A stretch of DNA of 64,000 nt. Origin: Flagellimonas chongwuensis. Its GTDB lineage: Bacteria > Bacteroidota > Bacteroidia > Flavobacteriales > Flavobacteriaceae. The notes beneath the pieces are model-generated. The model saw nothing but the letters and a program-made list of their open reading frames with translations, had not been told where the DNA came from and ran no database searches. The stretch lies in assembly GCF_013376415.1 (NCBI RefSeq), contig NZ_WYET01000001.1, positions 868,001 through 932,000 of the forward strand, written 5' to 3'. The translations under genes were made by a program, and so were the position numbers. The stretch's first letter is position 1; every line of letters starts with the position of its first letter. Of the stretch, positions 1 to 64,000 are shown in pieces.

Positions 1-624
1 TTCATATCCTTCGGGATGAGTGATGACAAAATCGGCATCCTGCAGTTTCATCATCTGAATAAAGGAATTGGCCACCGCATGTGGCAATGCTTTGGGGTGG
101 GGTGCCCAGGACAAAACTACTTTCGGTCTCTTTTTTACTTCATTCTCCTTCAAAGTAATGGCATCGGCCAAAGCCTGAAGCGGATGCCCTACGGAACTTT
201 CCATGTTCACCACTGGAATTGTGGCATATTTGGCAAATCCATTGATTACCTCCTCGGCTTCGTCTTTTTCTTTGTCCACCAAACCTGCAAAAGCGCGAAT
301 GGCTACAATGTCGGAATATTGGGAAACCACTTGTGCGGCCTCTTTGATATGTTCCGAAGTGCCTTGGTCCATTACAGTGCCATCACCATATTCCAGCGCC
401 CAGCCTTCGTTGCCGAAATTCATGATCATTACTTCCATACCAAGGTGCATGGCCGCCTTTTGCGTGCTTAAACGGGTCCTAAGGCTATTGTTGAAAAACA
501 ACAGACATATGGTTTTACGTTTGCCCAAATCTTCAAACCGATATGGGTCTTTTTTTAGGGTTATTGCTTCATCTACCCAATCGGGTAGGGATTCTATATC
601 GTTTACGGATAAATAATGCTTCAT
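1..624 (-). CDS. argF': N-acylornithine carbamoyltransferase (probably N-succinylornithine type), 3' part missing
   Basis: The gene runs off the left edge; about the first 208 residues are present. It starts with an ATG that overlaps the argD stop as TAATG, so the two are translationally coupled. The carbamoyl-phosphate motif appears as FFNNSLRTRLST (residues 43-54), the SLRTR form seen in N-acetyl/N-succinylornithine carbamoyltransferases rather than the STRTR form of ordinary ornithine carbamoyltransferase. It transfers a carbamoyl group to an N-acylated ornithine in the cytoplasm. The residue that sets acyl specificity in this family (Pro90 in the Bacteroides fragilis succinyl enzyme, Glu92 in the Xanthomonas acetyl enzyme) aligns with Ser90 here (MDQGTSEH). 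I recall that replacing Glu92 by Ser shifts the acetyl enzyme toward succinylornithine, so a succinyl substrate is favoured. The catalytic HCLP region lies outside the window. Confidence 0.93.
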   Translation of the reverse strand, partial: MKHYLSVNDIESLPDWVDEAITLKKDPYRFEDLGKRKTICLLFFNNSLRTRLSTQKAAMHLGMEVMIMNFGNEGWALEYGDGTVMDQGTSEHIKEAAQVVSQYSDIVAIRAFAGLVDKEKDEAEEVINGFAKYATIPVVNMESSVGHPLQALADAITLKENEVKKRPKVVLSWAPHPKALPHAVANSFIQMMKLQDADFVITHPEGYE

Positions 625-1769
625 TATAATGCTTTTTTCAGCGCTTCAAAAAATAGGTCAATGTCGTTTTTAGTGATGTTCAGTGCTGGTAAAAATCGCA
701 ACAATTTTTTGTTTTTGGCACTTCCGGTGAATATGTGCTGCTCCATGATCATTTTTTTACGGAGCTCGGCCACTTCAAAATCAAATTCCAAGCCTATCAT
801 CAATCCTCGGCCCTTTACTTTTTTAATTTTGGGTATTTCGGCTGCTTTTTCCTTAAAATACGAACCAAGTGTTGAGGCGTTCTCGATTAAATGCTCATCT
901 TCCAAAACTTCCAATACCGCCAAACTGGCTGCGCACGCCAAATGGTTACCACCAAAAGTGGTTCCCAAAAGACCATATGATGGCTTAAATTTTTCATGTA
1001 TCAAAATACCGCCTACGGGAAAACCGTTCCCCATGCCTTTGGCAATGGATATGATGTCGGGTTGTACACTTCGACTCCGCTCAGTGTCCAAATGGTGCTG
1101 AAATGCAAAGAACTTACCACTACGTCCGTATCCTGACTGTACTTCGTCCGCAATTAGGACAACATTGTGCTTGTTACATTTTTTGGCTATAAACTGAAAG
1201 AACTCTGTGGTAGGCTCGTCCAATCCACCAACACCTTGAATTGCCTCTAAAATAACGGCGCAATAGGTGCCAGTTTCAATGGCTTTTTCAAAGGCATTAA
1301 AATCGTTCAATGCCAAGAAAGTGACCTCTTGTTGCCTGTTAATGGGCGCATTGATGCTCGGGTTGTCCGTGGCGGCAACAGCAGCAGAAGTTCTTCCATG
1401 AAAACTATTGGTAAAGGCGATTACTTTTGATTTTCCTGTGTGGAACGAGGCCATCTTTAGTGCGTTTTCGTTGGCTTCGGCGCCCGAATTACACATAAAA
1501 AGGTCATAGTTTTCACAACCAGACAAATCACCTAGCTTTTGTGCCAATGCTTCCTGCAATGGGTTTTGTACCGAATTGCTGTAGAAGGCCATTTGGTCCA
1601 ATTGTTCCTTGATTCGTTTTACGTAGTGCGGATGTGTATGGCCAATGGAGATTACGGCATGACCACCATAAAAATCCAAATATTTTTCCCCTTTGTCGTC
1701 CCAAACCTCAATGCCCTTGGCCTTTACTGGAGTGACATCATATAATGGGTATACATCAAATAGTTTCAT
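624..1769 (-). CDS. argD: Acetyl/succinylornithine aminotransferase
   Basis: PLP-dependent class III aminotransferase of arginine synthesis, interconverting N-acylglutamate semialdehyde and N-acylornithine. At 381 residues it has the usual family length. Visible motifs are the NSGAEANENALK phosphate loop (94-105), IADEVQSGYGRSG (206-218) with the cofactor Asp208, and SIAKGMGNGFPVGG with the expected Schiff-base Lys244. Residues 228-235 (DTERSRSV) are unusual: other members I know go almost directly from the FFAFQH region to PDIISIAKG. These codons are a REP-like palindrome also found in the intergenic spaces of this operon, apparently inserted in frame. The stop overlaps the argF' start. A composite REP-like element separates argD from proC upstream. 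Confidence 0.95.
   Translation of the reverse strand: MKLFDVYPLYDVTPVKAKGIEVWDDKGEKYLDFYGGHAVISIGHTHPHYVKRIKEQLDQMAFYSNSVQNPLQEALAQKLGDLSGCENYDLFMCNSGAEANENALKMASFHTGKSKVIAFTNSFHGRTSAAVAATDNPSINAPINRQQEVTFLALNDFNAFEKAIETGTYCAVILEAIQGVGGLDEPTTEFFQFIAKKCNKHNVVLIADEVQSGYGRSGKFFAFQHHLDTERSRSVQPDIISIAKGMGNGFPVGGILIHEKFKPSYGLLGTTFGGNHLACAASLAVLEVLEDEHLIENASTLGSYFKEKAAEIPKIKKVKGRGLMIGLEFDFEVAELRKKMIMEQHIFTGSAKNKKLLRFLPALNITKNDIDLFFEALKKAL
1066..1087. repeat. REP-like palindrome inside argD
   Basis: The plus-strand sequence acacttcgactccgctcagtgt has arms acact/agtgt around the core cttcgactccgctcag. The core matches the intergenic REP-like copies in this operon and the kind of short palindrome scattered in many flavobacterial genomes (recalled, not searched). 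It is read through in frame and adds residues 228-235 of ArgD. Confidence 0.75.
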
Positions 1770-1780
1770 AATTTCTTATT

Positions 1781-1860
1781 TGTCATCTCGAGCGTAGTCG
1801 AGAGGTAAACTTACTTTTTTAGGTCTCGCATCTCGACTCCGCTCGATGTGACAGCTCGAC
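1781..1860. repeat. Composite REP-like element (two inverted copies)
   Basis: The argD-proC spacer holds tgtcatctcgagcgtagtcg on one side and, on the other, a sequence whose reverse complement is tgtcacatcgagcggagtcg. These are two diverged copies of one palindromic unit, facing each other across about 20 bases in a BIME-like layout. No reading frame lies in the spacer. It may affect mRNA stability or expression balance inside the operon; that is inference. Confidence 0.75.
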
Positions 1861-1869
1861 CTGATATCT

Positions 1870-2664
1870 TTATCCTTTTCTGATTTGACTGATTTTTTCG
1901 AACGAGGATACAATTCCCCTGATCAATGATGAGCTCAATCCTTGATGTTCCATTTCGTTCAAACCTTCAATGGTGCATCCTTTTGGGGTGGTCACGCGAT
2001 CAATTTCTTCTTCTGGGTGACTGCCCGATTCTATCAATAGGCTTGCGGCTCCGTTACAGGTATGCATAGCAAGTTCTTGTGCCTCCTTGGCATCAAACCC
2101 CAATTGAATGGCTCCTTGTGTGGTAGCACGTATCAAACGCATCCAAAATGCGATTCCGCTCGCGCAGATTACGGTGGCCGCCTGCATTTGGTCCTCTGGG
2201 ATTTCCATGGTATGTCCCATTCGGTTGAAAATGGCCTTGGCCAAATCGATTCGTTTTTTGCCCAATTCGTTGCTGCAAATACAGGTCATGGATTTGCCAA
2301 CGGAAATTGCAGTGTTGGGCATACTTCGGATGATAAATTTATCCGACCCGATGATTTCTTCAATCCTAGGGATTTTAAAACCTGTGATGGTACTGATGAT
2401 CACATGTTTTTCGGTAAGTAGGTCTTTGGTTTCGTTCAATATTTTGTCAAAATGACCTGGCTGCACCGCAAAAATCAAAATATCCGAATTCCTTACCGCT
2501 TCCTTATTGTCCGACGTCACGGTAACTATTCCATATTTTTCAAACTCCTGAATAGATCTGGTGTTTCGTTTAGTGAGGTACATGGTAGTGGCCCCGTTGC
2601 TGTGCAAAATGCCCTTTGCAATGGCCAAGCCCAAGTTTCCTGCTCCTATAATGGCTATTTTCAT
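1870..2664 (-). CDS. proC: Pyrroline-5-carboxylate reductase
   Basis: NAD(P)H-dependent reduction of pyrroline-5-carboxylate to proline. The 264-residue protein begins MKIAIIGAGNLGLAIAKG, a Rossmann GxGxxG dinucleotide site at residues 7-12. It ends with the P5CR dimerisation domain, including IDRVTTPKGCTIEGL, which fits the family signature. It lies between argC (11-base spacing) and argD, an order I recognise from Flavobacteriaceae. The placement may link proline synthesis to the glutamate-semialdehyde branch, or the protein may be an operon passenger. No key residue appears to be missing. Confidence 0.94.
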   Translation of the reverse strand: MKIAIIGAGNLGLAIAKGILHSNGATTMYLTKRNTRSIQEFEKYGIVTVTSDNKEAVRNSDILIFAVQPGHFDKILNETKDLLTEKHVIISTITGFKIPRIEEIIGSDKFIIRSMPNTAISVGKSMTCICSNELGKKRIDLAKAIFNRMGHTMEIPEDQMQAATVICASGIAFWMRLIRATTQGAIQLGFDAKEAQELAMHTCNGAASLLIESGSHPEEEIDRVTTPKGCTIEGLNEMEHQGLSSSLIRGIVSSFEKISQIRKG

Positions 2665-2675
2665 GATGGTTTATT

Positions 2676-3650
2676 TTAAAAGACGCCTGCCTTCAACAAC
2701 AGACCTTCGGTTTCAGGGAAACCGAACATTAAATTCATATTCTGTACAGCTTGTCCGGATGCACCTTTCAATAAATTATCAATGACCGATGTAACCAAAA
2801 GAATATCATCGTGCTTGTGCAAATGGATGTGGCACTGGTTGGTGTTCACTACTTGTTTTAGATGCAGTTCTTTATCCGACATGTGGGTGAATGCAGCGTC
2901 TTTGTAAAAATCGTTGTACAGCTTCTTCGCATCCTCTAAATTGCCGTTGTATTTGGTGTACGCCGTGGCCAAAATTCCACGGCTGAAGTTGCCGCGATTC
3001 GGTAAAAACATCAATTTGCCCACGGAATTTCCGAAAGAGTTCAAACTTTCTCCAATTTCTCCCAAATGCTGATGGGTAAAAGGTTTGTACCAAGAAACAT
3101 TATTGTTCCTCCAGCTAAAATGGGATGTTTCCGATAATCCTACGCCCGCTCCGGTACTGCCGGTGACGGCGTTGATATGTACATCTTCCCCAAGTAAACC
3201 TGCTTTAGCCAGAGGCAAAAGCCCCAATTGGATGGCTGTCGCAAAACAACCAGGGTTAGCAATGGCCTCCGCTGATTGAATGGAAGATCTGTTTAGTTCT
3301 GGAAGCCCGTAAATAAAACGTTGCCCATTAAAAACCGAATCTGCTTGCAGTCTAAAATCATTGCTGAGGTCAATGACCTTTGTTGAGGCCGAAAAATGGT
3401 TCTCTTTCAAAAATGAAGTTGAATTGCCATGGCCCAGGCATAGAAAAACTACGTCGACCTCTGGGTTGATCTCACCGGAAAATTGGAGATCGGTAAGTCC
3501 TAATAAATCTTGATGTGCTGAGCTAATCGGTTTTCCCGCTCTTGTGGTGCTATATACAAAATCGATTTGGGCCTGAGGGTGGTTGAGCAGAATCCTGATC
3601 AATTCCCCGCCAGTGTACCCCGACCCTCCTATGATTCCTGTTTTAATCAT
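2676..3650 (-). CDS. argC: N-acetyl-gamma-glutamyl-phosphate reductase
   Basis: Third step of arginine synthesis: NADPH-dependent reduction of N-acylglutamyl phosphate to the semialdehyde. It has 324 residues. The N-terminal GGSGYTGGELIRIL (8-21) is the nucleotide-binding site, and AIANPGCFATAIQLGLLPL holds the catalytic Cys. The C-terminal half contains the expected HLGEIGESLN and LMFLPNRGNFSRGI regions. The start overlaps the argG stop by 4 bases (ATGA). If the operon uses succinylated intermediates, as Ser90 of the carbamoyltransferase suggests, this enzyme would have to accept them too. Confidence 0.96.
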   Translation of the reverse strand: MIKTGIIGGSGYTGGELIRILLNHPQAQIDFVYSTTRAGKPISSAHQDLLGLTDLQFSGEINPEVDVVFLCLGHGNSTSFLKENHFSASTKVIDLSNDFRLQADSVFNGQRFIYGLPELNRSSIQSAEAIANPGCFATAIQLGLLPLAKAGLLGEDVHINAVTGSTGAGVGLSETSHFSWRNNNVSWYKPFTHQHLGEIGESLNSFGNSVGKLMFLPNRGNFSRGILATAYTKYNGNLEDAKKLYNDFYKDAAFTHMSDKELHLKQVVNTNQCHIHLHKHDDILLVTSVIDNLLKGASGQAVQNMNLMFGFPETEGLLLKAGVF

Positions 3651-4834
3651 GAATCTTGGTTTACGTGGTTGGCTATTTTCCCTGAGTTCGACAAAATTTT
3701 GATAAAGCCCTTGGCATCATCGGCCGTCCATCCTTTGTTCATTTCGCCATAGCTTCCAAAGGAAGCATTCATCAAATCGTGTTCGGAAGTGATCCCGTTC
3801 AGCTCAAATCGGTAGGGGTGTAGGGTAATGAACACATCTCCGGAAACATGCTTCTGGGTATCTGTCAAAAAGGCTTCGATGTTTCGCATTACTTCATCCA
3901 GATAGTTACCTTCATGCAACAACATACCATAAAAATTGCCCATTTGTTCCTTTTGGAACTGCTGCCATTTGCTCAAGGTATGTTTTTCCAACAGGTGGTG
4001 CGCCTTAATGATGATCAATGGGGCGGCAGCTTCAAAACCAACCCTTCCCTTAATACCTATGATGGTGTCTCCTACATGGATATCCCTGCCTATGGCATAT
4101 TTTGAAGCAATGGCGGACAACTTCTCGATATTGGCCACTGGGGTGTACTGTTCGCCGTCCAGAGCGACCAATTCCCCTTTTTTAAATGTGAGCTTCAGAA
4201 CTTTTGATAGTTCTTTTTCCAATTGGCTCGGATAGGCGCTTTCCGGCAATGAGAGGTGAGAGGTCAACGTTTCGTCGCCTCCAACGGATGTTCCCCATAA
4301 ACCACGGTTAACGGAATATTTGGCTTTTTCCCAAGAGTAATCTATACCGTTTTGTTGTAGGTAGTTGATTTCCTCTTCCCGGGCCAATTTTTTGTCCCTG
4401 ATGGGGGTGATTATGGTAATCTCCGGTGCCAATATTTGAAAGATCATATCAAATCTTACCTGATCGTTACCCGCTCCGGTGCTTCCATGCGCTATATGCT
4501 TTGCACCAATTTTTTTGGCATGGTTTACGATCTCGATTGCTTGTACGATTCGTTCCGCACTCACCGAAAGGGGATAGGTGTTGTTCCGCAATACATTTCC
4601 GAAGATCAAAAATTTTACTACTTTTTCATAAAACGTGGCTACGGCATCTATGGAAGTATAGCTGGAAGCACCAAGAGCAAGGGCTTTTTCTTCGATTTCC
4701 TTTATTTCGTCCTTGCTAAAACCTCCTGTGTTCACACTTACTGCATGTACCTCATATCCTTCTTCTTGAGATAGATATTTGGCACAGTATGAAGTATCCA
4801 ATCCGCCGCTATATGCTAAAACTAATTTTTCCAT
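3647..4834 (-). CDS. argG: Argininosuccinate synthase
   Basis: ATP-dependent joining of citrulline and aspartate. The 395-residue protein begins MEKLVLAYSGGLDTSYCAKYL, with the SGGLDTS PP-loop of the ATP pyrophosphatase fold at residues 9-15. GAKHIAHGSTGAGNDQVRFD (about 111-130) is the family ATP/citrulline region. In this operon argG precedes argC, proC, argD and argF', so late and early steps are co-transcribed. The 3' end overlaps argC by 4 bases; the 5' spacer (about 75 bases) holds a REP-like palindrome. Confidence 0.97.
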   Translation of the reverse strand: MEKLVLAYSGGLDTSYCAKYLSQEEGYEVHAVSVNTGGFSKDEIKEIEEKALALGASSYTSIDAVATFYEKVVKFLIFGNVLRNNTYPLSVSAERIVQAIEIVNHAKKIGAKHIAHGSTGAGNDQVRFDMIFQILAPEITIITPIRDKKLAREEEINYLQQNGIDYSWEKAKYSVNRGLWGTSVGGDETLTSHLSLPESAYPSQLEKELSKVLKLTFKKGELVALDGEQYTPVANIEKLSAIASKYAIGRDIHVGDTIIGIKGRVGFEAAAPLIIIKAHHLLEKHTLSKWQQFQKEQMGNFYGMLLHEGNYLDEVMRNIEAFLTDTQKHVSGDVFITLHPYRFELNGITSEHDLMNASFGSYGEMNKGWTADDAKGFIKILSNSGKIANHVNQDS

Positions 4835-4851
4835 TTCTTGATTCTTTATGT

Positions 4852-4877
4852 TGTAACATCGAGCGTAGTGGAGATGT
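4852..4877. repeat. REP-like palindrome between argG and the GNAT gene
   Basis: tgtaacatcgagcgtagtgg followed by agatgt matches the units at 1781-1860 with few changes and keeps the acatc/gatgt arms. A short decayed match (agagctcgaa) follows at about 4890. The site is intergenic. Confidence 0.65.
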
Positions 4878-4908
4878 ATTTGTTTGCACTAGAGCTCGAA
4901 TTAATATT

Positions 4909-5523
4909 TTATTTGTCTTTCTTCTTTAGAAACAGTTGTTCCTTTATGCTTTTAAGGCGTTGAAATGCCTTGTTGTTCAATTTTTTGGTTTCCTGCTTTT
5001 TTGATGCTGGATCGTACAACATTCCCGTGCAAAGGCACATTTTTTTCTCCGTACGTGTTAGGATATCAAAGTTTTTGCAGGTCTGGCAGCCTTTCCAGAA
5101 TTCGGGGTCATCCGTAAGTTCGGAAAATGTAACAGGTTTATAACCCAGCTCGTAGTTCATTTTCATAACGGCCAGTCCAGTGGTAATGCCAAATATTTTG
5201 GCCTCGGGGAATTTTTTTCGAGAAAGGTCAAAAACAGCTTTTTTAATCTGTTTGGCCAATCCTTGGTTTCTGTAATCGGGATGTACGATCAAACCGGAGT
5301 TGGCCACAAAGTCTTTGTTGCCCCATACTTCGATATAGCAGAAGCCGGCAAATTTATCGCCATCCAAGGCAATTATGGCATTGCCGTTCTGTAGCCTTTT
5401 TATAATATATTCTGGTGTGCGTCTGGCGATACCTGTGCCGCGGACTTTTGCCGATTCGGTGATGGTATCACTTATGATCTGTGCGTATTTAAAATGAGAT
5501 TCGTTAGCAACAATAATTTCCAT
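4909..5523 (-). CDS. GNAT acyltransferase leading the arginine operon; candidate N-acylglutamate synthase
   Basis: A 204-residue GNAT-fold protein with the acyl-CoA pyrophosphate loop HPDYRNQGLAKQIKKA (about 81-96). It is the first structural gene after the arginine leader and precedes argG. No argA or argJ is visible in the window, and I recall genetic work in Bacteroidota pointing to a GNAT protein as the acylglutamate synthase, so that role is a reasonable inference. After the GNAT core comes a cysteine group (Cys146, Cys149, Cys163, Cys165; GCQTC and MCLCTG) that could bind a metal. The tail is very Lys-rich (about 175-204). Acyl-CoA and amino-acid substrates cannot be read from sequence. 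Confidence 0.85.
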   Translation of the reverse strand: MEIIVANESHFKYAQIISDTITESAKVRGTGIARRTPEYIIKRLQNGNAIIALDGDKFAGFCYIEVWGNKDFVANSGLIVHPDYRNQGLAKQIKKAVFDLSRKKFPEAKIFGITTGLAVMKMNYELGYKPVTFSELTDDPEFWKGCQTCKNFDILTRTEKKMCLCTGMLYDPASKKQETKKLNNKAFQRLKSIKEQLFLKKKDK

Positions 5524-5540
5524 TGCAAGCGATTATTCTG

Positions 5541-5624
5541 AAAAAATTAAAAAAAAATAGATTTGGTCGTTCTGCGGAAATGGACTCACCTATTTCCAAT
5601 TGATATAATGCACCCTTACGGGCG
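5541..5624 (-). promoter_or_regulatory. Putative attenuator region of the arginine operon
   Basis: On the transcript, a 5-bp stem CGCCC/GGGUG with a GUAA loop (5611-5624) contains the leader stop codon. It is followed by GGAAAU...AUUUCC (5576-5597) and then a U-rich run (5541-5557). The ACGAC at about 5564-5568 could pair with the repeated CGU codons, giving an alternative fold. The U tract lies about 18 bases past the second hairpin, so this is not a textbook intrinsic terminator. The region may instead control translation of the GNAT gene. Confidence 0.5.
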
Positions 5625-5699
5625 ACGACGACGGGGGGTAAATGGACTGATGGGAGCAGCAATGCTCAAAGAAGAAAATATGTACTCGTGTCCTTTCAT
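5616..5699 (-). CDS. Putative arginine leader peptide (27 aa, RRRRP end)
   Basis: A short ORF ends about 90 bases before the GNAT start. Its last codons are CGT CGT CGT CGC CCG TAA, giving MKGHEYIFSSLSIAAP then ISPFTPRRRRP. Four consecutive Arg codons just before the stop, directly upstream of an arginine operon, is the hallmark of ribosome-mediated attenuation. A weak promoter match (TACTTTAG, 5708-5715 on the minus strand) would start the transcript a few bases before the ATG. Nothing else in this 223-base gap looks like a gene. The ORF is too short for composition statistics, so the case rests on codon content and position. Confidence 0.7.
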   Translation of the reverse strand: MKGHEYIFSSLSIAAPISPFTPRRRRP

Positions 5700-5746
5700 T
5701 ATGAAGGCTAAAGTACAAATTAATTCGAATTGTTCTGAAGTTGTGG

Positions 5747-7099
5747 TTACTTTTTGAAGAAATATAACTTTTTCGGCCTGCTTCCTATCATTTCATAAAT
5801 AAAAAAGCCGATGACCAGAATATATTCAATCGCCAATAACCATAAACTCTCCTTATTGTCTGGATTGGTGTAGGCATAATAACTCAAAATGATAGCACAG
5901 GACCAGACCAAGGGAAACCGATAGTCGGTGAAGATGGCAAAGCCCAACAAGAAGACTACGTACCAAGGATGAACCGTGGTAGATAGAAAATAATAGCAGG
6001 CCAGTGCAAATACCATGGAGGTAATAAGGCTTTCCAAAGTCCTGTTTTTGCGAATAAAAGCGAACAATAGGATTAAGACAAGTACAATTTTTTGAATTAA
6101 CGAACCGTAGGAGTCAATCAATTCCCAAGGTTTGGCTTCGAAATAGTTTACGGCAATCTTTTTTACCACGTTGTAGATGCTGGCATTGAACTCGAAATTG
6201 GAAAACCATAATCCGACGGTGTCCGTATAGTTATCAATAAAAACGGAAGAGTAAAATGGAAGAAGTAAAGCGGCACAAGCCAGTAGGACGAGGGAGTAAA
6301 AAACGGCACTTTTTTTAAACCCGAGATATTTTATAAAAAGTGGCAGGAACATCAATGGCATTAGTTTGACCATTATGGATAGGGCATAAACCGGTGTAGC
6401 CCATAACCATTTGCTCTTGGCCATAAGATATAAGGCCCACACGAAGAAAAATAACATGACACCTTCAAAATGAAGGTTGCCCGTGATTTCGATGATGACC
6501 AATGGGTTCAAAAAATACCAAAATGCCAAATGGTTGGCCTTGTTCATGTTTTGCAGCAGCTTTCTTCCAAAGTAGAGCACGCCAAAATCGGCAATGACTA
6601 CGATTAGACGCATGGCAATTGTGGCGCCCAAGACACTTCCGCCTCCCAAGAAAACGGCAAGGGCAAAAAGTATTTGGTTAACGGGCGGATAGTTGCTATA
6701 ATGTCTTGCATTAAGGTCGGTCATTCCCGCGTACAGTTCGTTCATGCTTGGGAACGATACAGTTCCTTGTTCCATGATTTGGTCGGGTGTGTACAGATAG
6801 GGATTGATACCGTTTTTGATGAGTTCGCCATCCCAAATAAACCGATAGAAATCCTGCGAAAGATTGGGTTCTGCCATCAGGAATACCAAACGGAACACTA
6901 TTCCAGCCACTAATAGGAACTTGAAATTCCATTTTTCGAACTGAATAATTTTGGAGGTGAGGTAAAAAAGTGCACCAAATAGCATGAACAGCTTAACAAA
7001 ATCGGTGCGGACCAAATTGTAAGCAAAGCTCCAGTAGAATAAAATACAAGCGACCGCAAATAATATCGGGTATCTATGCAGTCGCCAATAAGATTGCAT
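5747..7099 (-). CDS. Integral membrane glycosyltransferase (GT-C, mannosyltransferase-like)
   Basis: A 450-residue protein with about ten hydrophobic segments and a large loop after the first few helices holding SQDFYRFIWDGELIKNGINP. That arrangement, acidic residues in the first large extracytoplasmic loop followed by NPY, is typical of GT-C/DUF2029-like enzymes that use polyprenyl-phosphate sugars. It ends the glycosyltransferase trio, 9 bases after the processive GT2. Together with the upstream DPM1-like GT2, this suggests that a lipid-linked sugar made in the cytoplasm is used at the membrane. The sugar and acceptor are unknown. Confidence 0.75.
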   Translation of the reverse strand: MQSYWRLHRYPILFAVACILFYWSFAYNLVRTDFVKLFMLFGALFYLTSKIIQFEKWNFKFLLVAGIVFRLVFLMAEPNLSQDFYRFIWDGELIKNGINPYLYTPDQIMEQGTVSFPSMNELYAGMTDLNARHYSNYPPVNQILFALAVFLGGGSVLGATIAMRLIVVIADFGVLYFGRKLLQNMNKANHLAFWYFLNPLVIIEITGNLHFEGVMLFFFVWALYLMAKSKWLWATPVYALSIMVKLMPLMFLPLFIKYLGFKKSAVFYSLVLLACAALLLPFYSSVFIDNYTDTVGLWFSNFEFNASIYNVVKKIAVNYFEAKPWELIDSYGSLIQKIVLVLILLFAFIRKNRTLESLITSMVFALACYYFLSTTVHPWYVVFLLGFAIFTDYRFPLVWSCAIILSYYAYTNPDNKESLWLLAIEYILVIGFFIYEMIGSRPKKLYFFKK

Positions 7100-7108
7100 T
7101 GTGGTGTT

Positions 7109-8593
7109 TTATGCCTTGGAAGTTAAGGAATTAAAGAATACAAAACCAAAACCTAGGAACAACATTAAGTGGAAAGGAAACAATCCATAGTCGTTCAATG
7201 GGATGGCACTGTACATTCCAAAAAGGAAATAAATCATCAAGGCAAACTCCAAGATCATATTGGGCGATAATTTTTTGGTCAAATATTTATTGCCTTTCCA
7301 AGTATCCTTTATACTGTTGATGTTGAATTTTGGTGTACGTACAAACTCGCTTCGTTTACCCAAGTGTCCTTCCAAAACAGCTACGGTATTGTGCAATGAG
7401 AAGCCCAATGCAACGGAAAAGAAGGTAAAGAACAGTTTAATATAGTCTACAAAATTATCAAAGCTGCTGCCCTGTATGCTCTTATAGGTAAACCAATAGC
7501 ATACGAACAGGATAATGGTACTCAAAATAAAGAAGCTTGTTACCTCGAACACCCACCCTAAATGACCATAGGTGTTTTTAATATAGAGCATAGGAATGCT
7601 CAACAAGGCCACGATGAACACGCAAAGGAACATGGAACTGTTCAAAAGGTGCATTACTCCGTGGAATTTGGTTTTAAAGGATATGTTTTTGGCCGTAATA
7701 ACGCTCAATACGGTTTTTCTGAAGTTTTCGGCCCCGCCTTTGTTCCAACGGAACTGTTGTGAACGTGCGGCGCTGATAACTACGGGTAGCTCGGCTGGCG
7801 TTTCCACGTCCTCCAAATACTTGAACTTCCAGTTTTTTAATTGGGCGCGATAGCTTAAATCCAAATCTTCGGTTAGGGTGTCGCCTTCCCAGTTACCAGC
7901 ATCAAGGATACACTGTTTTCTCCAGATACCTGCTGTACCATTAAAGTTGATGAAGTGTCCTTTGGAATTTCTTCCGACTTGTTCCAAGGTGAAATGTGCA
8001 TCCAAGGCAAAGGCCTGGATACGGGTCAAGGTAGAGTAATCTCTGTTGATGTGTCCCCAGCGGGTCTGTACCACACCGATTTCTTGATCTTTAAAATAGG
8101 GAACGGTTTTCTTGAGCCAATCTGCTTCAGGCAAAAAGTCAGCATCAAAAATAGCGATAAAGTCACCTTTGGCGATTTCCAATCCTTCTTTTAGTGCACC
8201 GGCCTTGAAACCTTGTCGGTTTTCTCTTCGGATGTGCTTAATATCCAATCCAGTTTCTTGAAGTTCAGTAACTCTACGGGCCGTTTCGATGACAGAATCG
8301 TCGGTGGAATCGTCCAATACTTGTATCTCCAATTTACTTTTTGGATATTCTATTTTGGCAATGTTGTCCAGCAAACGCTCCATTACATATTCCTCGTTAT
8401 AGATGGGAAGTTGAATGGTAACGTATGGGATTTCCTTGGGATCGAGAAGGTTGAATTTTGGGGCTTCCTCGTTTCGTTTTTTATAGCCTAGATAATTGAT
8501 CAAAAGATTCAATTGAGCAAGGCTGTAAAAGAATATTAAAACTAAGGCGGTACTATAAATAGCAATGATGATGTAAACGATAGCGAGTCCCAT
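7109..8593 (-). CDS. Processive GT2 glycosyltransferase, cellulose-synthase-like
   Basis: A 494-residue membrane GT2. It has an N-terminal helix and a catalytic domain with VLDDSTDDS (about 92-100), AIFDADFLP (metal-binding DxD), TEDLDLSYRAQ (TED general-base region) and QQFRWNKGG (QxxRW product-binding motif), followed by four or more C-terminal helices. The D, DxD, TED and QxxRW set is diagnostic of processive or CSLA-like family 2 enzymes. No BcsB, PilZ domain or cellulase is adjacent, so it should not be called cellulose synthase. Its start overlaps the stop of the preceding GT2 as TAATG. Confidence 0.85.
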   Translation of the reverse strand: MGLAIVYIIIAIYSTALVLIFFYSLAQLNLLINYLGYKKRNEEAPKFNLLDPKEIPYVTIQLPIYNEEYVMERLLDNIAKIEYPKSKLEIQVLDDSTDDSVIETARRVTELQETGLDIKHIRRENRQGFKAGALKEGLEIAKGDFIAIFDADFLPEADWLKKTVPYFKDQEIGVVQTRWGHINRDYSTLTRIQAFALDAHFTLEQVGRNSKGHFINFNGTAGIWRKQCILDAGNWEGDTLTEDLDLSYRAQLKNWKFKYLEDVETPAELPVVISAARSQQFRWNKGGAENFRKTVLSVITAKNISFKTKFHGVMHLLNSSMFLCVFIVALLSIPMLYIKNTYGHLGWVFEVTSFFILSTIILFVCYWFTYKSIQGSSFDNFVDYIKLFFTFFSVALGFSLHNTVAVLEGHLGKRSEFVRTPKFNINSIKDTWKGNKYLTKKLSPNMILEFALMIYFLFGMYSAIPLNDYGLFPFHLMLFLGFGFVFFNSLTSKA

Positions 8594-9282
8594 TATTTTA
8601 AACTGTATTTAAAGATCCAACCCAATATTTTTATGCCAGCAAATATAGTACCTTTTACCGTACCAGAAACTTTTGAGACACCAATTCTTCGTTTGTAACG
8701 CACTGGTACTTCGATGTATGACATTTTTTTTCTTAAAATTTTTAACTGCATTTCCACTGTCCAACCGTACGTAGTGTCCTGCATTTTTAATTCTTTGAGC
8801 TTTTCATATTTTATCGCCCTAAAAGGTCCTAAATCCGTAAATTTTGACCTAAAAAACAATCTCATTAAGAATGTGGCCAATTGGTTCCCAAAAACCTGTT
8901 GTGGGGTCATTGATCCCGGTTCACGAAGTGATTTTTTTCGCGCTCCCACCACAAAATCGATGTCATTTTCCAAAATAGGGGCAACAATCTTATCCAATTC
9001 CTCTGGATAATCTGAATAATCTCCGTCGATAAATACGATGATGTCGGGTGTTTTGGATCGTTCGGATAGGTAATTTAATCCCTTTAAGCAGGCAAACCCA
9101 TAGCCCTTGCGGTTTTCTGTGATTACGGTGGCGCCAGCTTTTTTTGCATTGGCTACGGTATCGTCTTCGGAACCGTTGTCAACCACTACAATTTCTGATA
9201 CATGATCAGGGATTTCGGAAACTACCAAACCAATGGAATCTCCTTCGTTGATTGCGGGAATAATTACTTTGATATCAGCCAT
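8593..9282 (-). CDS. GT2 glycosyltransferase, dolichyl-phosphate-mannose-synthase-like
   Basis: A 229-residue soluble GT2 with the nucleotide-sugar fold: IPAINEGDSIG at the N-terminus, VVDNGSEDDT (33-42) and FIDGDYSDYPEEL (DxD-type metal site). There is no long transmembrane tail, so it matches short DPM1/polyprenyl-phosphate glycosyltransferases that charge a lipid carrier on the cytoplasmic face. It is the first gene of a three-gene glycosyltransferase unit coupled by a 1-base overlap. Confidence 0.85.
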   Translation of the reverse strand: MADIKVIIPAINEGDSIGLVVSEIPDHVSEIVVVDNGSEDDTVANAKKAGATVITENRKGYGFACLKGLNYLSERSKTPDIIVFIDGDYSDYPEELDKIVAPILENDIDFVVGARKKSLREPGSMTPQQVFGNQLATFLMRLFFRSKFTDLGPFRAIKYEKLKELKMQDTTYGWTVEMQLKILRKKMSYIEVPVRYKRRIGVSKVSGTVKGTIFAGIKILGWIFKYSLK

Positions 9283-9395
9283 TGGCCGGGAATCGATTTA
9301 GTTAGTGTTTGCAGGATCAAAACTAAACCAATAAACCGAAAAAATGTTAAGGATATCTAAAAATAAAAGAGGTGGGATATAGTTTTATTGGATGT

Positions 9396-11006
9396 TTAGT
9401 TTTTGTTCACTAACGTCATCAAATCCACATCATTACCCAATAAAACTTGATTACTATCTATTCTTTTGTCCAATGGACCGTTCTCTAATTTAAGTACACC
9501 ACGTGGACATACTGCGGAGCATATTCCACAGCCCACACAACTGGCACGTACAATGTTTTCACCTTTTTGAGCATAAGCGCGTACATCGATGCCCATTTCG
9601 CAATAGGTGGAACAGTTTCCGCAAGAAATGCATTGTCCGCCATTGGTGGTAATCCTGAATCGGGAAAATAGTTTTTGCTGAAAACCGAGGATGGCGGCCA
9701 TTGGGCAGCCGAATCTGCACCATACCCTGCTACCAAAGATGGGATAGAAGCCTGTTCCGATAACCCCCGAAAATATGCTCCCAATCAAAAAGGAATACGA
9801 TTTACGTAGCGTTCCTGATTTGAAAAGAAAAACCTCTCCGTCACCACTAAAAAAGTGAAAACTAATCAAGGCAATGATGATTATAAAGTAACCGATGGCC
9901 CCGTACTGTGCATCTTTTTGAAGCTGGTCTCTTTTAAAGATCATGGCCCAACCAAAAACTAAAGTAAGTAATACGGCAACGCCAATTAAGAAAGAGCTTT
10001 TGGTCAACCAGTATTTGCTGGTATCGGTGCCCAAATAGGAGTAGATTACGGCAGTGGTCATCAAAGTTACGAATACCACAACGCTGTGCACCACCCAGCG
10101 TTCCACTTTCCATGCAAAGGTGGATTTATCGCTTAGCTGTCTGAAGGAATCTCCCGCAGTTTCTGCCAACCCCCCGCAACCGCAGACCCAGGAGCAGTAC
10201 CATCTTTTACCATATTTATAGGTTAGGATGGGGGTTATCACAAAAATGGACAGGATACCGAAAATCAAAAGGGCGAAACCAATTTCCCCCGAAGTTAAGA
10301 ACGCTTTAATCCGATAGCTTTCAAAATTGTAATAATTGAGGGGCCAAATATTTTTAAGGTCGTAATAAGGGAGGCTGCCACCATCCAAAATTTTATGTCC
10401 GTTCAAGCGGGCCATCAATTCAGGGATGATGAAGGCGAAGGCCAATTGAAAAAACATCACGCTCCACGTTCTTAATCTTTCGTAACGGTTATGGCGGTAT
10501 TTCCACAGGAACTTGATGCCGAAAACTAAAATAGCCACGGTGTACAGCGTGCCGTAAACAAACCATTGACTTGCCGGATTACCGTTCAATACTTTGCTAA
10601 GCGGGTCAAAAAGGCCGATTACACCTTTGTTGTCTCCTTCGCTGACAAGACCAAGATATTCTGGATAAAAATAAAGTACAATATAAAAACCTGTCAGGGC
10701 CAACCCTGCTAGCCACGCCCATAGTCCTCTGCTGGAAATGGACTTGAACCAAACGCCATCATTTTTAATGCCAGGGATTTTTTGGGAATACGCATCCCAT
10801 GAAAACCAAATAGTTCCAATACTGATAGCCAATAAGGACATGGTCAGCCACAAAGTTTTATTAGGAAAATTGACGTTAAAAATGGCCAATAGCAAAATAC
10901 CCATTCCCGAAAATCCCAATAGGACGGCAAGTTTTTGAGCAATGCTCAAACTTTTTGGTGGTTCGCCGGTTAGGGCCATGCTTTTATGATATGTTTGACT
11001 GTTCAT
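9396..11006 (-). CDS. NapH/NosR-like membrane ferredoxin protein
   Basis: A 536-residue membrane protein with about ten hydrophobic segments. It carries WYCSWVCGCGG in a loop, VWCRFGCPMAA before the tail, and two 4Fe-4S clusters at the C-terminus (CISCGNCSTYCEMG and CVGCGICSAVCPRG). The CxxxCG/CxxxCP pairs plus the two ferredoxin motifs are the pattern of NapH, NosR and RdxA-like proteins that move electrons across the membrane. No nap or nos genes are in the window. The next gene upstream on the same strand is an FAD oxidoreductase, a plausible partner, though a 175-base gap separates them. Confidence 0.85.
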   Translation of the reverse strand: MNSQTYHKSMALTGEPPKSLSIAQKLAVLLGFSGMGILLLAIFNVNFPNKTLWLTMSLLAISIGTIWFSWDAYSQKIPGIKNDGVWFKSISSRGLWAWLAGLALTGFYIVLYFYPEYLGLVSEGDNKGVIGLFDPLSKVLNGNPASQWFVYGTLYTVAILVFGIKFLWKYRHNRYERLRTWSVMFFQLAFAFIIPELMARLNGHKILDGGSLPYYDLKNIWPLNYYNFESYRIKAFLTSGEIGFALLIFGILSIFVITPILTYKYGKRWYCSWVCGCGGLAETAGDSFRQLSDKSTFAWKVERWVVHSVVVFVTLMTTAVIYSYLGTDTSKYWLTKSSFLIGVAVLLTLVFGWAMIFKRDQLQKDAQYGAIGYFIIIIALISFHFFSGDGEVFLFKSGTLRKSYSFLIGSIFSGVIGTGFYPIFGSRVWCRFGCPMAAILGFQQKLFSRFRITTNGGQCISCGNCSTYCEMGIDVRAYAQKGENIVRASCVGCGICSAVCPRGVLKLENGPLDKRIDSNQVLLGNDVDLMTLVNKN

Positions 11007-11181
11007 TGTTTGTTGTTTCTTTATTCAGATATTTTCCAATTGGAGATGACTTTTCCAATGTTGCTTATCCTAGCTTTAATTGTTTTTTGACTAATAGTTC
11101 CGACCAACTTCCCAAAATCAAAATTTATCTTTTTATGGGTTTAAACTTTTAAAAAACCATTAACCCTGAACCATAAACCAA

Positions 11182-12531
11182 TCAATTCAGTTGGAAGATG
11201 CGTTTTAGGTTTTTCTTTTTCAGGTTGATGGATTTTGTAAAATCGGAATTGTATTTTGAAACAATGTCCGATTCAAAACCCTTGTAAAATTCAGGATCAA
11301 AATTGGCGTCCCTCAGATGCTCCATCACATAATCGATACTTTTACTTTCGCTTAGCCATCGGTCAAAAATTTCATGGCGCAAACGAATCCCAAAGGTGTT
11401 GATGCCCAACAACGTTTCGGAAACCTTATCAAAAGCTATGGTAATGCACAGTTTTTCTTTGGGATGTTTCCAATGGAAATGCACTTCGTTCTCTTTTTTT
11501 CTTTTTTCCGAAAATACCCAACCATAGGTTTGATATTCAATATCCAAGAACTTGGCGGAGTTGAACCAATGCCCGGGCTTGTATTCCATTCTATTACCGC
11601 AGATGGTCTGGGCCAGTGTTTCGCCCATCATCCGACCTGTGTACCAAACCGCTTCAATTGGGCGTCGATGGCCAATGGCTTCGTGCTGTTCCGCACAATC
11701 ACCAATGGCGTATATATCATCAACATTCGTCTCCAAAAACCGGTTCACTTTTACACCACGCCCCAATTCGATGCCCGAATCCATCAGAAAATCAATATTT
11801 GGGGTAACGCCAGTGGTTAAACCAACGAGATTACATTCAATTTCTTCACCTGTTTCTATCAAGGTCACGGATTTCACTCTTCCGTTTTCGTCCGGATTGA
11901 TTTGCTTTAGCGAGGCACCCAGGCGCAAATCAATATGGTGTTCCCGAATGTGTTCGTTGATCATTTCCGATTCGCCCGTAGGTAGCACGCTGTTCCAAAA
12001 ACTCTTCTCACGCACCAAAAAGGTAACGGGAATATTCCTAGTACGGAGCATTTCGGCCAATTCGATTCCGATAAGCCCACCACCGATAATTACTGCTCGC
12101 TTACAGATATTGTTGTTGGGAGCGTTCTCTTCCAGGAGTTCCAGGTCTTGCTTGGAATACAGTCCTTGAACGCCGTCCAAATCTTGACCGGGCCATCCAA
12201 ATTTGTTGGGTTTAGATCCTGTGGCAATAATAAGTTTATCGTAAGGGAGGTCTGCAGCACAATCAAGCTGTATGAATTTTTCTTTGGTGTTGACGTTGGT
12301 AACGTACCCTTTTATTAAATCGATTCGGTTCTTTTTCCAAAAGTGGTTCTCGTAGGGTTGGGTATGTTCAAACTTCATGTGGCCCATGTAGACATACATC
12401 AAAGCCGTTCTGGAAAAAAAATATTCAGATTCTGCGGAAACAATGGTGATTTTTTTGTCAGAAAGCTTTCGAATGTGCCTTGCGGCTGTAACGCCAGCAA
12501 TTCCATTTCCAATAATGACGATGTGTTCCAT
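11182..12531 (-). CDS. NAD(P)/FAD-dependent oxidoreductase (rubredoxin/nitrite-reductase-like)
   Basis: A 449-residue flavoprotein. The FAD site IIGNGIAGVTAARHIRK lies at 5-21, the second Rossmann site GGGLIGIELAEMLRTR at about 149-164, and the FAD-closing motif DDIYAIGDCAEQ at about 268-279. This is the pyridine-nucleotide-disulfide reductase fold. There is no redox CxxC next to the first nucleotide site, so it belongs with the NirB-like/rubredoxin-reductase branch. The C-terminal 130 residues are a separate domain not tied to a known substrate. It may feed electrons to the NapH-like protein downstream (inference). Confidence 0.85.
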   Translation of the reverse strand: MEHIVIIGNGIAGVTAARHIRKLSDKKITIVSAESEYFFSRTALMYVYMGHMKFEHTQPYENHFWKKNRIDLIKGYVTNVNTKEKFIQLDCAADLPYDKLIIATGSKPNKFGWPGQDLDGVQGLYSKQDLELLEENAPNNNICKRAVIIGGGLIGIELAEMLRTRNIPVTFLVREKSFWNSVLPTGESEMINEHIREHHIDLRLGASLKQINPDENGRVKSVTLIETGEEIECNLVGLTTGVTPNIDFLMDSGIELGRGVKVNRFLETNVDDIYAIGDCAEQHEAIGHRRPIEAVWYTGRMMGETLAQTICGNRMEYKPGHWFNSAKFLDIEYQTYGWVFSEKRKKENEVHFHWKHPKEKLCITIAFDKVSETLLGINTFGIRLRHEIFDRWLSESKSIDYVMEHLRDANFDPEFYKGFESDIVSKYNSDFTKSINLKKKNLKRIFQLN

Positions 12532-12661
12532 GGGTTGGGTTTGATTGTTTTGTATGTCGAGTTTTGCGGAAAGAACTTAACAGTAAAATGAAAATTAATA
12601 AGAATTTGGCAGCTAATAGCTGTTTTAAAATTATTATTTTTAGAGGGGGTTCACAGTTAGT

Positions 12662-13675
12662 ATGAAGAAGCTATATTTTTTATGGGTTATTGTTTTTGCT
12701 TCTTGCGCCAGTAGTAAGATTGACAAAGTCAATGGTGTCAGTTTTGTCTCGTCTAGAGAGGAAGTGGCGCAGCATCACATTGACCCAGTTCTTGATGTGC
12801 AGGCTAACTATGCGGCCATAATGCCTTTTGGATTTATTCGTGATCTGGATTCTCCAGAACTGATTTTCAATACGGATAGACAATGGTTTGGGGAGCGAAG
12901 AGAAGGTGCGAAGCAGTATATAGAAAAGCTGCATCAAAATGGGGTAAAGGTGATGGTAAAGCCCCAAATCTGGATTTGGGATGGAAAATTTACCGGTAAC
13001 ATGAAGATGGCATCCGAAGAAGAATGGCAAAAACTGGAGGCTTCCTACGAGGATTTTATTCTGCTTTATGCTGAAATGGCGGAGGAAACCAGGAGTGATA
13101 TTTTTTGTATAGGTACGGAGCTGAAGACCTTTGTGATGGAGCGACCTGATTTTTGGAACCAGCTCATTGTAAAGGTCCGTGATGTTTATAGCGGTAAAAT
13201 CACATATGCCTCCAATTGGGACGAATATGATGATACTCCTTTTTGGGCTGAATTGGATTATATTGGCGTGAATGCTTATTTCCCGTTATGCGAAAAACAA
13301 AATCCTACAATTGAAACACTAACGCTGGGCTGGCAGCCTTGGAAGACTAAAATGCGCGAACTTGCAAGAAAAGAGGGCAGGCCAATCTTATTCACTGAGT
13401 TCGGATACCGAAGTATGGATTTTACGGGCAAGAAACCTTGGTTGGTGGACCGCAACCAAGAACGGGTGAACCTAAAGGCGCAAGCCGATGCAACGCAAGT
13501 AATATTTGATCAATTTTGGAACGAAGACTGGTTTGCAGGAGGGTTTGTTTGGAAGTGGTTTATGCAGCATGATGAAGTTGGCGGTATAGAGGATAACCGC
13601 TTTACACCGCAGAACAAACCGGCTGAATCCGTTATACGGAGACAGTATGCCCACGGAAAGAAATCAAGTCTTTAG
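12662..13675 (+). CDS. GH113-like glycoside hydrolase lipoprotein
   Basis: A 337-residue exported lipoprotein: MKKLYFLWVIVFASCASSK has the lipobox FASC with Cys at 15. The rest looks like a TIM-barrel hydrolase with FCIGTELKTF (acid/base Glu on strand 4), LDYIGVNAYFPL and ILFTEFGYRSMDF (nucleophile Glu on strand 7). That matches clan GH-A and most closely family 113, known for beta-mannan hydrolysis. It is the first plus-strand gene after a minus-strand block. The actual glycan is not shown by the sequence. Confidence 0.8.
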   Translation: MKKLYFLWVIVFASCASSKIDKVNGVSFVSSREEVAQHHIDPVLDVQANYAAIMPFGFIRDLDSPELIFNTDRQWFGERREGAKQYIEKLHQNGVKVMVKPQIWIWDGKFTGNMKMASEEEWQKLEASYEDFILLYAEMAEETRSDIFCIGTELKTFVMERPDFWNQLIVKVRDVYSGKITYASNWDEYDDTPFWAELDYIGVNAYFPLCEKQNPTIETLTLGWQPWKTKMRELARKEGRPILFTEFGYRSMDFTGKKPWLVDRNQERVNLKAQADATQVIFDQFWNEDWFAGGFVWKWFMQHDEVGGIEDNRFTPQNKPAESVIRRQYAHGKKSSL

Positions 13676-13775
13676 GAACAAGGAAAGGTTTGTCGGAAAT
13701 TTTGGACTAATTCGTGACCATGCTATGTGTTTTTTCCCCATATTTGCAATACATCCCACCCAAAAACATACAGCA

Positions 13776-14708
13776 ATGAGACTAAAATTATCCCTTCTTT
13801 TTTGGGTATGGGCCTGTACATTTATTTTGGGACAGGAAAGTACCTATTACAATGTGGTTGCCGAACAGGGTGACGGTATTTTTTCGCTGCTGCGCAAACA
13901 AGGTCTTGACCCTGCCAAACACTACGGGGAATTTTTGGAATTGAATTCTGATAAAATAGCAGAAGGAACCGCCCTCAAACTGGGTGAAGAGTACAGGGTT
14001 CCTTATGCGGATGATTCCTTAAAGAAAACTGGCGTAATGGTCGAGACGGTAAAAGACTCAGAAACTCCCATTTTTGATAAGGAACTGGCTCAGATGTCCC
14101 TTAAAAGTGATAAGCTGAAAGATGCTGTATACTATCTTATTGTTGAGAATAGCTCTGAAACGGATAACGGCTTTGTGAATGATGTTACGCAACGTATTGC
14201 AAGAGAATTAATATTGAATGGAGCCCATGTGTATGTTATGGGTGATCACTTGATAAGTGACTCAGAGGATAAAGAAGTTTCTATTGACAATACTTTTGGA
14301 GACTATGTACAGGTCATCAACAAAAGATACATAAAGAACACTGGAAAATACCAACGGGTGTTGTTGATCCGCACAGAGAATGTAATCGAGAAAGGTAACA
14401 TGGCAGTGGCTGTATACCACTATGACAAAAGCATCCAAGGCCAACGTTTTGCAGAGAATATACAGAATGTATTCAGGGAGAACAACGTTTCCAGCACCAC
14501 TATTGATGAATCCAGTTTGGTTTTTGAGGACAAAAACAGCTTGTATCTGGCTACAAATATTCTCCCCGCCATTAGTATAATGACGATAGAGAATACGAGT
14601 CAGACATCTAAAAGCAAGATATCACTCAAACCAAATAAAAAAGAATTTGCCGATTTGATCAGCAATGGCATTATTAATGATTATGTTGATTTAGAATTCG
14701 AGAACTAA
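13776..14708 (+). CDS. LysM-like/amidase-fold protein lacking zinc ligands (pseudoenzyme paralogue)
   Basis: I start at the ATG giving MRLKLSLLFWVWACTFILGQ, a clear signal peptide; an earlier in-frame ATG at 13647 would bury it. This leaves 310 residues. After the signal is a LysM-like module (EQGDGIFSLLRKQG to LGEEYRVP), then a domain aligning end to end with the next gene. Where that paralogue has SGHGGPDPGA, LLVTHVDSR and AYIEIGN, this one reads VENSSETDNG, LLIRTENVI and IMTIENT, so the zinc-binding His and Glu positions are gone. It probably lacks hydrolase activity and may regulate or scaffold its partner. The stop is directly followed by the next ATG (TAAATG). Confidence 0.75.
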   Translation: MRLKLSLLFWVWACTFILGQESTYYNVVAEQGDGIFSLLRKQGLDPAKHYGEFLELNSDKIAEGTALKLGEEYRVPYADDSLKKTGVMVETVKDSETPIFDKELAQMSLKSDKLKDAVYYLIVENSSETDNGFVNDVTQRIARELILNGAHVYVMGDHLISDSEDKEVSIDNTFGDYVQVINKRYIKNTGKYQRVLLIRTENVIEKGNMAVAVYHYDKSIQGQRFAENIQNVFRENNVSSTTIDESSLVFEDKNSLYLATNILPAISIMTIENTSQTSKSKISLKPNKKEFADLISNGIINDYVDLEFEN

Positions 14709-15731
14709 ATGAGATTTTTACAGCTTACCACATTTTTAAGTGTTTTGTTTTTGGCACAGTCCACCCTATGGGGCCAAGAGGAATTTCCCAAGGTCATGGC
14801 GGAAGAAGGTGATGGTATTTATTCGTTACTGCGAAGACACGGGGTGAGCCCAACAAAACATTACAACAACTTTGTGAAACTAAATGCAGAGGATTTGGGC
14901 GAGGATGAATCCTTGATTCTGGGCAGGCAGTATATGCTGCCCGATACTTTGGAAACAAAAACGGTTGAAACGGTAGAAGAGGGAATCACCTATTCCATTT
15001 TTGGGGAGGATTTTAAAAAGGTGGACAAGGCAAGTTCAAGATTAAAAAATACAGTGTATTATTTGATTTCCGGCCATGGTGGCCCCGACCCGGGAGCCAT
15101 AGAAAAGCATAATGGTAAATTGATTGCAGAGGATGAGTATGCCTATGATGTGACTCTAAGATTGGCTCGAGAGCTGATATCCCACGGAGCAGATGTGCAT
15201 ATTATAGTGCAAGATGAGAATGATGGCATTCGGGACAAAAGAGTCCTTGAATTGGATACGGACGAAACCGTTCAGTCACAGCCTATTCCTTTAGATCAAT
15301 TGGAACGATTGAAGCAGCGAACCAAAGCGGTCAATGACCTGTACGCAAAGAATACAGGGAAATACCAACGCCTTTTGGTCACACATGTAGATAGTAGGGG
15401 CGAGGGCACTAATATCGATGTGTTTTTCTACCATCACGAAAAGAGTACCAACGGAAAAAGGCTGGCAGAGAGCATTCACCAGACATTTTTAAGAAAGTAT
15501 AAAAAATTCCAGCCCAACCGACTGTACAACGGAACTTTTATGGAGAGAAGCAGTTTGTACGTAGTTAAAAACACGCTCCCCGCCATGGCCTATATCGAAA
15601 TAGGCAATATCAGAAGCAAAAAAGACCAACGTAGAATCCTAGACCCAGATAACCGCCAGGCACTGGCCAAATGGATTTCCGAGGGAATTTTGTTGGATTA
15701 TGAGTCTTCTAAAGAAGCTGTTTCCAAATAA
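14709..15731 (+). CDS. Exported N-acetylmuramoyl-L-alanine amidase-like protein
   Basis: A 340-residue protein with a signal peptide ending near TLWGQEEF and a LysM-like module at about 28-78 (EEGDGIYSLLRRHG to LGRQYMLP). The following domain resembles zinc-dependent Amidase_3: SGHGGPDPGA (His123), a Glu at 141 or 143 before YDVTLRLARELISHGADV, LLVTHVDSRG (His226) and a Glu in PAMAYIEIGNIRSK. Amidase_3 enzymes cut the bond between muramic acid and the stem peptide. Motif spacing is looser than in classical AmiC, so cell-wall hydrolase is likely but not certain. It has zero spacing from its degenerate paralogue. Confidence 0.75.
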   Translation: MRFLQLTTFLSVLFLAQSTLWGQEEFPKVMAEEGDGIYSLLRRHGVSPTKHYNNFVKLNAEDLGEDESLILGRQYMLPDTLETKTVETVEEGITYSIFGEDFKKVDKASSRLKNTVYYLISGHGGPDPGAIEKHNGKLIAEDEYAYDVTLRLARELISHGADVHIIVQDENDGIRDKRVLELDTDETVQSQPIPLDQLERLKQRTKAVNDLYAKNTGKYQRLLVTHVDSRGEGTNIDVFFYHHEKSTNGKRLAESIHQTFLRKYKKFQPNRLYNGTFMERSSLYVVKNTLPAMAYIEIGNIRSKKDQRRILDPDNRQALAKWISEGILLDYESSKEAVSK

Positions 15732-15732
15732 A

Positions 15733-16698
15733 CTAGCAACATCCGCCACCGTTGTAGTGGTATGTGCTTTCACTTATAAATATTTCATCCGAAGCACTGG
15801 CCAAGGCAGCGGCTGTTTTGTCACATACCGCCAAAGGTTGGTTTTGTAGTAGCATATGCCCTTTCTGGTCGTCAAAATAGGCTTCATCCCCAAAATAGAT
15901 GGCTGTTTTACCCGTAAAAACACAGGGGCCATCCGCTGGCATAGGGTCTTTTATAGCCGCTATTTCAATGGACTCGATATGGATAATCTCTTTTGTCGGA
16001 TAATGGTTGGGAGATAATACCCTGTACGATCGTTTACCTCTAATTTCTATAGTACCAAAACCAGCGTCCGTCAACACTTTTACATAATCTTTCAAGGGAA
16101 TACTACCGCTCAGGCATTGAGCCCTAAGTCTATCATCATTACGAAGCTCCTCACTCATCGGTTGTTCGCAAATAGGGTCGCTCATCACCAATCTTCCATG
16201 GGGCTTCAGTACCCGGTACATTTCGGAAACGGCTTTTTTAAGATCATCTATCTTAAAAATATTGAAAAGACAATTCTGTGCCGCCACGTCAATACTTTCA
16301 TCCTCCACAGGAAGATTCAATGCATCACCTTTCACCAAATTCACGTATTCGCTCTTGAACCAATTATTTTCTTCTTCGGCTATTTTGAAATTTTTTCGGG
16401 AAGCCTCCAACATCTCATCAACTGAGTCCACACCGGTGACACCCCATTTTTGTCTAGAAAAATAAGAGAACTGCAATAACTCCATTCCGCCACCGACACC
16501 CACGTACAATACCTTGGGATTGTTTACCAGGTCTTGCGCGGAAACCGTGCTTCCACAACCATAGTTCATCTCTTGCATGATCTTGGGAATGGAAAGCCCG
16601 GGGAACTGCCAAATGGGGTTAGTGGTGCAGCAAAGCCCCACATCGGGTGTTAGTGCTGCTTGTTTGTATAGGTCTTGGGTGGCGTCTAAATAGCTCAT
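15733..16698 (-). CDS. arsM: Arsenite methyltransferase of the arsenosugar type
   Basis: A 321-residue SAM methyltransferase with VLYVGVGGGMELLQF as motif I and the N-terminal signature TPDVGLCCTTNPIWQFPG, which I recognise from the arsenosugar-biosynthesis ArsM group. Cysteines suited to trivalent arsenic lie at 23, 24 and 48 (NYGCGS), in PICEQPMSEE and in RAQCLSGS, and the protein ends GGGCC. The start overlaps the PNP stop by 4 bases. PNP and a TIGR04282-like glycosyltransferase precede it, as in arsenosugar loci. The radical-SAM protein ArsS expected in such loci is not within the window. Confidence 0.9.
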   Translation of the reverse strand: MSYLDATQDLYKQAALTPDVGLCCTTNPIWQFPGLSIPKIMQEMNYGCGSTVSAQDLVNNPKVLYVGVGGGMELLQFSYFSRQKWGVTGVDSVDEMLEASRKNFKIAEEENNWFKSEYVNLVKGDALNLPVEDESIDVAAQNCLFNIFKIDDLKKAVSEMYRVLKPHGRLVMSDPICEQPMSEELRNDDRLRAQCLSGSIPLKDYVKVLTDAGFGTIEIRGKRSYRVLSPNHYPTKEIIHIESIEIAAIKDPMPADGPCVFTGKTAIYFGDEAYFDDQKGHMLLQNQPLAVCDKTAAALASASDEIFISESTYHYNGGGCC

Positions 16699-17510
16699 AG
16701 TTCTTTGATTAATTCTTTGAATAGTTTGATCATTTTGGGTTCCGTTTGCCCAGCAATCCTTAAAATCTCCTCAACTTTAACGGGTTCAAGGTTCTCCGGG
16801 TCGCATTCGTCTGTCAGTACGGAAACCGCTACGATAGGTAGTCGTAAATGATTGGCAACAATTACTTCCGGTACGGTACTCATGCCTACAGCATCGGCGC
16901 CCATTATTTTAAGCATCCGATACTCCGCCTTGGTTTCCAATTGTGGACCTACTACAGAGGCATATACACCTTTTTTTAATGAGATGCTCTCACGTTCTGC
17001 AATAGCAATGACTTTTTTGCGCATTTCTGGGTCATAAGGTTCGCTCATATCCACAAATCGGTCGCCGAATTCGGATACATTTTTAAATGCTAAAGGTGAA
17101 CCTCCCTGAAGGTTGATGTGATCTTCGATCAGCATAATATCCCCTTTTTTAAAGTCAAGATTGATGGCGCCAGCAGCATTGGAGACAAACAGTTTTTTGA
17201 TACCAAGTTGGTGCATGACACGAATAGGATAGGTGATATCCAAAAAATCATAACCTTCATACAAATGAAAGCGTCCTTGCATTACGATTACTTTCTTGCC
17301 CTCAATGCTTCCGTAAATCAATTTGCCCGTGTGGAATTCCACTGTGGCCAACGGAAAATAAGGAATATGGTTATAGTGTGCCTCAATGGAATCTTCAATG
17401 CTGTCCACCAATTGTCCTAGCCCTGTGCCCAGTACAATACCAATTTCAGGGGTTTCAAATCCTCGTTTTTTTAAGTATTCAACGGATTCTGCTATCTGTT
17501 TTTTTGTCAT
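16695..17510 (-). CDS. Purine-nucleoside phosphorylase
   Basis: A 271-residue PNP/MTAP family member: IGIVLGTGLGQLVDSI (phosphate site), FHLYEGYDF, VSNAAGAINLDFKKGDIMLI and GADAVGMSTVPEVIVANH (purine and ribose contacts). It cleaves purine nucleosides with phosphate. It overlaps both neighbours by 4 bases, so all three are translationally coupled. In arsenosugar loci a PNP may process the 5'-deoxy-5'-arsenoadenosine intermediate; that role is inferred from context, and general purine salvage is equally possible. Confidence 0.93.
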   Translation of the reverse strand: MTKKQIAESVEYLKKRGFETPEIGIVLGTGLGQLVDSIEDSIEAHYNHIPYFPLATVEFHTGKLIYGSIEGKKVIVMQGRFHLYEGYDFLDITYPIRVMHQLGIKKLFVSNAAGAINLDFKKGDIMLIEDHINLQGGSPLAFKNVSEFGDRFVDMSEPYDPEMRKKVIAIAERESISLKKGVYASVVGPQLETKAEYRMLKIMGADAVGMSTVPEVIVANHLRLPIVAVSVLTDECDPENLEPVKVEEILRIAGQTEPKMIKLFKELIKEL

Positions 17511-18121
17511 TTTTTCATGTGTTTTAAAAATGGCGCAAAGGCCTCAATATCTTTAATGTCTTCATAGTAGTCGACATCGTTTTTTTCATTCAAAAGAACG
17601 AAACTGTCCTCTTTTATATCGGATAAAGTATCGGCAAGCACGGTGTTTGTTCCCCATTTTTTATTTTGGAACAATGCTGTTTTTAAAGATTTCATTCCCA
17701 AAAGATAGTATCCTCCATCTTCTGCAGGACCTATCACATACTCGTGATGTTCAAGTTTTGAAAATGCTTCTTCCAAATCGGATTGATTCAGATGGTACAT
17801 GTCGCTTCCAATAATAATGATGTTTTTAAAACCTGCTTGGAAGCCCTCTTTAAAAGCGTTCATCATCCGTTCGCCCAAATCCGTTCCGGTTTGGAGTTTT
17901 TTGGAATATAAGTTGTTGTTCCAAATATCATTCTCCCAAACCTCTTCCGAATAGTAGACCCATTTTTCAACCTTCAAATCTTTGGTGAACGACACGGTCT
18001 TGTCCAACAAAAACTTATAAATTTCCAATGCGGCCTTATCCCCTACTTTAGAAGCCAATCGGGTCTTACATTTACCAAGTTCGGGGTTGCGGGTAAGAAT
18101 TAAAAGTAGGTTTTTGCTCAA
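17507..18121 (-). CDS. TIGR04282-like glycosyltransferase (DUF2064)
   Basis: A 204-residue nucleotidyltransferase-like/GT-A fold protein. LLILTRNPELGKCKTRLASKVG is the N-terminal nucleotide-sugar loop, IIIGSDMYHLNQSDLEEAF the metal site and GPAEDGGYYLLGM the family motif. These mark the DUF2064 family annotated as the arsenosugar-biosynthesis glycosyltransferase. It is first in the three-gene unit with PNP and arsM. No acceptor can be deduced. Confidence 0.85.
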   Translation of the reverse strand: MSKNLLLILTRNPELGKCKTRLASKVGDKAALEIYKFLLDKTVSFTKDLKVEKWVYYSEEVWENDIWNNNLYSKKLQTGTDLGERMMNAFKEGFQAGFKNIIIIGSDMYHLNQSDLEEAFSKLEHHEYVIGPAEDGGYYLLGMKSLKTALFQNKKWGTNTVLADTLSDIKEDSFVLLNEKNDVDYYEDIKDIEAFAPFLKHMKK

Positions 18122-18248
18122 CTTATTTGGATTTAGCTGGGGTTAAAAACGCTGCTTAAAGATAGAGAGTAATTCTGAGGACAGGATGTTTTCCGGTACG
18201 ATTTTTAAAAAAAGAGATATGGTTGTTTGAAGGGATGGGATAGCAATG

Positions 18249-18278
18249 AAAAAGGGCACCTGTAACGGGGCCCTTTTT
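18249..18278. terminator. Bidirectional intrinsic terminator
   Basis: The stem aaaaagggc/gccctttttt-type arms enclose a 12-base loop, with A and T runs outside, so it can act in either direction. It lies 54 bases beyond the 33-aa ORF on the minus strand and about 125 bases upstream of the arsM unit. Confidence 0.8.
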
Positions 18279-18331
18279 GAGACACATTTTTTAACTATGG
18301 GTAATTTGGATTGGGCCAGTGTTTAGTATAG

Positions 18332-18433
18332 TTAACTAATGTATAAGTATATGCTGCTAAAAAGAGAGTAAACGGATAGTGCAATTACAGCGTACCAAAA
18401 TAGGTATCCAAGCTTTGCTTCTACAGTGTTCAT
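18332..18433 (-). CDS. Candidate 33-aa single-span membrane protein
   Basis: This short ORF begins MNTVEAKLGYLFWYAVIALS and ends IYLYIS, one hydrophobic span filling most of the length. It has an A-rich leader before the ATG and a promoter match upstream on the minus strand (TTG, 19 bases, TAATTTAG). The strong terminator at 18249-18278 sits downstream. The remaining 287 bases up to the next gene hold no other ORF I can support. Function unknown; conservation was not tested. Confidence 0.5.
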   Translation of the reverse strand: MNTVEAKLGYLFWYAVIALSVYSLFSSIYLYIS

Positions 18434-18720
18434 TTTTTGGTGTTTGTTTTTAGTTGGGTTAAAACTTCAGCCCTAAATTATTCAAAACACACCCGTGTGC
18501 AATCTATATTTTTATTGGTTGCACTTTTTTGGGCATAATTGGTCGTAAAAGTTATGTAAATGGAAAAAACGAACTTATTGGAATATAGCGACTCCTGTCC
18601 AATAAACGGTTTATTTGTTGAAAAACAGTGTGTTAGGAAGGTTTTAAGGGAGGTAGTATGAGGATGTTGTTGGGGAAAGATGCATTTTTAATATAATCAA
18701 CACCCTTCCCCAAAAATGAA

Positions 18721-18948
18721 TTAAGCCAAAGGAGAACCTTTGAGCCGTTTTTCTATTTTACGCTTTTTAGCGGTAATGTTCTTCATGGTTTCCATTAATT
18801 TGGAATCCTTGGTCTTTTTATAAATTTCGTTGATCGAAAGAATCAAGCTCTTTGCTTCTCTTGAGGCCTTAACCCTATCGCTGGTGGACATGTGGCTCAT
18901 GGGCCTTTTTTCAAACTCTTCCGCCTTTTGTAGTAACTCGTGGGTCAT
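18721..18948 (-). CDS. Small charged protein of unknown function
   Basis: 75 residues, all soluble and probably helical, with many Lys and Glu: MTHELLQKAEEFEKRP at the start and NITAKKRKIEKRLKGSPLA at the end. No motif or signal peptide was recognised. The gene stands alone, preceded by an AT-rich stretch with an A-rich ribosome-binding region. Confidence 0.6.
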   Translation of the reverse strand: MTHELLQKAEEFEKRPMSHMSTSDRVKASREAKSLILSINEIYKKTKDSKLMETMKNITAKKRKIEKRLKGSPLA

Positions 18949-19011
18949 TTTTTGTTTTTAAAATTATTCGCAATCGGCTAAATATAAGAGTTAGTTTGAT
19001 ATTTTTTGCCT

Positions 19012-19086
19012 ATGGAACGATTTGATTTTCATATTTATGAAAACATTAAGAAGTCTCTTGGTGAAGTGTTGAAAAAATCTAAATAG
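19012..19086 (+). CDS. Candidate 24-aa ORF
   Basis: ATG to TAG encodes MERFDFHIYENIKKSLGEVL followed by KKSK. The C-terminal half is amphipathic and basic. An imperfect -7-like element (TATTTTTTG) lies directly upstream. It sits in a 296-base gap between two hypothetical genes. An ORF this short can arise by chance. Confidence 0.25.
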   Translation: MERFDFHIYENIKKSLGEVLKKSK

Positions 19087-19195
19087 GATAGTCAAAAAAG
19101 TGTTAAGTAATTGATTCTGTGTTGCTTTTTTATTGGACAATTTGTTGAAAACGACAAGTCCAAATCAATTTCAATGTTAAATTAATGTAACTTAA

Positions 19196-19227
19196 TTGTA
19201 AGTTTATCATTATTTGAAGTACTTTTG
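19196..19227 (+). promoter_or_regulatory. Promoter of Bacteroidota type (TTG-N21-TACTTTTG)
   Basis: TTG at 19196-19198, 21 bases, then TACTTTTG at 19220-19227 matches the -33/-7 pattern of Bacteroidota promoters exactly at the conserved positions. The predicted transcript would start about 10 bases before the TTG codon at 19245. Confidence 0.65.
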
Positions 19228-19244
19228 GTCCAAAATTTTTTGAC

Positions 19245-19541
19245 TTGGAAATCATCTGGAAGAGCTTAACGGGAAAGACTGCTTTAGACCACAAACAAAA
19301 GGTGGATTTAGAGTATGCCGTGCGGCTTCAGGTAGTAAAGATAGTAATAAAAGAGGCGGAACATCTGATGCCTTATCTTTCTTTGGTGGCAATAGAAATA
19401 GATGCGGTCAAAGGCAACGTCTCGGTGCATGGAGATACACCTGAACCTCTTTATTCCAAAATTGCCAACAAATTGAAACAGCCCGTTTCCAAGAAAATTT
19501 CCAAGATCTCTTCACCTGTTTTTGCTACACTTAATTTTTAA
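19245..19541 (+). CDS. Hypothetical protein with TTG start
   Basis: 98 residues beginning (M)EIIWKSLTGKTALDHKQKVD. No ATG near the 5' end would keep the N-terminal third, and a good promoter sits just upstream, so I keep the TTG. The middle looks like alternating beta strands and helices (HLMPYLSLVAIEIDAVKGNV). No family was recognised. It precedes the GH3-family gene by 84 bases and could be co-transcribed with it. Confidence 0.5.
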   Translation: MEIIWKSLTGKTALDHKQKVDLEYAVRLQVVKIVIKEAEHLMPYLSLVAIEIDAVKGNVSVHGDTPEPLYSKIANKLKQPVSKKISKISSPVFATLNF

Positions 19542-19625
19542 GATCATTTACGTTGATCAAAAAATGGATTGAGTAAATCCCAATCTATGGATATGGGTAA
19601 TTTTACTTTATTAAAAGTATTCGAT

Positions 19626-21149
19626 ATGGCAATTATTGGAAACATTATCAAAGGGGTTATCGAGGCAAAAGAGGCCTTGAGCAGCGAACCCAATCCTATA
19701 GACGAACAGAAGGAGGTACTTAATGAATTATTGGACAGGGCCAAGGATACCCAATTTGGCAAGCGATATGATTTTGCCGCCATTTTGGAGTCGGATAATA
19801 TTCAAAAAGCATTTGCGGAGGCCATACCTTATCACGATTATAAAAAAATCACCGAAGAGTGGTGGAGCCGGACCATTGATGGTGAACCTGATATTGCTTG
19901 GCCTGGAAGTCCTGACTTTTTTGCTCTAAGTTCAGGTACAACAGGTAAAAAATCCAAAAGGATTCCGGTAACCGAAGATATGATCGATTCCATAACCCGA
20001 GCAGGGAGGCATCAAGTTTATGCGATGAGCAATTTTGATATGTCTGCGGACTTTTTTGAGAAAGAGATCATGATGTTGGGAAGTTCTACCAACCTGCAAG
20101 AGCGAGACGGTAAAAAAGAGGGGGAAATTAGTGGGATAAGTGCAAGCAATATTCCTTTTTGGTTTAAAAAATACTATAAGCCCGGCGACCAAATTGCCAA
20201 AATCGATGATTGGGACGAGCGAGTGCTGTCCATTGCCAAAAATGCCAAGAACTGGGATATAGGAGCTTTGAGCGGTATCCCATCCTGGATGGAACTTATG
20301 CTTAAAAAAGTTATTGAGTACCATAATGTGGACAATATCCATCAAATATGGCCCAATCTACGTGCATACACTTCGGGAGGGGTTGCTTTTGAACCTTACG
20401 AAAAAAGTTTCAATGCGTTGTTGGACCATCCGATTCAAATTATTGATACTTATTTGGCTTCGGAAGGATTTTTTGCCTGCCAGAACAGACCGGAAACCTC
20501 TTCCATGAAATTAATTACGGACAATGGAATCTATTTTGAGTTTGTTCCCTTTGAACCCAAATATGTTAACCAAGATGGTTCATTGACAGATGATGCTCCC
20601 TCGATTACTTTGGATGAGGTTGAGGAAGATGTAGACTATGTTCTCATTATTTCAACGGTTTCTGGCGCTTGGCGATACATCATTGGAGACACCATTGCGT
20701 TTACCGATGTGGAACGGGCCGAAATCAAGATTACAGGTCGCACCAAATTCTTTTTGAACACCGTAGGTTCACAGCTTTCCGTAAACAAACTTAACGATGC
20801 CGTGAAGCATTTGGAAGATGAACTAGACATTAAAGTGCCGGAATACACGCTATGTGCCAAACGTTTCGATGATGGATTTTACCACACATGGTATTTGGGT
20901 TCCGATAGCAAATTGGACGAAGAGAAAACTGCCAACGTTTTGGACGATTATTTAAAAAGCGCCAATAAAAACTATAAAGTGGCACGTAGCAAAGCTTTGG
21001 AAGGTGTGAAAGTGCACTTTGTGCCCCAAGAGATGTTTGCCGAATGGAGCGGTGCCAACAAGAAAAAAGGAGGACAAGTGAAAATGGAGCGTGTAATGGG
21101 AGAGGAACGTTTTAAGGAATGGGAGGATTTTGTATCCCAAAAAGCTTAA
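19626..21149 (+). CDS. GH3-family acyl-adenylating enzyme
   Basis: About 507 residues from the ATG giving MAIIGNIIKGVIEAKE; a longer in-frame TTG start at 19569 looks less natural. FALSSGTTGKKSKRIPVT is the ATP-binding P-loop of the adenylate-forming superfamily, with YTSGGVAFEPYEKSF and GDTIAFTDVERAEIKITGR as later core motifs and the C-terminal cap ending in VKMERVMGEERFKEWEDF. It is named after plant GH3 proteins that join acids to amino acids. The bacterial substrates are largely unknown. Its stop overlaps the stop of the convergent metalloprotease gene (TTAA). Confidence 0.88.
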   Translation: MAIIGNIIKGVIEAKEALSSEPNPIDEQKEVLNELLDRAKDTQFGKRYDFAAILESDNIQKAFAEAIPYHDYKKITEEWWSRTIDGEPDIAWPGSPDFFALSSGTTGKKSKRIPVTEDMIDSITRAGRHQVYAMSNFDMSADFFEKEIMMLGSSTNLQERDGKKEGEISGISASNIPFWFKKYYKPGDQIAKIDDWDERVLSIAKNAKNWDIGALSGIPSWMELMLKKVIEYHNVDNIHQIWPNLRAYTSGGVAFEPYEKSFNALLDHPIQIIDTYLASEGFFACQNRPETSSMKLITDNGIYFEFVPFEPKYVNQDGSLTDDAPSITLDEVEEDVDYVLIISTVSGAWRYIIGDTIAFTDVERAEIKITGRTKFFLNTVGSQLSVNKLNDAVKHLEDELDIKVPEYTLCAKRFDDGFYHTWYLGSDSKLDEEKTANVLDDYLKSANKNYKVARSKALEGVKVHFVPQEMFAEWSGANKKKGGQVKMERVMGEERFKEWEDFVSQKA

Positions 21150-21775
21150 CCATTTCCTTCTATGGAGTCCAGTTCTTTTACCATTTCCATAATCTCATCA
21201 GGAGAAAGGTAATATTGTTTAATACGTGTCTTGTAGGTCTCGTCTATTTCAGAGTTGTCGAGGATAAACCGCTTTGTTTTCAGAATGTATTCAGACATTC
21301 CCCTGGACACGGCGAAGGAATCTGCCGCACGCTCGGCTTTTTTCACAAATTCTTTTAGCAAAACGTATCTAATGCCAAATCCTATGAGGTTTAGGTTGTC
21401 CCTTTGCTGGTAGTCCATTACGTGGCCCAGTTCGTGACCTATCCACCCGACCAAAACATCTTTGGGTACATCCACGGTCTTGAACTCTTCACCGGATATC
21501 TTGAACTTTTCACTGATCAAGATCACATAGCTGCGCTTGTTCTTTGGTTTTAGCAGACCGCTCCAAGTAGGTTGGGCCTGCATTACCGATTTTTTGATGT
21601 TCTTTTTGAACTTGAACTCAATAGGGATGCCCTCTAGTTCCGGAAAGTAGCCCAGTGCAATTCTAGCCTCTTGCTCGATGCTCTCGGGTATGCTGTTTTT
21701 GGGTTTCTTCAAAATACTGATAACTAAAAATACCGATAGGGACAGTAGTAAAAGTAGTTTTAGCTTTCTTTTCAA
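21146..21775 (-). CDS. Membrane-anchored or secreted zinc metalloprotease-like protein
   Basis: 209 residues with one N-terminal hydrophobic segment (LLLLLSLSVFLVISIL) and no lipobox Cys. The catalytic motif IGHELGHVMDY is followed about 30 residues later by KKAERAADSFAVSRG, a third-ligand region like that of M48-type gluzincins. It is therefore predicted to face the periplasm. The family was not identified more closely. It ends in a convergent overlap with the GH3-family gene. Confidence 0.7.
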   Translation of the reverse strand: MKRKLKLLLLLSLSVFLVISILKKPKNSIPESIEQEARIALGYFPELEGIPIEFKFKKNIKKSVMQAQPTWSGLLKPKNKRSYVILISEKFKISGEEFKTVDVPKDVLVGWIGHELGHVMDYQQRDNLNLIGFGIRYVLLKEFVKKAERAADSFAVSRGMSEYILKTKRFILDNSEIDETYKTRIKQYYLSPDEIMEMVKELDSIEGNG

Positions 21776-21787
21776 AATTTATGGGTT

Positions 21788-21819
21788 AAAAAAAGGGCAA
21801 ATTACAATTTGCCCTTTTT
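21788..21819. terminator. Intrinsic terminator
   Basis: The arms aaaaagggcaaatt and aatttgccctttt form a long stem with almost no loop, flanked by A and T runs. It lies 20 bases past the stop of the outer-membrane protein on the minus strand and just before the metalloprotease start. Confidence 0.85.
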
Positions 21820-21838
21820 AGTGTGATTATTTGTTTTT

Positions 21839-22303
21839 CTAAAACTGGTATCTAAGCCCTAGGGCGATATCCAGGTCAAGGTCGTCCGAGTAGTCATCGT
21901 TGAAACCAATTTCCGGTCTCATATCCAACGAAATCAACAATGGAATATCAAAATCGTATTCAATACCTATATCACCAGCGATCAGGGCAAATGCACCATC
22001 GTTTTCACCAGCATCAAAAGACCCAACACCACCACCGGCACCTACGTACCAATGGAATCCTCCATCTATGGGCATTACCCACTGATAAAGACCTACCAGT
22101 TTAAAGGCTTCTACATTATCGGAATCTCTCCAACCAAGGTCAAACTCCAATCTGTTGTTCTCGTGCAAATAACGCTGATAGGAGATTTCCCCTCCAAAAC
22201 CGTCATTGTCGCCAACTCTTATACCCAATGCGTTCTTGGATATACTTTGGGCACTAAGTGCTGTTGCTCCGATTAAAAATAGAAATAAAATTGCGTTTTT
22301 CAT
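21839..22303 (-). CDS. Small outer-membrane beta-barrel protein
   Basis: From the ATG giving MKNAILFLFLIGATALSAQS, a clean signal peptide (7 residues shorter than the longest ORF), about 154 residues. The mature part is a run of alternating aromatic/polar strands ending GLRYQF with a terminal Phe, the BAM-recognition pattern of outer-membrane barrels. About eight strands would fit. There are many Gly and Asp turns (GAGGGVGSFDAGENDG). No function is assigned; it is monocistronic with its own terminator. Confidence 0.75.
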   Translation of the reverse strand: MKNAILFLFLIGATALSAQSISKNALGIRVGDNDGFGGEISYQRYLHENNRLEFDLGWRDSDNVEAFKLVGLYQWVMPIDGGFHWYVGAGGGVGSFDAGENDGAFALIAGDIGIEYDFDIPLLISLDMRPEIGFNDDYSDDLDLDIALGLRYQF

Positions 22304-22391
22304 GATAGTTTTATTTTGACACAAAGGTAATTCTGTCCCAGAATCTGCTTATCTCAAATAAATTAATCATTGATTCAAATAAGCAGGAAGA

Positions 22392-23813
22392 TTAGATGAC
22401 GGGTTTGAAGAATTTGAAAAGACCTTCAAGAAATCTTAGCCAGATCGTTCTGTTTTGATAGCGTTCCAATGTGACCAAATCCGCTTTTTCACATAGTTTT
22501 TCGAACTCGCCGATCATTTCTGTTGTTATTTCCTTGTTGTAGATAAGAATATTGGTCTCGTAGTTGAGCTCAAAACTCCGAATATCAAAATTCCCGGAAC
22601 CGATGGAGACCAGGTCATCATCCACGATCATGATCTTGCTATGGGAAAAATCGGGCCGAAAATAAATTTTGACCCCTACTTCCAATAATTCCTCAAAGTG
22701 GGAGAACATAGCAAATTTAGCTGCTTGCGAATCGGATTTTTTGGGAACCAACAAACGTATTTCCACACCTTCCATGGCAACTATTTTCATGTTCTCCAGA
22801 AAGGCCTCTCCCGGTACAAAGTAGGGGTTTGCTATACAAATGGACTTTTGAGCCTGGTTCATCATTCCAATGTATTGTTGCATTATAGTGGGATGTTTCG
22901 AATCTGGTCCCCCTGCAACGAGTTGTGCATCCACATCGCCGGCCTTTTGCTGTTCGGTAAGGTAATCAGGGATATGAAAATCTTCCTTGTTGCTCGCAAA
23001 GAAGTAATCTTTCAGAAAAATAAGGTGTAGATCGTTTACAATGGGGCCTTCGAGCTTTAGATGGATATCTTTCCATTTGCCCAGCTCATTTTTTCGACTT
23101 ATATATTTGTCCGATACATTCACACCACCGGTAAAGGCAATTTTGTTATCGATGATGACGATTTTTCGATGGTTCCTAAAATTAAGGGAGAACAACAAAT
23201 TGGTCAGCCGTATCGGCATTATGGGATATATTTTTACGCCGATGTCCTCAAACTCTTTCCTGGGCCGCCCACGTAGCTTGTAGCTTCCAAGGGAGTCGTA
23301 GATGATTCGAACTTCTACGCCTTCTCGTATTTTTCTTTTAAAAAGCTCCAGCATTTTGTCCAGTAGGGTGCCTCTTTCCAAAATATAGTATTGAACGTGG
23401 ATGAACTTTTCGGCTTTCTCCATCGCCTTAAAAAGAACATTGAAGGTTTCGCCCCCATCTTGGAGCGCTGTTATGGAGTTGCCTTTTTTTGCTGTACTGT
23501 CGGAATTGGTCTCGATCAATCTATTGAGCCGTTCTTTTCGGATATCGTCATCAAAATGGGTCAAGAATTTTTCTTGGGTGGAAATCTTGGGGTGGGTGTA
23601 CTTATTTCTTTTGTCGAACTCCTTGGTATTGAAAAATTTGAACTTTCGGCGGTTCATACCAAATAGATAATAGAGTGCCGCGCCCAAATAGGGGAGAAAA
23701 ATAATGGCAAGCGCCCAACTTATGGATCTTGATGGCCTCCTGCCATGGTAGATAACCGCACCAATGGCCCAAATGGAAGTAAGAATGTAGATTGCGGTTA
23801 GAGCGGTATTCAC
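22392..23813 (-). CDS. cls: Cardiolipin synthase
   Basis: 473 residues. Two N-terminal transmembrane helices (PLDc_N) are followed by two phospholipase-D HKD motifs: FRNHRKIVIIDNKIAFTGG and FSHSKIMIVDDDLVSIGSG. IHVQYYILERG and IANPYFVPGEAFLENM are further core elements. It joins two phosphatidylglycerol molecules, or a related donor pair, at the inner membrane. All catalytic residues are present. Expressed alone, with no partner visible. Confidence 0.93.
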   Translation of the reverse strand: MNTALTAIYILTSIWAIGAVIYHGRRPSRSISWALAIIFLPYLGAALYYLFGMNRRKFKFFNTKEFDKRNKYTHPKISTQEKFLTHFDDDIRKERLNRLIETNSDSTAKKGNSITALQDGGETFNVLFKAMEKAEKFIHVQYYILERGTLLDKMLELFKRKIREGVEVRIIYDSLGSYKLRGRPRKEFEDIGVKIYPIMPIRLTNLLFSLNFRNHRKIVIIDNKIAFTGGVNVSDKYISRKNELGKWKDIHLKLEGPIVNDLHLIFLKDYFFASNKEDFHIPDYLTEQQKAGDVDAQLVAGGPDSKHPTIMQQYIGMMNQAQKSICIANPYFVPGEAFLENMKIVAMEGVEIRLLVPKKSDSQAAKFAMFSHFEELLEVGVKIYFRPDFSHSKIMIVDDDLVSIGSGNFDIRSFELNYETNILIYNKEITTEMIGEFEKLCEKADLVTLERYQNRTIWLRFLEGLFKFFKPVI

Positions 23814-23900
23814 ATTTAATGGCGGTGTTTGTTTCTCCTAAGGTATAACGAAATGAATTTACTGCTCCTGTATTTTGTGGTAAAATTGGTGCGAATCAAA

Positions 23901-23930
23901 AAAAACTCTGGCGATGGTGCCAGAGTTTTT
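23901..23930. terminator. Intrinsic terminator
   Basis: aaaaactctggc pairs with gccagagttttt across a 6-base loop. It lies 23 bases past the acidic lipoprotein stop on the minus strand and would also stop leftward readthrough into the cls promoter. Confidence 0.85.
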
Positions 23931-23952
23931 CCAGTGTGTGCTAATGGTTATT

Positions 23953-24162
23953 TTATTGAGGGCTGTCGTCTGTAGCGTCCTCTACTTCGTCTTCAACGTC
24001 TTCGGCGGCGTCTTCGATACCATCACCTACATCTTCAGCTGCATCTTCTACTTCTTCGACGGCTTCTTCGGCCTTATCTTCATTTGTTTCTCTGCAACTC
24101 GTCATACTCAAGGTAAGCGCCATTGCAATAAAAAGTGCGAATAAACTTATTGATTTTCTCAT
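23953..24162 (-). CDS. Very acidic small lipoprotein
   Basis: 69 residues: MRKSISLFALFIAMALTLSM then TSCRE, a lipobox with Cys at 23. The mature 47 residues are almost only Asp, Glu, Ala and Val in a repeating pattern (EEVEDAAEDVGDGIEDAAED), probably a helix or coil with a very strong negative charge. It lies 45 bases downstream of the DUF1328 gene, so the two may be co-expressed. Function unknown. Confidence 0.8.
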   Translation of the reverse strand: MRKSISLFALFIAMALTLSMTSCRETNEDKAEEAVEEVEDAAEDVGDGIEDAAEDVEDEVEDATDDSPQ

Positions 24163-24207
24163 GGGTTCTATATTTAAGGGTTAATGATTTTATTGTATTT
24201 CTTGGTT

Positions 24208-24369
24208 TTATAATCTTTTTCTTCCTGAAATCAACGATATGATAAACAGTACAATAAATATGAAGAATAGAATCTTGGCTATACTTGCTGCACCTGCAGC
24301 GATTCCACCAAAACCGAATACACCGGCAATAATGGCCAAGATGATAAAGATGATTGTCCAACGTAACAT
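24208..24369 (-). CDS. DUF1328 (YtjA-like) small membrane protein
   Basis: 53 residues beginning [20 protein letters not shown] and ending [12 protein letters not shown], with [12 protein letters not shown] between two hydrophobic spans. This is the DUF1328 pattern. Members are small inner-membrane proteins often linked to stress responses; their biochemical role is not known. The gene is followed by the acidic lipoprotein gene on the same strand. Confidence 0.9.
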
Positions 24370-24527
24370 AATAGTAGTGTTTTTTAAGTTAGTGCCCGAT
24401 TATCCTTTAATCGGTACATTACAAATGTCGTTCACTTTTTTCCCGAAGCTTGCCGTTTTCCGATTATATGTTGACTCAAAAAAATAGAATTTTAATAGAT
24501 TGATGCATAATGGTTTGTCTTCATTTT

Positions 24528-25211
24528 TTAGGAAAACAGGGAATCTATCTGATAATTTGAGGTCAAGTTTTTAAGAAAGAATTCGTTGGAAATACGTTTG
24601 GCTTTCAACTTGGTGTTATGTGGCCTTTCAATAATTTCTTTGAGGCTTTCCATGTCATGGCCATCGTTCAGCCAAACCGATACTTTTTCCTTTGGAACAA
24701 TAATAGGGGCAAGGTTGCTGATGTTGTGGTAGTTAGAAACAAAGTTGTCGGTTTTGCCTACCATCAGTGCGGTACATAAAAATCCGTCGTTCAACATATT
24801 GTAAGTGCCTGCCAAATAGAACGGCTTTTCAGATTCTTGATGGATATAATAGCTACAGGTATTGCCGTTGTCCAACAAATGGGTGTAAAATCCGGTGACA
24901 ATGATCACGCAACGCCTTTCTTTAAAAGAATCCTTCATCCAAGAAACGTTTTCCAATTCATCCAGTTGCACGTTCAAAGTATTGGCATTGTCTTGGAAAA
25001 TGTGCCAATCTTCTTTAAAGTCCTGCGGCATAAGGCCCCATATGGCAAATGTTATTTCATTTTTGTTTTCCATTGTCACCACGCTTATGTTGGTCTCATT
25101 AAAGCCGTTAATCAATGGGTTGGGAGTGTATAAATTTGGATATCTGAAGGGAATTCCAAACTCCTTTTCTATCTCGCTTGTGCTAGCTTCATTTGAAAGT
25201 TTGTAAATCAT
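24528..25211 (-). CDS. SRAP (HMCES/YedK)-family protein without the catalytic Cys
   Basis: 227 residues that follow the SRAP fold: FAIWGLMPQDFKEDW, SFKERRCVIIVTGFYTH, KPFYLAGTYN and NYHNISNLAPIIVPKE, ending in VSVWLND. Active SRAP proteins start MCGR and use Cys2 to form a DNA-protein crosslink at abasic sites. Here the start is MIYKLS, so Cys2 is Ile, and the GFYEW Glu is replaced (GFYTH). The His of IHDRMP may be retained in NYHNIS. It may bind DNA without crosslinking, or have another use. Divergent from the AraC gene. Confidence 0.75.
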   Translation of the reverse strand: MIYKLSNEASTSEIEKEFGIPFRYPNLYTPNPLINGFNETNISVVTMENKNEITFAIWGLMPQDFKEDWHIFQDNANTLNVQLDELENVSWMKDSFKERRCVIIVTGFYTHLLDNGNTCSYYIHQESEKPFYLAGTYNMLNDGFLCTALMVGKTDNFVSNYHNISNLAPIIVPKEKVSVWLNDGHDMESLKEIIERPHNTKLKAKRISNEFFLKNLTSNYQIDSLFS

Positions 25212-25352
25212 AATCTTCTGTAATATGACCCCAAGTAAGCAAAAGAAGCTCGGAAAGGTTAACGCAAATAATTTTAATCGTGTTGCTTTCGATATATGTA
25301 ATTAGGGGACTGACCTTGTACAAAGGCCAACAAAGAGTATATTTATAGGATT

Positions 25353-25400
25353 TAGACCCAATAATCAAATAAAAGTCAGTTGTAGACCCAATGATCAAAA
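25353..25400. repeat. Direct repeat spanning the AraC start codon
   Basis: tagacccaataatcaaa (25353-25369) recurs as tagacccaatgatcaaa (25383-25399) with one change and a 30-base period. The second copy contains the ATG of the AraC gene. It could be an autoregulatory site for the adjacent regulator, or a local duplication. Confidence 0.6.
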
Positions 25401-26428
25401 TTAAAGTAAAGGCCCAAGATACTGCGGAATCTGTGGAGCAGATAAAAAATGTTTTAGGAGGAGCTATTGAAGAGCAGTGGGGGCAGCACCAGTTGAAAGT
25501 TTCCAACGACAAGGCAAAGGGCACTATACGTTTTATAACGTTTGACTGGGGCGTGAGCCTGTTGGAGTTGGACATTACCTTTTTTGATGAGGTTTTGATA
25601 GAAGTGGATACATCCGACTTTAACCCGATCAGTTTTTATTATTGTTTGGAGGGCTATTGTGGCCATAAGTTCGGGTACCAGCCAGAAGATAAGATAAAGA
25701 TCATGGAGCAGTTCCAGTCCGTTATCCTTACCAATCGCGATGGCGGGATCACTGACAGGTATTTTCCCAAGGATATAAAAATTTCCCAAACCGTGATACA
25801 GGTGCGCAGAAAACCATTTTTGCGCAAAAGGTTGAACCAAGGCGAAGAACTCAATAAAAAGCTGTACCAAGTATTTTTGGATACCGATCACGAAAAGGTT
25901 TTTGCCTACTACGGATCCTACAACCTAAAAATGGCCGAGGTGGTAACGGCCATAAAAAAGGTGAAGACCAAAGGTATGATCCGCATAATGATGATCGAGG
26001 GGCTGGTGTACCAGATTCTATCCATGCACATGATTCAGCACAACAAAGAGGTGTTGGATAAAAGACCGCAGACCAGTTTGCTGAAAAGGGAGTTAAAGGT
26101 GGTTCGCAACTATGCCAAAAAGATAGAAAAGAACATTGCCAAGGATTTTTCGTTGGAGGACATTTCGGCCGAGACCGGGCTCACCCAGGCCAAACTACAG
26201 GAAGGCTTTAAACTGCTCTACAACAAAACGGTGACCGAGTATATTAGGCACGCCCGTTTGGAACTGGCCAGAAACTACATTGCCACCACCGAAATGAACA
26301 TCTCCGAAGTGGTCTACTCCATCGGGTTTACGAGCCGGAGCTATTTTTCCAAGATCTTTAAGGAGAAATTTGGGCTGAGCCCCAGTGAATTCAAGAACAA
26401 CAAAAAAAGCGCCCAAGTGGAGGGCTAA
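25391..26428 (+). CDS. AraC-family transcriptional regulator
   Basis: 345 residues. The C-terminal third is a two-helix-turn-helix AraC domain: FSLEDISAETGLTQAKLQEG and MNISEVVYSIGFTSRSYFSK, then FKEKFGLSPSEFKNNKK. The N-terminal 220 residues do not resemble the cupin or membrane domains common in this family; they include a long charged region and EVVTAIKKVKTKGMIRIMM. The effector is unknown. The start codon lies in a direct repeat. The stop overlaps the convergent hypothetical gene by 4 bases. The 3' half is noticeably richer in G+C than the region that follows. Confidence 0.88.
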   Translation: MIKIKVKAQDTAESVEQIKNVLGGAIEEQWGQHQLKVSNDKAKGTIRFITFDWGVSLLELDITFFDEVLIEVDTSDFNPISFYYCLEGYCGHKFGYQPEDKIKIMEQFQSVILTNRDGGITDRYFPKDIKISQTVIQVRRKPFLRKRLNQGEELNKKLYQVFLDTDHEKVFAYYGSYNLKMAEVVTAIKKVKTKGMIRIMMIEGLVYQILSMHMIQHNKEVLDKRPQTSLLKRELKVVRNYAKKIEKNIAKDFSLEDISAETGLTQAKLQEGFKLLYNKTVTEYIRHARLELARNYIATTEMNISEVVYSIGFTSRSYFSKIFKEKFGLSPSEFKNNKKSAQVEG

Positions 26429-26889
26429 CCGTTGTCTTGTTGCCCTACGGGTTTGCGAGAAAGTAGCGGGGAGAGCTCCTTTAAGTCGCAAATGCCTTGG
26501 TAGGTATGCGTTACCTCCACCCTAAGGGAAGGGTCGGGGGCATCTATCCTAAAGGATAGCATTATTTTTTCTTCATCTACCAGCAGCTTGCCGTGGTCCA
26601 AAGGGCGGGGTAGGGACAGCATTTCTATAGTATGGAACTCTTTGGTTTGCGGCATACGGAATTGAAAGGAAAAGCGGAACACCAGATTATCCAGTACCGT
26701 AAGTTCTGCTAGATCGCTACAAGGTATTTTTTTAAGGATAAGGCGGCTCTGCGGCCGACACACATGGTTTAGGAATTGCCCGTTTTGGGAGTTGTGGATT
26801 TCTAGGGTTGCAAAAGTAATTTGTAACGGGGCAGGGGAAGTTTGGTGGAGGAAGTTGGTAAATGTGGATGAAATAGGATGTGATGGCAT
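26425..26889 (-). CDS. Hypothetical protein
   Basis: 154 residues, no signal peptide or clear motif. The body is strand-rich (DNLVFRFSFQFRMPQTKEFH, EEKIMLSFRIDAP) and might be a small beta-sandwich. Codon use and composition fit the chromosome rather than the AT-rich accessory DNA to the right. The tail overlaps the AraC stop by 4 bases. Confidence 0.5.
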   Translation of the reverse strand: MPSHPISSTFTNFLHQTSPAPLQITFATLEIHNSQNGQFLNHVCRPQSRLILKKIPCSDLAELTVLDNLVFRFSFQFRMPQTKEFHTIEMLSLPRPLDHGKLLVDEEKIMLSFRIDAPDPSLRVEVTHTYQGICDLKELSPLLSRKPVGQQDNG

Positions 26890-26931
26890 GGTAGGTAATT
26901 TTAATGATTGGGAATTTTCAAATTTAGATAA

Positions 26932-26949
26932 AATGACGTTTACGTCATT
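26932..26949. promoter_or_regulatory. Perfect palindromic operator before the XRE genes
   Basis: aatgacgt-tt-acgtcatt is an 18-base perfect palindrome, 36 bases before the first XRE start. A second short inverted repeat, gaca-ttgc-tgtc, lies just before the start codon. Such symmetry fits binding by an XRE repressor dimer; autoregulation is inferred. Confidence 0.65.
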
Positions 26950-26984
26950 AATTTCGACACCTAAAATTTTGACATTGCTGTCGT

Positions 26985-27218
26985 ATGATGGACAACGACG
27001 ACCAAAATGTTGATTTTTTGAAGGACTTAGCTAGCCGGATTAAGGGCTTGAGAGAAGCTAAAAATCTTACCCAAGAAGACGCCTACAATGATACTGGAAT
27101 CCATTTTGGACGAATTGAAACTGGCAAATGGGACCCAAAGTTCAGTACTATCAAAAGAATATCTGCCTATTTTGATTTAAGTATCACCGATTTTTTTGCT
27201 GAGGGTTTTGATGAATAG
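26985..27218 (+). CDS. XRE-family HTH regulator 1
   Basis: 77 residues, essentially one Cro/C1-type domain: LASRIKGLREAKNLTQEDAY is helices 1-2 and FGRIETGKWDPKFSTIKRIS the recognition and following helices. It starts with ATG ATG; either may be used. It overlaps the second XRE gene by 8 bases, so both should be made from one message. This marks the left edge of AT-rich accessory DNA. Confidence 0.85.
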   Translation: MMDNDDQNVDFLKDLASRIKGLREAKNLTQEDAYNDTGIHFGRIETGKWDPKFSTIKRISAYFDLSITDFFAEGFDE

Positions 27219-27471
27219 GCAATTTCCTTCCATGTTGAATGATTTGACAAAAGAAGAAGAACAATTCCTGATTAAATTCGGTGAGCACATACGTCGCTTA
27301 CGTAAAGAAAAAGGGATGACCCAGGCTGATTTAGTATTTGAGGCCAAGGTTCATGGTAATATGATAGGCAGAATAGAGCGGGGTGAGCGGGCAGCCAATA
27401 TTCTTCAACTTCAAAAAATAGCCTTAGCTCTAGATGTAAGTATTCCGCAGCTTTTTGAGTTTGAGGATTGA
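27211..27471 (+). CDS. XRE-family HTH regulator 2
   Basis: 86 residues from the ATG that overlaps the preceding gene (MNRQFPSMLNDLTKEEEQ); MLNDLTK at 27232 is an alternative start. GEHIRRLRKEKGMTQADLVF and NMIGRIERGERAANILQLQK form the Cro/C1 helix-turn-helix. It resembles the XRE protein at 38038 (both have a QIGRIER/MIGRIER core and an early EEE/DDE lead). It sits 110 bases before the OLD-like gene and may repress it. Confidence 0.85.
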   Translation: MNRQFPSMLNDLTKEEEQFLIKFGEHIRRLRKEKGMTQADLVFEAKVHGNMIGRIERGERAANILQLQKIALALDVSIPQLFEFED

Positions 27472-27581
27472 TTTGAATAGATTGTACTGATTATCAGTTT
27501 TATTCCTAATTTGTGAGGTATAGAAGTGTGATTTGTGTTTCTGTAAACATACTCTACTCATTTAAAACTAATTTCAAATAA

Positions 27582-29423
27582 ATGTTAGAAATTCAATTAC
27601 CAATTCCATGGGAGAATAAGAAAATAGAATTTGAAAAAATTCCAAACCTTATGTTTTTAGTCGGTCCTAATGGCTCAGGTAAAACAAGATTTGCTGAAGA
27701 ATTGAGTCAACACCTTCCAAATTGTAGAACATTAAGTGCAGACAGATTATCAGGAATGTCAGCAAATCACAAAGGTTATGATACTATTTTTGGTGATGAC
27801 AGATTTGAAAAGGGTTTTAATAAGGAACAATTTGGGCAATATATTACAAGCAGTACAAAACTTGGGTACGGTATTGATGCTTTTGTTTTGCTTGAAGAAA
27901 AATATGATTTAAGAATACAAATAGAAGCAACTCTTTCACAGCTTTTAAACCGAGAGATCCGAATGGAATGGGATAGTGGAAGATTACAACCAATAGCTTA
28001 TAACAGAGATACTGAAAAATCATATAAACTACATAAAGAAGAATGTCACGGAATTAAAGAATTACTGATTTTACTAACTCATTTGTACGATGACAAATAT
28101 GAATCATTGATAATTGATGAACCTGAACTGAACTTACATCCACAGTTTCAATCATATCTTATTCAAGAAATTAGACGAGTAGTTAAAAATGAAAAATATC
28201 GAAAGAAAAATGTTGTTTTAATTACACATTCTCCATTTATTCTTGATATAAAGAGTTTAGAAGATTTAAAAGCGATAGTTTCTTTTAACACCAAATTTGA
28301 TGTGCCATCTCATCTAATGAATCTTGAGTATGAAAAATTGGTTCAATTTGAAAATCTAATTTCTCAACTAAATGTTCATCATAAACAATTGTTCTTTGCC
28401 GATAGTCCGATTTTTGTAGAAGGTATTTTTGATGCTATATTTTTTCAATCCATACAAAACAAAAGAGGTGTATCTTTTGAGGGTGCTGGAAGTTGTATTA
28501 TTGATGTTGGAGGAAACAACCAAATTGTAAATTATTTTTATTTATCAGAATATTTAGGGAAACACTCTTATTATATCTTTGATTTAGACAGTTTATTTAC
28601 TTATAAACTTAGGAAAGGTGCTGACACTTCGGATTTGATAAAAGATTATTTAAGTTCTATCGGAGCAGGTGAGAACTTCCAAAGTGCCGTGAGTGACCTT
28701 GAAAGAAGCCTAAAACAACATATTGAAAAAATTAGAGATAATGAAGTTCCTGAAAGCTTATCTGAATTAAAAAGATTTATTGAAAGATCTTTAGCTGAAA
28801 ATAATTCTGATTCTTGGAGAAAAGCTAGAATAGCCTTTTTAATTCAATTAAACACTAATAAAGATTCATTTCAAGACTTCATAGAAAATAGGTCCCTCAT
28901 TTTTATAAAGTCCAAGATAGACAGTCTAATTAGTTCCTTGAAAAAGAATCAAGTATATCTATTAGAAAATGGGGCACTTGAAAATTATTTCCCTTCTTAT
29001 CAAGGAAATAAATATAAAATTCAAGAAGACTTAAAAAGGAAAACTTTAGAGGATGAACTTCAGATAATCACTCAGTTAAATGATTCCGAATTGAAATCTA
29101 GATATAATGGTTTATATGAGATATTGCTTGACTTCCCTTCGTCAAGTAAAATTGATTATAAAGTGCAAATAAAAAACCTATTATCTGACCTAATTTTTAA
29201 TATTCAAAAGGGGGCTAACAATAAATCTTTTAATTCTAAAGAATCTATAATCAACTATCTGGGAAATGAATGGAAAGCAATTTCTAGAGTCCTTGAAATA
29301 GAAAGCTTTGAAATAAAAGCGGTTGGTTATTCTTGTAAACTAAAAATATTTGACAATTGGGAATTGGGTGAGATAATTTACGAATTTAATCAAGATACTA
29401 ATCCATCTAAAATTGAGATGTAA
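27582..29423 (+). CDS. OLD-like ATPase/TOPRIM protein, candidate phage-defence nuclease
   Basis: 613 residues. Walker A GPNGSGKT (28-35), Walker B SLIIDEPELNLHP (Asp179, Glu180) and the H-loop LITHSPFIL (His216) make an ABC-type AAA ATPase. The following domain looks like TOPRIM: FVEGIFDAIFFQSI (Glu280), CIIDVGGNNQI and YYIFDLDSLF (Asp334, Asp336). That order is the OLD family, which includes known phage-defence nucleases. The last 270 residues are unassigned. The gene is much more AT-rich than the chromosome, follows two XRE regulators, and has no UvrD-like helicase or other partner next to it. Confidence 0.8.
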   Translation: MLEIQLPIPWENKKIEFEKIPNLMFLVGPNGSGKTRFAEELSQHLPNCRTLSADRLSGMSANHKGYDTIFGDDRFEKGFNKEQFGQYITSSTKLGYGIDAFVLLEEKYDLRIQIEATLSQLLNREIRMEWDSGRLQPIAYNRDTEKSYKLHKEECHGIKELLILLTHLYDDKYESLIIDEPELNLHPQFQSYLIQEIRRVVKNEKYRKKNVVLITHSPFILDIKSLEDLKAIVSFNTKFDVPSHLMNLEYEKLVQFENLISQLNVHHKQLFFADSPIFVEGIFDAIFFQSIQNKRGVSFEGAGSCIIDVGGNNQIVNYFYLSEYLGKHSYYIFDLDSLFTYKLRKGADTSDLIKDYLSSIGAGENFQSAVSDLERSLKQHIEKIRDNEVPESLSELKRFIERSLAENNSDSWRKARIAFLIQLNTNKDSFQDFIENRSLIFIKSKIDSLISSLKKNQVYLLENGALENYFPSYQGNKYKIQEDLKRKTLEDELQIITQLNDSELKSRYNGLYEILLDFPSSSKIDYKVQIKNLLSDLIFNIQKGANNKSFNSKESIINYLGNEWKAISRVLEIESFEIKAVGYSCKLKIFDNWELGEIIYEFNQDTNPSKIEM

Positions 29424-29543
29424 TAGCAACTATAATAATTTTAGAAGATAATAAATAGTAACTAAGGGCACTGAATTTCAAACAAAAACCATGTTTATCG
29501 CCCAACCAGACCTCTTTGAAATAAACTTTGTCGAGTAGTATAA

Positions 29544-30668
29544 TCAATTAAAAAGATTTAGGTATTCTTTAAAAACATACACTCTACCTCTTTTACCTCC
29601 AGTTACTTCGGTCAGTATTCCAAGTTCTTCAAGATCGTCTATTAAATTATAACCTGTTTTTTGGGAGACGTCCGTTATTTCTACCACTCTGTTTACATCA
29701 ACGATTGGCCTTTTTAGTAAGTGGGCCAATACTTTTTGCGCATTGTTGGCCCTAGAGCCCAGGGTTTGGATGTTCAATTCCGCTTGTTGTTTCAATTTAA
29801 GTATATCGTTAAAGGTTTGCACCCCGTTTTTGGCAGTTTCAATGATTCCCACTAAAAAAAACTTGAGCCATTGTTTAATATTGTTATGGGTCCTTGCACG
29901 CATTAAATTATCATAATATAAGGTCTTGTTGCGTTCAAAGAAATCGGATAGATAGAGTATGGGCTTTTTTAAAATTTCTTTGTTTACCAGATAGAGTGTA
30001 ATCAATAACCTGCCTACCCTTCCGTTTCCGTCCAAAAAGGGATGTATGGTCTCAAACTGATAGTGTATGATTCCAATTTTGAGCAGATCAGGGAAGAACA
30101 GTTCTTCGTTGTGTGTAAATTTTTCCAAGTCGCCCATTAGTTCTCCAATAGTGTTGTGTACGGGCGGTATAAATATGGCATCATTTAAGGAGGCTCCCCC
30201 TATCCAATTTTGGCTTGTTCTAAATTGACCGGGCATTTTGTGCTCCCCTCGCACCCCTTGCAACAAAATCTTGTGGGTTTCTTTTATAAGGCGGCTGGAA
30301 AACGGGATTTCTCCCAGCATTTCAATGGCTTTTTGCATGGCAAGAATATAGTTTTGAACCTCTTCCCAGTCATCTCTCTTTTCTTGACTTACATCTTCCT
30401 TGTCAAGTAATGCCTCTTCCATATTGGTCTGCGTACCTTCGATTTTACTACTTTGGGTAGCTTCTTTAAGAACGTGCATACTAATGAATAGATCAATATC
30501 GGGTATGTGTTCGCTGTACATGTCCAATCTTCCCAGTTGTCTATCGGCTTGCGATAATAGCTGCAAAAGTTCCATGTCTTCCAAGAGCCATTGTCTATTG
30601 ATGGGTTCGGGCTGAAAACTTTTGTAATATCCCTGATTAATATATTGGCCCGCTTTAAAATTTTTCAT
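29544..30668 (-). CDS. Fic-domain protein (class II) with winged helix
   Basis: 374 residues. HPFLDGNGRVGR (209-220) is an intact Fic catalytic motif, so transfer of AMP (or another NMP) to a protein is expected. ATQSSKIEGTQT (about 70-81) holds the inhibitory helix motif S-x-I-E-G, here N-terminal, as in class II Fic proteins. The C-terminal 70 residues look like a winged helix (VVEITDVSQKTGYNLIDDLE). No separate antitoxin is needed in this class. The target is unknown. AT-rich imperfect repeats lie in its promoter. Confidence 0.9.
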   Translation of the reverse strand: MKNFKAGQYINQGYYKSFQPEPINRQWLLEDMELLQLLSQADRQLGRLDMYSEHIPDIDLFISMHVLKEATQSSKIEGTQTNMEEALLDKEDVSQEKRDDWEEVQNYILAMQKAIEMLGEIPFSSRLIKETHKILLQGVRGEHKMPGQFRTSQNWIGGASLNDAIFIPPVHNTIGELMGDLEKFTHNEELFFPDLLKIGIIHYQFETIHPFLDGNGRVGRLLITLYLVNKEILKKPILYLSDFFERNKTLYYDNLMRARTHNNIKQWLKFFLVGIIETAKNGVQTFNDILKLKQQAELNIQTLGSRANNAQKVLAHLLKRPIVDVNRVVEITDVSQKTGYNLIDDLEELGILTEVTGGKRGRVYVFKEYLNLFN

Positions 30669-30694
30669 GTATTTTTCAAATTACAACTCCATAT

Positions 30695-30768
30695 CTTTTC
30701 ATTGTAAAATAATAAAAATATCTACACTGTCATTTCTTTTATTGTAAAAAAATAAAAAAAACTACAAT
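30695..30768. repeat. Imperfect repeat upstream of the Fic gene
   Basis: Two copies with a period of about 40 bases share attgtaaaa, a following A-rich block and ctaca. They lie just before the Fic start and may be operator sites, perhaps for the Fic winged helix. Low sequence complexity weakens the case. Confidence 0.4.
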
Positions 30769-30891
30769 AACAAGGAGTGAAGTTGTAAAAACGGCTTCAT
30801 TCCAGTATAGTTGTGGTTTGTAGGGGCAGAAAAAAGAAAGTGTTCAAAAATACGTGGAAGTAAAAGCTGTTGAGTGAATTCAGCTAAAAAC

Positions 30892-30925
30892 AAAAAACCC
30901 ACAAACCAAGTTTGCGGGTTTTTTT
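30892..30925. terminator. Intrinsic terminator, probably the old tRNA-Phe terminator
   Basis: aaaaaacccacaaac pairs with gtttgcgggttttt (one mismatch). It directly abuts attL. Before insertion it would have lain just past tRNA-Phe on the minus strand, so integration seems to have separated it from its gene. Confidence 0.7.
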
Positions 30926-30926
30926 T

Positions 30927-30939
30927 GTGGTACCTCCAG
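30927..30939. repeat. attL of the tRNA-Phe element
   Basis: gtggtacctccag is identical to 38619-38631, where it forms the 3' acceptor end of tRNA-Phe. This copy is a fragment: sequence beyond it departs from the tRNA after 13 bases. Confidence 0.85.
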
Positions 30940-31071
30940 TACCATATTGTTTTTTAACTTAAATTAACTTCGATTCATTGTAATTCTCTTTAATTGTCAA
31001 TAAATACAATGCTTTCACAATTAAGTGAGATTAATTTTCATTAATCAGAATTTTGATTAAATAATCGAAAA

Positions 31072-31092
31072 TAGCACCCTGTGTAGCACCCT
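31072..31092. repeat. Arm-type repeat near attL
   Basis: tagcaccct occurs twice with a 12-base period (31072-31080, 31084-31092), about 130 bases inside attL. A near-identical block lies inside attR at 38544-38563. The symmetrical placement suggests integrase arm-binding sites. Confidence 0.6.
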
Positions 31093-31125
31093 TCTGGAAT
31101 TTTATAAGTATTTTTAAAATAAAAA

Positions 31126-32421
31126 ATGCAAGCAGTTCAGCGTTCTAAGGGAACAATTCGATTTACTTTCAAAGAAAGTATGGCCAACCTTAAAAAAGAG
31201 CCTAAAAAGGAATCTTTGATAATGCTTCACTTTAATTATGGAAGAGGCCAAAGGTTCAAATATAGTACGGGGTATTATTCTTGCTTTTTAGATTGGGATT
31301 TGAAAAAACAGCGTATTCGCAACAAAGCCCATATTTTGAATGGGGGCTATGTAAATGATTATCTAAATATGCTTGAAACCGAGTTGTATAAGGAAATAAG
31401 CACTTTGGATGCAAACGGCATTCCCGTTACCAATAAGCATTTGAAACAAAAGCTAGACCAAGTTACGGGTAAAAGTCAACCCAAAGATATTGATGAGCCA
31501 ATAGGATTGTACAAATACATGGATAAATTCTTAGACCATAAAAAGGGCAAAATAGCAGATGTTACTCTACGTTCCTACAAACAGACAAAGAAACTACTGG
31601 AAAGATTCAATCCAAATCTGGATTTTGACGGAATAGACCTCAAATTTTATGATGATTTTGTTCTTTTCTTGGAAGAAGATGATAAGTCATTGAATACAAT
31701 CGGTAAGCATATTAAAAACCTTAAAGTTTTTCTGCGAGGTGCTACCCAAGATGGTGTCAACAAAAATATGGTCTTTACAAGAAGCGATTTTAAGGCTCCA
31801 AAAGAACAGACCACGGCTATTTATCTTAGTTTAGAAGAATTGGGCAAGATTGAAAATTTGGATTTAAAGGACTCGTCAAAAAAAGAATTAGCAAGGGATA
31901 TTTTTATTATTGGATGTCATACAGGGCAAAGAGTCAGTGATTATAATGGTTTAACCAAAAATAATATTGTTGAACTTGAAAGGAATAGTAAAAAGGTCAA
32001 GTTTTTTAAGATTAAACAAAAGAAAACGGGGAAGGAGGTATATTGTCCCATCACTAAAAGTATTAAGAATATTTTGAAGAAACCCCGGTACGGTGGCGCC
32101 CCACCTCCTAAGATGAACGAACAGGAGATAAATGAAGAAATAAAGAAAATAGGACATAAAGCAGGTATCAAAGAAAAGATAGTTCTGGAATATACCCGAG
32201 GTGGAAAAAAGGAAATAGAAACTGAATTTAAGTATAATCTTATCGGGACTCATACGGCAAGACGGTCTTTTTGTACCAATATGTATCTAAAGGGTATGCC
32301 AGTTTTTGATATTATGCATTTTTCAGGACATACTACCGAGAAGGAATTTTATAAATATATTAGGGTTGAAAAAGAGGAAAGAACTCTTAATATAGTTTCT
32401 AACGGTTTTTTTGAAATATAA
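31126..32421 (+). CDS. int: Tyrosine integrase
   Basis: 431 residues. An N-terminal arm-binding/SAM-like region comes first, then the catalytic domain: IIGCHTGQRVSDYNGL (first Arg), HTARRSFCTNMYLKG (His-x-x-Arg), FSGHTTEKEFYKYI (His and nucleophile Tyr). The full R-H-R-H-Y set is present, so it should be active. It is transcribed inward from attL. Its stop overlaps the next start as TAATG. Confidence 0.95.
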   Translation: MQAVQRSKGTIRFTFKESMANLKKEPKKESLIMLHFNYGRGQRFKYSTGYYSCFLDWDLKKQRIRNKAHILNGGYVNDYLNMLETELYKEISTLDANGIPVTNKHLKQKLDQVTGKSQPKDIDEPIGLYKYMDKFLDHKKGKIADVTLRSYKQTKKLLERFNPNLDFDGIDLKFYDDFVLFLEEDDKSLNTIGKHIKNLKVFLRGATQDGVNKNMVFTRSDFKAPKEQTTAIYLSLEELGKIENLDLKDSSKKELARDIFIIGCHTGQRVSDYNGLTKNNIVELERNSKKVKFFKIKQKKTGKEVYCPITKSIKNILKKPRYGGAPPPKMNEQEINEEIKKIGHKAGIKEKIVLEYTRGGKKEIETEFKYNLIGTHTARRSFCTNMYLKGMPVFDIMHFSGHTTEKEFYKYIRVEKEERTLNIVSNGFFEI

Positions 32422-33425
32422 TGGACTACGAAAAGGAAAAACGTTTTAATGATTCAATAAAACATATAAACGGAGGATTCCATGGTATTGTCAAGACATT
32501 AGTTGGTTACAATCTACTTAGTAATGTCAAAAAGGTAGAAGAACAATTGCTCAAAGGTGATGAATTTACCTTTAATATTGATGATTTAAGATTTCCAGGT
32601 GGGCTTCAGCAATTTATTGAGAGTTTGGTTATCAATATTTTGGAACCGCATTATTCCAACTTTGACCCTTTCAATGGTAGCATATCTATTTTTGGCGGTG
32701 GTACTCCTTTGGAAAAGAGCTTGGAATTTGTTGAGAATTTGCAATTGGAAGATGATGAGAAGGAGAAAATTAAAAAGGTTTTATTAAAAAACAAATATAA
32801 GGATTCGGCCTTTTACCAACTTGTTGATATTTATGATGACTATATAGGTCATGTTATGTTCAATGTGAACAACTATTTGACGGATTTCTCTATTGAAATA
32901 GATTATCGTAAAAAGAAGTTTAGGCAATTGCTTGAACGACTAGAGACTGCCATCGAAAATAACAAGGACTTGGATAAAAATGCTCCTAAACATTTGACTA
33001 GTTATGTTGCTCTTGTGAATCCAAAATTCATAGAGTTGAAACGAGTGTTGCTCAAAGAATTTAAGGAGTATATACCGAAAGAGGAACCAATCAATCTTGG
33101 TCAATCCAAACAAATTCTATTGGCAGATTTAATTGATGGAGATCAAAACTTAGATCTTTATTACCGTTTTGAAAAGAAATTAGTTGTTCGATTTTTCATC
33201 AACAAGGAAACAGATCAATGGTTGGAAACACCGAAGCTGTTTGTAAGATTTTACTGTTTTTGTGAGTCCAAAGGTATGTTTAAACAAAGGCACAAGGAAA
33301 AACGCTCTGGCATTAATATTCTTAGAAAAATCTATTCTTTTGATGGCGGTAGGTCCTTAGACTATCCCAATAAACGAAAACTGGAAAAAAATCTCGCCGC
33401 CGACTATTTTTTTTTGGATGTCTAG
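32421..33425 (+). CDS. Unknown protein coupled to the integrase
   Basis: 334 residues, soluble, mostly helical, Lys- and Glu-rich, no signal peptide. Features include GLQQFIESLVINILEPHYSN near the start, a helical stretch YRKKKFRQLLERLETAIENN, and a basic tail SGINILRKIYSFDGGRSLDY. No family was recognised. Its start overlaps the integrase stop, so a role in integration, excision or copy control is plausible, but nothing in the sequence proves it. Confidence 0.75.
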   Translation: MDYEKEKRFNDSIKHINGGFHGIVKTLVGYNLLSNVKKVEEQLLKGDEFTFNIDDLRFPGGLQQFIESLVINILEPHYSNFDPFNGSISIFGGGTPLEKSLEFVENLQLEDDEKEKIKKVLLKNKYKDSAFYQLVDIYDDYIGHVMFNVNNYLTDFSIEIDYRKKKFRQLLERLETAIENNKDLDKNAPKHLTSYVALVNPKFIELKRVLLKEFKEYIPKEEPINLGQSKQILLADLIDGDQNLDLYYRFEKKLVVRFFINKETDQWLETPKLFVRFYCFCESKGMFKQRHKEKRSGINILRKIYSFDGGRSLDYPNKRKLEKNLAADYFFLDV

Positions 33426-33446
33426 TCCACTTTTAGTCCACTTTTT
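33424..33446. repeat. Tandem repeat after the unknown gene
   Basis: tagtccacttt occurs twice with an 11-base period at the stop of the preceding gene. It may be a protein-binding site at the head of the excisionase/Rep unit. Confidence 0.5.
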
Positions 33447-33626
33447 ATTTTTCTTCAAATAAAATAACCTTTATCAGTTATTTGATTGGTCGCTTTTGAG
33501 GGCCAATTTCAGTCTTACCACTAAGTCCATTTTTTCTTTTTTGATGCTGTCATTTACCAGTTTTGCTACGTTGAATCATTCGAAAGGTTCAAATGAAAAT
33601 TTTTGAAAAACGTAAATCTATTAACA

Positions 33627-33818
33627 ATGCAAAACTTTTTAAGCCGCCATCAAGTCGCGGAAATGCTAGGAATTAGCTTGGTAACCCTTCACAACCATAA
33701 GAAGAAGGGTATTTTAAAACCGTCCCATAAAGTTGGGCGCAAACCATTATATCTTTTGGAGGATGTTCTGGAGCAGATCAAATTGTCTAATACCAAAAAC
33801 TTAAGATATGATAGATAA
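33627..33818 (+). CDS. Excisionase-like HTH protein
   Basis: 63 residues from MQNFLSRHQVAEMLGISLVT; a TTG start 24 bases earlier is possible. It is a MerR/HTH_17-type winged helix: LSRHQVAEMLGISLVTLHNH, then KKGILKPSHKVGRKPLYLLE. This is the usual form of small excisionases and element regulators in Bacteroidota. It overlaps the Rep-like gene by 11 bases. Confidence 0.85.
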   Translation: MQNFLSRHQVAEMLGISLVTLHNHKKKGILKPSHKVGRKPLYLLEDVLEQIKLSNTKNLRYDR

Positions 33819-34728
33819 TTTGAGATTTTACCTAATGGATAAAGATTTATTCGATTATCAAATCGAGAAAAGTGGAGTAATAGACCTGACTTCACAGTAT
33901 AATAGGCATACGGGGGAAATAGAGGAGTACCCAAAAAAGGGAAAGTATTATAATTTGAGTGTGGATATTTATCAGTATAGATCTTATGTTACTGGTAGCT
34001 TCCATAAGCTTTTTAACAACATTGTCCATGGTGAGAATCACAATTACAATGATTTCAGATATTGTGAATTTTTGCAAATCTTGGAATGGGCCCAGGACGA
34101 AATTTACGTTCTACCAGATAAGACCAGTATAACCAACCTTGAGTTCGGGTTGAATATTGAAATCCCTATGGATGCTGATATTTTTTTGGATTACATGCTC
34201 CTGATGTATGATTTCAAAATTGCCACTAGGAATGAGGTCACTAGTAGCAAGAATTTCAGGGAGTTCAAAAAAACTGACTATTCCCTCAAGGTGTACAACA
34301 AATCAAAGCAGAACATGAAGAAAACCAATGTTGTGAGGTTTGAAGTGAAGATCACCAAATCCCGACTGCTGCATAAAATGGGTATTTATTCGCTTGAGGA
34401 TTTAAAGTCCCGGAATGTGATGATAAAGCTATTTGAGCTTCTTCTGGTACAGTTTGACAAGTTGTTGATAATAGACATGAAAGGGATGGTAAAAGTCCCA
34501 GACAAAGCTTGTGCTGGACTTATAAAGGATTTTACAAACCCAAATTATTGGAGTAATTTGAAGAATTCCGTGAGTAGTAAGGTGTTTAGGCGTGTGGTGC
34601 GGGATTGCCGCAGATATGTTGAGGAAAATGAGCTGGATTCCGCCCAATTTGCAATAAGGAAACTGTTACAGGATAAATTTGAACAGATGATGAATTGTTA
34701 TGGTGAAGCAATCCAAAAGGCGGCATAA
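33808..34728 (+). CDS. Replication-initiator-like protein (phage G2P/CRI-like)
   Basis: 306 residues. VTGSFHKLFNN and NLEFGLNIEIPM in the first half, then SLKVYNKSKQ and VVRFEVKITKSRLLHKMGI, resemble the conserved blocks of filamentous-phage gene II/X and related rolling-circle Rep proteins (GSLHK, LEFGVN, VYDKG, LRFEVR). No clean HUH motif can be assigned by eye. If correct, the excised element could replicate. Assignment rests on these motif echoes only. Confidence 0.55.
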   Translation: MIDNLRFYLMDKDLFDYQIEKSGVIDLTSQYNRHTGEIEEYPKKGKYYNLSVDIYQYRSYVTGSFHKLFNNIVHGENHNYNDFRYCEFLQILEWAQDEIYVLPDKTSITNLEFGLNIEIPMDADIFLDYMLLMYDFKIATRNEVTSSKNFREFKKTDYSLKVYNKSKQNMKKTNVVRFEVKITKSRLLHKMGIYSLEDLKSRNVMIKLFELLLVQFDKLLIIDMKGMVKVPDKACAGLIKDFTNPNYWSNLKNSVSSKVFRRVVRDCRRYVEENELDSAQFAIRKLLQDKFEQMMNCYGEAIQKAA

Positions 34729-34762
34729 GGGACTAATTGTCAATTATAAGATTTGTTGCATT

Positions 34763-34800
34763 TTACCCAATCGAGTTTTTTGGCTTGGTTGGGTAATTTC
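34763..34800 (+). terminator. Putative terminator after the Rep-like gene
   Basis: ttacccaa pairs with ttgggtaa across 18 bases, followed by a T-rich run. The long loop makes it weaker than the others in the window. It separates the plus-strand element core from the minus-strand cargo. Confidence 0.5.
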
Positions 34801-34841
34801 TTTTAAAGAGGAAGGGAATTCGAGAATAGTTATAGTATTTG

Positions 34842-36005
34842 TCAATATTCTATATTACGTTCAATAATTGTCTTTGAACAATAAAGTTTTGCAAATTCAA
34901 CTCTTTCTTTGGCCTCCATATAATATTTATTGAAGACAAGTTGTGGCCCTTTGAAACCTAACCGCAATAATTTCGATTCTATTTCATTCATGTTTCGTGA
35001 AGCTTGGTCAAACACTTCTCGACTTCTTGAAAAAGACATTATAGTCCAATCTCCCTGATTGTTGTATTCATACTGGAAATTAAGGTCTAATGACTTATCG
35101 CTTACATAGTCGGTATCAATGTTTATTCCAATAATGTTGTTTTTATTGTCCAATGAATATTTAACGATACTTTTTTCATTATCATTTCGGAGCATCGATT
35201 TGATCTGATCTCCTTGATATGCAAAACCTTTATAAGAATCCAAATTGTTGTTACTTTCTTTGAAGGCTTCTTGTAGTTTCCCTTTGGAATACTTTATTGT
35301 TTCATTTTTGGTCTTTGACACAATTTTTGATAAAGAAGGAATTATTTCATTTGGGTCTGTTTTTAAGTAAACATCGATTTGTTCATTCCCTTTTGATATT
35401 TGGATATGATTTTTTTGAATTAATTTGTGATTGAAGGTAATACTGTCATTTCTGACATCTGATGCAATTGTAATCTTTTTTAGAAAATTGCCTTTATGAT
35501 GAAATCGAATTTTTTCAAATGAGTTTTTGTGAAGTTCTATTAGTTTGTTTTCATCATTGTAAATGCACTTAAGTGTATTGGTATTGCCATCAACTTTGCA
35601 TGAATATGAGGTTATTTTTCCTTCCTTGAATTGGATTGAGACATCGTAACTTTCCATATCCATTAGAATTAGTTCGTTTAAAAAATATTGGTTGGCGGTT
35701 ATAGGTAAGTTGTTAATCATATTGATGTTTAGATTTCCCATATATCTAAAATCACTTGAAGAATATGGGTAATCAATAAACTTGGAGTAATGTTCTTTAT
35801 TTCTTACGCTTGGAAAATACCCGCCCTCTGTAGGGGATAAAATTTTTCTTTCATAGATTACTTTTTTTACACTGCTGTTTAAATCCAATAAAATTGCGTG
35901 GTTGAGATATGGTTCTTGAAATTGATAACTTTTATTTTCATTGCAGGAAAATAAAATGCTAATGGCAAGAAGGGTAAAAAAGAGGATTAAAAGTCTATTT
36001 TGCAT
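34842..36005 (-). CDS. Large lipoprotein, element cargo
   Basis: 387 residues. MQNRLLILFFTLLAISILFS then C gives a lipobox (LFSC). The mature part is strand-rich, with recurring Asn/Asp/Lys patches (YSLDNKNNIIGINIDTDY, LNFQYEYNNQGDWTIMSFSR) reminiscent of YD/RHS-like strands, but no family was recognised. It is the last of five exported or membrane proteins on the minus strand of the element. Confidence 0.75.
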   Translation of the reverse strand: MQNRLLILFFTLLAISILFSCNENKSYQFQEPYLNHAILLDLNSSVKKVIYERKILSPTEGGYFPSVRNKEHYSKFIDYPYSSSDFRYMGNLNINMINNLPITANQYFLNELILMDMESYDVSIQFKEGKITSYSCKVDGNTNTLKCIYNDENKLIELHKNSFEKIRFHHKGNFLKKITIASDVRNDSITFNHKLIQKNHIQISKGNEQIDVYLKTDPNEIIPSLSKIVSKTKNETIKYSKGKLQEAFKESNNNLDSYKGFAYQGDQIKSMLRNDNEKSIVKYSLDNKNNIIGINIDTDYVSDKSLDLNFQYEYNNQGDWTIMSFSRSREVFDQASRNMNEIESKLLRLGFKGPQLVFNKYYMEAKERVEFAKLYCSKTIIERNIEY

Positions 36006-36014
36006 TGAAATCTT

Positions 36015-36419
36015 TTATTGCTTTATAAACTCAGGCTTTGATGCTTGGTTTTCCCAAACAATAACCGAGTCAGACTTTCTTGAGAATTCATAGATTACAG
36101 ATTGGCCAGCAGGAAAATTCATGGTCAATCGATAAGAACCATCTGTTTTTGTCTCTTCGGTTGAAGCCTCTTCACCAGCGTCGCTATAAAACTTTAGCTG
36201 GTCTTTATAGCTGACCGCACTTACACCGTTGATTATTGTAATAACATCGTCCGCTTCAAATCGAAATCCAGTAGAATCGGAAAGCCAAGTCCCCAAAATC
36301 CAGTTAGGTGGACTTATTGAGCTTTTTGAACCTGAGCCATCATCTGAAGATGAACATGAGGAAATAAGAAAAATTAAAAGGACACTAAAAAATGGTTTGA
36401 TAAGTTTCAGTTTGCTCAT
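36015..36419 (-). CDS. Small lipoprotein, lipocalin-like
   Basis: 134 residues; lipobox ISSC, then a Ser-rich linker and a strand-rich domain beginning NWILGTWLSDSTGFRFEADD, the GxW opening of lipocalin-like folds. It starts 9 bases before the large lipoprotein gene and is probably co-transcribed. Confidence 0.75.
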   Translation of the reverse strand: MSKLKLIKPFFSVLLIFLISSCSSSDDGSGSKSSISPPNWILGTWLSDSTGFRFEADDVITIINGVSAVSYKDQLKFYSDAGEEASTEETKTDGSYRLTMNFPAGQSVIYEFSRKSDSVIVWENQASKPEFIKQ

Positions 36420-36459
36420 GGCGGTTAGTCAATTCTAGGGAATATATGATATTTCCTTG

Positions 36460-36618
36460 TTATTTTTTTGTTTTCAAATAATCATAAATTAAGTATCCAA
36501 ATAAAGCTGCACCCATAATTGCGGTAATTGGATTGTCCCAAATTGAGTCTCCCTCGCTTTCGGTCCTTAAATCACCAAGCACACTTGATTGGAGAATAAA
36601 TATTATAAAATGATGCAT
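36460..36618 (-). CDS. 52-aa membrane protein, element cargo
   Basis: This short ORF begins MHHFIIFILQSSVLGDLRTE and ends in a hydrophobic span and a Lys-rich tail (AALFGYLIYDYLKTKK). It fills an otherwise empty 211-base gap between two lipoprotein genes on the same strand, which supports its being real. Function unknown. Confidence 0.6.
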   Translation of the reverse strand: MHHFIIFILQSSVLGDLRTESEGDSIWDNPITAIMGAALFGYLIYDYLKTKK

Positions 36619-36630
36619 TAGAATTTAATT

Positions 36631-37092
36631 TTATTGTCTTTTATATACTTCGGTGTATTCCTCATTTGAATCGCTATTGCCATTTGAATGCAACAAGTGA
36701 AGTTCGTCTTCCATAATAGAATATTTGCTTACTTCTGTTTCGCTTGCTGACCAATGGATATAAAGACTGTCCTGAACCGTTTCGTATGGGATTTCCTCTA
36801 TTTCTGTAATTTCTGAGTTGCTATAATCTGTCTGTATTGCAATCCCATCTTCCTTAAACTCAAAAGTGCTGTATTCTGTGTCATCAAAGAATTCCTTGTC
36901 GTCATAAATTACTTCTCCTTCGTCGTTATAGTCGACTAGGTGCGAATAATACAACTTCCAGATTCCAATGAGAGACTCTTGTGTTTCTTCTGGCACGTTG
37001 GTTTCTTCAGAATTGGAACATGAAAATGTTACTAGTAGGAACGCTAATAGATAGGATTTGATGGATAGACTATAATTCTTTTTGTTTCTCAT
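36631..37092 (-). CDS. Acidic lipoprotein, lipocalin-like
   Basis: 153 residues; signal and lipobox (VTFSC, Cys at 25). The mature protein is acidic, with LIGIWKLYYSHL (GxW-type opening) and STFEFKEDGIAIQTDYSNSE. This layout matches small lipocalin-like lipoproteins of Bacteroidota. It resembles the 134-aa cargo protein in plan but not closely in sequence. Confidence 0.75.
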   Translation of the reverse strand: MRNKKNYSLSIKSYLLAFLLVTFSCSNSEETNVPEETQESLIGIWKLYYSHLVDYNDEGEVIYDDKEFFDDTEYSTFEFKEDGIAIQTDYSNSEITEIEEIPYETVQDSLYIHWSASETEVSKYSIMEDELHLLHSNGNSDSNEEYTEVYKRQ

Positions 37093-37133
37093 GGTTTGTA
37101 GTTATAATGCTCAATTACAAAGTGCTTTGTGTT

Positions 37134-37889
37134 TTAATCAATGATATAGTAATTCCCGATTTTGCCTAATTTCAAAGAGTTTCTATGAACTCGTCCCATT
37201 TTACCATCAACAATTACCTTGAAATACTTTCCATCTATTGTGTCCATGACCTGTACTGTAGAATTTTTTGGGCAACTGTATATTATTGAATATCCTCCAT
37301 AAAGGTCATATAGAGGAACTTTGTATTTTGGATTGTCAAATTTGGTCGTATATAAAATTCTGTTAGAGGTTGGATTTCTTTTATAAGTGGGCGATTTTTT
37401 TGAATCACTGAGAATATTGTTGTATTCGCTGATAAAATAATTCATTACTTGGTTTGCCGTCTGGTTATTAGAGTAATCATATTTTAAGTTCCTTCCGTTG
37501 AAGTCGGAGACTACCTTACTAAATCTGTTGACTGCCCTTTTTCTGGTCTGTAAGTCGTTTATTCCCATTAAAAGGTTGTGTAGGTATTTTATTTTGTCCC
37601 TTATCTTTTCAACATTCTGGTCATACCTTGATTGCTTACTGGACAAAACACGGTCGATAAGGTCTGTATCTTGTGTGTTTTGATATGTGTATGTACTGTT
37701 GGTGGATTTTGCTATATCCGTATATTCCCATTGTTGTAGATATGGGTTGTATGTCTGATAGCCGACCAAAGTACCTTGGCTATTGTAGAACTCATACCTC
37801 TCCAAGTAACGGTTATATTTTTTAGTGTAATTCTGGGAGTAACAGTGCACAGCGATTGATAGGAACAAAACGAATATTATTGATTTCAT
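37134..37889 (-). CDS. Exported protein with C-terminal SH3-like domain
   Basis: 251 residues; signal peptide ending near AVHCYSQ. The N-terminal part has NRYLERYEFYNSQGTLVGYQ (a WG/YD-like pattern), the middle is helical, and the last 60 residues (GGYSIIYSCPKNSTVQVMDT to GRVHRNSLKLG) look like a bacterial SH3 domain of the kind that binds cell-wall peptides. It is the first cargo gene, divergent from the XRE regulator at 38038. Confidence 0.7.
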   Translation of the reverse strand: MKSIIFVLFLSIAVHCYSQNYTKKYNRYLERYEFYNSQGTLVGYQTYNPYLQQWEYTDIAKSTNSTYTYQNTQDTDLIDRVLSSKQSRYDQNVEKIRDKIKYLHNLLMGINDLQTRKRAVNRFSKVVSDFNGRNLKYDYSNNQTANQVMNYFISEYNNILSDSKKSPTYKRNPTSNRILYTTKFDNPKYKVPLYDLYGGYSIIYSCPKNSTVQVMDTIDGKYFKVIVDGKMGRVHRNSLKLGKIGNYYIID

Positions 37890-38037
37890 ATTTTTTTGGA
37901 TAATTTAAATGGAAATCAGAATTCTTTATTACGGTTTTCTGTAATGACAATGGATTTGTCCAATAATATTAGTTAAAAGTGATTAAAAACACAAATGTGT
38001 GTCCGAAATCTCTTTTTGAAGGCTTCATTTTTATCAT

Positions 38038-38280
38038 GTGCTTGGTAAAGATGATGAAATAAGAATTTTACAATCAATTGGAGAATTGATAAGACATCTC
38101 AGGGAGTCGAAAGAGATGTCTCAACATGATTTGTCTATTGAGGCTGACATTCCAAAAAATCAAATAGGTAGAATAGAGCGGGCAGAAATCAACACAACAG
38201 TAATAACTCTTCACAAAATAGCATCCGCATTAAATGTAGATGTCGCTTCCTTGGTGAATCCACATTCAAACCAAACTTAA
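38038..38280 (+). CDS. XRE-family regulator of the element
   Basis: 80 residues starting at TTG/GTG-type codons near 38038 (MLGKDDEIRILQSIGE). GELIRHLRESKEMSQHDLSI and NQIGRIERAEINTTVITLHK form a Cro/C1 domain. The divergent 148-base space to the cargo block could hold its operator. It is similar to XRE regulator 2 at 27211. Confidence 0.8.
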   Translation: MLGKDDEIRILQSIGELIRHLRESKEMSQHDLSIEADIPKNQIGRIERAEINTTVITLHKIASALNVDVASLVNPHSNQT

Positions 38281-38543
38281 GCAAGGTAAGTCTTTAATTG
38301 TCAAAAAGAATAACGGCGATTACTAAAAATATATATCAAAAGAGCTTCATTCTTAACAAATGCTAAATTTGAATTGTGTAAATCCCTGAAGAAGGTCAAT
38401 TACCTTAAGTACGGTGTTGATTAAGCGTTTTCTCCTCATACCCTCCTATTTGAAAATCGAATTTTTTTAGACTTTGTAAAAGGAAAAGGAAAAGGAAAAG
38501 CATGGCTGGATTACGATAATATTTAAACTTTTCTAGGCTATAT

Positions 38544-38563
38544 AACACCCTGTGCAGCACCCT
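38544..38563. repeat. Arm-type repeat near attR
   Basis: aacaccctgtgcagcaccct matches 31073-31092 in the same orientation, with caccct units 12 bases apart. It lies about 55 bases inside attR. Confidence 0.6.
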
Positions 38564-38574
38564 ATAAAACCAAT

Positions 38575-38613
38575 AAAACCGCAACACTTTGGTTATTAAG
38601 TGAATGCGGTTTT
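38575..38613 (-). terminator. Terminator downstream of tRNA-Phe, element-derived
   Basis: aaaaccgca plus cactt pair with aagtg and tgcggtttt on the minus strand, right after the tRNA 3' end. It lies inside the element and would replace the chromosomal terminator left at 30892-30925. Confidence 0.75.
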
Positions 38614-38619
38614 TCTAAG

Positions 38620-38692
<73 letters not shown>

Positions 38693-38794
38693 AAGCTTTA
38701 TTAAGCGGGTGCAAATATAATTTCAAAATTAGGATATACAAACAAAATCCCGAAAAAAAGGTTTTGATTTTTTCCAATTCCCGACCTTTGCAGC

Positions 38795-39523
38795 ATGAAT
38801 CTGGTAATCGACATCGGCAATACCTTGGTCAAATACGCTGTTTTTGAGAACGGAAGCATCATCTACGACCATAGTTTTGAATCGGGACTGTTCCTCTCCA
38901 AAATAAAGGAACTGTTCGAGAAATATCCCCGGATAAACAAGGCCATACTATCATCCGTAGGTAAATTGGACCGAAAGGAACGGGATATAGTGGCTCTTTT
39001 TTGTAAAGTGCATGTGCTTACCAGCTATTCCAAAATGCCCTTTAAGAACAGTTATGCCACACCGCAGACCTTGGGTGTGGACCGCTTGGCACTTGCCGCC
39101 GCCGCTTATTATCAAAACCCCCGAGGTAATACCTTGGTGATAGATGCCGGTACCTGTATCACCTACGATATGGTGAACAATGCAGGCGAATATGTGGGCG
39201 GCGCCATTTCTCCCGGTGTGCGGATGCGGTACCGCGCCATGCACGAGCAAACGGCCGGTCTGCCCTTATTGGCTCCCGACGAACTTTTGGATTTTATCGG
39301 CAACAGTACCAAAACATCCATGCATAGTGGAGTAATAAACGGCGTGTCGCAAGAAGTTGATGGGGTAATCGACCAATATCGCTCTCGTTTTCAAGATTTA
39401 ACAGTTATTTTAACAGGGGGAGACTCCCATTTTTTTGCCAAAAGGCTAAAAAACACCATATTTGCGAACTCCAAATTTCTCTTGGAAGGACTTAATTGCC
39501 TACTGGAATACAATACAAATTGA
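38795..39523 (+). CDS. coaX: Type III pantothenate kinase
   Basis: First step of coenzyme A synthesis. 242 residues with NLVIDIGNTLVKYAVFENG (phosphate-1 motif), TLGVDRLALAAAAY (GxDR motif) and LVIDAGTCITYDMV (phosphate-2 motif), all intact. The stop is directly followed by the ATG of the outer-membrane protein gene. It starts the conserved plus-strand run. Confidence 0.95.
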   Translation: MNLVIDIGNTLVKYAVFENGSIIYDHSFESGLFLSKIKELFEKYPRINKAILSSVGKLDRKERDIVALFCKVHVLTSYSKMPFKNSYATPQTLGVDRLALAAAAYYQNPRGNTLVIDAGTCITYDMVNNAGEYVGGAISPGVRMRYRAMHEQTAGLPLLAPDELLDFIGNSTKTSMHSGVINGVSQEVDGVIDQYRSRFQDLTVILTGGDSHFFAKRLKNTIFANSKFLLEGLNCLLEYNTN

Positions 39524-40786
39524 ATGATTAAAAAGATTCTGATTGCTTTTCTCTGCGTGGTTGCACATGGAGCGTTTGCACAAAATGGAACCATTTCGCC
39601 ATATTCTTACTTTGGTATAGGCGACGATAGGGACAAAGGAGCAGTGGATACCCAGATGATGGGTGGTGTGAGTATGTATGGGGACAGTATCCATATCAAC
39701 CTTTCAAATCCGGCGGCGTATTCCAAACTTAGGTTAACGGCCTACACTGCGGGAATCTCCCACAAAGAGTATCAGCTTAAGAGTTGGAACGAGCAACAAA
39801 GAACCGGGGTGACCAATTTGGATTATCTGGCCATTGGCTTTCCATTGGCGAAGAACGTAGGATTTGGTTTCGGGATAATGCCCTATTCATCGGTGGGCTA
39901 CAGTTTGAATTCAACTTCGAACTCGGCCGATGGGGAGGTCTCCAACTTTTTTGAAGGTGAAGGAGGGCTCAATCGGTTATATGCTTCCATTGGGTTTGAG
40001 CCTATTAAAAATTTGAGTTTTGGGGTTACGGCCAACTTTAATTTTGGAACTTTGGAATATCAAAGGATTCAAAGTGTGGAGGGCGTACAATTCGGTACTT
40101 TGGACGATCGTGAATCCAATATAAATGGATACGATTTTAAATATGCCCTCAATTATAACCCGACCATTAAGGACAAGTATACCCTTTACACATCGGTACT
40201 TATAAATACGCAAGGAAACCTTACTTCGGAAAATACCCAGACATTGGGATCGTTTTCACTGGTAACCGGAAACAATGTTGAGGTGGTGGATGTGGACTTG
40301 GATGCATCCAATCTTAGAAATACAGAACTGAAAATACCCACTAGGACCACTTTTGGACTCGGTCTTGGAGAAAACAAGAAATGGTTTTTAGGAGCAGAAT
40401 ACAGTTTTCAACAGATGGGCGATTTTGAAAATACCTTCCTAGGACTGGATAATATCGACTATGGCGATGCCAACACCTATGCTTTGGGAGGGTATTGGAT
40501 TCCCGACTATCGTTCGTTGACCGGGTATTTTAATCGTATCACATATAGGGCCGGTCTTAGGTATGATGTAACCGGAATGACCATCAACAATAAAGAGATA
40601 AACAACTTTGGCATAACTTTTGGATTAGGTTTACCGTTGGGCGCAGATTTCTCTAACCTAAATGTAGGTTTTGAACTAGGAAGACGCGGAACAACAGATG
40701 CAAACCTTATAGAGGAAAGTTATTTTAAAGTCAATATAGGCTTATCGTTAAATGATAGATGGTTTCAACAAAGAAAAATTAATTAA
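39524..40786 (+). CDS. Outer-membrane beta-barrel protein
   Basis: 420 residues; signal peptide ending at GAFAQ, then NGTISPYSYFGIGD, a FadL-like or membrane-assembly-like barrel opening common in Bacteroidota. The rest is alternating strands with many Gly and aromatic residues, ending in NDRWFQQRKIN. Zero spacing from coaX and neighbouring lptC and foldase genes suggest a housekeeping envelope role. Confidence 0.8.
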   Translation: MIKKILIAFLCVVAHGAFAQNGTISPYSYFGIGDDRDKGAVDTQMMGGVSMYGDSIHINLSNPAAYSKLRLTAYTAGISHKEYQLKSWNEQQRTGVTNLDYLAIGFPLAKNVGFGFGIMPYSSVGYSLNSTSNSADGEVSNFFEGEGGLNRLYASIGFEPIKNLSFGVTANFNFGTLEYQRIQSVEGVQFGTLDDRESNINGYDFKYALNYNPTIKDKYTLYTSVLINTQGNLTSENTQTLGSFSLVTGNNVEVVDVDLDASNLRNTELKIPTRTTFGLGLGENKKWFLGAEYSFQQMGDFENTFLGLDNIDYGDANTYALGGYWIPDYRSLTGYFNRITYRAGLRYDVTGMTINNKEINNFGITFGLGLPLGADFSNLNVGFELGRRGTTDANLIEESYFKVNIGLSLNDRWFQQRKIN

Positions 40787-40888
40787 TAAGCCTTTTTTTA
40801 AAAAATTCATAAATAACCACCCATATAAGGCCCTGAAAAGGGATTTTTTAATGAAAATTTGTACTTTAACAGCTTTAAAATTAGAAAG

Positions 40889-42259
40889 ATGAAAAAGAGA
40901 CACTACTTAACAATGATAATGGTCACCATGTTGACGGGATTAAGTATGGCCCAAGCACAGAACCCCGAGTGTATGACCAATCTGTCTATTTACGCAGAAC
41001 ACGTAAAGGTGAAAAACTATGATGCAGCTTATGAACCATGGAAAATGGTTTACGAAAGTTGCCCGGACATCAACAAGGCGAATTTCTCCTATGGAGAAAG
41101 AATCTTGAAAGCAAAGGTTGAGAATTCTACCGGAGCTGAAAAAGATGCTTACGTTCAGGATTTGTTGTCCTTGTACGATAATAGTCTTAAGTATTTCCCG
41201 ACCAATTACACCAAAGCAGGTGTAGCCATCGACAAAGCATTGTTGATGTATGAGAACAAAATGGCTTCGGACGAGGAATTGTTCACTATGTTGGACAAAG
41301 CCTTCCAAGAAGATCAGGAAAACTTTACAAATCCAAGGGCCCTGTACCTTTATTTCTCCAGCTTGGTGGATTTGCACGATGCTGGTAAAAGAGACCTTCA
41401 AGATGTTTTCAATACATACGATGATGTAACCGGTAAACTTGAAGAAGAAAACAAGAAATTGACCGATGTAGTTACAAAATTGTTGCCTAAGGATTCTTTG
41501 GGTACACTTACTTCCAAAGAGAAAAGAACTCTTAAGGTGGCCACGGTGAATTCAGAATCTTTCGGTAAAGTAGCTAGTAGTGTAGATTCCAAATTGGGTG
41601 CGCTTGCCGATTGTGACAATCTTATCCCATTATACGAAAAGAGCTTTGATGAAAAGAAAGATGATGTAAAATGGGTAAAGAGAGCCGTAGGTAGAATGTT
41701 CTCCAAAGAATGTACCGACGACCCTATGTTTAGAAAACTGTTCGAGGCTCAGTTGGCTTTGGACCCATCTGCCGATGCATACATGTACGGTGGTGTACTT
41801 AAGCAAAAGTCAGGAGATATGAACGGTGCACTTGCTGATTTCAACAAAGCAGTGGAATTGGAAACAGATTCTTACAAAAAATCTGATATCCTTTATAAAA
41901 TTGCGACCACGGTTAGAAACAGTAGCAAGTCTCAAGCAAGAAGCTATGCGCTAAAAGCTATAGATGCTAATCCAGCAAACGGTAAGGCTTACTTATTGAT
42001 TGCCAATCTGTATGCCTCTAGTGCCAATGCCTGTGGCGATACTCCTTTTGAAAAAAGAGCCATATATTGGAAGGCGGCCAGCATGGCAAGAAAAGCAGGT
42101 ACTGTAGATCCAGCTTTGAGTAGCCGAGCCAGTCAAACAGCAGCGAGTTATGATGCCAAAGCGCCATCTAAAGAAATGATCTTTAGTTCAGGAAAAGCAG
42201 GTCAGACCATTACTTTCAGCTGTTGGGTAGGAGGTAGTGTTGCCGTACCTAGTCTATAA
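40889..42259 (+). CDS. Exported TPR-repeat protein
   Basis: About 456 residues from MKKRHYLTMIMVTMLTGLSM, whose signal peptide ends at AQAQ; the longer ORF start adds 10 residues before it. Helical pairs of TPR type fill the mature part (for example GDMNGALADFNKAVELETDS and NGKAYLLIANLYASSANACG). It is likely periplasmic and followed by lptC, so a part in envelope assembly is plausible but unproved. Confidence 0.85.
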   Translation: MKKRHYLTMIMVTMLTGLSMAQAQNPECMTNLSIYAEHVKVKNYDAAYEPWKMVYESCPDINKANFSYGERILKAKVENSTGAEKDAYVQDLLSLYDNSLKYFPTNYTKAGVAIDKALLMYENKMASDEELFTMLDKAFQEDQENFTNPRALYLYFSSLVDLHDAGKRDLQDVFNTYDDVTGKLEEENKKLTDVVTKLLPKDSLGTLTSKEKRTLKVATVNSESFGKVASSVDSKLGALADCDNLIPLYEKSFDEKKDDVKWVKRAVGRMFSKECTDDPMFRKLFEAQLALDPSADAYMYGGVLKQKSGDMNGALADFNKAVELETDSYKKSDILYKIATTVRNSSKSQARSYALKAIDANPANGKAYLLIANLYASSANACGDTPFEKRAIYWKAASMARKAGTVDPALSSRASQTAASYDAKAPSKEMIFSSGKAGQTITFSCWVGGSVAVPSL

Positions 42260-42260
42260 G

Positions 42261-42863
42261 GTGAAACAGAAATCAAAACATATTTTAAAGAGCTTTGCCA
42301 CGGTATTCACCGTGGCAATCCTTTTTATGTCCTGTGGTGATGGTTATGAAAGAGTGGGCGAGGAAGCCGTTAAACCTCTTTTTCCGCAAGGTGTGGCCCA
42401 AAATTTTACTTTGACGTACACCGAGACCGTCGAGGCAATGAGTACCCAAGACTCCGCCAATTCCAGGGTAGTGGCTGTGTTGTCAAGTCCATTGTCCGAG
42501 GATTTTGATAACCAAGCTTTCAAGTTTCGTACCTTTCCAGAAGGATTACAGGTTGATTTTTACGATGAAAAAAGTCAAAAAAGTGTAATCGTTGCCGATT
42601 ATGGTATTGTATATTCACAGACTAATTTGATAGATTTGAGGGGGAATGTCATAATCAAAAGTCATGACGGTAAAAAATTGGAAACCGACCAGTTGTATTA
42701 CGATAGAAAAAACAATTGGATATTTACCGAAGCCGCCTTTACATATACAAACCCCGAGGACGGAACGGTAATGGATGGTGAGGGCATGGACTTTAATAAA
42801 GATTTTACCTTTTTTAAAGCTCATAAAACTTATGGCTTAATGACAATAAAAGAAGAAGAATAG
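42261..42863 (+). CDS. lptC: LPS export protein LptC
   Basis: About 200 residues from a GTG start 2 bases past the TPR stop, giving (M)KQKSKHILKSFATVFTVAIL and lipobox FMSCGD. The strand-rich body (GLQVDFYDEKSQKSVIVADY, GNVIIKSHDGKKLETDQLYY) matches the LptC/OstA-like jellyroll that carries lipopolysaccharide across the periplasm. The lipoprotein form is common in Bacteroidota. Confidence 0.88.
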   Translation: MKQKSKHILKSFATVFTVAILFMSCGDGYERVGEEAVKPLFPQGVAQNFTLTYTETVEAMSTQDSANSRVVAVLSSPLSEDFDNQAFKFRTFPEGLQVDFYDEKSQKSVIVADYGIVYSQTNLIDLRGNVIIKSHDGKKLETDQLYYDRKNNWIFTEAAFTYTNPEDGTVMDGEGMDFNKDFTFFKAHKTYGLMTIKEEE

Positions 42864-42864
42864 G

Positions 42865-43068
42865 ATGATCAAAGTTTTAAGATATACAGAATACCTTTAT
42901 TTGGCAGTAGCGGCCATTTCCATTTACAAGATTGCAACACTTTGGAACGTTGATCCAAAGGAAACCTACATATTTATCTTCTTTGCCGTGGTGTCCATAG
43001 GCATGTTCATCTTTAGGAGAAGATATCGGAAACGTTTTGAACAGCGAAACAAGGATAATCAACAATAG
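42865..43068 (+). CDS. Small two-span membrane protein
   Basis: 67 residues with two hydrophobic segments (YLYLAVAAISIYKIATLW and FIFFAVVSIGMFIF) and a basic tail RRRYRKRFEQRNKDNQQ. It lies 1 base after lptC and 2 bases before the CNNM gene. This place is often filled by such a protein in the conserved run. Function unknown. Confidence 0.8.
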   Translation: MIKVLRYTEYLYLAVAAISIYKIATLWNVDPKETYIFIFFAVVSIGMFIFRRRYRKRFEQRNKDNQQ

Positions 43069-43070
43069 CA

Positions 43071-44360
43071 TTGGATTCTTCCGTAATCATCATCGTTCTT
43101 TCTTTGCTGTTTTCGGCATTTTTCTCGGGAATGGAGATAGCTTTCGTTTCCGCCAATAAAATCCATATTGAAATTGAAAAAAAGCAAGAAGGCTTCTTGG
43201 CCAAGGTACTCACCTTGCTTACCGATAAACCTTCAAAATTCATTGCCACCATGCTTATTGGAAACAATATTGCATTGGTAATTTATGGGCTTTTTATGGG
43301 GGATATGCTCATGGAGTGGTTTCAGAGCCTGCTTCCCTCCAATATTCAACTTGTTGATCTACTGCTGACGGACTTTAGCTTATTGTCGCAAACCATTATT
43401 TCCACACTCGTTATTTTATTGACGGCCGAATTTTTGCCAAAAGTATTTTTCCAGATATACGCCAACGTGCTGATCAAGGTGTTTGCCGTCCCGGCTTATG
43501 TTTTTTATCTACTGTTCTCGGTAATTTCTTGGTTCGTAATCAAAGTGTCCGACTTTATATTAAGGATATTTTTCAAAACAGAAGGGGATGAAGTTCAGCT
43601 GTCCTTTACCAAATTGGAATTGGGGGACTACATTACCGAACAAATGGAGACCGTAGAGGAGGAGGATGACGTAGATTCCGAAATACAGATTTTTCAGAAC
43701 GCACTTCAATTTTCCACGGTAAAGGCAAGGGAAGTAATGGTTCCCCGAACCGAAATTACAGCGGTAGAACTTAACGAAACACCTAAAAACCTTACCAAAC
43801 TTTTCACCGAAACCGGCTATTCTAAAATTTTGATATTCAAGGATAGTATTGATGAGATTATTGGTTATGTACACTCCTATGAACTGTTCAAAAAACCAAA
43901 GACCATTAAAAGTATATTGCTCCCGGTCGAGTTTGTTCCGGAAACCATGCTTATCCAGGATATATTGAACGTACTGACCAAAAAGCGCAAGAGTATGGCG
44001 GTTGTTCTGGACGAATATGGGGGTACCTCGGGTATTTTGACCGTGGAGGATATTATCGAGGAGCTTTTTGGGGAAATCGAGGACGAGCACGATTCCACCG
44101 ACCTGCATGAAGAGCAGATAGGCGAGAATGAATACAAGTTCTCAGCCCGTTTGGAAGTGGACTACATCAATGAAAATTATAAATTGGAGCTTCCGGAAGG
44201 AGAAGAATATGAAACATTGGGAGGATTGATCGTAAATCAGACCGGGGAGATTCCAGAACAGGATTCAGAAGTTACTGTGGACAACTTCACCTTCAAAATT
44301 TTGGAGGTGTCCAACACCAAAATAGACTTGGTAAGTGTACGCGTTCATACTGAAGATTAA
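43071..44360 (+). CDS. CNNM/CorC-type transporter-associated protein (hemolysin family)
   Basis: 429 residues: a DUF21 membrane domain from a TTG start ((M)DSSVIIIVLSLLFSAFFSG), two CBS domains (VMVPRTEITAVELNE and VLDEYGGTSGILTVEDIIEE) and a CorC_HlyC domain at the C-terminus. A later ATG would remove the first membrane helix, so TTG is chosen. The family is linked to Mg2+/Co2+ efflux; the hemolysin name is historical. Confidence 0.9.
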   Translation: MDSSVIIIVLSLLFSAFFSGMEIAFVSANKIHIEIEKKQEGFLAKVLTLLTDKPSKFIATMLIGNNIALVIYGLFMGDMLMEWFQSLLPSNIQLVDLLLTDFSLLSQTIISTLVILLTAEFLPKVFFQIYANVLIKVFAVPAYVFYLLFSVISWFVIKVSDFILRIFFKTEGDEVQLSFTKLELGDYITEQMETVEEEDDVDSEIQIFQNALQFSTVKAREVMVPRTEITAVELNETPKNLTKLFTETGYSKILIFKDSIDEIIGYVHSYELFKKPKTIKSILLPVEFVPETMLIQDILNVLTKKRKSMAVVLDEYGGTSGILTVEDIIEELFGEIEDEHDSTDLHEEQIGENEYKFSARLEVDYINENYKLELPEGEEYETLGGLIVNQTGEIPEQDSEVTVDNFTFKILEVSNTKIDLVSVRVHTED

Positions 44361-44444
44361 TAATTTCCACCCCTTTTTTAGCTTTCCTATTTGAAAAGAA
44401 AGTGGTATTTTCGCCCACTGAATTTAAAGAAAACAAGCAGTAAA

Positions 44445-46565
44445 ATGGCAATATTAGAGAATATTAGAAAACGGACAACAGTTCTTATTCTAATTATTGG
44501 TTTGGCTTTGTTCGCATTCGTAATATCAGGAGTATTCAGCAGTAATAATTTTGCTGGTGGAAAAGTGGGCTCCTCGGTTGCAGAAGTAAATGGGGAAAAT
44601 ATTCCAATTGATGAGTTTAGAACCCAGGTTGAAACAGCATCCAGAAGGTACGGACCATCCGTTACATCCACCCAATTGGTGAACATGGTATATGATCAAG
44701 AAATCAGAAAGGCTATCTTGAACCAACAATTCGAAGATTTGGGCATTGATGTGGAGAGCGATCAGATCGTTGAGTTTGTGAGAACCTCTGGTTATGCACA
44801 GATTCCAGATTTTCAGGATGAGAACGGATTGTTCAACGAACAAGTGTTTAAAAGTGCCATTGCTGATTGGAAGGCCAACGATCCTTTACGATACGATGCT
44901 TGGTTGCAGGATGAAGAGTCTATCATTCAGGCAGCTAAGGAACGTATGTATTTCAATTTGGTAAAAGGCGGTGTTACTGCTACCCTAACCGAAGGCCAAT
45001 TGAACTACGATATGGCAAACAACAAGGTGGACATGCAATACGTTCGTATTCCATACACTTCGATTCCAGATAGCACTATCGAAGTTTCCAAAAGTGATAT
45101 CCAATCCTATATCGACGACCACAAAGCTTTGTTCAAACAAGATAAGGCACGTGATATTCGTTTTATTTATTTTGAAGAAAAGCCATCAGCTGAAGATGAA
45201 AACAGCGTTAAGACGGCAATAACTGCTCTCTTGGATAACTCTGTGGAGTATTCGGAAGCAAAAGATGCCAACGATACCATCCTTGGATTTAGAAACACTA
45301 CGGACATGGCCGCTTTCTTGGACAGGCATTCCGATGCCAAGTTCGATACCATTTATAAGGCCAAAAAAGACCTTCCTTCTGTTGTTGCCGATACATTGAT
45401 GACAATGGGTGTTGGGGAAATCTACGGTCCATATAAAGATGGAAATGCTTATAAAGTATCCAAAGTAATGGACAGAAAAGAAAATGGAACTGCAAAAGCA
45501 AGCCACATTTTGATTACTTGGGAAGGAGCAGAGCGTGCCAACCCATCCGTTACCAGAACCAAGGAAGAAGCCGAAGCCGAAGCAAAGAGATTGTTGGCAG
45601 AGGCTAAAAAAGAAGATGTGCTCTTCACCACTTTGGCCAGGGAAAATTCAGACGGACCATCCGCTCCACGTGGCGGAGACCTTGGGTATTTCCAAGAAGG
45701 AGTAATGGCCGACGAGTTTAATGATTTTTGTTTTGGTAATCCGGTAGGAACCATTGGTTTGGTGGAAACCCAATTTGGTTACCATGTAATCAAAGTTGAC
45801 GATAAGCAAGATGTGATTCAGGTAGCTACATTGTCGAGAGAAATAGAGCCATCAGAAGAAACCATCAATACCTTGTTCACCGATGCCACTAAGTATGAAA
45901 TGGCGGTTATGGATGCAGAACCAGAGAACTTTGGGGATATTGCAAGGGAAAGTAGCTACACCGTTCGTCCAGTAAACAAAATCAAGGAAATGGAAGAGAA
46001 CCTTCCGGGTCTTGGTTCACAGCGCAGCATTGTGCAATGGGCGTTTAACGACGATACCAGTGTTGGTGATATCAAACGCTTTAATGTAAACAATGGTTAT
46101 GCCGTGGTGCAATTGACAAAAAAATATAAGAAAGGACTTATGGCACCAGAGGATGCTTCAGCTACTGCGTTGCCAGCCATCAGAAAGGAGCGTAAAGCAG
46201 AACAGATAATTGCTGCCAACAAAGGTAAAGCAATGGATGCCATAGCCTCTGCTAATAATGTAAGCTTAAGTACAGCTTCTGCCTTAACATTGTCTTCCCC
46301 AACACTGCCAGGTGCAGGAAGGGAGCCATTTGTTGTTGGAAAGGCCTTTGCGATGGAGAAAGACCAGACTTCTGATTTGCTTGAGGGAAGTACTGGTGTT
46401 TACATGATCAAAGTGACCAATAAAACGGAAGCAGCCGATGTGGAGAATTACAGCACCTATGCGCAAAATCTACAAACAAGTGCTGCTGCCCGAGTAAATG
46501 GGGCCGTGTACAATGCTCTAAAAGATAAGGCAGAGATAGAAGATAAAAGAGCGACATTCTACTAG
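44445..46565 (+). CDS. PpiD-like peptidyl-prolyl isomerase/foldase
   Basis: About 706 residues from MAILENIRKRTTVLILIIGL; the longest ORF adds 18 unlikely residues. One N-terminal membrane anchor, a SurA_N-like chaperone region, then a parvulin domain (ASHILITWEG, ENSDGPSAPRGGDLGYF, TQFGYHVIKVDD). It should assist folding of outer-membrane proteins from the inner membrane. A perfect-palindrome terminator follows. Confidence 0.92.
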   Translation: MAILENIRKRTTVLILIIGLALFAFVISGVFSSNNFAGGKVGSSVAEVNGENIPIDEFRTQVETASRRYGPSVTSTQLVNMVYDQEIRKAILNQQFEDLGIDVESDQIVEFVRTSGYAQIPDFQDENGLFNEQVFKSAIADWKANDPLRYDAWLQDEESIIQAAKERMYFNLVKGGVTATLTEGQLNYDMANNKVDMQYVRIPYTSIPDSTIEVSKSDIQSYIDDHKALFKQDKARDIRFIYFEEKPSAEDENSVKTAITALLDNSVEYSEAKDANDTILGFRNTTDMAAFLDRHSDAKFDTIYKAKKDLPSVVADTLMTMGVGEIYGPYKDGNAYKVSKVMDRKENGTAKASHILITWEGAERANPSVTRTKEEAEAEAKRLLAEAKKEDVLFTTLARENSDGPSAPRGGDLGYFQEGVMADEFNDFCFGNPVGTIGLVETQFGYHVIKVDDKQDVIQVATLSREIEPSEETINTLFTDATKYEMAVMDAEPENFGDIARESSYTVRPVNKIKEMEENLPGLGSQRSIVQWAFNDDTSVGDIKRFNVNNGYAVVQLTKKYKKGLMAPEDASATALPAIRKERKAEQIIAANKGKAMDAIASANNVSLSTASALTLSSPTLPGAGREPFVVGKAFAMEKDQTSDLLEGSTGVYMIKVTNKTEAADVENYSTYAQNLQTSAAARVNGAVYNALKDKAEIEDKRATFY

Positions 46566-46585
46566 GATTTAGCTAAAGATGATAT

Positions 46586-46615
46586 AAAAAAGCCTCCCGA
46601 TCGGGAGGCTTTTTT
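46586..46615. terminator. Palindromic bidirectional terminator
   Basis: aaaaaagcctcccga and tcgggaggctttttt are perfect arms of 15 bases. It serves the foldase gene on the plus strand and the convergent hypothetical gene on the minus strand. Confidence 0.92.
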
Positions 46616-47204
46616 ATTTAGTTTCATGTTCATCCCACCTCATTTTATAACAGATATGCGTGATTTTGCCGTTTGGACTCACAGTGATTTCAAAACCTTG
46701 TTTGGTACGGAAATACGCATCCCGAAGGAAATACCACTTGCCATTTTTAAAAAAGAATTCACGTTTATCCGGTTTCCAATCGGCAATGGGATATATATAA
46801 TCTAAAAGTGCTTGAAAATCGGGTGCAGATTCCTCGTTGAGTACAAAATCTTCACGTATATAGCTCCTAAGTTCTGGTAGTGGAGTATCGGTTTTTATCC
46901 TCTCAAACCGTTTTACCTCCAAACCGGTATCCACCACAATAAATTCATGAACCTCTTTTTCTTTTTCGCCATATATGTTCTTAGTCTCTTGGGTGATATA
47001 GTACACATCGTGCTTTAGAATGTTATGGACCAATTCCGAGGTGATTAGATTGTAATTGGTAGTGCAACTGCTGTTGATAAAGTTATCTAGCCTTAATAGT
47101 GTTTCTGTGTCATTTTGACCAAACACAATCGTAGTCGACTGGAAAAGAAGCCCAGCCACTAGATTTCCAATTGTTTTTTTGCTGATTTGGGCCATTATTC
47201 TCAT
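46614..47204 (-). CDS. Exported protein of unknown function, in the SusCD regulon
   Basis: 196 residues (MRIM or MAQISKKTIGNLVAGLLF start); signal peptide ending near IVFGQN. The mature part alternates strands and helices, with YIYPIADWKPDKREFFFKNG and GFEITVSPNGKITHICYKM. No family was recognised. Its promoter carries the 45-bp operator that is also present before the AraC gene, so it probably belongs to the same regulon. Confidence 0.7.
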   Translation of the reverse strand: MRIMAQISKKTIGNLVAGLLFQSTTIVFGQNDTETLLRLDNFINSSCTTNYNLITSELVHNILKHDVYYITQETKNIYGEKEKEVHEFIVVDTGLEVKRFERIKTDTPLPELRSYIREDFVLNEESAPDFQALLDYIYPIADWKPDKREFFFKNGKWYFLRDAYFRTKQGFEITVSPNGKITHICYKMRWDEHETK

Positions 47205-47250
47205 TAGTTTGATGAATAAGTATCAAACATACGGGCAATGGACGGAATTT

Positions 47251-47295
47251 TAGGGTGCCAATTGACGGATGGCCTGTTTGGGTTGATGGATGAGG
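47251..47295 (-). promoter_or_regulatory. 45-bp operator-like sequence, copy 1
   Basis: Read on the minus strand it contains CATCCATCAA and CATCCGTCAA 21 bases apart, about 50 bases before the 196-aa gene. It matches 53053-53097 at 41 of 45 positions. Two direct half-sites one or two helical turns apart fit AraC-type binding. Confidence 0.75.
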
Positions 47296-47309
47296 TAATT
47301 GATAAAGAG

Positions 47310-47345
47310 AAAAATGCCACATTCAAATTTGAATGTGGCATTTTT
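47310..47345. terminator. Terminator of the SusC/SusD operon
   Basis: aaaaatgccacattcaaa and its exact complement form a 36-base perfect palindrome. It lies 27 bases beyond the SusD stop on the minus strand. Confidence 0.9.
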
Positions 47346-47372
47346 TAAAAGAAATCATATTTCTTAATTATT

Positions 47373-48875
47373 CTAATCTACATCCCAGAATATCTTGGAG
47401 AACATAGTATCCCCATTATTTAGTTTACTTCTGGCTGAATCCCAATTGGAACGGTTTAGTAACTGTTCGTTCTGGGGATATATCACCCTTGTTGGAATAA
47501 TATCTAGCCCAGGAATATTAGTCACAAAAGTAGTTCCATCGTATGTATCTCCCGGGACACTCAATGTGTTGGGATAACCGGTTCTTCGGTACTCTGTCCA
47601 AGCTTCGAGTCCATCCATGTAGAGTGCAATGTATTTTTGGGTAAGAACTGTTTCTTCTGAAGCCACAGCAATGCTTTCTACGTAATTATCAATAACATCT
47701 GAAGGTGCTCTCCAGTATTCCATGGATGCTTTTATGCCATTTTCGTAATGCATTTGATTCCAATCCGTGAATTCAGACCTTATGAATTCCACTTCACTAT
47801 AGGTCAACAATGGCTGAGAAAAATCAGGAGCTAGTATGTGTTCTGCAGGAATACCTTCATCAACCACTGCTCGGGCAATATCTTGGCCAAAACCATAAGG
47901 TATTCCAACCACTTCCTCAGACTCCAATCTTTTGTCAAAATAAAGTTCTACCCGTGGGTCAGCATCAGAGTTCATGAATGGGCCTGTACGATTATATAAT
48001 AAGTCTACAAAGGATAAAGTCGGGGCAAAATCCCTTCTTGCATTAACTGTAAAAGCGTTGTGCCATGGCCCTCCTGTAATATCGTCAGTGCCAAAGGTAA
48101 ACAAGGCATTGTCGGTATTGCTGCCAAAAGCAGGCTCGTTGGACTCCATAAATACATTATTGGCTAAAGTTGGATTGACGTCCAGAAGGTGAACGGCTAG
48201 TCTCAGCCTTAAGGAATGAGCAAATTTAATCCAATCACTGTTAGCAGAATATATAGTGCCAAAAGTAGAACCTGATGGATTGATTTTTTTTGAAGCATCT
48301 AGCAATTCTGCCAATAAATCTTGATAGATGATGGATGCATTGGTGTAAGCTGGGTTTGGAACAGGGTTTTCATCCAATAAACTCAATGCTTGAAAGTCTG
48401 GATTGTCTCTTTGACCATAGCTCCAATAAGGAACGTCCCCAAAAGTGTCCACCAATTTATAAAAAGTATATGCCATCATCATACGACATACTTGAATCTG
48501 GTCATTGTTACTGCCATAAGGTTCCATGAGTGCTTTGGTTTCAGGATCTTCGTTTAGTTCAATGACTTTCTGATAATCTGTTAGGATACGATAGGGCCAT
48601 TCCCACATATCGTCTATCATAGAAGGGCGTAGAGCATATAAGTTTTCTTCTACATAAAAGGCACCTGCCCAATACTGAGCTATACCCAAAGTACCTCTGC
48701 CGGCTACCCATTCATCATTTAATTCCCATGCCAAATCATATGTTGCATTATTGAATAATTGGATGGAGGGCACAGAAACAGGATTATCTGGATCTTCAAT
48801 ATAATCTGTATCACAACTAGCCACTATGGCCATAAGACCAAGAGTCATTAAAAATTTCTTTATATTATTTCTCAT
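47373..48875 (-). CDS. SusD/RagB-like outer-membrane lipoprotein
   Basis: 500 residues; lipobox VASC, Cys at 21. DLAWELNDEWVAGRGTLGIA, MMAYTFYKLVDTFGDVPYWS and ALYMDGLEAWTEYRRTGYPN are SusD-like (PF12771-type) features: TPR-like helices on which the ligand pocket sits. It forms the lid of the SusC channel. It lies 10 bases after susC. No glycoside hydrolase is nearby, so the ligand may not be a polysaccharide. Confidence 0.93.
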   Translation of the reverse strand: MRNNIKKFLMTLGLMAIVASCDTDYIEDPDNPVSVPSIQLFNNATYDLAWELNDEWVAGRGTLGIAQYWAGAFYVEENLYALRPSMIDDMWEWPYRILTDYQKVIELNEDPETKALMEPYGSNNDQIQVCRMMMAYTFYKLVDTFGDVPYWSYGQRDNPDFQALSLLDENPVPNPAYTNASIIYQDLLAELLDASKKINPSGSTFGTIYSANSDWIKFAHSLRLRLAVHLLDVNPTLANNVFMESNEPAFGSNTDNALFTFGTDDITGGPWHNAFTVNARRDFAPTLSFVDLLYNRTGPFMNSDADPRVELYFDKRLESEEVVGIPYGFGQDIARAVVDEGIPAEHILAPDFSQPLLTYSEVEFIRSEFTDWNQMHYENGIKASMEYWRAPSDVIDNYVESIAVASEETVLTQKYIALYMDGLEAWTEYRRTGYPNTLSVPGDTYDGTTFVTNIPGLDIIPTRVIYPQNEQLLNRSNWDSARSKLNNGDTMFSKIFWDVD

Positions 48876-48885
48876 TGCTTTTTGT

Positions 48886-51800
48886 TTAAAAGGATAATTG
48901 AACGTTCATTCCGTATGTTCTAATGGATGGTTGTAGTCCACCTTCCAAACCTTGTATGTTACCAGAACCTGTTGAAACAGTTTCAGGGTCTATTCCATCA
49001 TAATCCAACCCCCAGGTAAACATGTTTCTACCAAAGAAGCTTATTCTTGCAGATTCAAAAATATCGGCAAGGTTTTTAAAGGTGTAGCCTAAGGTTATCT
49101 CTCTTAGTTTAATAAAATCAGCATTAAACACATTTTGTGCATCGGGAGTGCCAAAACCGCCATAATGGTTTGTCCCATATTCTTGTGCTGAAATTGTAGT
49201 GGTGTTTTCAGCCGTATCGGTGACGGTATAATCTCCATTTTCATCATAGGTAATTGTTCCTGTGACACCATCTAGCACTATACCTTCTTCACGGATATTG
49301 TTGTCAACAGTTTCTTGTAGCATTCCTGAATACATACCCCATTGATGTGTGGTTGAAAAGTATTTGCCTCCCTTGCTCATTTCCAGTAAAAAACTAAGGT
49401 CAACATTTTTATAACGGAATGTGTTTCGCAATCCGCCTGTATAATCAGGTAGAACAGAGCCTAATGGCACTAGATCTGGAGTTGCGGCGTAGGCTCCACC
49501 TGAGGTAATCACTTTGTTGCCGGCATCATCGTAAATAAAATCCGTACCCATGATGACACCATAAGGTTGTCCTTCGGTTGCGACCAATTGCGCTCTAAAT
49601 GGTGCGCTGGTAAGATTGATGGTTTCCAAACCTTCTGTTAATTTTACCAGTTCATTTTCATTTTTTGCATAGTTGACATTGAATTCCCATGAAAAATCTT
49701 CTGACATAATAGGTTTTACTCCCACCTGTACTTCAATCCCTTTGTTGGTCATTTCCCCAGCATTGATCCATTGGGCAGCGTATCCTGTACTCAACGAGAG
49801 ATTTACAGGAATAATCTGGTCAGTGGTAGAGTTATTGTAATAGGTTACATCAAGATTGAACCTGTTCCTCAGAAAGCTAAGTTCGGCACCAACTTCCCAA
49901 GTTTCTGTTATCTCATTTTTAAGATTCACATTTTGTAAAGTATTTGGTGCAGTGGCTCTACCTTCGCCATTGAATGGGTTTAGTACCGATAAAGTACTTG
50001 AGGCGTCATAAGGATTTGCATCGTTACCAACCTGAGCCCACCCAGCTCTTAATTTACCATAGCTGAACCAGTTAGAATCTTTTGCAAATGTTTCTGAAAA
50101 AACCCAAGCCAAAGCAGCTGATGGATAGAAGTATGAATTCTTGTCATTTGGCAATGTTGAAGACCAGTCATTTCTAGCAGTCATATCTATAAAGATTTGA
50201 TTTGCCATGGAAAAGTTCAAGCTTCCAAATAGACTGTTTACTTTTTTTAATTCTGTGTCGGTGGCTTTATTTAGTGGCCCATTACCATTGTTGATGTTAA
50301 AGATTCCTGGAAGTGCCAAACCACCTGTTGTGGAAATTGCCCTATAATCTAGTTGGTAGTCTCTCTGATTGGCACCTGCCAAGGCATTAATACCAAAATT
50401 ATCGGTGATGTCCTTATTATAGTTAAGAGTAAACTCGTAATTGTATTCTTGGAAATCATATATTCTTTCCAAATATGAAGATTGCGCCTGAGAACCAATT
50501 GCTTTTTGTTCGGTATTCCTAAAATTGTATGTATCTCCGTAGACAGACAGTTTAGCTCCTAAATCATCACTTATCATATAATTGAGACTTGCCGCACCAT
50601 AAATCCTAGAACGTGTGTCTGTCGGATAATTTTCAAAGGCAGTCCAGTATGGATTATCTGAATAATTGGGGGTTGGGTCGTTCCAAGCTATTCGGTTCCA
50701 TGTTCTTTGAGAGCCATCATTGTTTTTGTAATTTCTTAACCTATCATAATCCAGTTGTCTTTGCCCCCATTGAAAAAACTTCTGGGTAACACTATTGTCA
50801 TCATAACCTATTGTCGGTCTTATTCCTTGAGACTTAACATAGTTTAAGTTACTGGTGAACAACCATTTTTCAGAAAGTTGTTGTTTGAGGTTCATTCTTA
50901 TGAAGTGCTTTTTTATTTCTGAGCCAGGCAGAATCCCTGTGGTATTTTGGTTTCCAATAGACATTAATGTACTGCCTTTATCACCTCCTGTTGTAACTGT
51001 TACATTATTATTGATGGATACTCCAGTATTGAAAAAACTATCAACATCATTAGCTGGTGCAACCCAAGGTCTGGGTTTAAGGTAATCTTCAGGAAAACTA
51101 CTTTGATCAAATGCATCCCAGTGTAGAACCATCACATTAGGGTCGTATTTAGGGCCCCAACTTTCATCGACAGCATATTGGGGAATCAAATATTGGGTGT
51201 TATTAATGTTCACAGTTTCAAATCCATTGATGCCACCATCTTCATCAGATATAATTGAGCCTCCACCGTACTCCCGTTGTAAATTGGGAAGAATGGCAAC
51301 TTGCGACATAGCTACGGAGGTATTAATGGTAACTCCTAATTTTTTTGAAGACTTTCCGCTTTTTGTTGTTATCAGTACTACACCGTTAGATGCACGAGAC
51401 CCATAAAGTGCGGCTGCTGCACCCTTTAATACAGTAACGCTCTCAATACTGTTGGGGTCGATATCGTTTATAGTACTACCAAAGTCAACACCACCAGCAC
51501 CCCGCTGTGCATTGGTTGTGTTAAAGTTGGAATTGTCCATTGGAATTCCATCAATTACAAAAAGCGGTTGGTTTTCACCAGTAATGGAATTTGTCCCCCT
51601 TATTAAAATACGCTGAGAACCGTCCAAGTTTCCTGATGGTGAATTGATTTTTAAACCGGCAACTTTACCTGAAAGTGCTGAGATTGCATTGTTGTTTTGT
51701 GCCGAATTCAATTCTTCAGAATTGACTTTTGGAGCTGAATATGCCAAGGATTTTGGATCTCTTTGAACACCCAATGCTGTTACAACCACCTCTTCCAAGG

Positions 51801-52101
51801 CTTCCGCACCCTCCTCCATCTGCACATTTATCGTGGATGAAGAACCAACAGTCCGCTCTACAGTTGCCTGACCAATGTAGCTAAACCGAAGGGTTTGTCC
51901 TGTACTGGCCATGATAGAGTAGTTTCCATCAAAATTGGTTTGTGCTCCGTTTGTAGTTCCTACTACCATAATAGAAACTCCAGGGAGCGGCAGTCCATTT
52001 TGGTCGGTAACTGTACCAGTTACATTTTTTTCCTGTGCTAGTGTTGTGGCGCATAAGCACATTAAAAATACCAGCAACATGCCATAGTTTTTTGCTTTCA
52101 T
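48886..52101 (-). CDS. SusC/RagA-type TonB-dependent transporter
   Basis: 1071 residues; signal peptide, then a carboxypeptidase-like repeat (VTGTVTDQNGLPLPGVSIMV), a TonB/plug region (EALEEVVVTALGVQRDPKSL, SGKVAGLKI, IRGTNSITGENQPLFVIDG) and a long barrel ending NVQLSF with a terminal Phe. It imports substrate captured by the neighbouring SusD-like protein, powered by TonB. Substrate unknown. Confidence 0.95.
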   Translation of the reverse strand: MKAKNYGMLLVFLMCLCATTLAQEKNVTGTVTDQNGLPLPGVSIMVVGTTNGAQTNFDGNYSIMASTGQTLRFSYIGQATVERTVGSSSTINVQMEEGAEALEEVVVTALGVQRDPKSLAYSAPKVNSEELNSAQNNNAISALSGKVAGLKINSPSGNLDGSQRILIRGTNSITGENQPLFVIDGIPMDNSNFNTTNAQRGAGGVDFGSTINDIDPNSIESVTVLKGAAAALYGSRASNGVVLITTKSGKSSKKLGVTINTSVAMSQVAILPNLQREYGGGSIISDEDGGINGFETVNINNTQYLIPQYAVDESWGPKYDPNVMVLHWDAFDQSSFPEDYLKPRPWVAPANDVDSFFNTGVSINNNVTVTTGGDKGSTLMSIGNQNTTGILPGSEIKKHFIRMNLKQQLSEKWLFTSNLNYVKSQGIRPTIGYDDNSVTQKFFQWGQRQLDYDRLRNYKNNDGSQRTWNRIAWNDPTPNYSDNPYWTAFENYPTDTRSRIYGAASLNYMISDDLGAKLSVYGDTYNFRNTEQKAIGSQAQSSYLERIYDFQEYNYEFTLNYNKDITDNFGINALAGANQRDYQLDYRAISTTGGLALPGIFNINNGNGPLNKATDTELKKVNSLFGSLNFSMANQIFIDMTARNDWSSTLPNDKNSYFYPSAALAWVFSETFAKDSNWFSYGKLRAGWAQVGNDANPYDASSTLSVLNPFNGEGRATAPNTLQNVNLKNEITETWEVGAELSFLRNRFNLDVTYYNNSTTDQIIPVNLSLSTGYAAQWINAGEMTNKGIEVQVGVKPIMSEDFSWEFNVNYAKNENELVKLTEGLETINLTSAPFRAQLVATEGQPYGVIMGTDFIYDDAGNKVITSGGAYAATPDLVPLGSVLPDYTGGLRNTFRYKNVDLSFLLEMSKGGKYFSTTHQWGMYSGMLQETVDNNIREEGIVLDGVTGTITYDENGDYTVTDTAENTTTISAQEYGTNHYGGFGTPDAQNVFNADFIKLREITLGYTFKNLADIFESARISFFGRNMFTWGLDYDGIDPETVSTGSGNIQGLEGGLQPSIRTYGMNVQLSF

Positions 52102-52353
52102 AAATTAAAGAGTTATTAGTTAGTTAGTGCAATCAAACAAAGCAGGGGGTAAAACTTATTTGTAGGCTAATTCAAATAATCATCCTCCTTGACAATGAAA
52201 AACAATGATTCGGGGAAGAATAATTTTAGAGCCCCTACCTTGTGGATTGCGCCATAAAAAAAGGGAAAGAAATAACGGGTGCTGTAAGCGCTTATTAACC
52301 TTTACATATTTGCCGAATGAAATTTACATTTACAAGTTTGCAGTTTGTATCGC

Positions 52354-53001
52354 TTATGCTGCGGCATGTACAAACTCCTTGGGAGTTACCTGAGTAACTT
52401 TCTTGAATGCTTTATAAAAGGAGACTCTATTGTTGAACCCACATTGATAAGCAATATCTGAAATGGATTCCGATGTGTTTTCAAAGTCCGAACATAGCCT
52501 GTTTTTGGCCTCCTCGATTCGGTATGAGTTTACAAAATCGTAAAAGCTGAGGTTAAAATTCTCGTTGATAACCTGTGATGCATGATGGCGGGATATATCC
52601 AATAATTCGGCAATATCATCAAGTCTAAGCTCATGATTTAGATAAAGCTTTTCCTCATTCATCAATAGCTCCAGTTTATTTTTGAGTTCGAGCGAAAAGG
52701 ATTCGGATAATCCGGTTTTTTCATATTTGTACTTTTTATCGCAAGTGGATAGATTACTATCCTTTAGAGCTATATTCTTTTGATTTTTAAATAAAAGGTA
52801 GATGACCACCAAATACACAATCAATTGTAGGATTTGGGCATATAGCATAATTGAACTAAAACCATAGCCTACATTGGACCAACTATAAATGGTTATGAGT
52901 AGGGAGAAAAAAAATAGAAATGAAAAGAGTAAAAACAGTCTTTTGGTAAAAAGACCGATTTTGCTTTTTGTGAACAATGGTGTGTTTTCCCAGAACGACA
53001 T
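52354..53001 (-). CDS. Membrane-anchored AraC-type regulator of the SusCD locus
   Basis: 215 residues from MSFWENTPLFTKSKIGLFTK; a TTG 9 bases earlier is possible. Two hydrophobic segments (about 20-70) precede a short linker and an AraC domain at the C-terminus: LRLDDIAELLDISRHHASQV and ESISDIAYQCGFNNRVSFYK, then VTQVTPKEF. Many Bacteroidota relatives have seven membrane helices; this one has two. It is upstream of susC on the same strand and has the 45-bp operator in its own promoter. Confidence 0.88.
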   Translation of the reverse strand: MSFWENTPLFTKSKIGLFTKRLFLLFSFLFFFSLLITIYSWSNVGYGFSSIMLYAQILQLIVYLVVIYLLFKNQKNIALKDSNLSTCDKKYKYEKTGLSESFSLELKNKLELLMNEEKLYLNHELRLDDIAELLDISRHHASQVINENFNLSFYDFVNSYRIEEAKNRLCSDFENTSESISDIAYQCGFNNRVSFYKAFKKVTQVTPKEFVHAAA

Positions 53002-53052
53002 AGCTATCAATTTTATCTTCTGGTCTCAAAATGCAAAAAAGAATAGTTTTAG

Positions 53053-53097
53053 TAGGGTGTCAATTGACGGATGCCCTGTTTGGATTGATGGATGAGC
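53053..53097 (-). promoter_or_regulatory. 45-bp operator-like sequence, copy 2
   Basis: Same layout as copy 1: CATCCATCAA and CATCCGTCAA with 21-base phasing on the minus strand, about 52 bases before the AraC start. Position and orientation match copy 1, which argues for a regulatory site rather than a stray repeat. Confidence 0.75.
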
Positions 53098-53134
53098 AAA
53101 AATTGGGAAAAACGGGACTCCTAGGTGAAAGAAA

Positions 53135-54043
53135 TTATAGCAACATTTTAGAATATGGAATCACCGTTTCAAAACCTTTGGATTTGAAATAGGAGCGGGT
53201 TTTATCGTCTCCTGTGGCCAAAACAAAATCCCCGCCCCAAGCGCCAAGACTTTTTATGGCCCCAAAATAATCGGGAAAAAGGCGCTGTTTTACGGGCTGT
53301 ATTTTCAGAACTTTGGAAAGTAATGTCTCATGTTCCTCCATCAAGGTTTCGAACTCGGACAAGGTGATAGCATGAATCATTTTTTTGGTAATATCTGAAA
53401 CTTCTTTAACCAGTTGTGGTTTGTCAAACTGTTGTTCCCTATAATTGGCAATGGCTTCCTTGCTACTTTGTTTTTGATTTAGATGAATAAAATAAAGCGA
53501 GTCCTTGAACATAGGATCAAAGTGAATTTCTTCTACTTGTGGACTGCCATTTTTTAATTGATAGGTCAACGGTGAATTGGATTGCGCACAGGCAATATCA
53601 TACCCACTTCCGCCAAACGCTTTCCATAATAGTTGAAACGCATCGACCCTTGCCCATTGGGCCAAATTATTAATGAGTGTTGAGGAAGTGCCCAACCCCC
53701 AAGATCTTGGAAATGTGAGCTGTGTTTCGACCAAGAAACCTTCACTATCCGTTAATAGCAATGGATTTTGCGCATTGGCCTCCAAGAGCAAATCCTTCAA
53801 AGTCTTTGCCATTGCCGAATCAGAAGAGGAAACTACGTTCAAATTAGCTAGGTTGAACGTTGCGGAGAACCACGTATCATTACTTTCGTCGAGACTGTTC
53901 CACTCCAACAAGCCCGTGGTGGTCGGAGTAACATTCAGCGATTGCCCGTAACTAACGGGAATGGCCAATCCTAAAGCACCATCCAAAATGGCATACTCGC
54001 CAGACACCAACAATTTCCCGTTACTGTAAAACTCCTTCTTCAT
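53135..54043 (-). CDS. GYDIA-family GHMP kinase
   Basis: 302 residues; SGEYAILDGALGLAIPV at the N-terminus, FPRSWGLGTSSTLINNLAQW (GHMP ATP loop) and GGSGYDIACAQSNSP, the motif that names this branch. It is expected to phosphorylate mevalonate or a related isoprenoid intermediate. It overlaps the HMG-CoA reductase stop as TAATG, which supports the pathway. Confidence 0.9.
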   Translation of the reverse strand: MKKEFYSNGKLLVSGEYAILDGALGLAIPVSYGQSLNVTPTTTGLLEWNSLDESNDTWFSATFNLANLNVVSSSDSAMAKTLKDLLLEANAQNPLLLTDSEGFLVETQLTFPRSWGLGTSSTLINNLAQWARVDAFQLLWKAFGGSGYDIACAQSNSPLTYQLKNGSPQVEEIHFDPMFKDSLYFIHLNQKQSSKEAIANYREQQFDKPQLVKEVSDITKKMIHAITLSEFETLMEEHETLLSKVLKIQPVKQRLFPDYFGAIKSLGAWGGDFVLATGDDKTRSYFKSKGFETVIPYSKMLL

Positions 54044-55359
54044 TATTTTGATTTTAGACTTTCCAAAGCCTCCTTCACCGAGGCATTTGTTACGGTTTGA
54101 TCTTTAAAATAAGTGACCAGTTTTTGTTTTTCTGCTTCGGTGGCTCCCAATTGATTCAACATGTTCAACAAGTGCATTTTCATATGTCCTTTTTGTATGC
54201 CCGTGGTGATCAGACTCCGCACTGCGGCAAAATTTTGTGCCAGTCCGGCAACGGCAACAATCTGCATCAATTCTTTGGCGGATGGATTTTGAAGGATTTC
54301 CAATGCAAGTTTTACCATGGGGTGCAATCTCGTCAATCCACCGACGGTACCTAAGGCCAATGGCACTTCTATCCAAAATTTAAAAATACCGTTTTCAATG
54401 GTTGCATGGGTAAGGCTGGAGTATTGTCCTTCCTTGGTGGCATAAGCGTGCACTCCTGCTTCAATCGCTCTAAAATCATTTCCTGTTGCAAGGACAACGG
54501 CGTCTATCCCGTTCATAATGCCCTTATTGTGCGTAACTGCCCGGTAAGGTTCTACTTTGGCTATATTGACCGCTCTTACAAACTTTTCGGCAAAATCTTT
54601 GGAAGACATATCGGCATTGCCCAAGTCCGAAATAGGACAGCTTACCTCTGCCCGTACTAAACAATCGGGCACGTAGTTGGACAAAATACTCATTACCACC
54701 TCTATGTTCTTTTCTTCTTCTGAAAAAGCATCAAATAGAAGGGCTTGTTCTTTAAATGTTCTTGCAAATTGCTCTAAACAAGAGTTGATGAAGTTGGCCC
54801 CCATGGCATCCAAGGTCTCAAAAGTGCAATGCAGTTGATGGTAACCGTCAATCTTATTTGATAGGTCCCTTAACTCAATGTTGTTAATGCCTCCGCCACG
54901 CTTTTCCATGCTCTGTGTAATGCTGGAAACACTTTTGATGAGTTCAGGTTTGGCGGAATCAAAGAACCTGAAAAGTTTTTGATTATCACCTTTATATATA
55001 AGGTGTACCTGCCCAACCTTTTCGGTACCTATGATTTCAGCTTTAAAACCGCCGCGTTCCAACCAAAACTTGGCTGCCTTGCTGGCCGCTGCGACAACGG
55101 AACTTTCTTCAATCGCCATGGGAATGGCATAAAGCTTGTCGTTTATCTTAAAATTTGGTGCTATTGCAAAAGGCAAATAGTAATTGGAAACAGTATTTTC
55201 AATAAACTCATCGTGCAGTTGCTGTACCCTTGGGTCCGTATTCCAATACTGTTTCAACAGTTGTTTGGTGGCTTCGGGGTCTTTGGTGCAATTGATGGCA
55301 ATCCAGTCAATTTTCTGGGTTTTGGTAAGTTTGGAAAATCCTTCAACGGGCGTATTCAT
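54043..55359 (-). CDS. HMG-CoA reductase, class II
   Basis: 438 residues that match the class II enzyme: PMAIEESSVVAAASKAAKFW (catalytic Glu), LDAMGANFINSCLEQFAR, THNKGIMNGIDAVVLATGND (Lys and Asp), and GLAQNFAAVRSLITTGIQKG just before the catalytic His in GHM. It makes mevalonate from HMG-CoA, using NAD(P)H. The GHMP kinase follows in the same operon, so the two belong to the mevalonate route to isoprenoids. Confidence 0.94.
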   Translation of the reverse strand: MNTPVEGFSKLTKTQKIDWIAINCTKDPEATKQLLKQYWNTDPRVQQLHDEFIENTVSNYYLPFAIAPNFKINDKLYAIPMAIEESSVVAAASKAAKFWLERGGFKAEIIGTEKVGQVHLIYKGDNQKLFRFFDSAKPELIKSVSSITQSMEKRGGGINNIELRDLSNKIDGYHQLHCTFETLDAMGANFINSCLEQFARTFKEQALLFDAFSEEEKNIEVVMSILSNYVPDCLVRAEVSCPISDLGNADMSSKDFAEKFVRAVNIAKVEPYRAVTHNKGIMNGIDAVVLATGNDFRAIEAGVHAYATKEGQYSSLTHATIENGIFKFWIEVPLALGTVGGLTRLHPMVKLALEILQNPSAKELMQIVAVAGLAQNFAAVRSLITTGIQKGHMKMHLLNMLNQLGATEAEKQKLVTYFKDQTVTNASVKEALESLKSK

Positions 55360-55536
55360 AAAGCTGGCTTAAAGCTTTCAAATATACGGATAATGGATAT
55401 TTACCGAATGAAGTTCGATTTCTGAAAAAATATCGCTGGAACCAAAGGTTAAAATATGTTGCAAATGCAACATCAAAATTTATTTTTCCGATAAATATTA
55501 GTAAACTTGGGAGTTTTTAATCAATTTTTTCACTTC

Positions 55537-57696
55537 ATGAACAAACAGTCTTTTCTATTCCTATTCTTATTGGGAGTTGTTACTTTTTCTACAGCACAAA
55601 AGAAAAAAATCACCCTCGAAGAGATTTTTGGAGGAGAGTTCAGGACAGAATACATGGATGTCCTACGATCCATGAACAATGGTACACAATACACCATATT
55701 AAATACATCGCGTTCCCCGCGTTCCAGTAGTCTGGATAAGTACGATTACGAAACTTTGCAAAAAGTGGAGACCATAGTAGCATCATCGGATGCCGTACCA
55801 TATTTTTCATCCTATAGTTTTAGTGATGATGAATCCCAAGTGCTTTTGGCGACGGAAGTTGAACCTATATTTAGACGTTCCCGTTTAGGGATTTATTATG
55901 TGTACGATATAGCATCGAAAGAATTGGTGAAAATATCGGAAACAAAAATCCAAGAGCCTACACTTTCTCCCGATGGAAGCAAGGTGGCCTATGTTTTGGA
56001 CAATAACTTATATGTAATGGACTTGTCCGGGCGCACTACCAAACAGGTCACTACAAATGGTAATAAAGGTACTATTATAAATGGTGTTACAGATTGGGTG
56101 TATGAAGAAGAGTTTGGTTTTGTCCGCGCTTTTGAATGGAACAGCGATGGTTCCAAAATTGCCTTTCTCCGATTTGACGAAACAGAGGTTCCCCATTTCT
56201 CCATGGATGTTTATGGCACGGAACTATATCCTTCCCAGCATGAGTTTAAATACCCCAAAGCCGGAGAGAAGAATTCCATTGTAACATTACATATGTTTGA
56301 TGTAGCGTCTGGAACTATTTCAGATGTGGATTTGGATGACCCATACTATATTCCAAGAATTAAATGGATGAACAATCCGAACCATTTGAGCGTTCAGACC
56401 ATGAACCGGCATCAAAACGGCTTGACACTTTACAAAGTAAATGCCAGTGACAATTCAGCGAACGTTTTATTGGAAGAGACCGATAATGCTTATGTGGATA
56501 TTGATGACGATCTAACCTTTTTGGCCGATGACAGCTTTATCTGGACCAGTGAAACCGACGGCTACAACCATTTATATTTATATGGCAGTAGTGGAAAGTT
56601 GAAAAATCAGATTACCGAAGGACCTTGGGAAGTAACGAGTTATTACGGTTATGATGAGAAAAACGACCGTATTTTTTATCAGTCCGTAGAAAATGGTTCC
56701 ATTAATAGGGGAGTCTATAGTATTTCCAGTAAAGGGAAGAAAAAGAAAGCATTATCTACGGATGAAGGCACTAACTCGGCTTCCTTCAGTAGTGATTTTA
56801 CGTACTATATCAATACATATTCAAGTGCAGACACGCCATATCGGTTTACTTTGCACGATGCATCAAACGGTAAATTGGTAAAGGAAATCAAGGACAACTC
56901 GGAGCTGCTCAATAAATTGGAGGGGTATGAGATTGCGCCGAAAGAGTTTTCTACCATCAATATAAATGGGTACGACCTTAATATGTATATGATGAAACCC
57001 GCCGATTTTGACCCAAACAAAAAATACCCATTGTTCATGTTCCAGTATAGCGGACCCGGTTCGCAACAGGTGGCCAACAGATGGATGGGAACCAGGGACT
57101 ACTGGCATCAATTATTGGTTTCGGAAGACTATATCGTTGCTTGTGTAGACGGCAGGGGCACTGGTTTAAAAGGGCGTGACTTTAAAAAATTGACCCAAAA
57201 GGAATTGGGCAAATATGAGGTTGAAGACCAAATTGACGCGGCCAAAAAATTGAGCGAACTACCCTATATCGATGAGGATAGAACGGGAATCTGGGGTTGG
57301 AGTTACGGAGGTTTTATGTCCACTAACTGTATATTAAAAGGGAACGACACTTTTGAGATGGCCATCGCCGTAGCACCCGTGACCTCATGGCGTTTTTACG
57401 ACACTATTTATACCGAACGCTATATGCAGACCCCACAAGAGAACCCAACCGGGTACGATGATAATTCACCGTTCAACTATCCAGAATTATTGAAAGGGAA
57501 ATATCTTTTGGTACATGGCTCCGGTGATGATAATGTACATGTGCAGAACACCATGAGAATGATAGAAGCTCTCGTGCAGGCCAACAAACAATTTGATTGG
57601 GCCATTTACCCGGACAAGAACCATGGTATTTATGGAGGAAACACCAGCCTTCACCTGTATACCAAATTGACCAACTTTGTTAAAGAGAATTTATAG
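55537..57696 (+). CDS. S9-family dipeptidyl peptidase IV-like enzyme
   Basis: About 719 residues from MNKQSFLFLFLLGVVTFSTA, a signal peptide; a TTG 30 bases earlier gives a poorer N-terminus. A beta-propeller domain comes first, then the alpha/beta-hydrolase: GIWGWSYGGFMS (Ser), VHGSGDDNVHV (Asp) and PDKNHGIYGG (His). It releases dipeptides in the periplasm or at the surface. The peptide transporter follows after 24 bases, a clear functional pair. Confidence 0.93.
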   Translation: MNKQSFLFLFLLGVVTFSTAQKKKITLEEIFGGEFRTEYMDVLRSMNNGTQYTILNTSRSPRSSSLDKYDYETLQKVETIVASSDAVPYFSSYSFSDDESQVLLATEVEPIFRRSRLGIYYVYDIASKELVKISETKIQEPTLSPDGSKVAYVLDNNLYVMDLSGRTTKQVTTNGNKGTIINGVTDWVYEEEFGFVRAFEWNSDGSKIAFLRFDETEVPHFSMDVYGTELYPSQHEFKYPKAGEKNSIVTLHMFDVASGTISDVDLDDPYYIPRIKWMNNPNHLSVQTMNRHQNGLTLYKVNASDNSANVLLEETDNAYVDIDDDLTFLADDSFIWTSETDGYNHLYLYGSSGKLKNQITEGPWEVTSYYGYDEKNDRIFYQSVENGSINRGVYSISSKGKKKKALSTDEGTNSASFSSDFTYYINTYSSADTPYRFTLHDASNGKLVKEIKDNSELLNKLEGYEIAPKEFSTININGYDLNMYMMKPADFDPNKKYPLFMFQYSGPGSQQVANRWMGTRDYWHQLLVSEDYIVACVDGRGTGLKGRDFKKLTQKELGKYEVEDQIDAAKKLSELPYIDEDRTGIWGWSYGGFMSTNCILKGNDTFEMAIAVAPVTSWRFYDTIYTERYMQTPQENPTGYDDNSPFNYPELLKGKYLLVHGSGDDNVHVQNTMRMIEALVQANKQFDWAIYPDKNHGIYGGNTSLHLYTKLTNFVKENL

Positions 57697-57720
57697 TATT
57701 TTAAAAAATAAATAGCCGTT

Positions 57721-59256
57721 ATGTCAGAAATAACCAAACCACAAGAAGAAAAACAGTTGTTCGGTCATCCAAGAGGGTTGTTCTATCTCTTTTTTGCCGA
57801 GCTATGGGAGCGCTTCAGCTTTTATGGAATGCGTGCCCTACTTACCCTTTATATGGTAGATGTCATCTTTGCTGCTTTAATGGAACGGGATTATGCCACT
57901 GCTGCGGTTTATTCTTCATATGGTTCCTTGGTTTACGCCTCCACAGTTATTGGGGGTAGAATTTCGGACAGTATTTTGGGTATGCGACGCTCTATTTTTT
58001 TAGGAGGAATTTTAATGTCGTTGGGGCATTTTGTCCTTGCCATCGAAAACAATATCACGTTTTTTCTTGCATTGTCCCTAATTATAGCAGGAAATGGATT
58101 TTTTAAACCGAACATTTCAACATTTGTTGGCTCTTTATATAAGGATGGTGACCCACGAAAGGATTCAGGGTTCACCATTTTTTATATGGGAATCAATATC
58201 GGTGGATGGGTGGCTCCTTTGTTATGCGGATTTTTGGCCGCCAAATATGGATGGCACTACGGGTTTGGACTGGCTGGGATAGGAATGCTTACTGGCTTGA
58301 TTGTTTTTTGGAGCGGTATAAAAAAAGGAGTGTTTGGTGATAAAGGCTTACCTCCAGAAAATGGAAACATAGAAAAAAAGGTCTTTGGACTTAAACAAGG
58401 TATCTTGGTTCCGGTACTGGCATTCGCTTCGGTTCCGGTGATAGCATATTTATTATCCTCATACAAGGCATTGGGTGCTGAAGGTACTTTTTTTGATGAC
58501 CAGAATATTGTAAATGTCATCTTCAAGTTGATTGGTATTTCAATCTTGTTGTATCTGGGCTACATTATGTTCAAGGCGTCGGTAGAAGAGCGGAAAAAAC
58601 TTTTTGTAGCTGTCCTTATTACGTTCTTTATGACGATTTTCTGGGGATTCCATGAGCTTTCCGGAAGTGTTATAACACTCTTTGCAGCTCGTAATGTGGA
58701 TTTGGTAGGAATTATGTCGGCTTCACAAACCAACTCTTTGAACTCCATGTGGATTATTATTCTGGCTATTCCTATTTCATTAATGTGGCAATGGCTGTCC
58801 AAAAAGAACTTGAATCCAAGAACGCCGTATAAATTTGGAATGGGGCTCTTGTTTGCAGGTATCAGTTTTTATGCATTGGCCGTTAGTGGTGCAAGTGCCA
58901 ACGAAAATGGATTTGTACCGTTTACTTATCTTTTGTTGATGTACTTCTTGTTGTCTGTGGGTGAATTGTTCATGTCACCGGTAGGACTATCCAAAATCAC
59001 CGACCTCTCACCAAAACGAATCGTTGCTTTTATGATGGGGGTTTGGTTCCTTTCTTCTGCGTTCGCATTTCAAGTAGTGGGCTTTATCGGTAAACAATTG
59101 GCCATTGAAAGCACAGATGCCGATATTAGTGGTTTTAGTACCCTTACGGTATATACGGATGGGTTTATGCTCATTGCCCAATATGCACTGGGCGCCGGAG
59201 TTTTGGTAATTTTAGCCTCGCCTTTAATAAAAAAGTTGATGGGCAACGTACACTAG
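57721..59256 (+). CDS. POT/PTR2-family peptide:proton symporter
   Basis: 511 residues with about 14 membrane segments. FAELWERFSFYGMRALLTLY is the POT signature 1 (E-x-x-E-R-F-x-Y), and FFKPNISTFVGSLY plus GFTIFYMGINIGGWVAPLLC the second. It imports di- and tripeptides, probably those released by the preceding DPP-IV-like enzyme. Its terminator lies within the convergent comEC gene. Confidence 0.94.
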   Translation: MSEITKPQEEKQLFGHPRGLFYLFFAELWERFSFYGMRALLTLYMVDVIFAALMERDYATAAVYSSYGSLVYASTVIGGRISDSILGMRRSIFLGGILMSLGHFVLAIENNITFFLALSLIIAGNGFFKPNISTFVGSLYKDGDPRKDSGFTIFYMGINIGGWVAPLLCGFLAAKYGWHYGFGLAGIGMLTGLIVFWSGIKKGVFGDKGLPPENGNIEKKVFGLKQGILVPVLAFASVPVIAYLLSSYKALGAEGTFFDDQNIVNVIFKLIGISILLYLGYIMFKASVEERKKLFVAVLITFFMTIFWGFHELSGSVITLFAARNVDLVGIMSASQTNSLNSMWIIILAIPISLMWQWLSKKNLNPRTPYKFGMGLLFAGISFYALAVSGASANENGFVPFTYLLLMYFLLSVGELFMSPVGLSKITDLSPKRIVAFMMGVWFLSSAFAFQVVGFIGKQLAIESTDADISGFSTLTVYTDGFMLIAQYALGAGVLVILASPLIKKLMGNVH

Positions 59257-59264
59257 AAACCAAC

Positions 59265-61277
59265 TCAGAATTTAAAAACATAACATCCCTTTTCACCGGT
59301 ATAGTGGAAAGGGATTTCTTTTTCCATACAGGTCGTCTTCCATTTGGATATTACACTCGGATAGCTACTGCCATCGGCAAATATTTTTTTCGGTCCAATG
59401 GAATCAATCAATCGTTCCAAATTAATTTTGGTCGATTGGGTCAGGAGCAAGTAATCTGGATTTTTTTGCAAAGGGATGATGGCCGAACTGTCCACGACAA
59501 TCAATCTTTTATCATCCAATTCATAACTGTTCTTTAGCTGAATCGTATCCAAGTTTTTTATTCTTTCGGCAACTTCATAATCGTTTACAATGTTTCCAAT
59601 GTTGGAAGCGTCCGAAGTGATTATGGTAACTGAACTTCCCAACTGGTGTAGTACAATGGTATTTCTGGTTTTGTGTGCTAGGATAATGGTTTCCGTTTGA
59701 TATACTTGCACCTGATTCCAGATGGTCCAACTCTGAAAAATAATCAGGCCACCAAAGAAAAACAAGGCCGATTTCCATCGGGGACGGGATAGGAATACAA
59801 CCAAAGCAATAATTACAGCATATCCGACTATCATTTGAACCGAATCAAAAGGAATATTTCTGATGATAAATCCTTCTTGGCGAGCGACCCAACCAACAAT
59901 CGAATTCATCAGGTGAATCACCCAATTAAAACCCTCGGCCAAAAATTTGGGTAAAAAGTCAGTCATGGCCAAGGCAATCACCAAGATTCCGAAGCCCAGA
60001 ATCAACCCTAAAAATGGAAGTACAATTAGGTTGGAAACAAAAAACAGCGCTGGAAACTGATGAAAATAGAACAAACTAATCGGCAATACGCCTAATTGGG
60101 CCGCAACGCTTACTGAGAGCAGCTGCCATGCTTTTCGAACAACGATGTTATCTGGAAACCAAAATTTCTGCAGTTGGGGATAGACCCAAACAATGGCAAA
60201 AACTGCCGCGTAGCTCATCTGAAACCCCACCTGAAACAAAAACAAGGGCTTTACCAATAAAATGAACAGCATGGAGAGTGCTATAATGTTAAATGAGTTG
60301 GTAGGTCGGTTGAGGTAGAGCGAATAGGCAACAAACGAGAACATGGTAACAGCCCTAACAATGGAAGGCGATAGACCTGCCACAAAAGCGTAGCTCCAAA
60401 GTAGCAAAACCACAAAGATGAGTTTTATGGTTTTACCTTTAGGTAAACGTTCCAATGGAGATAAAAGAAACTCCAACAAAAATAAAATGATGCCTACATG
60501 CAGCCCGGAAACCGCTAAAATATGAACTGCCCCCGCATTTTTGTAGTTGTTGTAGGTGCCTTCCGAAATATCATCACGTTTTCCCAAGATCAGGGCTTGA
60601 ATTACGCCGAGCTCTTCGTCGCCAAAGTTCTTTTGCTTTAATTTTAAAATGATGTGTTCCCTAAAATTGGAGGCCATGCCGAACAGAGTTTTGGAACCTT
60701 GCTTTACAATAATGGACCGATGGTTTGTCCTGATTTGATGTTGGATACCTTGTTTTTGAAGATAGTCTTGGTAATCAAACTGGTGTGGATTCAGTGGTGG
60801 CCGAATTGCTTCAGGATTGGTAAGGGAAAGGAGTTCATCATCTACCTTTAAGGGTTTCGCAACGGAATCTAAAGTCAGGTTTAAGAGTAATTTTCCGGAG
60901 GCTCGTGTATCGCCCACAGCAACCACTCGAGTTATATAACTTTGGGAAAAGTCGTTGGGTTTTAGGACTTCTTCGACCTTCAACCGCCAAATTCCTTGTG
61001 CTTCAAGGTTTTTGGTGCTGTAATGGGATGACATTCCACGACCCAAGGAAAGTCCGACCACCAAAATGCCCAAACTAATGGTTGTGAGGACAATCAACAC
61101 TTCAAAAAACGGGAACCCTTCACGCTGCTGTCTTTTGCCGAGCAAATAAGCTACTGGCAAAAAAACCAGCATAATTGTGAGGGGGAGAAGTGGAGCTATC
61201 TCAAAATGAAAACCAATAACGATGCCCATCATCAACCAAATGGTCAGTTTTATGGACACAAAATTAAGTTGGCGCAC
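59265..61277 (-). CDS. comEC: ComEC/Rec2-family DNA uptake channel
   Basis: 670 residues: N-terminal membrane helices and an OB-like DUF4131 region, then the Competence domain (GAVHILAVSGLHVGIILFLL, GLSPSIVRAVTMFSFVAYSL). The C-terminal part is a beta-lactamase-like remnant without the metal-binding HxHxDH motif, as in many Bacteroidota members. It should carry single-stranded DNA through the inner membrane during natural transformation. Confidence 0.9.
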   Translation of the reverse strand: MRQLNFVSIKLTIWLMMGIVIGFHFEIAPLLPLTIMLVFLPVAYLLGKRQQREGFPFFEVLIVLTTISLGILVVGLSLGRGMSSHYSTKNLEAQGIWRLKVEEVLKPNDFSQSYITRVVAVGDTRASGKLLLNLTLDSVAKPLKVDDELLSLTNPEAIRPPLNPHQFDYQDYLQKQGIQHQIRTNHRSIIVKQGSKTLFGMASNFREHIILKLKQKNFGDEELGVIQALILGKRDDISEGTYNNYKNAGAVHILAVSGLHVGIILFLLEFLLSPLERLPKGKTIKLIFVVLLLWSYAFVAGLSPSIVRAVTMFSFVAYSLYLNRPTNSFNIIALSMLFILLVKPLFLFQVGFQMSYAAVFAIVWVYPQLQKFWFPDNIVVRKAWQLLSVSVAAQLGVLPISLFYFHQFPALFFVSNLIVLPFLGLILGFGILVIALAMTDFLPKFLAEGFNWVIHLMNSIVGWVARQEGFIIRNIPFDSVQMIVGYAVIIALVVFLSRPRWKSALFFFGGLIIFQSWTIWNQVQVYQTETIILAHKTRNTIVLHQLGSSVTIITSDASNIGNIVNDYEVAERIKNLDTIQLKNSYELDDKRLIVVDSSAIIPLQKNPDYLLLTQSTKINLERLIDSIGPKKIFADGSSYPSVISKWKTTCMEKEIPFHYTGEKGCYVFKF
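59285..59315 (+). terminator. Terminator inside the 3' end of comEC
   Basis: atcccttttcac pairs with gtggaaagggat (one G-U) around a 7-base loop, followed by a T-rich run. It ends the POT message while coding the last residues of ComEC on the other strand. Confidence 0.7.
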
Positions 61278-61278
61278 G

Positions 61279-61836
61279 TTACAGGATGCGCATAGCCTTT
61301 ACAAAAGCGCTGTTCCAGTATCCTTCCCGTAATGAGGATACCAATACGCCTCGTGAGGTTGTGGCGTGAATAAATTTAATGTCGTCACCGTTGACGTCTA
61401 CTACCAATCCAACATGATTGATGCGTCGTCCCGTTTTACTGGTCTGAAAAAAGAGCAAATCCCCTTTTTCAACATCACTGACCCTAATTTTGTTGCCTTC
61501 CAAAGCCATTTGGTAGGACGTTCTTGGGAACATAATGTCGTTCTCTTTTAAGGAAACATAGACCAAGCCAGAGCAGTCCATTCCTTTTTTTGTAGTGCCC
61601 CCATACTTGTACCGGGTTCCGGAATAGCTTAATGCAGTGGAGATAATTTCATCTGCCTTAACATTTTTACGCCCCTCTCGTTTGTTTTCCTTTTTAGGTT
61701 CACTTTTAGGGGAAGTGTCTTCGGTGGACCCCTCTACCGAAACGGTTCGGGTCTTGTTGTAGGTGCGTCGTTTTTTGCCTGGTCCGCAAGCAGTAATGGC
61801 AAAAAACAACAGTAAGATTATGGTTTTTCGTAACAT
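61279..61836 (-). CDS. NlpC/P60 (C40) peptidase lipoprotein
   Basis: 185 residues; lipobox AITACG (Cys at 17), then a charged linker and an NlpC/P60 domain: MDCSGLVYVSLKENDIMFPR (catalytic Cys) and RRINHVGLVVDVNGDDIKFI (catalytic His). It cuts stem peptides of the cell wall from the outer-membrane side. It lies 1 base before comEC on the same strand. Confidence 0.92.
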   Translation of the reverse strand: MLRKTIILLLFFAITACGPGKKRRTYNKTRTVSVEGSTEDTSPKSEPKKENKREGRKNVKADEIISTALSYSGTRYKYGGTTKKGMDCSGLVYVSLKENDIMFPRTSYQMALEGNKIRVSDVEKGDLLFFQTSKTGRRINHVGLVVDVNGDDIKFIHATTSRGVLVSSLREGYWNSAFVKAMRIL

Positions 61837-61869
61837 CCAAGAATAGATTTACTTTCTTGGATGATAAAA

Positions 61870-62982
61870 CTACACATTTTTCACAATTAATCGGGCGGCC
61901 ATTTCACTGGCTCCTTTTCCACCCAATTTTTCTTTTAATGATTTGTAATCCGACAACATGCGTTCCCGTTCCGTTCCTTCAACTATTTTAGAAAGCTCGG
62001 ATTTAAGGTTTTTAGTGGTCAGATCATTTTGGATAAGTTCTTTTACGACTTCTCTTTTCATGATTAAATTAACAAGAGAAATGTAGTCCAAGGTAATGAT
62101 TCGCTTTGCAATTTGATAAGAAATCCAATTGCCCTTATAGCAAACTACTTGGGGCACCTCAAAAAGCGCTGTTTCCAATGTGGCCGTTCCACTGGTTACC
62201 AATGCGGCATGGGAATGTTTTAAGAGCGTATACGTTTTGTTGGAAACATACTCTACCTTGTCGCCTTTCAGAAACGGTGCATAAAACTCGTCAGGAAGAC
62301 TAGGGGCACCGGCGATAACAAATTGATAATTGGGAAAATCCTTTTTTACTGAAAGCATCACCTCCAACATTTTTTGTACCTCTTGTTTTCGGCTTCCGGG
62401 CAATAAGGCAATAATAGGTTTTTCAGAATCAAGATTGTTTTCTTGTCGGAACGATACATTGTCCTGCAGAGGGGTGTTCTCAATGGCATCAATAAGGGGA
62501 TGCCCTACAAATTGGACGGGATATCCATGTTTTTTTTCGTAAAATTCTTTTTCAAAAGGAAGTATGACATACATATGGTCTATATCTCTTTTGATTTTTG
62601 AGATACGCCCTTCCCTTGAGGCCCAAATTTGGGGAGAAATATAATAATTGGTTTTGAACCCATTTTGTTTGGCCCACTTGGCAATTCTGAGATTAAAGCC
62701 GGAGAAATCAATAAAAATTACTACATCGGGATTAAAACGTTGGATATCCTCCTTGCAATAGGAAATGTTCTTGAAAATGGTGGGAATGTTCATCAGAACC
62801 TCCAAAAAGCCCATAAAGGCCATATCCTTGTAATGTTTTGCCAGCTCACCGCCAGCTTGCTGCATCAAATCACCGCCCCAGCAACGAATTTCTGCGGAGG
62901 TATCTTCCTTTTTCAGGGCCTTGATCAAGTTGGACCCGTGCAGGTCTCCCGATGCTTCACCAGCAATTATATAATATTTCAT
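61870..62982 (-). CDS. lpxB: Lipid-A-disaccharide synthase
   Basis: 370 residues of the GT19 family: IIAGEASGDLHGSNLIKALK at the N-terminus, PQIWASREGRI in the middle, and ALLPGSRKQEVQKMLEVML and SGTATLETALFEVPQVVCYK in the UDP-sugar domain. It joins UDP-diacylglucosamine and lipid X at the inner membrane. surE and a small membrane protein precede it, a common order in Bacteroidota. Confidence 0.95.
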   Translation of the reverse strand: MKYYIIAGEASGDLHGSNLIKALKKEDTSAEIRCWGGDLMQQAGGELAKHYKDMAFMGFLEVLMNIPTIFKNISYCKEDIQRFNPDVVIFIDFSGFNLRIAKWAKQNGFKTNYYISPQIWASREGRISKIKRDIDHMYVILPFEKEFYEKKHGYPVQFVGHPLIDAIENTPLQDNVSFRQENNLDSEKPIIALLPGSRKQEVQKMLEVMLSVKKDFPNYQFVIAGAPSLPDEFYAPFLKGDKVEYVSNKTYTLLKHSHAALVTSGTATLETALFEVPQVVCYKGNWISYQIAKRIITLDYISLVNLIMKREVVKELIQNDLTTKNLKSELSKIVEGTERERMLSDYKSLKEKLGGKGASEMAARLIVKNV

Positions 62983-62993
62983 GGGTGTATAAT

Positions 62994-63281
62994 CTAGGAC
63001 ATCACTTTGTATATCATAATAACAAGTGCCGTAACCAAGGTTGCCAACATTACCCCTTTGGCCCTTTGGTCTCTCTTTATCCGTAGAAAACCAAAAAAGG
63101 CCACCAAGTTCAATATAGCACCTAAGGCAAGCAAACTGCCAATATGGCCTTGCTCTATGGCTGCATTGAATGTTTCCACGATTCCCAAATCGGAAAATAG
63201 CAGAATGTAAAGCAGGGTGCCAAACGTATTTGCAATGATTCCTACGATAAAACCTATGATGATTTCTTTGTTACTTTTCAT
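62994..63281 (-). CDS. Small membrane protein of unknown function
   Basis: 95 residues with three hydrophobic segments (IIIGFIVGIIANTFGTLLYI, HIGSLLALGAILNLVAFFGF, MLATLVTALVIMIYKV). It overlaps the surE stop by 11 bases and precedes lpxB, so all three are probably one operon. No function assigned. Confidence 0.8.
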   Translation of the reverse strand: MKSNKEIIIGFIVGIIANTFGTLLYILLFSDLGIVETFNAAIEQGHIGSLLALGAILNLVAFFGFLRIKRDQRAKGVMLATLVTALVIMIYKVMS

Positions 63282-64000
63282 TTAAGTTCCAGTTATTTAC
63301 TTGTTGTATGGCATGGTGCGCGGTAAGGTCGAACTGAGTGGGCACCACAGAGACAAAACCTTGGCCCAATGCCCATTCGTCCGTATCCTCTCCTTTGTCC
63401 AATAGCTCAAATTCTCCAGTGAGCCAATAATAATCCTTGCCCGATGGACTGGTGCGCTTATCAAATTTTTCCTTCCAGTTACCGCGTGCCTGTCGGCATA
63501 TTTTGATGCCTTTTGGTCCATTTTCGGTCTTCGGAATATTTACATTTAGAACCGTGCCTTTTGGGATTCCGTTGGTCAATGCCTCCGCAACTATTTTTTT
63601 GACCGATTTTAGAGCAGGCTCAAAATTTGCATCCCATGAATAATCACATAACGAAAACCCGATTGCCGGTATTCCTTCGATCCCTGCCTCGATGGCCGCA
63701 CTCATGGTACCGGAATAAATTACGTTGATGGATGAGTTAGATCCGTGGTTGATACCGCTTACGCAAATATCCGGAGTTCTGTCAAGTAATACCCGAAGTG
63801 CCAATTTTACACAGTCTGCGGGTGTTCCGCTACAACTGTATTCACTTGGTGCCCCTTCTTTGTGGTCCACTACTACCTGCTTGGAAAACAACGTGCTGTC
63901 CACGGTAATGGCATGCCCCATGCCGCTTTGCGGACTGTCCGGAGCCACGACCACAACGTCGCCCAGTTCTTTCATAGTGCGTATCAATGCCCTTAGGCCA
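63271..64000 (-). CDS. surE: 5'/3'-nucleotidase SurE, 5' end cut off
   Basis: The gene enters from the right edge; in-frame codons continue to base 64000 (GLRALIRTMKELGDVVVVAP), where SurE normally has MxxxxILVTNDDG before GLRAL. VAPDSPQSGMGHAITVD, YSCSGTPADCVKLAL and CVSGINHGSNSSINVIYSGT (metal and phosphate contacts) are all present. It removes phosphate from nucleotides. About the first 20 residues are missing. Confidence 0.93.
   Translation of the reverse strand, partial: GLRALIRTMKELGDVVVVAPDSPQSGMGHAITVDSTLFSKQVVVDHKEGAPSEYSCSGTPADCVKLALRVLLDRTPDICVSGINHGSNSSINVIYSGTMSAAIEAGIEGIPAIGFSLCDYSWDANFEPALKSVKKIVAEALTNGIPKGTVLNVNIPKTENGPKGIKICRQARGNWKEKFDKRTSPSGKDYYWLTGEFELLDKGEDTDEWALGQGFVSVVPTQFDLTAHHAIQQVNNWNLNEK

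Follow-up and report, generated by a model that had tools for sequence, protein, structure and literature searches.

How is arginine synthesis kept in step with arginine supply in a bacterium whose genome gives no match to the ArgR repressor (PF01316)? ArgR/AhrC is the arginine-dependent protein repressor that exerts feedback on arg operons elsewhere. The question is raised by an arginine operon on the minus strand of the window, the whole 64,000-nucleotide stretch of Flagellimonas chongwuensis DNA analyzed here. A first-pass annotation, made from the letters alone, had proposed a leader peptide in front of this operon and attenuation by arginyl-tRNA supply. We consider it likely that a ribosome-sensed leader couples this operon to the amount of charged Arg-tRNA available and stands in for the absent ArgR. 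Judged from the comparative evidence below, Arg-tRNA supply is very likely what the leader senses.

The features of the locus are collected in Table 1. On the minus strand, a promoter-like element, the leader open reading frame (ORF), hairpin 1, a 13-nt spacer, hairpin 2, an A/U-rich stretch, and the gene of a GNAT acetyltransferase follow one another in this order, with about 90 nt between the leader stop and the GNAT start at 5523. The promoter-like element directly upstream of the ORF is conserved, and the arg operon genes downstream were confirmed by profile. The ORF ends in CGT CGT CGT CGC CCG TAA; the 27-codon frame with four consecutive Arg codons is real in the window, as the first-pass annotation had claimed, and is kept among relatives. 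Its claim that a GNRA-type hairpin loop holds the stop codon also stands, the UAA lying inside the loop of hairpin 1 (5624-5611). The second hairpin and the U-rich tract that it had placed before the GNAT gene are both present, but the tract begins 16 nt past hairpin 2 and is not conserved. At the gathering score, Rfam covariance models (T-box, Flavo-1, and the rest) matched tRNA alone in the window; below threshold, there were three matches at 5480-5780, all on the plus strand.

Table 1. Features of the arginine operon and its leader, with related features outside the window
Feature	Position	Strand	Basis or remark
A-tract 36-40 nt before the -7-like element	5751..5755	minus	Conserved in 78/80 named loci (best 80 of 527)
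Promoter -7-like element TACTTTAG	5708..5715	minus	8 nt before leader ATG
Leader ORF, 27 codons, MKGHEYIFSSLSIAAPISPFTPRRRRP*	5616..5699	minus	Same ORF end in 80/80 named loci
Run of four Arg codons CGT CGT CGT CGC	5622..5633	minus	Sequence
Hairpin 1, CGCCC-GUAA-GGGUG	5611..5624	minus	Loop 5616-5619 contains stop codon
Spacer between hairpins	5598..5610	minus	Sequence variable, length nearly fixed (comparison of relatives)
Hairpin 2, GGAAAU-A-GG-UGAGU-CC-AUUUCC, bulged A	5576..5597	minus	Covarying stem
Nearly invariant AGGUGAGUCC of hairpin 2	5582..5591	minus	112 sequences chosen with the loop pattern
U-rich tract	5541..5559	minus	No adjoining hairpin; not conserved
First gene, GNAT acetyltransferase	4909..5523	minus	Possibly an N-acetylglutamate synthase
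argG	3647..4834	minus	TIGR00032 above cut-off
argC	2676..3650	minus	TIGR01850 above cut-off
proC	1870..2664	minus	TIGR00112 above cut-off
argD-type aminotransferase	624..1769	minus	TIGR00707 best match, below cut-off (364 of 410 bits)
Replacement acetyltransferase-like first genes	L063 1650-2234; L064 1759-2352		Leader and argG retained
his operon leader MRNRNTHHHFYTCPQAR*	L286, about 1338-1447, own genome outside window		HHH codons

The named set was collected separately and consists of the best 80 of 527 confirmed loci, those of the closest relatives (Flagellimonas/Muricauda, Zobellia, Maribacter, Arenibacter, and others). All 80 show both the hairpin-1 pattern and, in place, the hairpin-2 loop motif. 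The 79 readable peptides of this set have 22 to 28 residues with 2 to 6 Arg, four of them in 47 peptides; the C terminus is RRP in 75 and PRP in 4, and the stop codon is UAA in 76 and UAG in 3. Two of the 79 have just two Arg residues, which counts against the model. The first-pass annotation had named a lack of conservation of the ORF or of the Arg run in close relatives as evidence against its proposal; tested here, conservation is strong, and in the alignment with relatives the Arg-codon run is kept while its flanks change.

In a wider set, GNAT homologues were sought in 199 genomes of the family and matched in 132, of which the 130 strong ones (L001-L030 and L083-L182) were used and the weak ones in G152 and G173 were dropped. 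A loose hairpin-1 pattern occurs in 115 of these 130 upstream sequences; 98 of the 115 have their stop two codons past the Arg codon at which the hairpin starts, which puts it in or at the loop. The hairpin-2 loop motif occurs in 119 of the 130. The 15 upstream sequences in which the hairpin-1 pattern is missing count against the model; they include some with altered hairpins (L026, L084) and some in which no leader was seen (L107, L170). Covariance model R1 matched 244 of 397 family genomes (E <= 0.05, with 16 of the 244 above 1e-3), many of which had themselves supplied sequences for the model. When 296 genomes were drawn from the order and 345 from the class, matches with E < 1e-5 came from the same family only (22 and 6 genomes), and the remaining matches were weak (4e-4 or worse); the Flavobacteriaceae form of the element therefore appears to be confined to the family. 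One genus of the family of which many species were drawn (g128; L291-L293 and L316) retains the GNAT gene and lacks the element in the members seen, so that the arg operon can evidently live without it, a further point against the model. ArgR was not matched in the g128 members G127, G317, and G440 either. In searches of 29 genomes with lax filters, the element had no strong second copy, and the additional matches were weak; of the 20 that were fetched, 18 overlap open frames of at least 70 codons on either strand, and the other two (L399 and L404) are weak.

The leader belongs to the arg operon and not to one particular GNAT gene, because two genomes retain it in front of another acetyltransferase gene and argG. 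The element is carried by G152 (E 1e-15) and G084 (E 5e-16), in which the window-type GNAT is absent or weakly matched, and Arg leaders ending in PTRRRP (L064) and RRNFSRRP (L063) precede the other acetyltransferase-like gene, which is followed by argG. One replacement first gene that was compared with the window GNAT is 24% identical to it over 131 residues; the two replacement genes share 48% identity, and Pfam calls GNAT for the L064 one only.

The reading frame of the leader was tested in 100 leaders with the strict pattern, over the 12 codons preceding hairpin 1 (1200 places). Arg codons fill 312 of the 1200 places in frame (26%), with no stop codon, against 63 and 36 of 1200 in the other two frames (3-5%), where 26 and 48 stops occur. 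Over the 15 codons ahead of hairpin 1, the 100 leaders have 325 Arg codons, of which 285 (88%) are CGT or CGC, versus 44 CGY codons of 131 in ten neighboring ORFs of the window (Fisher p 8e-30). By these counts, the Arg run is selected as codons and the leader ORF is under selection. The preference for CGY could reflect the sensing of a single tRNA-Arg isoacceptor or a requirement of the RNA for C. C exceeds G in 99 of 100 leaders, the skew being 0.26 versus -0.03 (sd 0.19) in 165 tiles of window ORFs; however, 4.2% of the ordinary tiles are equally skewed, and the C-rich leader may merely reflect its amino acids, which counts against the model.

Folded singly, the leader of the window is no more stable than its shuffles (minimum free energy z 0.16), and the structure therefore rests on comparison between species and not on the energy of a single sequence. 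In the 29 close sequences the structural evidence lies mostly in hairpin 2. The wider alignment A2 holds 100 sequences (30 close loci, 69 of 100 later family loci, and L064) and, having been aligned by the model, leans towards it; 97.0% of its cells pair, both sides change in 8 of 13 pairs, the cells changed on both sides number 105 versus 26.1 in shuffles, and the covariation score is 0.307 versus 0.140 shuffled and at most 0.084 slid. For each of the six lower-stem pairs of hairpin 2, both partners are changed in at least one sequence. Hairpin 1 shows little variation; its loops (GUAA, GUGA, GUAG, CUAG, UUAA, and UUAG) usually retain the stop codon, and a minority of leaders have a loop such as CUUG and a stop a few codons later. 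The hairpin-2 loop G[GA]UGHGU[CU]C (GGUGHGUCC) is nearly fixed, with an A on its 5' side in 90% of 112 sequences, a constancy inflated by the choice of those sequences by the loop pattern. Taken together, the substitutions indicate that both hairpins are RNA structures. Their spacing is fixed as well: counted from the first stop base, hairpin 2 lies at a median of 20 nt (quartiles 20-21; n=101), whereas the GNAT start follows hairpin 2 at a less constrained interval of up to 98 nt, for instance in leaders with inserted repeats. In L114, L120, and L149, this interval contains short inverted repeats with the look of insertions.

Bacteroidia hide their anti-Shine-Dalgarno sequence (PMC9976891, PMC8710568), and for this reason a Shine-Dalgarno reading of the hairpin-2 loop (AGGUGA) was considered. 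It was set aside, since the invariant GUCC and the change of the inner G-C pair to A-U (3 of 100) indicate structure. Sequestration of the GNAT start by hairpin 2, whose 5' arm resembles AUGGAAAU, was likewise set aside: the likeness is explicable by the encoded MEI/MKI start, and inserts are tolerated.

In 72 of the 79 named leaders (best 80 of 527 loci), the sequence TAYWTTWR stands 7-8 nt before the ATG; we take this type of element to be the Bacteroidetes -7 consensus. A leader also precedes the his operon of this genome; in it, TACTTTTG lies 7 nt before the ATG, a spacing like that of the arg leader. Transcripts start a few nucleotides past a -7 element. Given these distances, the arg and his leader ORFs both appear to be almost leaderless. 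Because a His leader with HHH codons is present, leader-peptide control is probably in use in this genome. Past the his leader stands a canonical terminator of 11 bp and a U-tract, which served as a positive control, and the layout of terminator-type transcription attenuation is evident there from the sequence.

At the arg leader, no such terminator was seen: a scan of 5400-5900 in the window gave no intrinsic terminator, nor did a relaxed scan of L001. Hairpin 2 was rejected in this role, as 106 of 112 relatives have no U-tract adjoining it and just 6 of 112 have a run of at least five T in the first 12 nt past it. An antiterminator in which the spacer pairs with the 5' arm of hairpin 2 (UUCU with GGAA) is plausible by eye in single sequences and failed its swap and shuffle controls: across 112 sequences, the fold energy is -2.07, versus -2.24 with swapped and -2.61 with shuffled partners. 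Hairpin 1 and hairpin 2 are joined by none of the top 30 covarying pairs. The check for alternative structures that had been suggested thus gave, for this pairing, a result no better than its controls. Of the earlier proposal of attenuation by arginyl-tRNA supply, the sensing part is upheld by the Arg run, its position, the promoter-like element, and the lack of ArgR, while the terminator and the alternative structures found no support. Expression is probably switched by something other than a standard intrinsic terminator.

ArgR (PF01316) is absent from 198 of 199 genomes of the family, and the exception scores 26.9 bits (27.3 with neighbours) at a cut-off of 27. In a class draw of 212 genomes, it was matched in 13 (9 strong matches), in families f47, f54, and f71. 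Six of the strong ArgR genomes have a known GNAT gene (L377, L369, L356, L380, L385, and L372); in all six, the ArgR domain stands directly before that gene, 302-353 nt upstream on the same strand. No Arg-rich leader was seen in the five f47 upstream sequences of ArgR genomes. By a loose rule, an Arg-rich short ORF is present in 43 of 73 class upstream sequences, a set that includes six ArgR genomes, one g128 genome, and the second GNAT copy of one genome, whereas shuffles satisfy the rule in 13.6% of cases and the reverse strands in 13 of 73. Several of these leaders are repeated within a family, as with PSRRRVFIPRV in f55 (L343 and L346) and RRNRFTFRV or RRNRFTYRV in f30 (L358 and L355). Upstream of GNAT, these other families also have a different hairpin with the loop CCUNNGYGG, found in 15 of 99 class upstream sequences versus 0.65 shuffled and none on the reverse strand. 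With the loop CCUAYGYGG, it follows Arg-rich leaders in L355, L358, L359, L306, L313, and L362, and the same hairpin stands in L334 and L342 with no recognised leader. Leaders were counted in 1 of 6 genomes with ArgR, a loose f71 match being taken as a leader, versus 42 of 67 of the rest (p 0.075), in a table where the rest were partly tested for ArgR and the 500 nt in ArgR genomes are largely the argR gene itself. These comparisons are suggestive of an exchange of the ArgR gene for a leader ORF at the same place.

How might such a leader work? Comparison establishes the ORF with its Arg run, the two hairpins, their fixed spacing, the place before arg genes, and the lack of ArgR; that the ribosome stalls, which way the operon responds, and what the output is are what we infer, as follows. 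Transcription would begin a few nucleotides before the leader ATG, and a ribosome trailing the polymerase on the almost leaderless ORF would reach the CGT/CGC run just ahead of hairpin 1. Were Arg-tRNA short, it would stall on the CGY codons, hold hairpin 1 open, and cover the C-rich RNA, and the operon would be on. Were arginine plentiful, the ribosome would translate as far as the stop codon, within the hairpin-1 loop, before leaving; hairpin 1 would then re-form beside hairpin 2, 20 nt from the stop, and expression would drop. Hairpin 2 presumably lies about 7-8 nt beyond the footprint of a ribosome at the stop codon, which counts against this model. As a tentative first guess, held at rather less than even confidence, the output may be Rho-dependent termination by way of the C-rich, G-poor leader; such a composition fits a Rho site guarded by a stalled ribosome, but it also simply fits the encoded amino acids. 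Control of mRNA decay or of translation by the hairpins would be our next guess.

The classical attenuators, those of the E. coli trp, his, and leu operons, suggest a weak intrinsic terminator as the alternative output, with hairpin 1 and the U-rich spacer terminating transcription unless a ribosome occupies them. A relaxed scan finds a hairpin with a U-rich tail in 62 of 130 family leaders, versus 5.8 in mononucleotide shuffles, and most of the first matches listed are hairpin 1; the same scan gives 24 versus 7.0 shuffled in 94 upstream sequences of other families. There is also a mild excess of T in the 8 nt after hairpin 1 (mean 3.88 versus 2.98 in the region from hairpin 2 to the ATG), and the his operon of this genome evidently has the layout of transcription attenuation with a terminator. 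On these grounds of scan and T excess, a weak terminator at hairpin 1 stays a live rival. However, hairpin 1 has only 5 bp and a mean of -6.5 kcal/mol versus -15.7 for the his terminator, at least five T within the 8 nt past it occur in just 32 of 112 sequences versus 21% of background windows, and the scans of the window and of L001, like the missing U-tract at hairpin 2, speak against termination; we regard it as unlikely. Control of mRNA stability or translation in the manner of Salmonella speF, in which a ribosome pausing on Arg codons would set the folding of the stop-codon hairpin and of the downstream one, requires no terminator, and the anatomy is close, since the speF leader described in PMC6386406 likewise combines Arg codons with a hairpin that contains the stop codon and another one shortly after it. 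Yet L114 and L120 tolerate about 50 nt of inserted sequence between hairpin 2 and the start of GNAT, and the first gene of L064 lies some 200 nt further away, so that direct occlusion of the GNAT start codon is unlikely; control of this kind as a whole seems to us conceivable but doubtful.

Hairpin 2 might instead be the binding site of a protein or of an RNA polymerase factor, with the leader ribosome merely gating it. Its nearly invariant loop, preceded by A, invites such a reading, within the limits set by the choice of those sequences, as does the CCUNNGYGG hairpin of the other Bacteroidia families, and there is a precedent in LoaP, a NusG paralog that binds a UNCG-loop hairpin in leaders according to the relevant section of PMC12691694. 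LoaP-type antitermination itself was rejected: the genome of the window has a single NusG-type gene (PF02357) and hence no specialised LoaP-like paralog. With the lack of a second strong copy of the element in the 29 genomes also against it, we think this reading improbable. The fungal arginine attenuator peptide is a precedent for a peptide that itself, and not through its codons, stalls the ribosome in response to arginine. The nearly fixed terminal RRP (75 of the 79 named leaders, best 80 of 527 loci) would suit such an arrest, but the terminal RP is also fixed by the pairing of hairpin 1, the length of the peptide and the residues preceding the Arg run vary across the family, and no conserved arrest motif was seen in the peptides, which makes nascent-peptide arrest very improbable. 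That the ORF lies by mere chance over a DNA operator or some other RNA element is hardly credible: hairpin 2 is a near-palindrome that could double as a DNA site, but it has G-U pairs and an asymmetric loop, and the Arg enrichment (312 versus 63 and 36 of 1200) is specific to one frame, which is free of stops.

Our preferred reading, the ribosome-sensed leader, can be extended to join these observations. The leader would be a terminator-free sensor of Arg-tRNA, in which the nearly leaderless mini-ORF puts a ribosome on the stop-codon hairpin and the hairpin with the nearly invariant loop, at its fixed 20 nt, is read by a factor, the ribosome, or the polymerase. It would have replaced ArgR across much of Bacteroidia, a leader ORF taking the place that argR holds in lineages that kept it, and the loop families GGUGHGUCC (Flavobacteriaceae) and CCUNNGYGG (others) would mark successive versions of one switch. 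As a whole, this extension is speculative, and we doubt that every part of it will hold.

The arg leader shares with the trp, his, and leu attenuators a short ORF rich in codons for the product of the operon and placed directly upstream of it. It differs from them in that no terminator with an adjoining U-tract and no antiterminator were found, in that its stop codon lies within a hairpin, and in its second hairpin with a nearly invariant loop. Arg-codon leaders are already known for other genes in Salmonella and S. aureus, as are leader peptides of a general kind in Flavobacteriaceae, according to the sources cited below. Of the systems worked out so far, the Salmonella speF leader is the nearest to this one; as described in PMC6386406, its orf34 has consecutive Arg codons that sense arginine and a hairpin just past its stop, as here; the Arg codons, stop-codon hairpin, and next hairpin of speF control Rho termination and mRNA decay. 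The same account shows the differences: speF encodes ornithine decarboxylase and not an enzyme of arginine synthesis, the Arg codons are the 12th and 13th of 34, the ORF is led by a Shine-Dalgarno sequence, and speF starts at nt 516 of the mRNA; no sequence likeness was seen. Homology of the orf34 type, with the HIRRT core of DUF2618 given in that account, was rejected, as no HIRRT core was seen by eye in the peptides and about 90 nt from stop to GNAT stand against a long structured leader. In S. aureus, rbfL is likewise a small ORF upstream of its target that registers arginine limitation through Arg codons, but, as the parts of PMC13009471 on rbfL report, it uses AGA/AGG codons, overlaps the rbf ribosome site, represses under limitation, and has a biofilm regulator as its target.

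For Flavobacterium psychrophilum, it has been proposed that leader peptides attenuate amino acid operons, and conserved elements precede pheA, hisG, and others; the section of PMC9723704 on leader peptides names no arg leader. No arg-operon leader in Bacteroidetes was found in the literature searched, which took in sections of PMC8632094 and extended neither to the supplement of PMC9723704 nor to the 2010 attenuation survey of Lopatovskaya and others (cited in PMC4833913), so that an earlier in silico mention is possible. The first-pass annotation had called arg attenuation in Flavobacteriaceae undescribed as far as it knew, and within that scope nothing contradicts it. The arg leader and ArgR/AhrC have the same feedback target; ArgR, which is absent here, is a protein repressor.

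The leader suggests a route for arginine feedback on synthesis in a large marine group in which ArgR was not found. It is a conserved and compact element in which the position of a ribosome is seemingly read out with no recognisable terminator. If a leader peptide has indeed taken over the place of a repressor gene, this would be a clean case of regulator replacement. The element, with its ORF, two hairpins, fixed spacing, and nearly invariant loop, could be added to the RNA family libraries that now lack it.

The first gene of the operon deserves a remark of its own. The GNAT protein of the window shares 96-97% identity with its nearest named counterparts, from Flagellimonas and Muricauda, no NCBIfam name reaches its cut-off, and the protein is a candidate for an unnamed N-acetylglutamate synthase. 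Its motifs CQTCKN and MCLC, with four Cys residues, are invariant in ten relatives.
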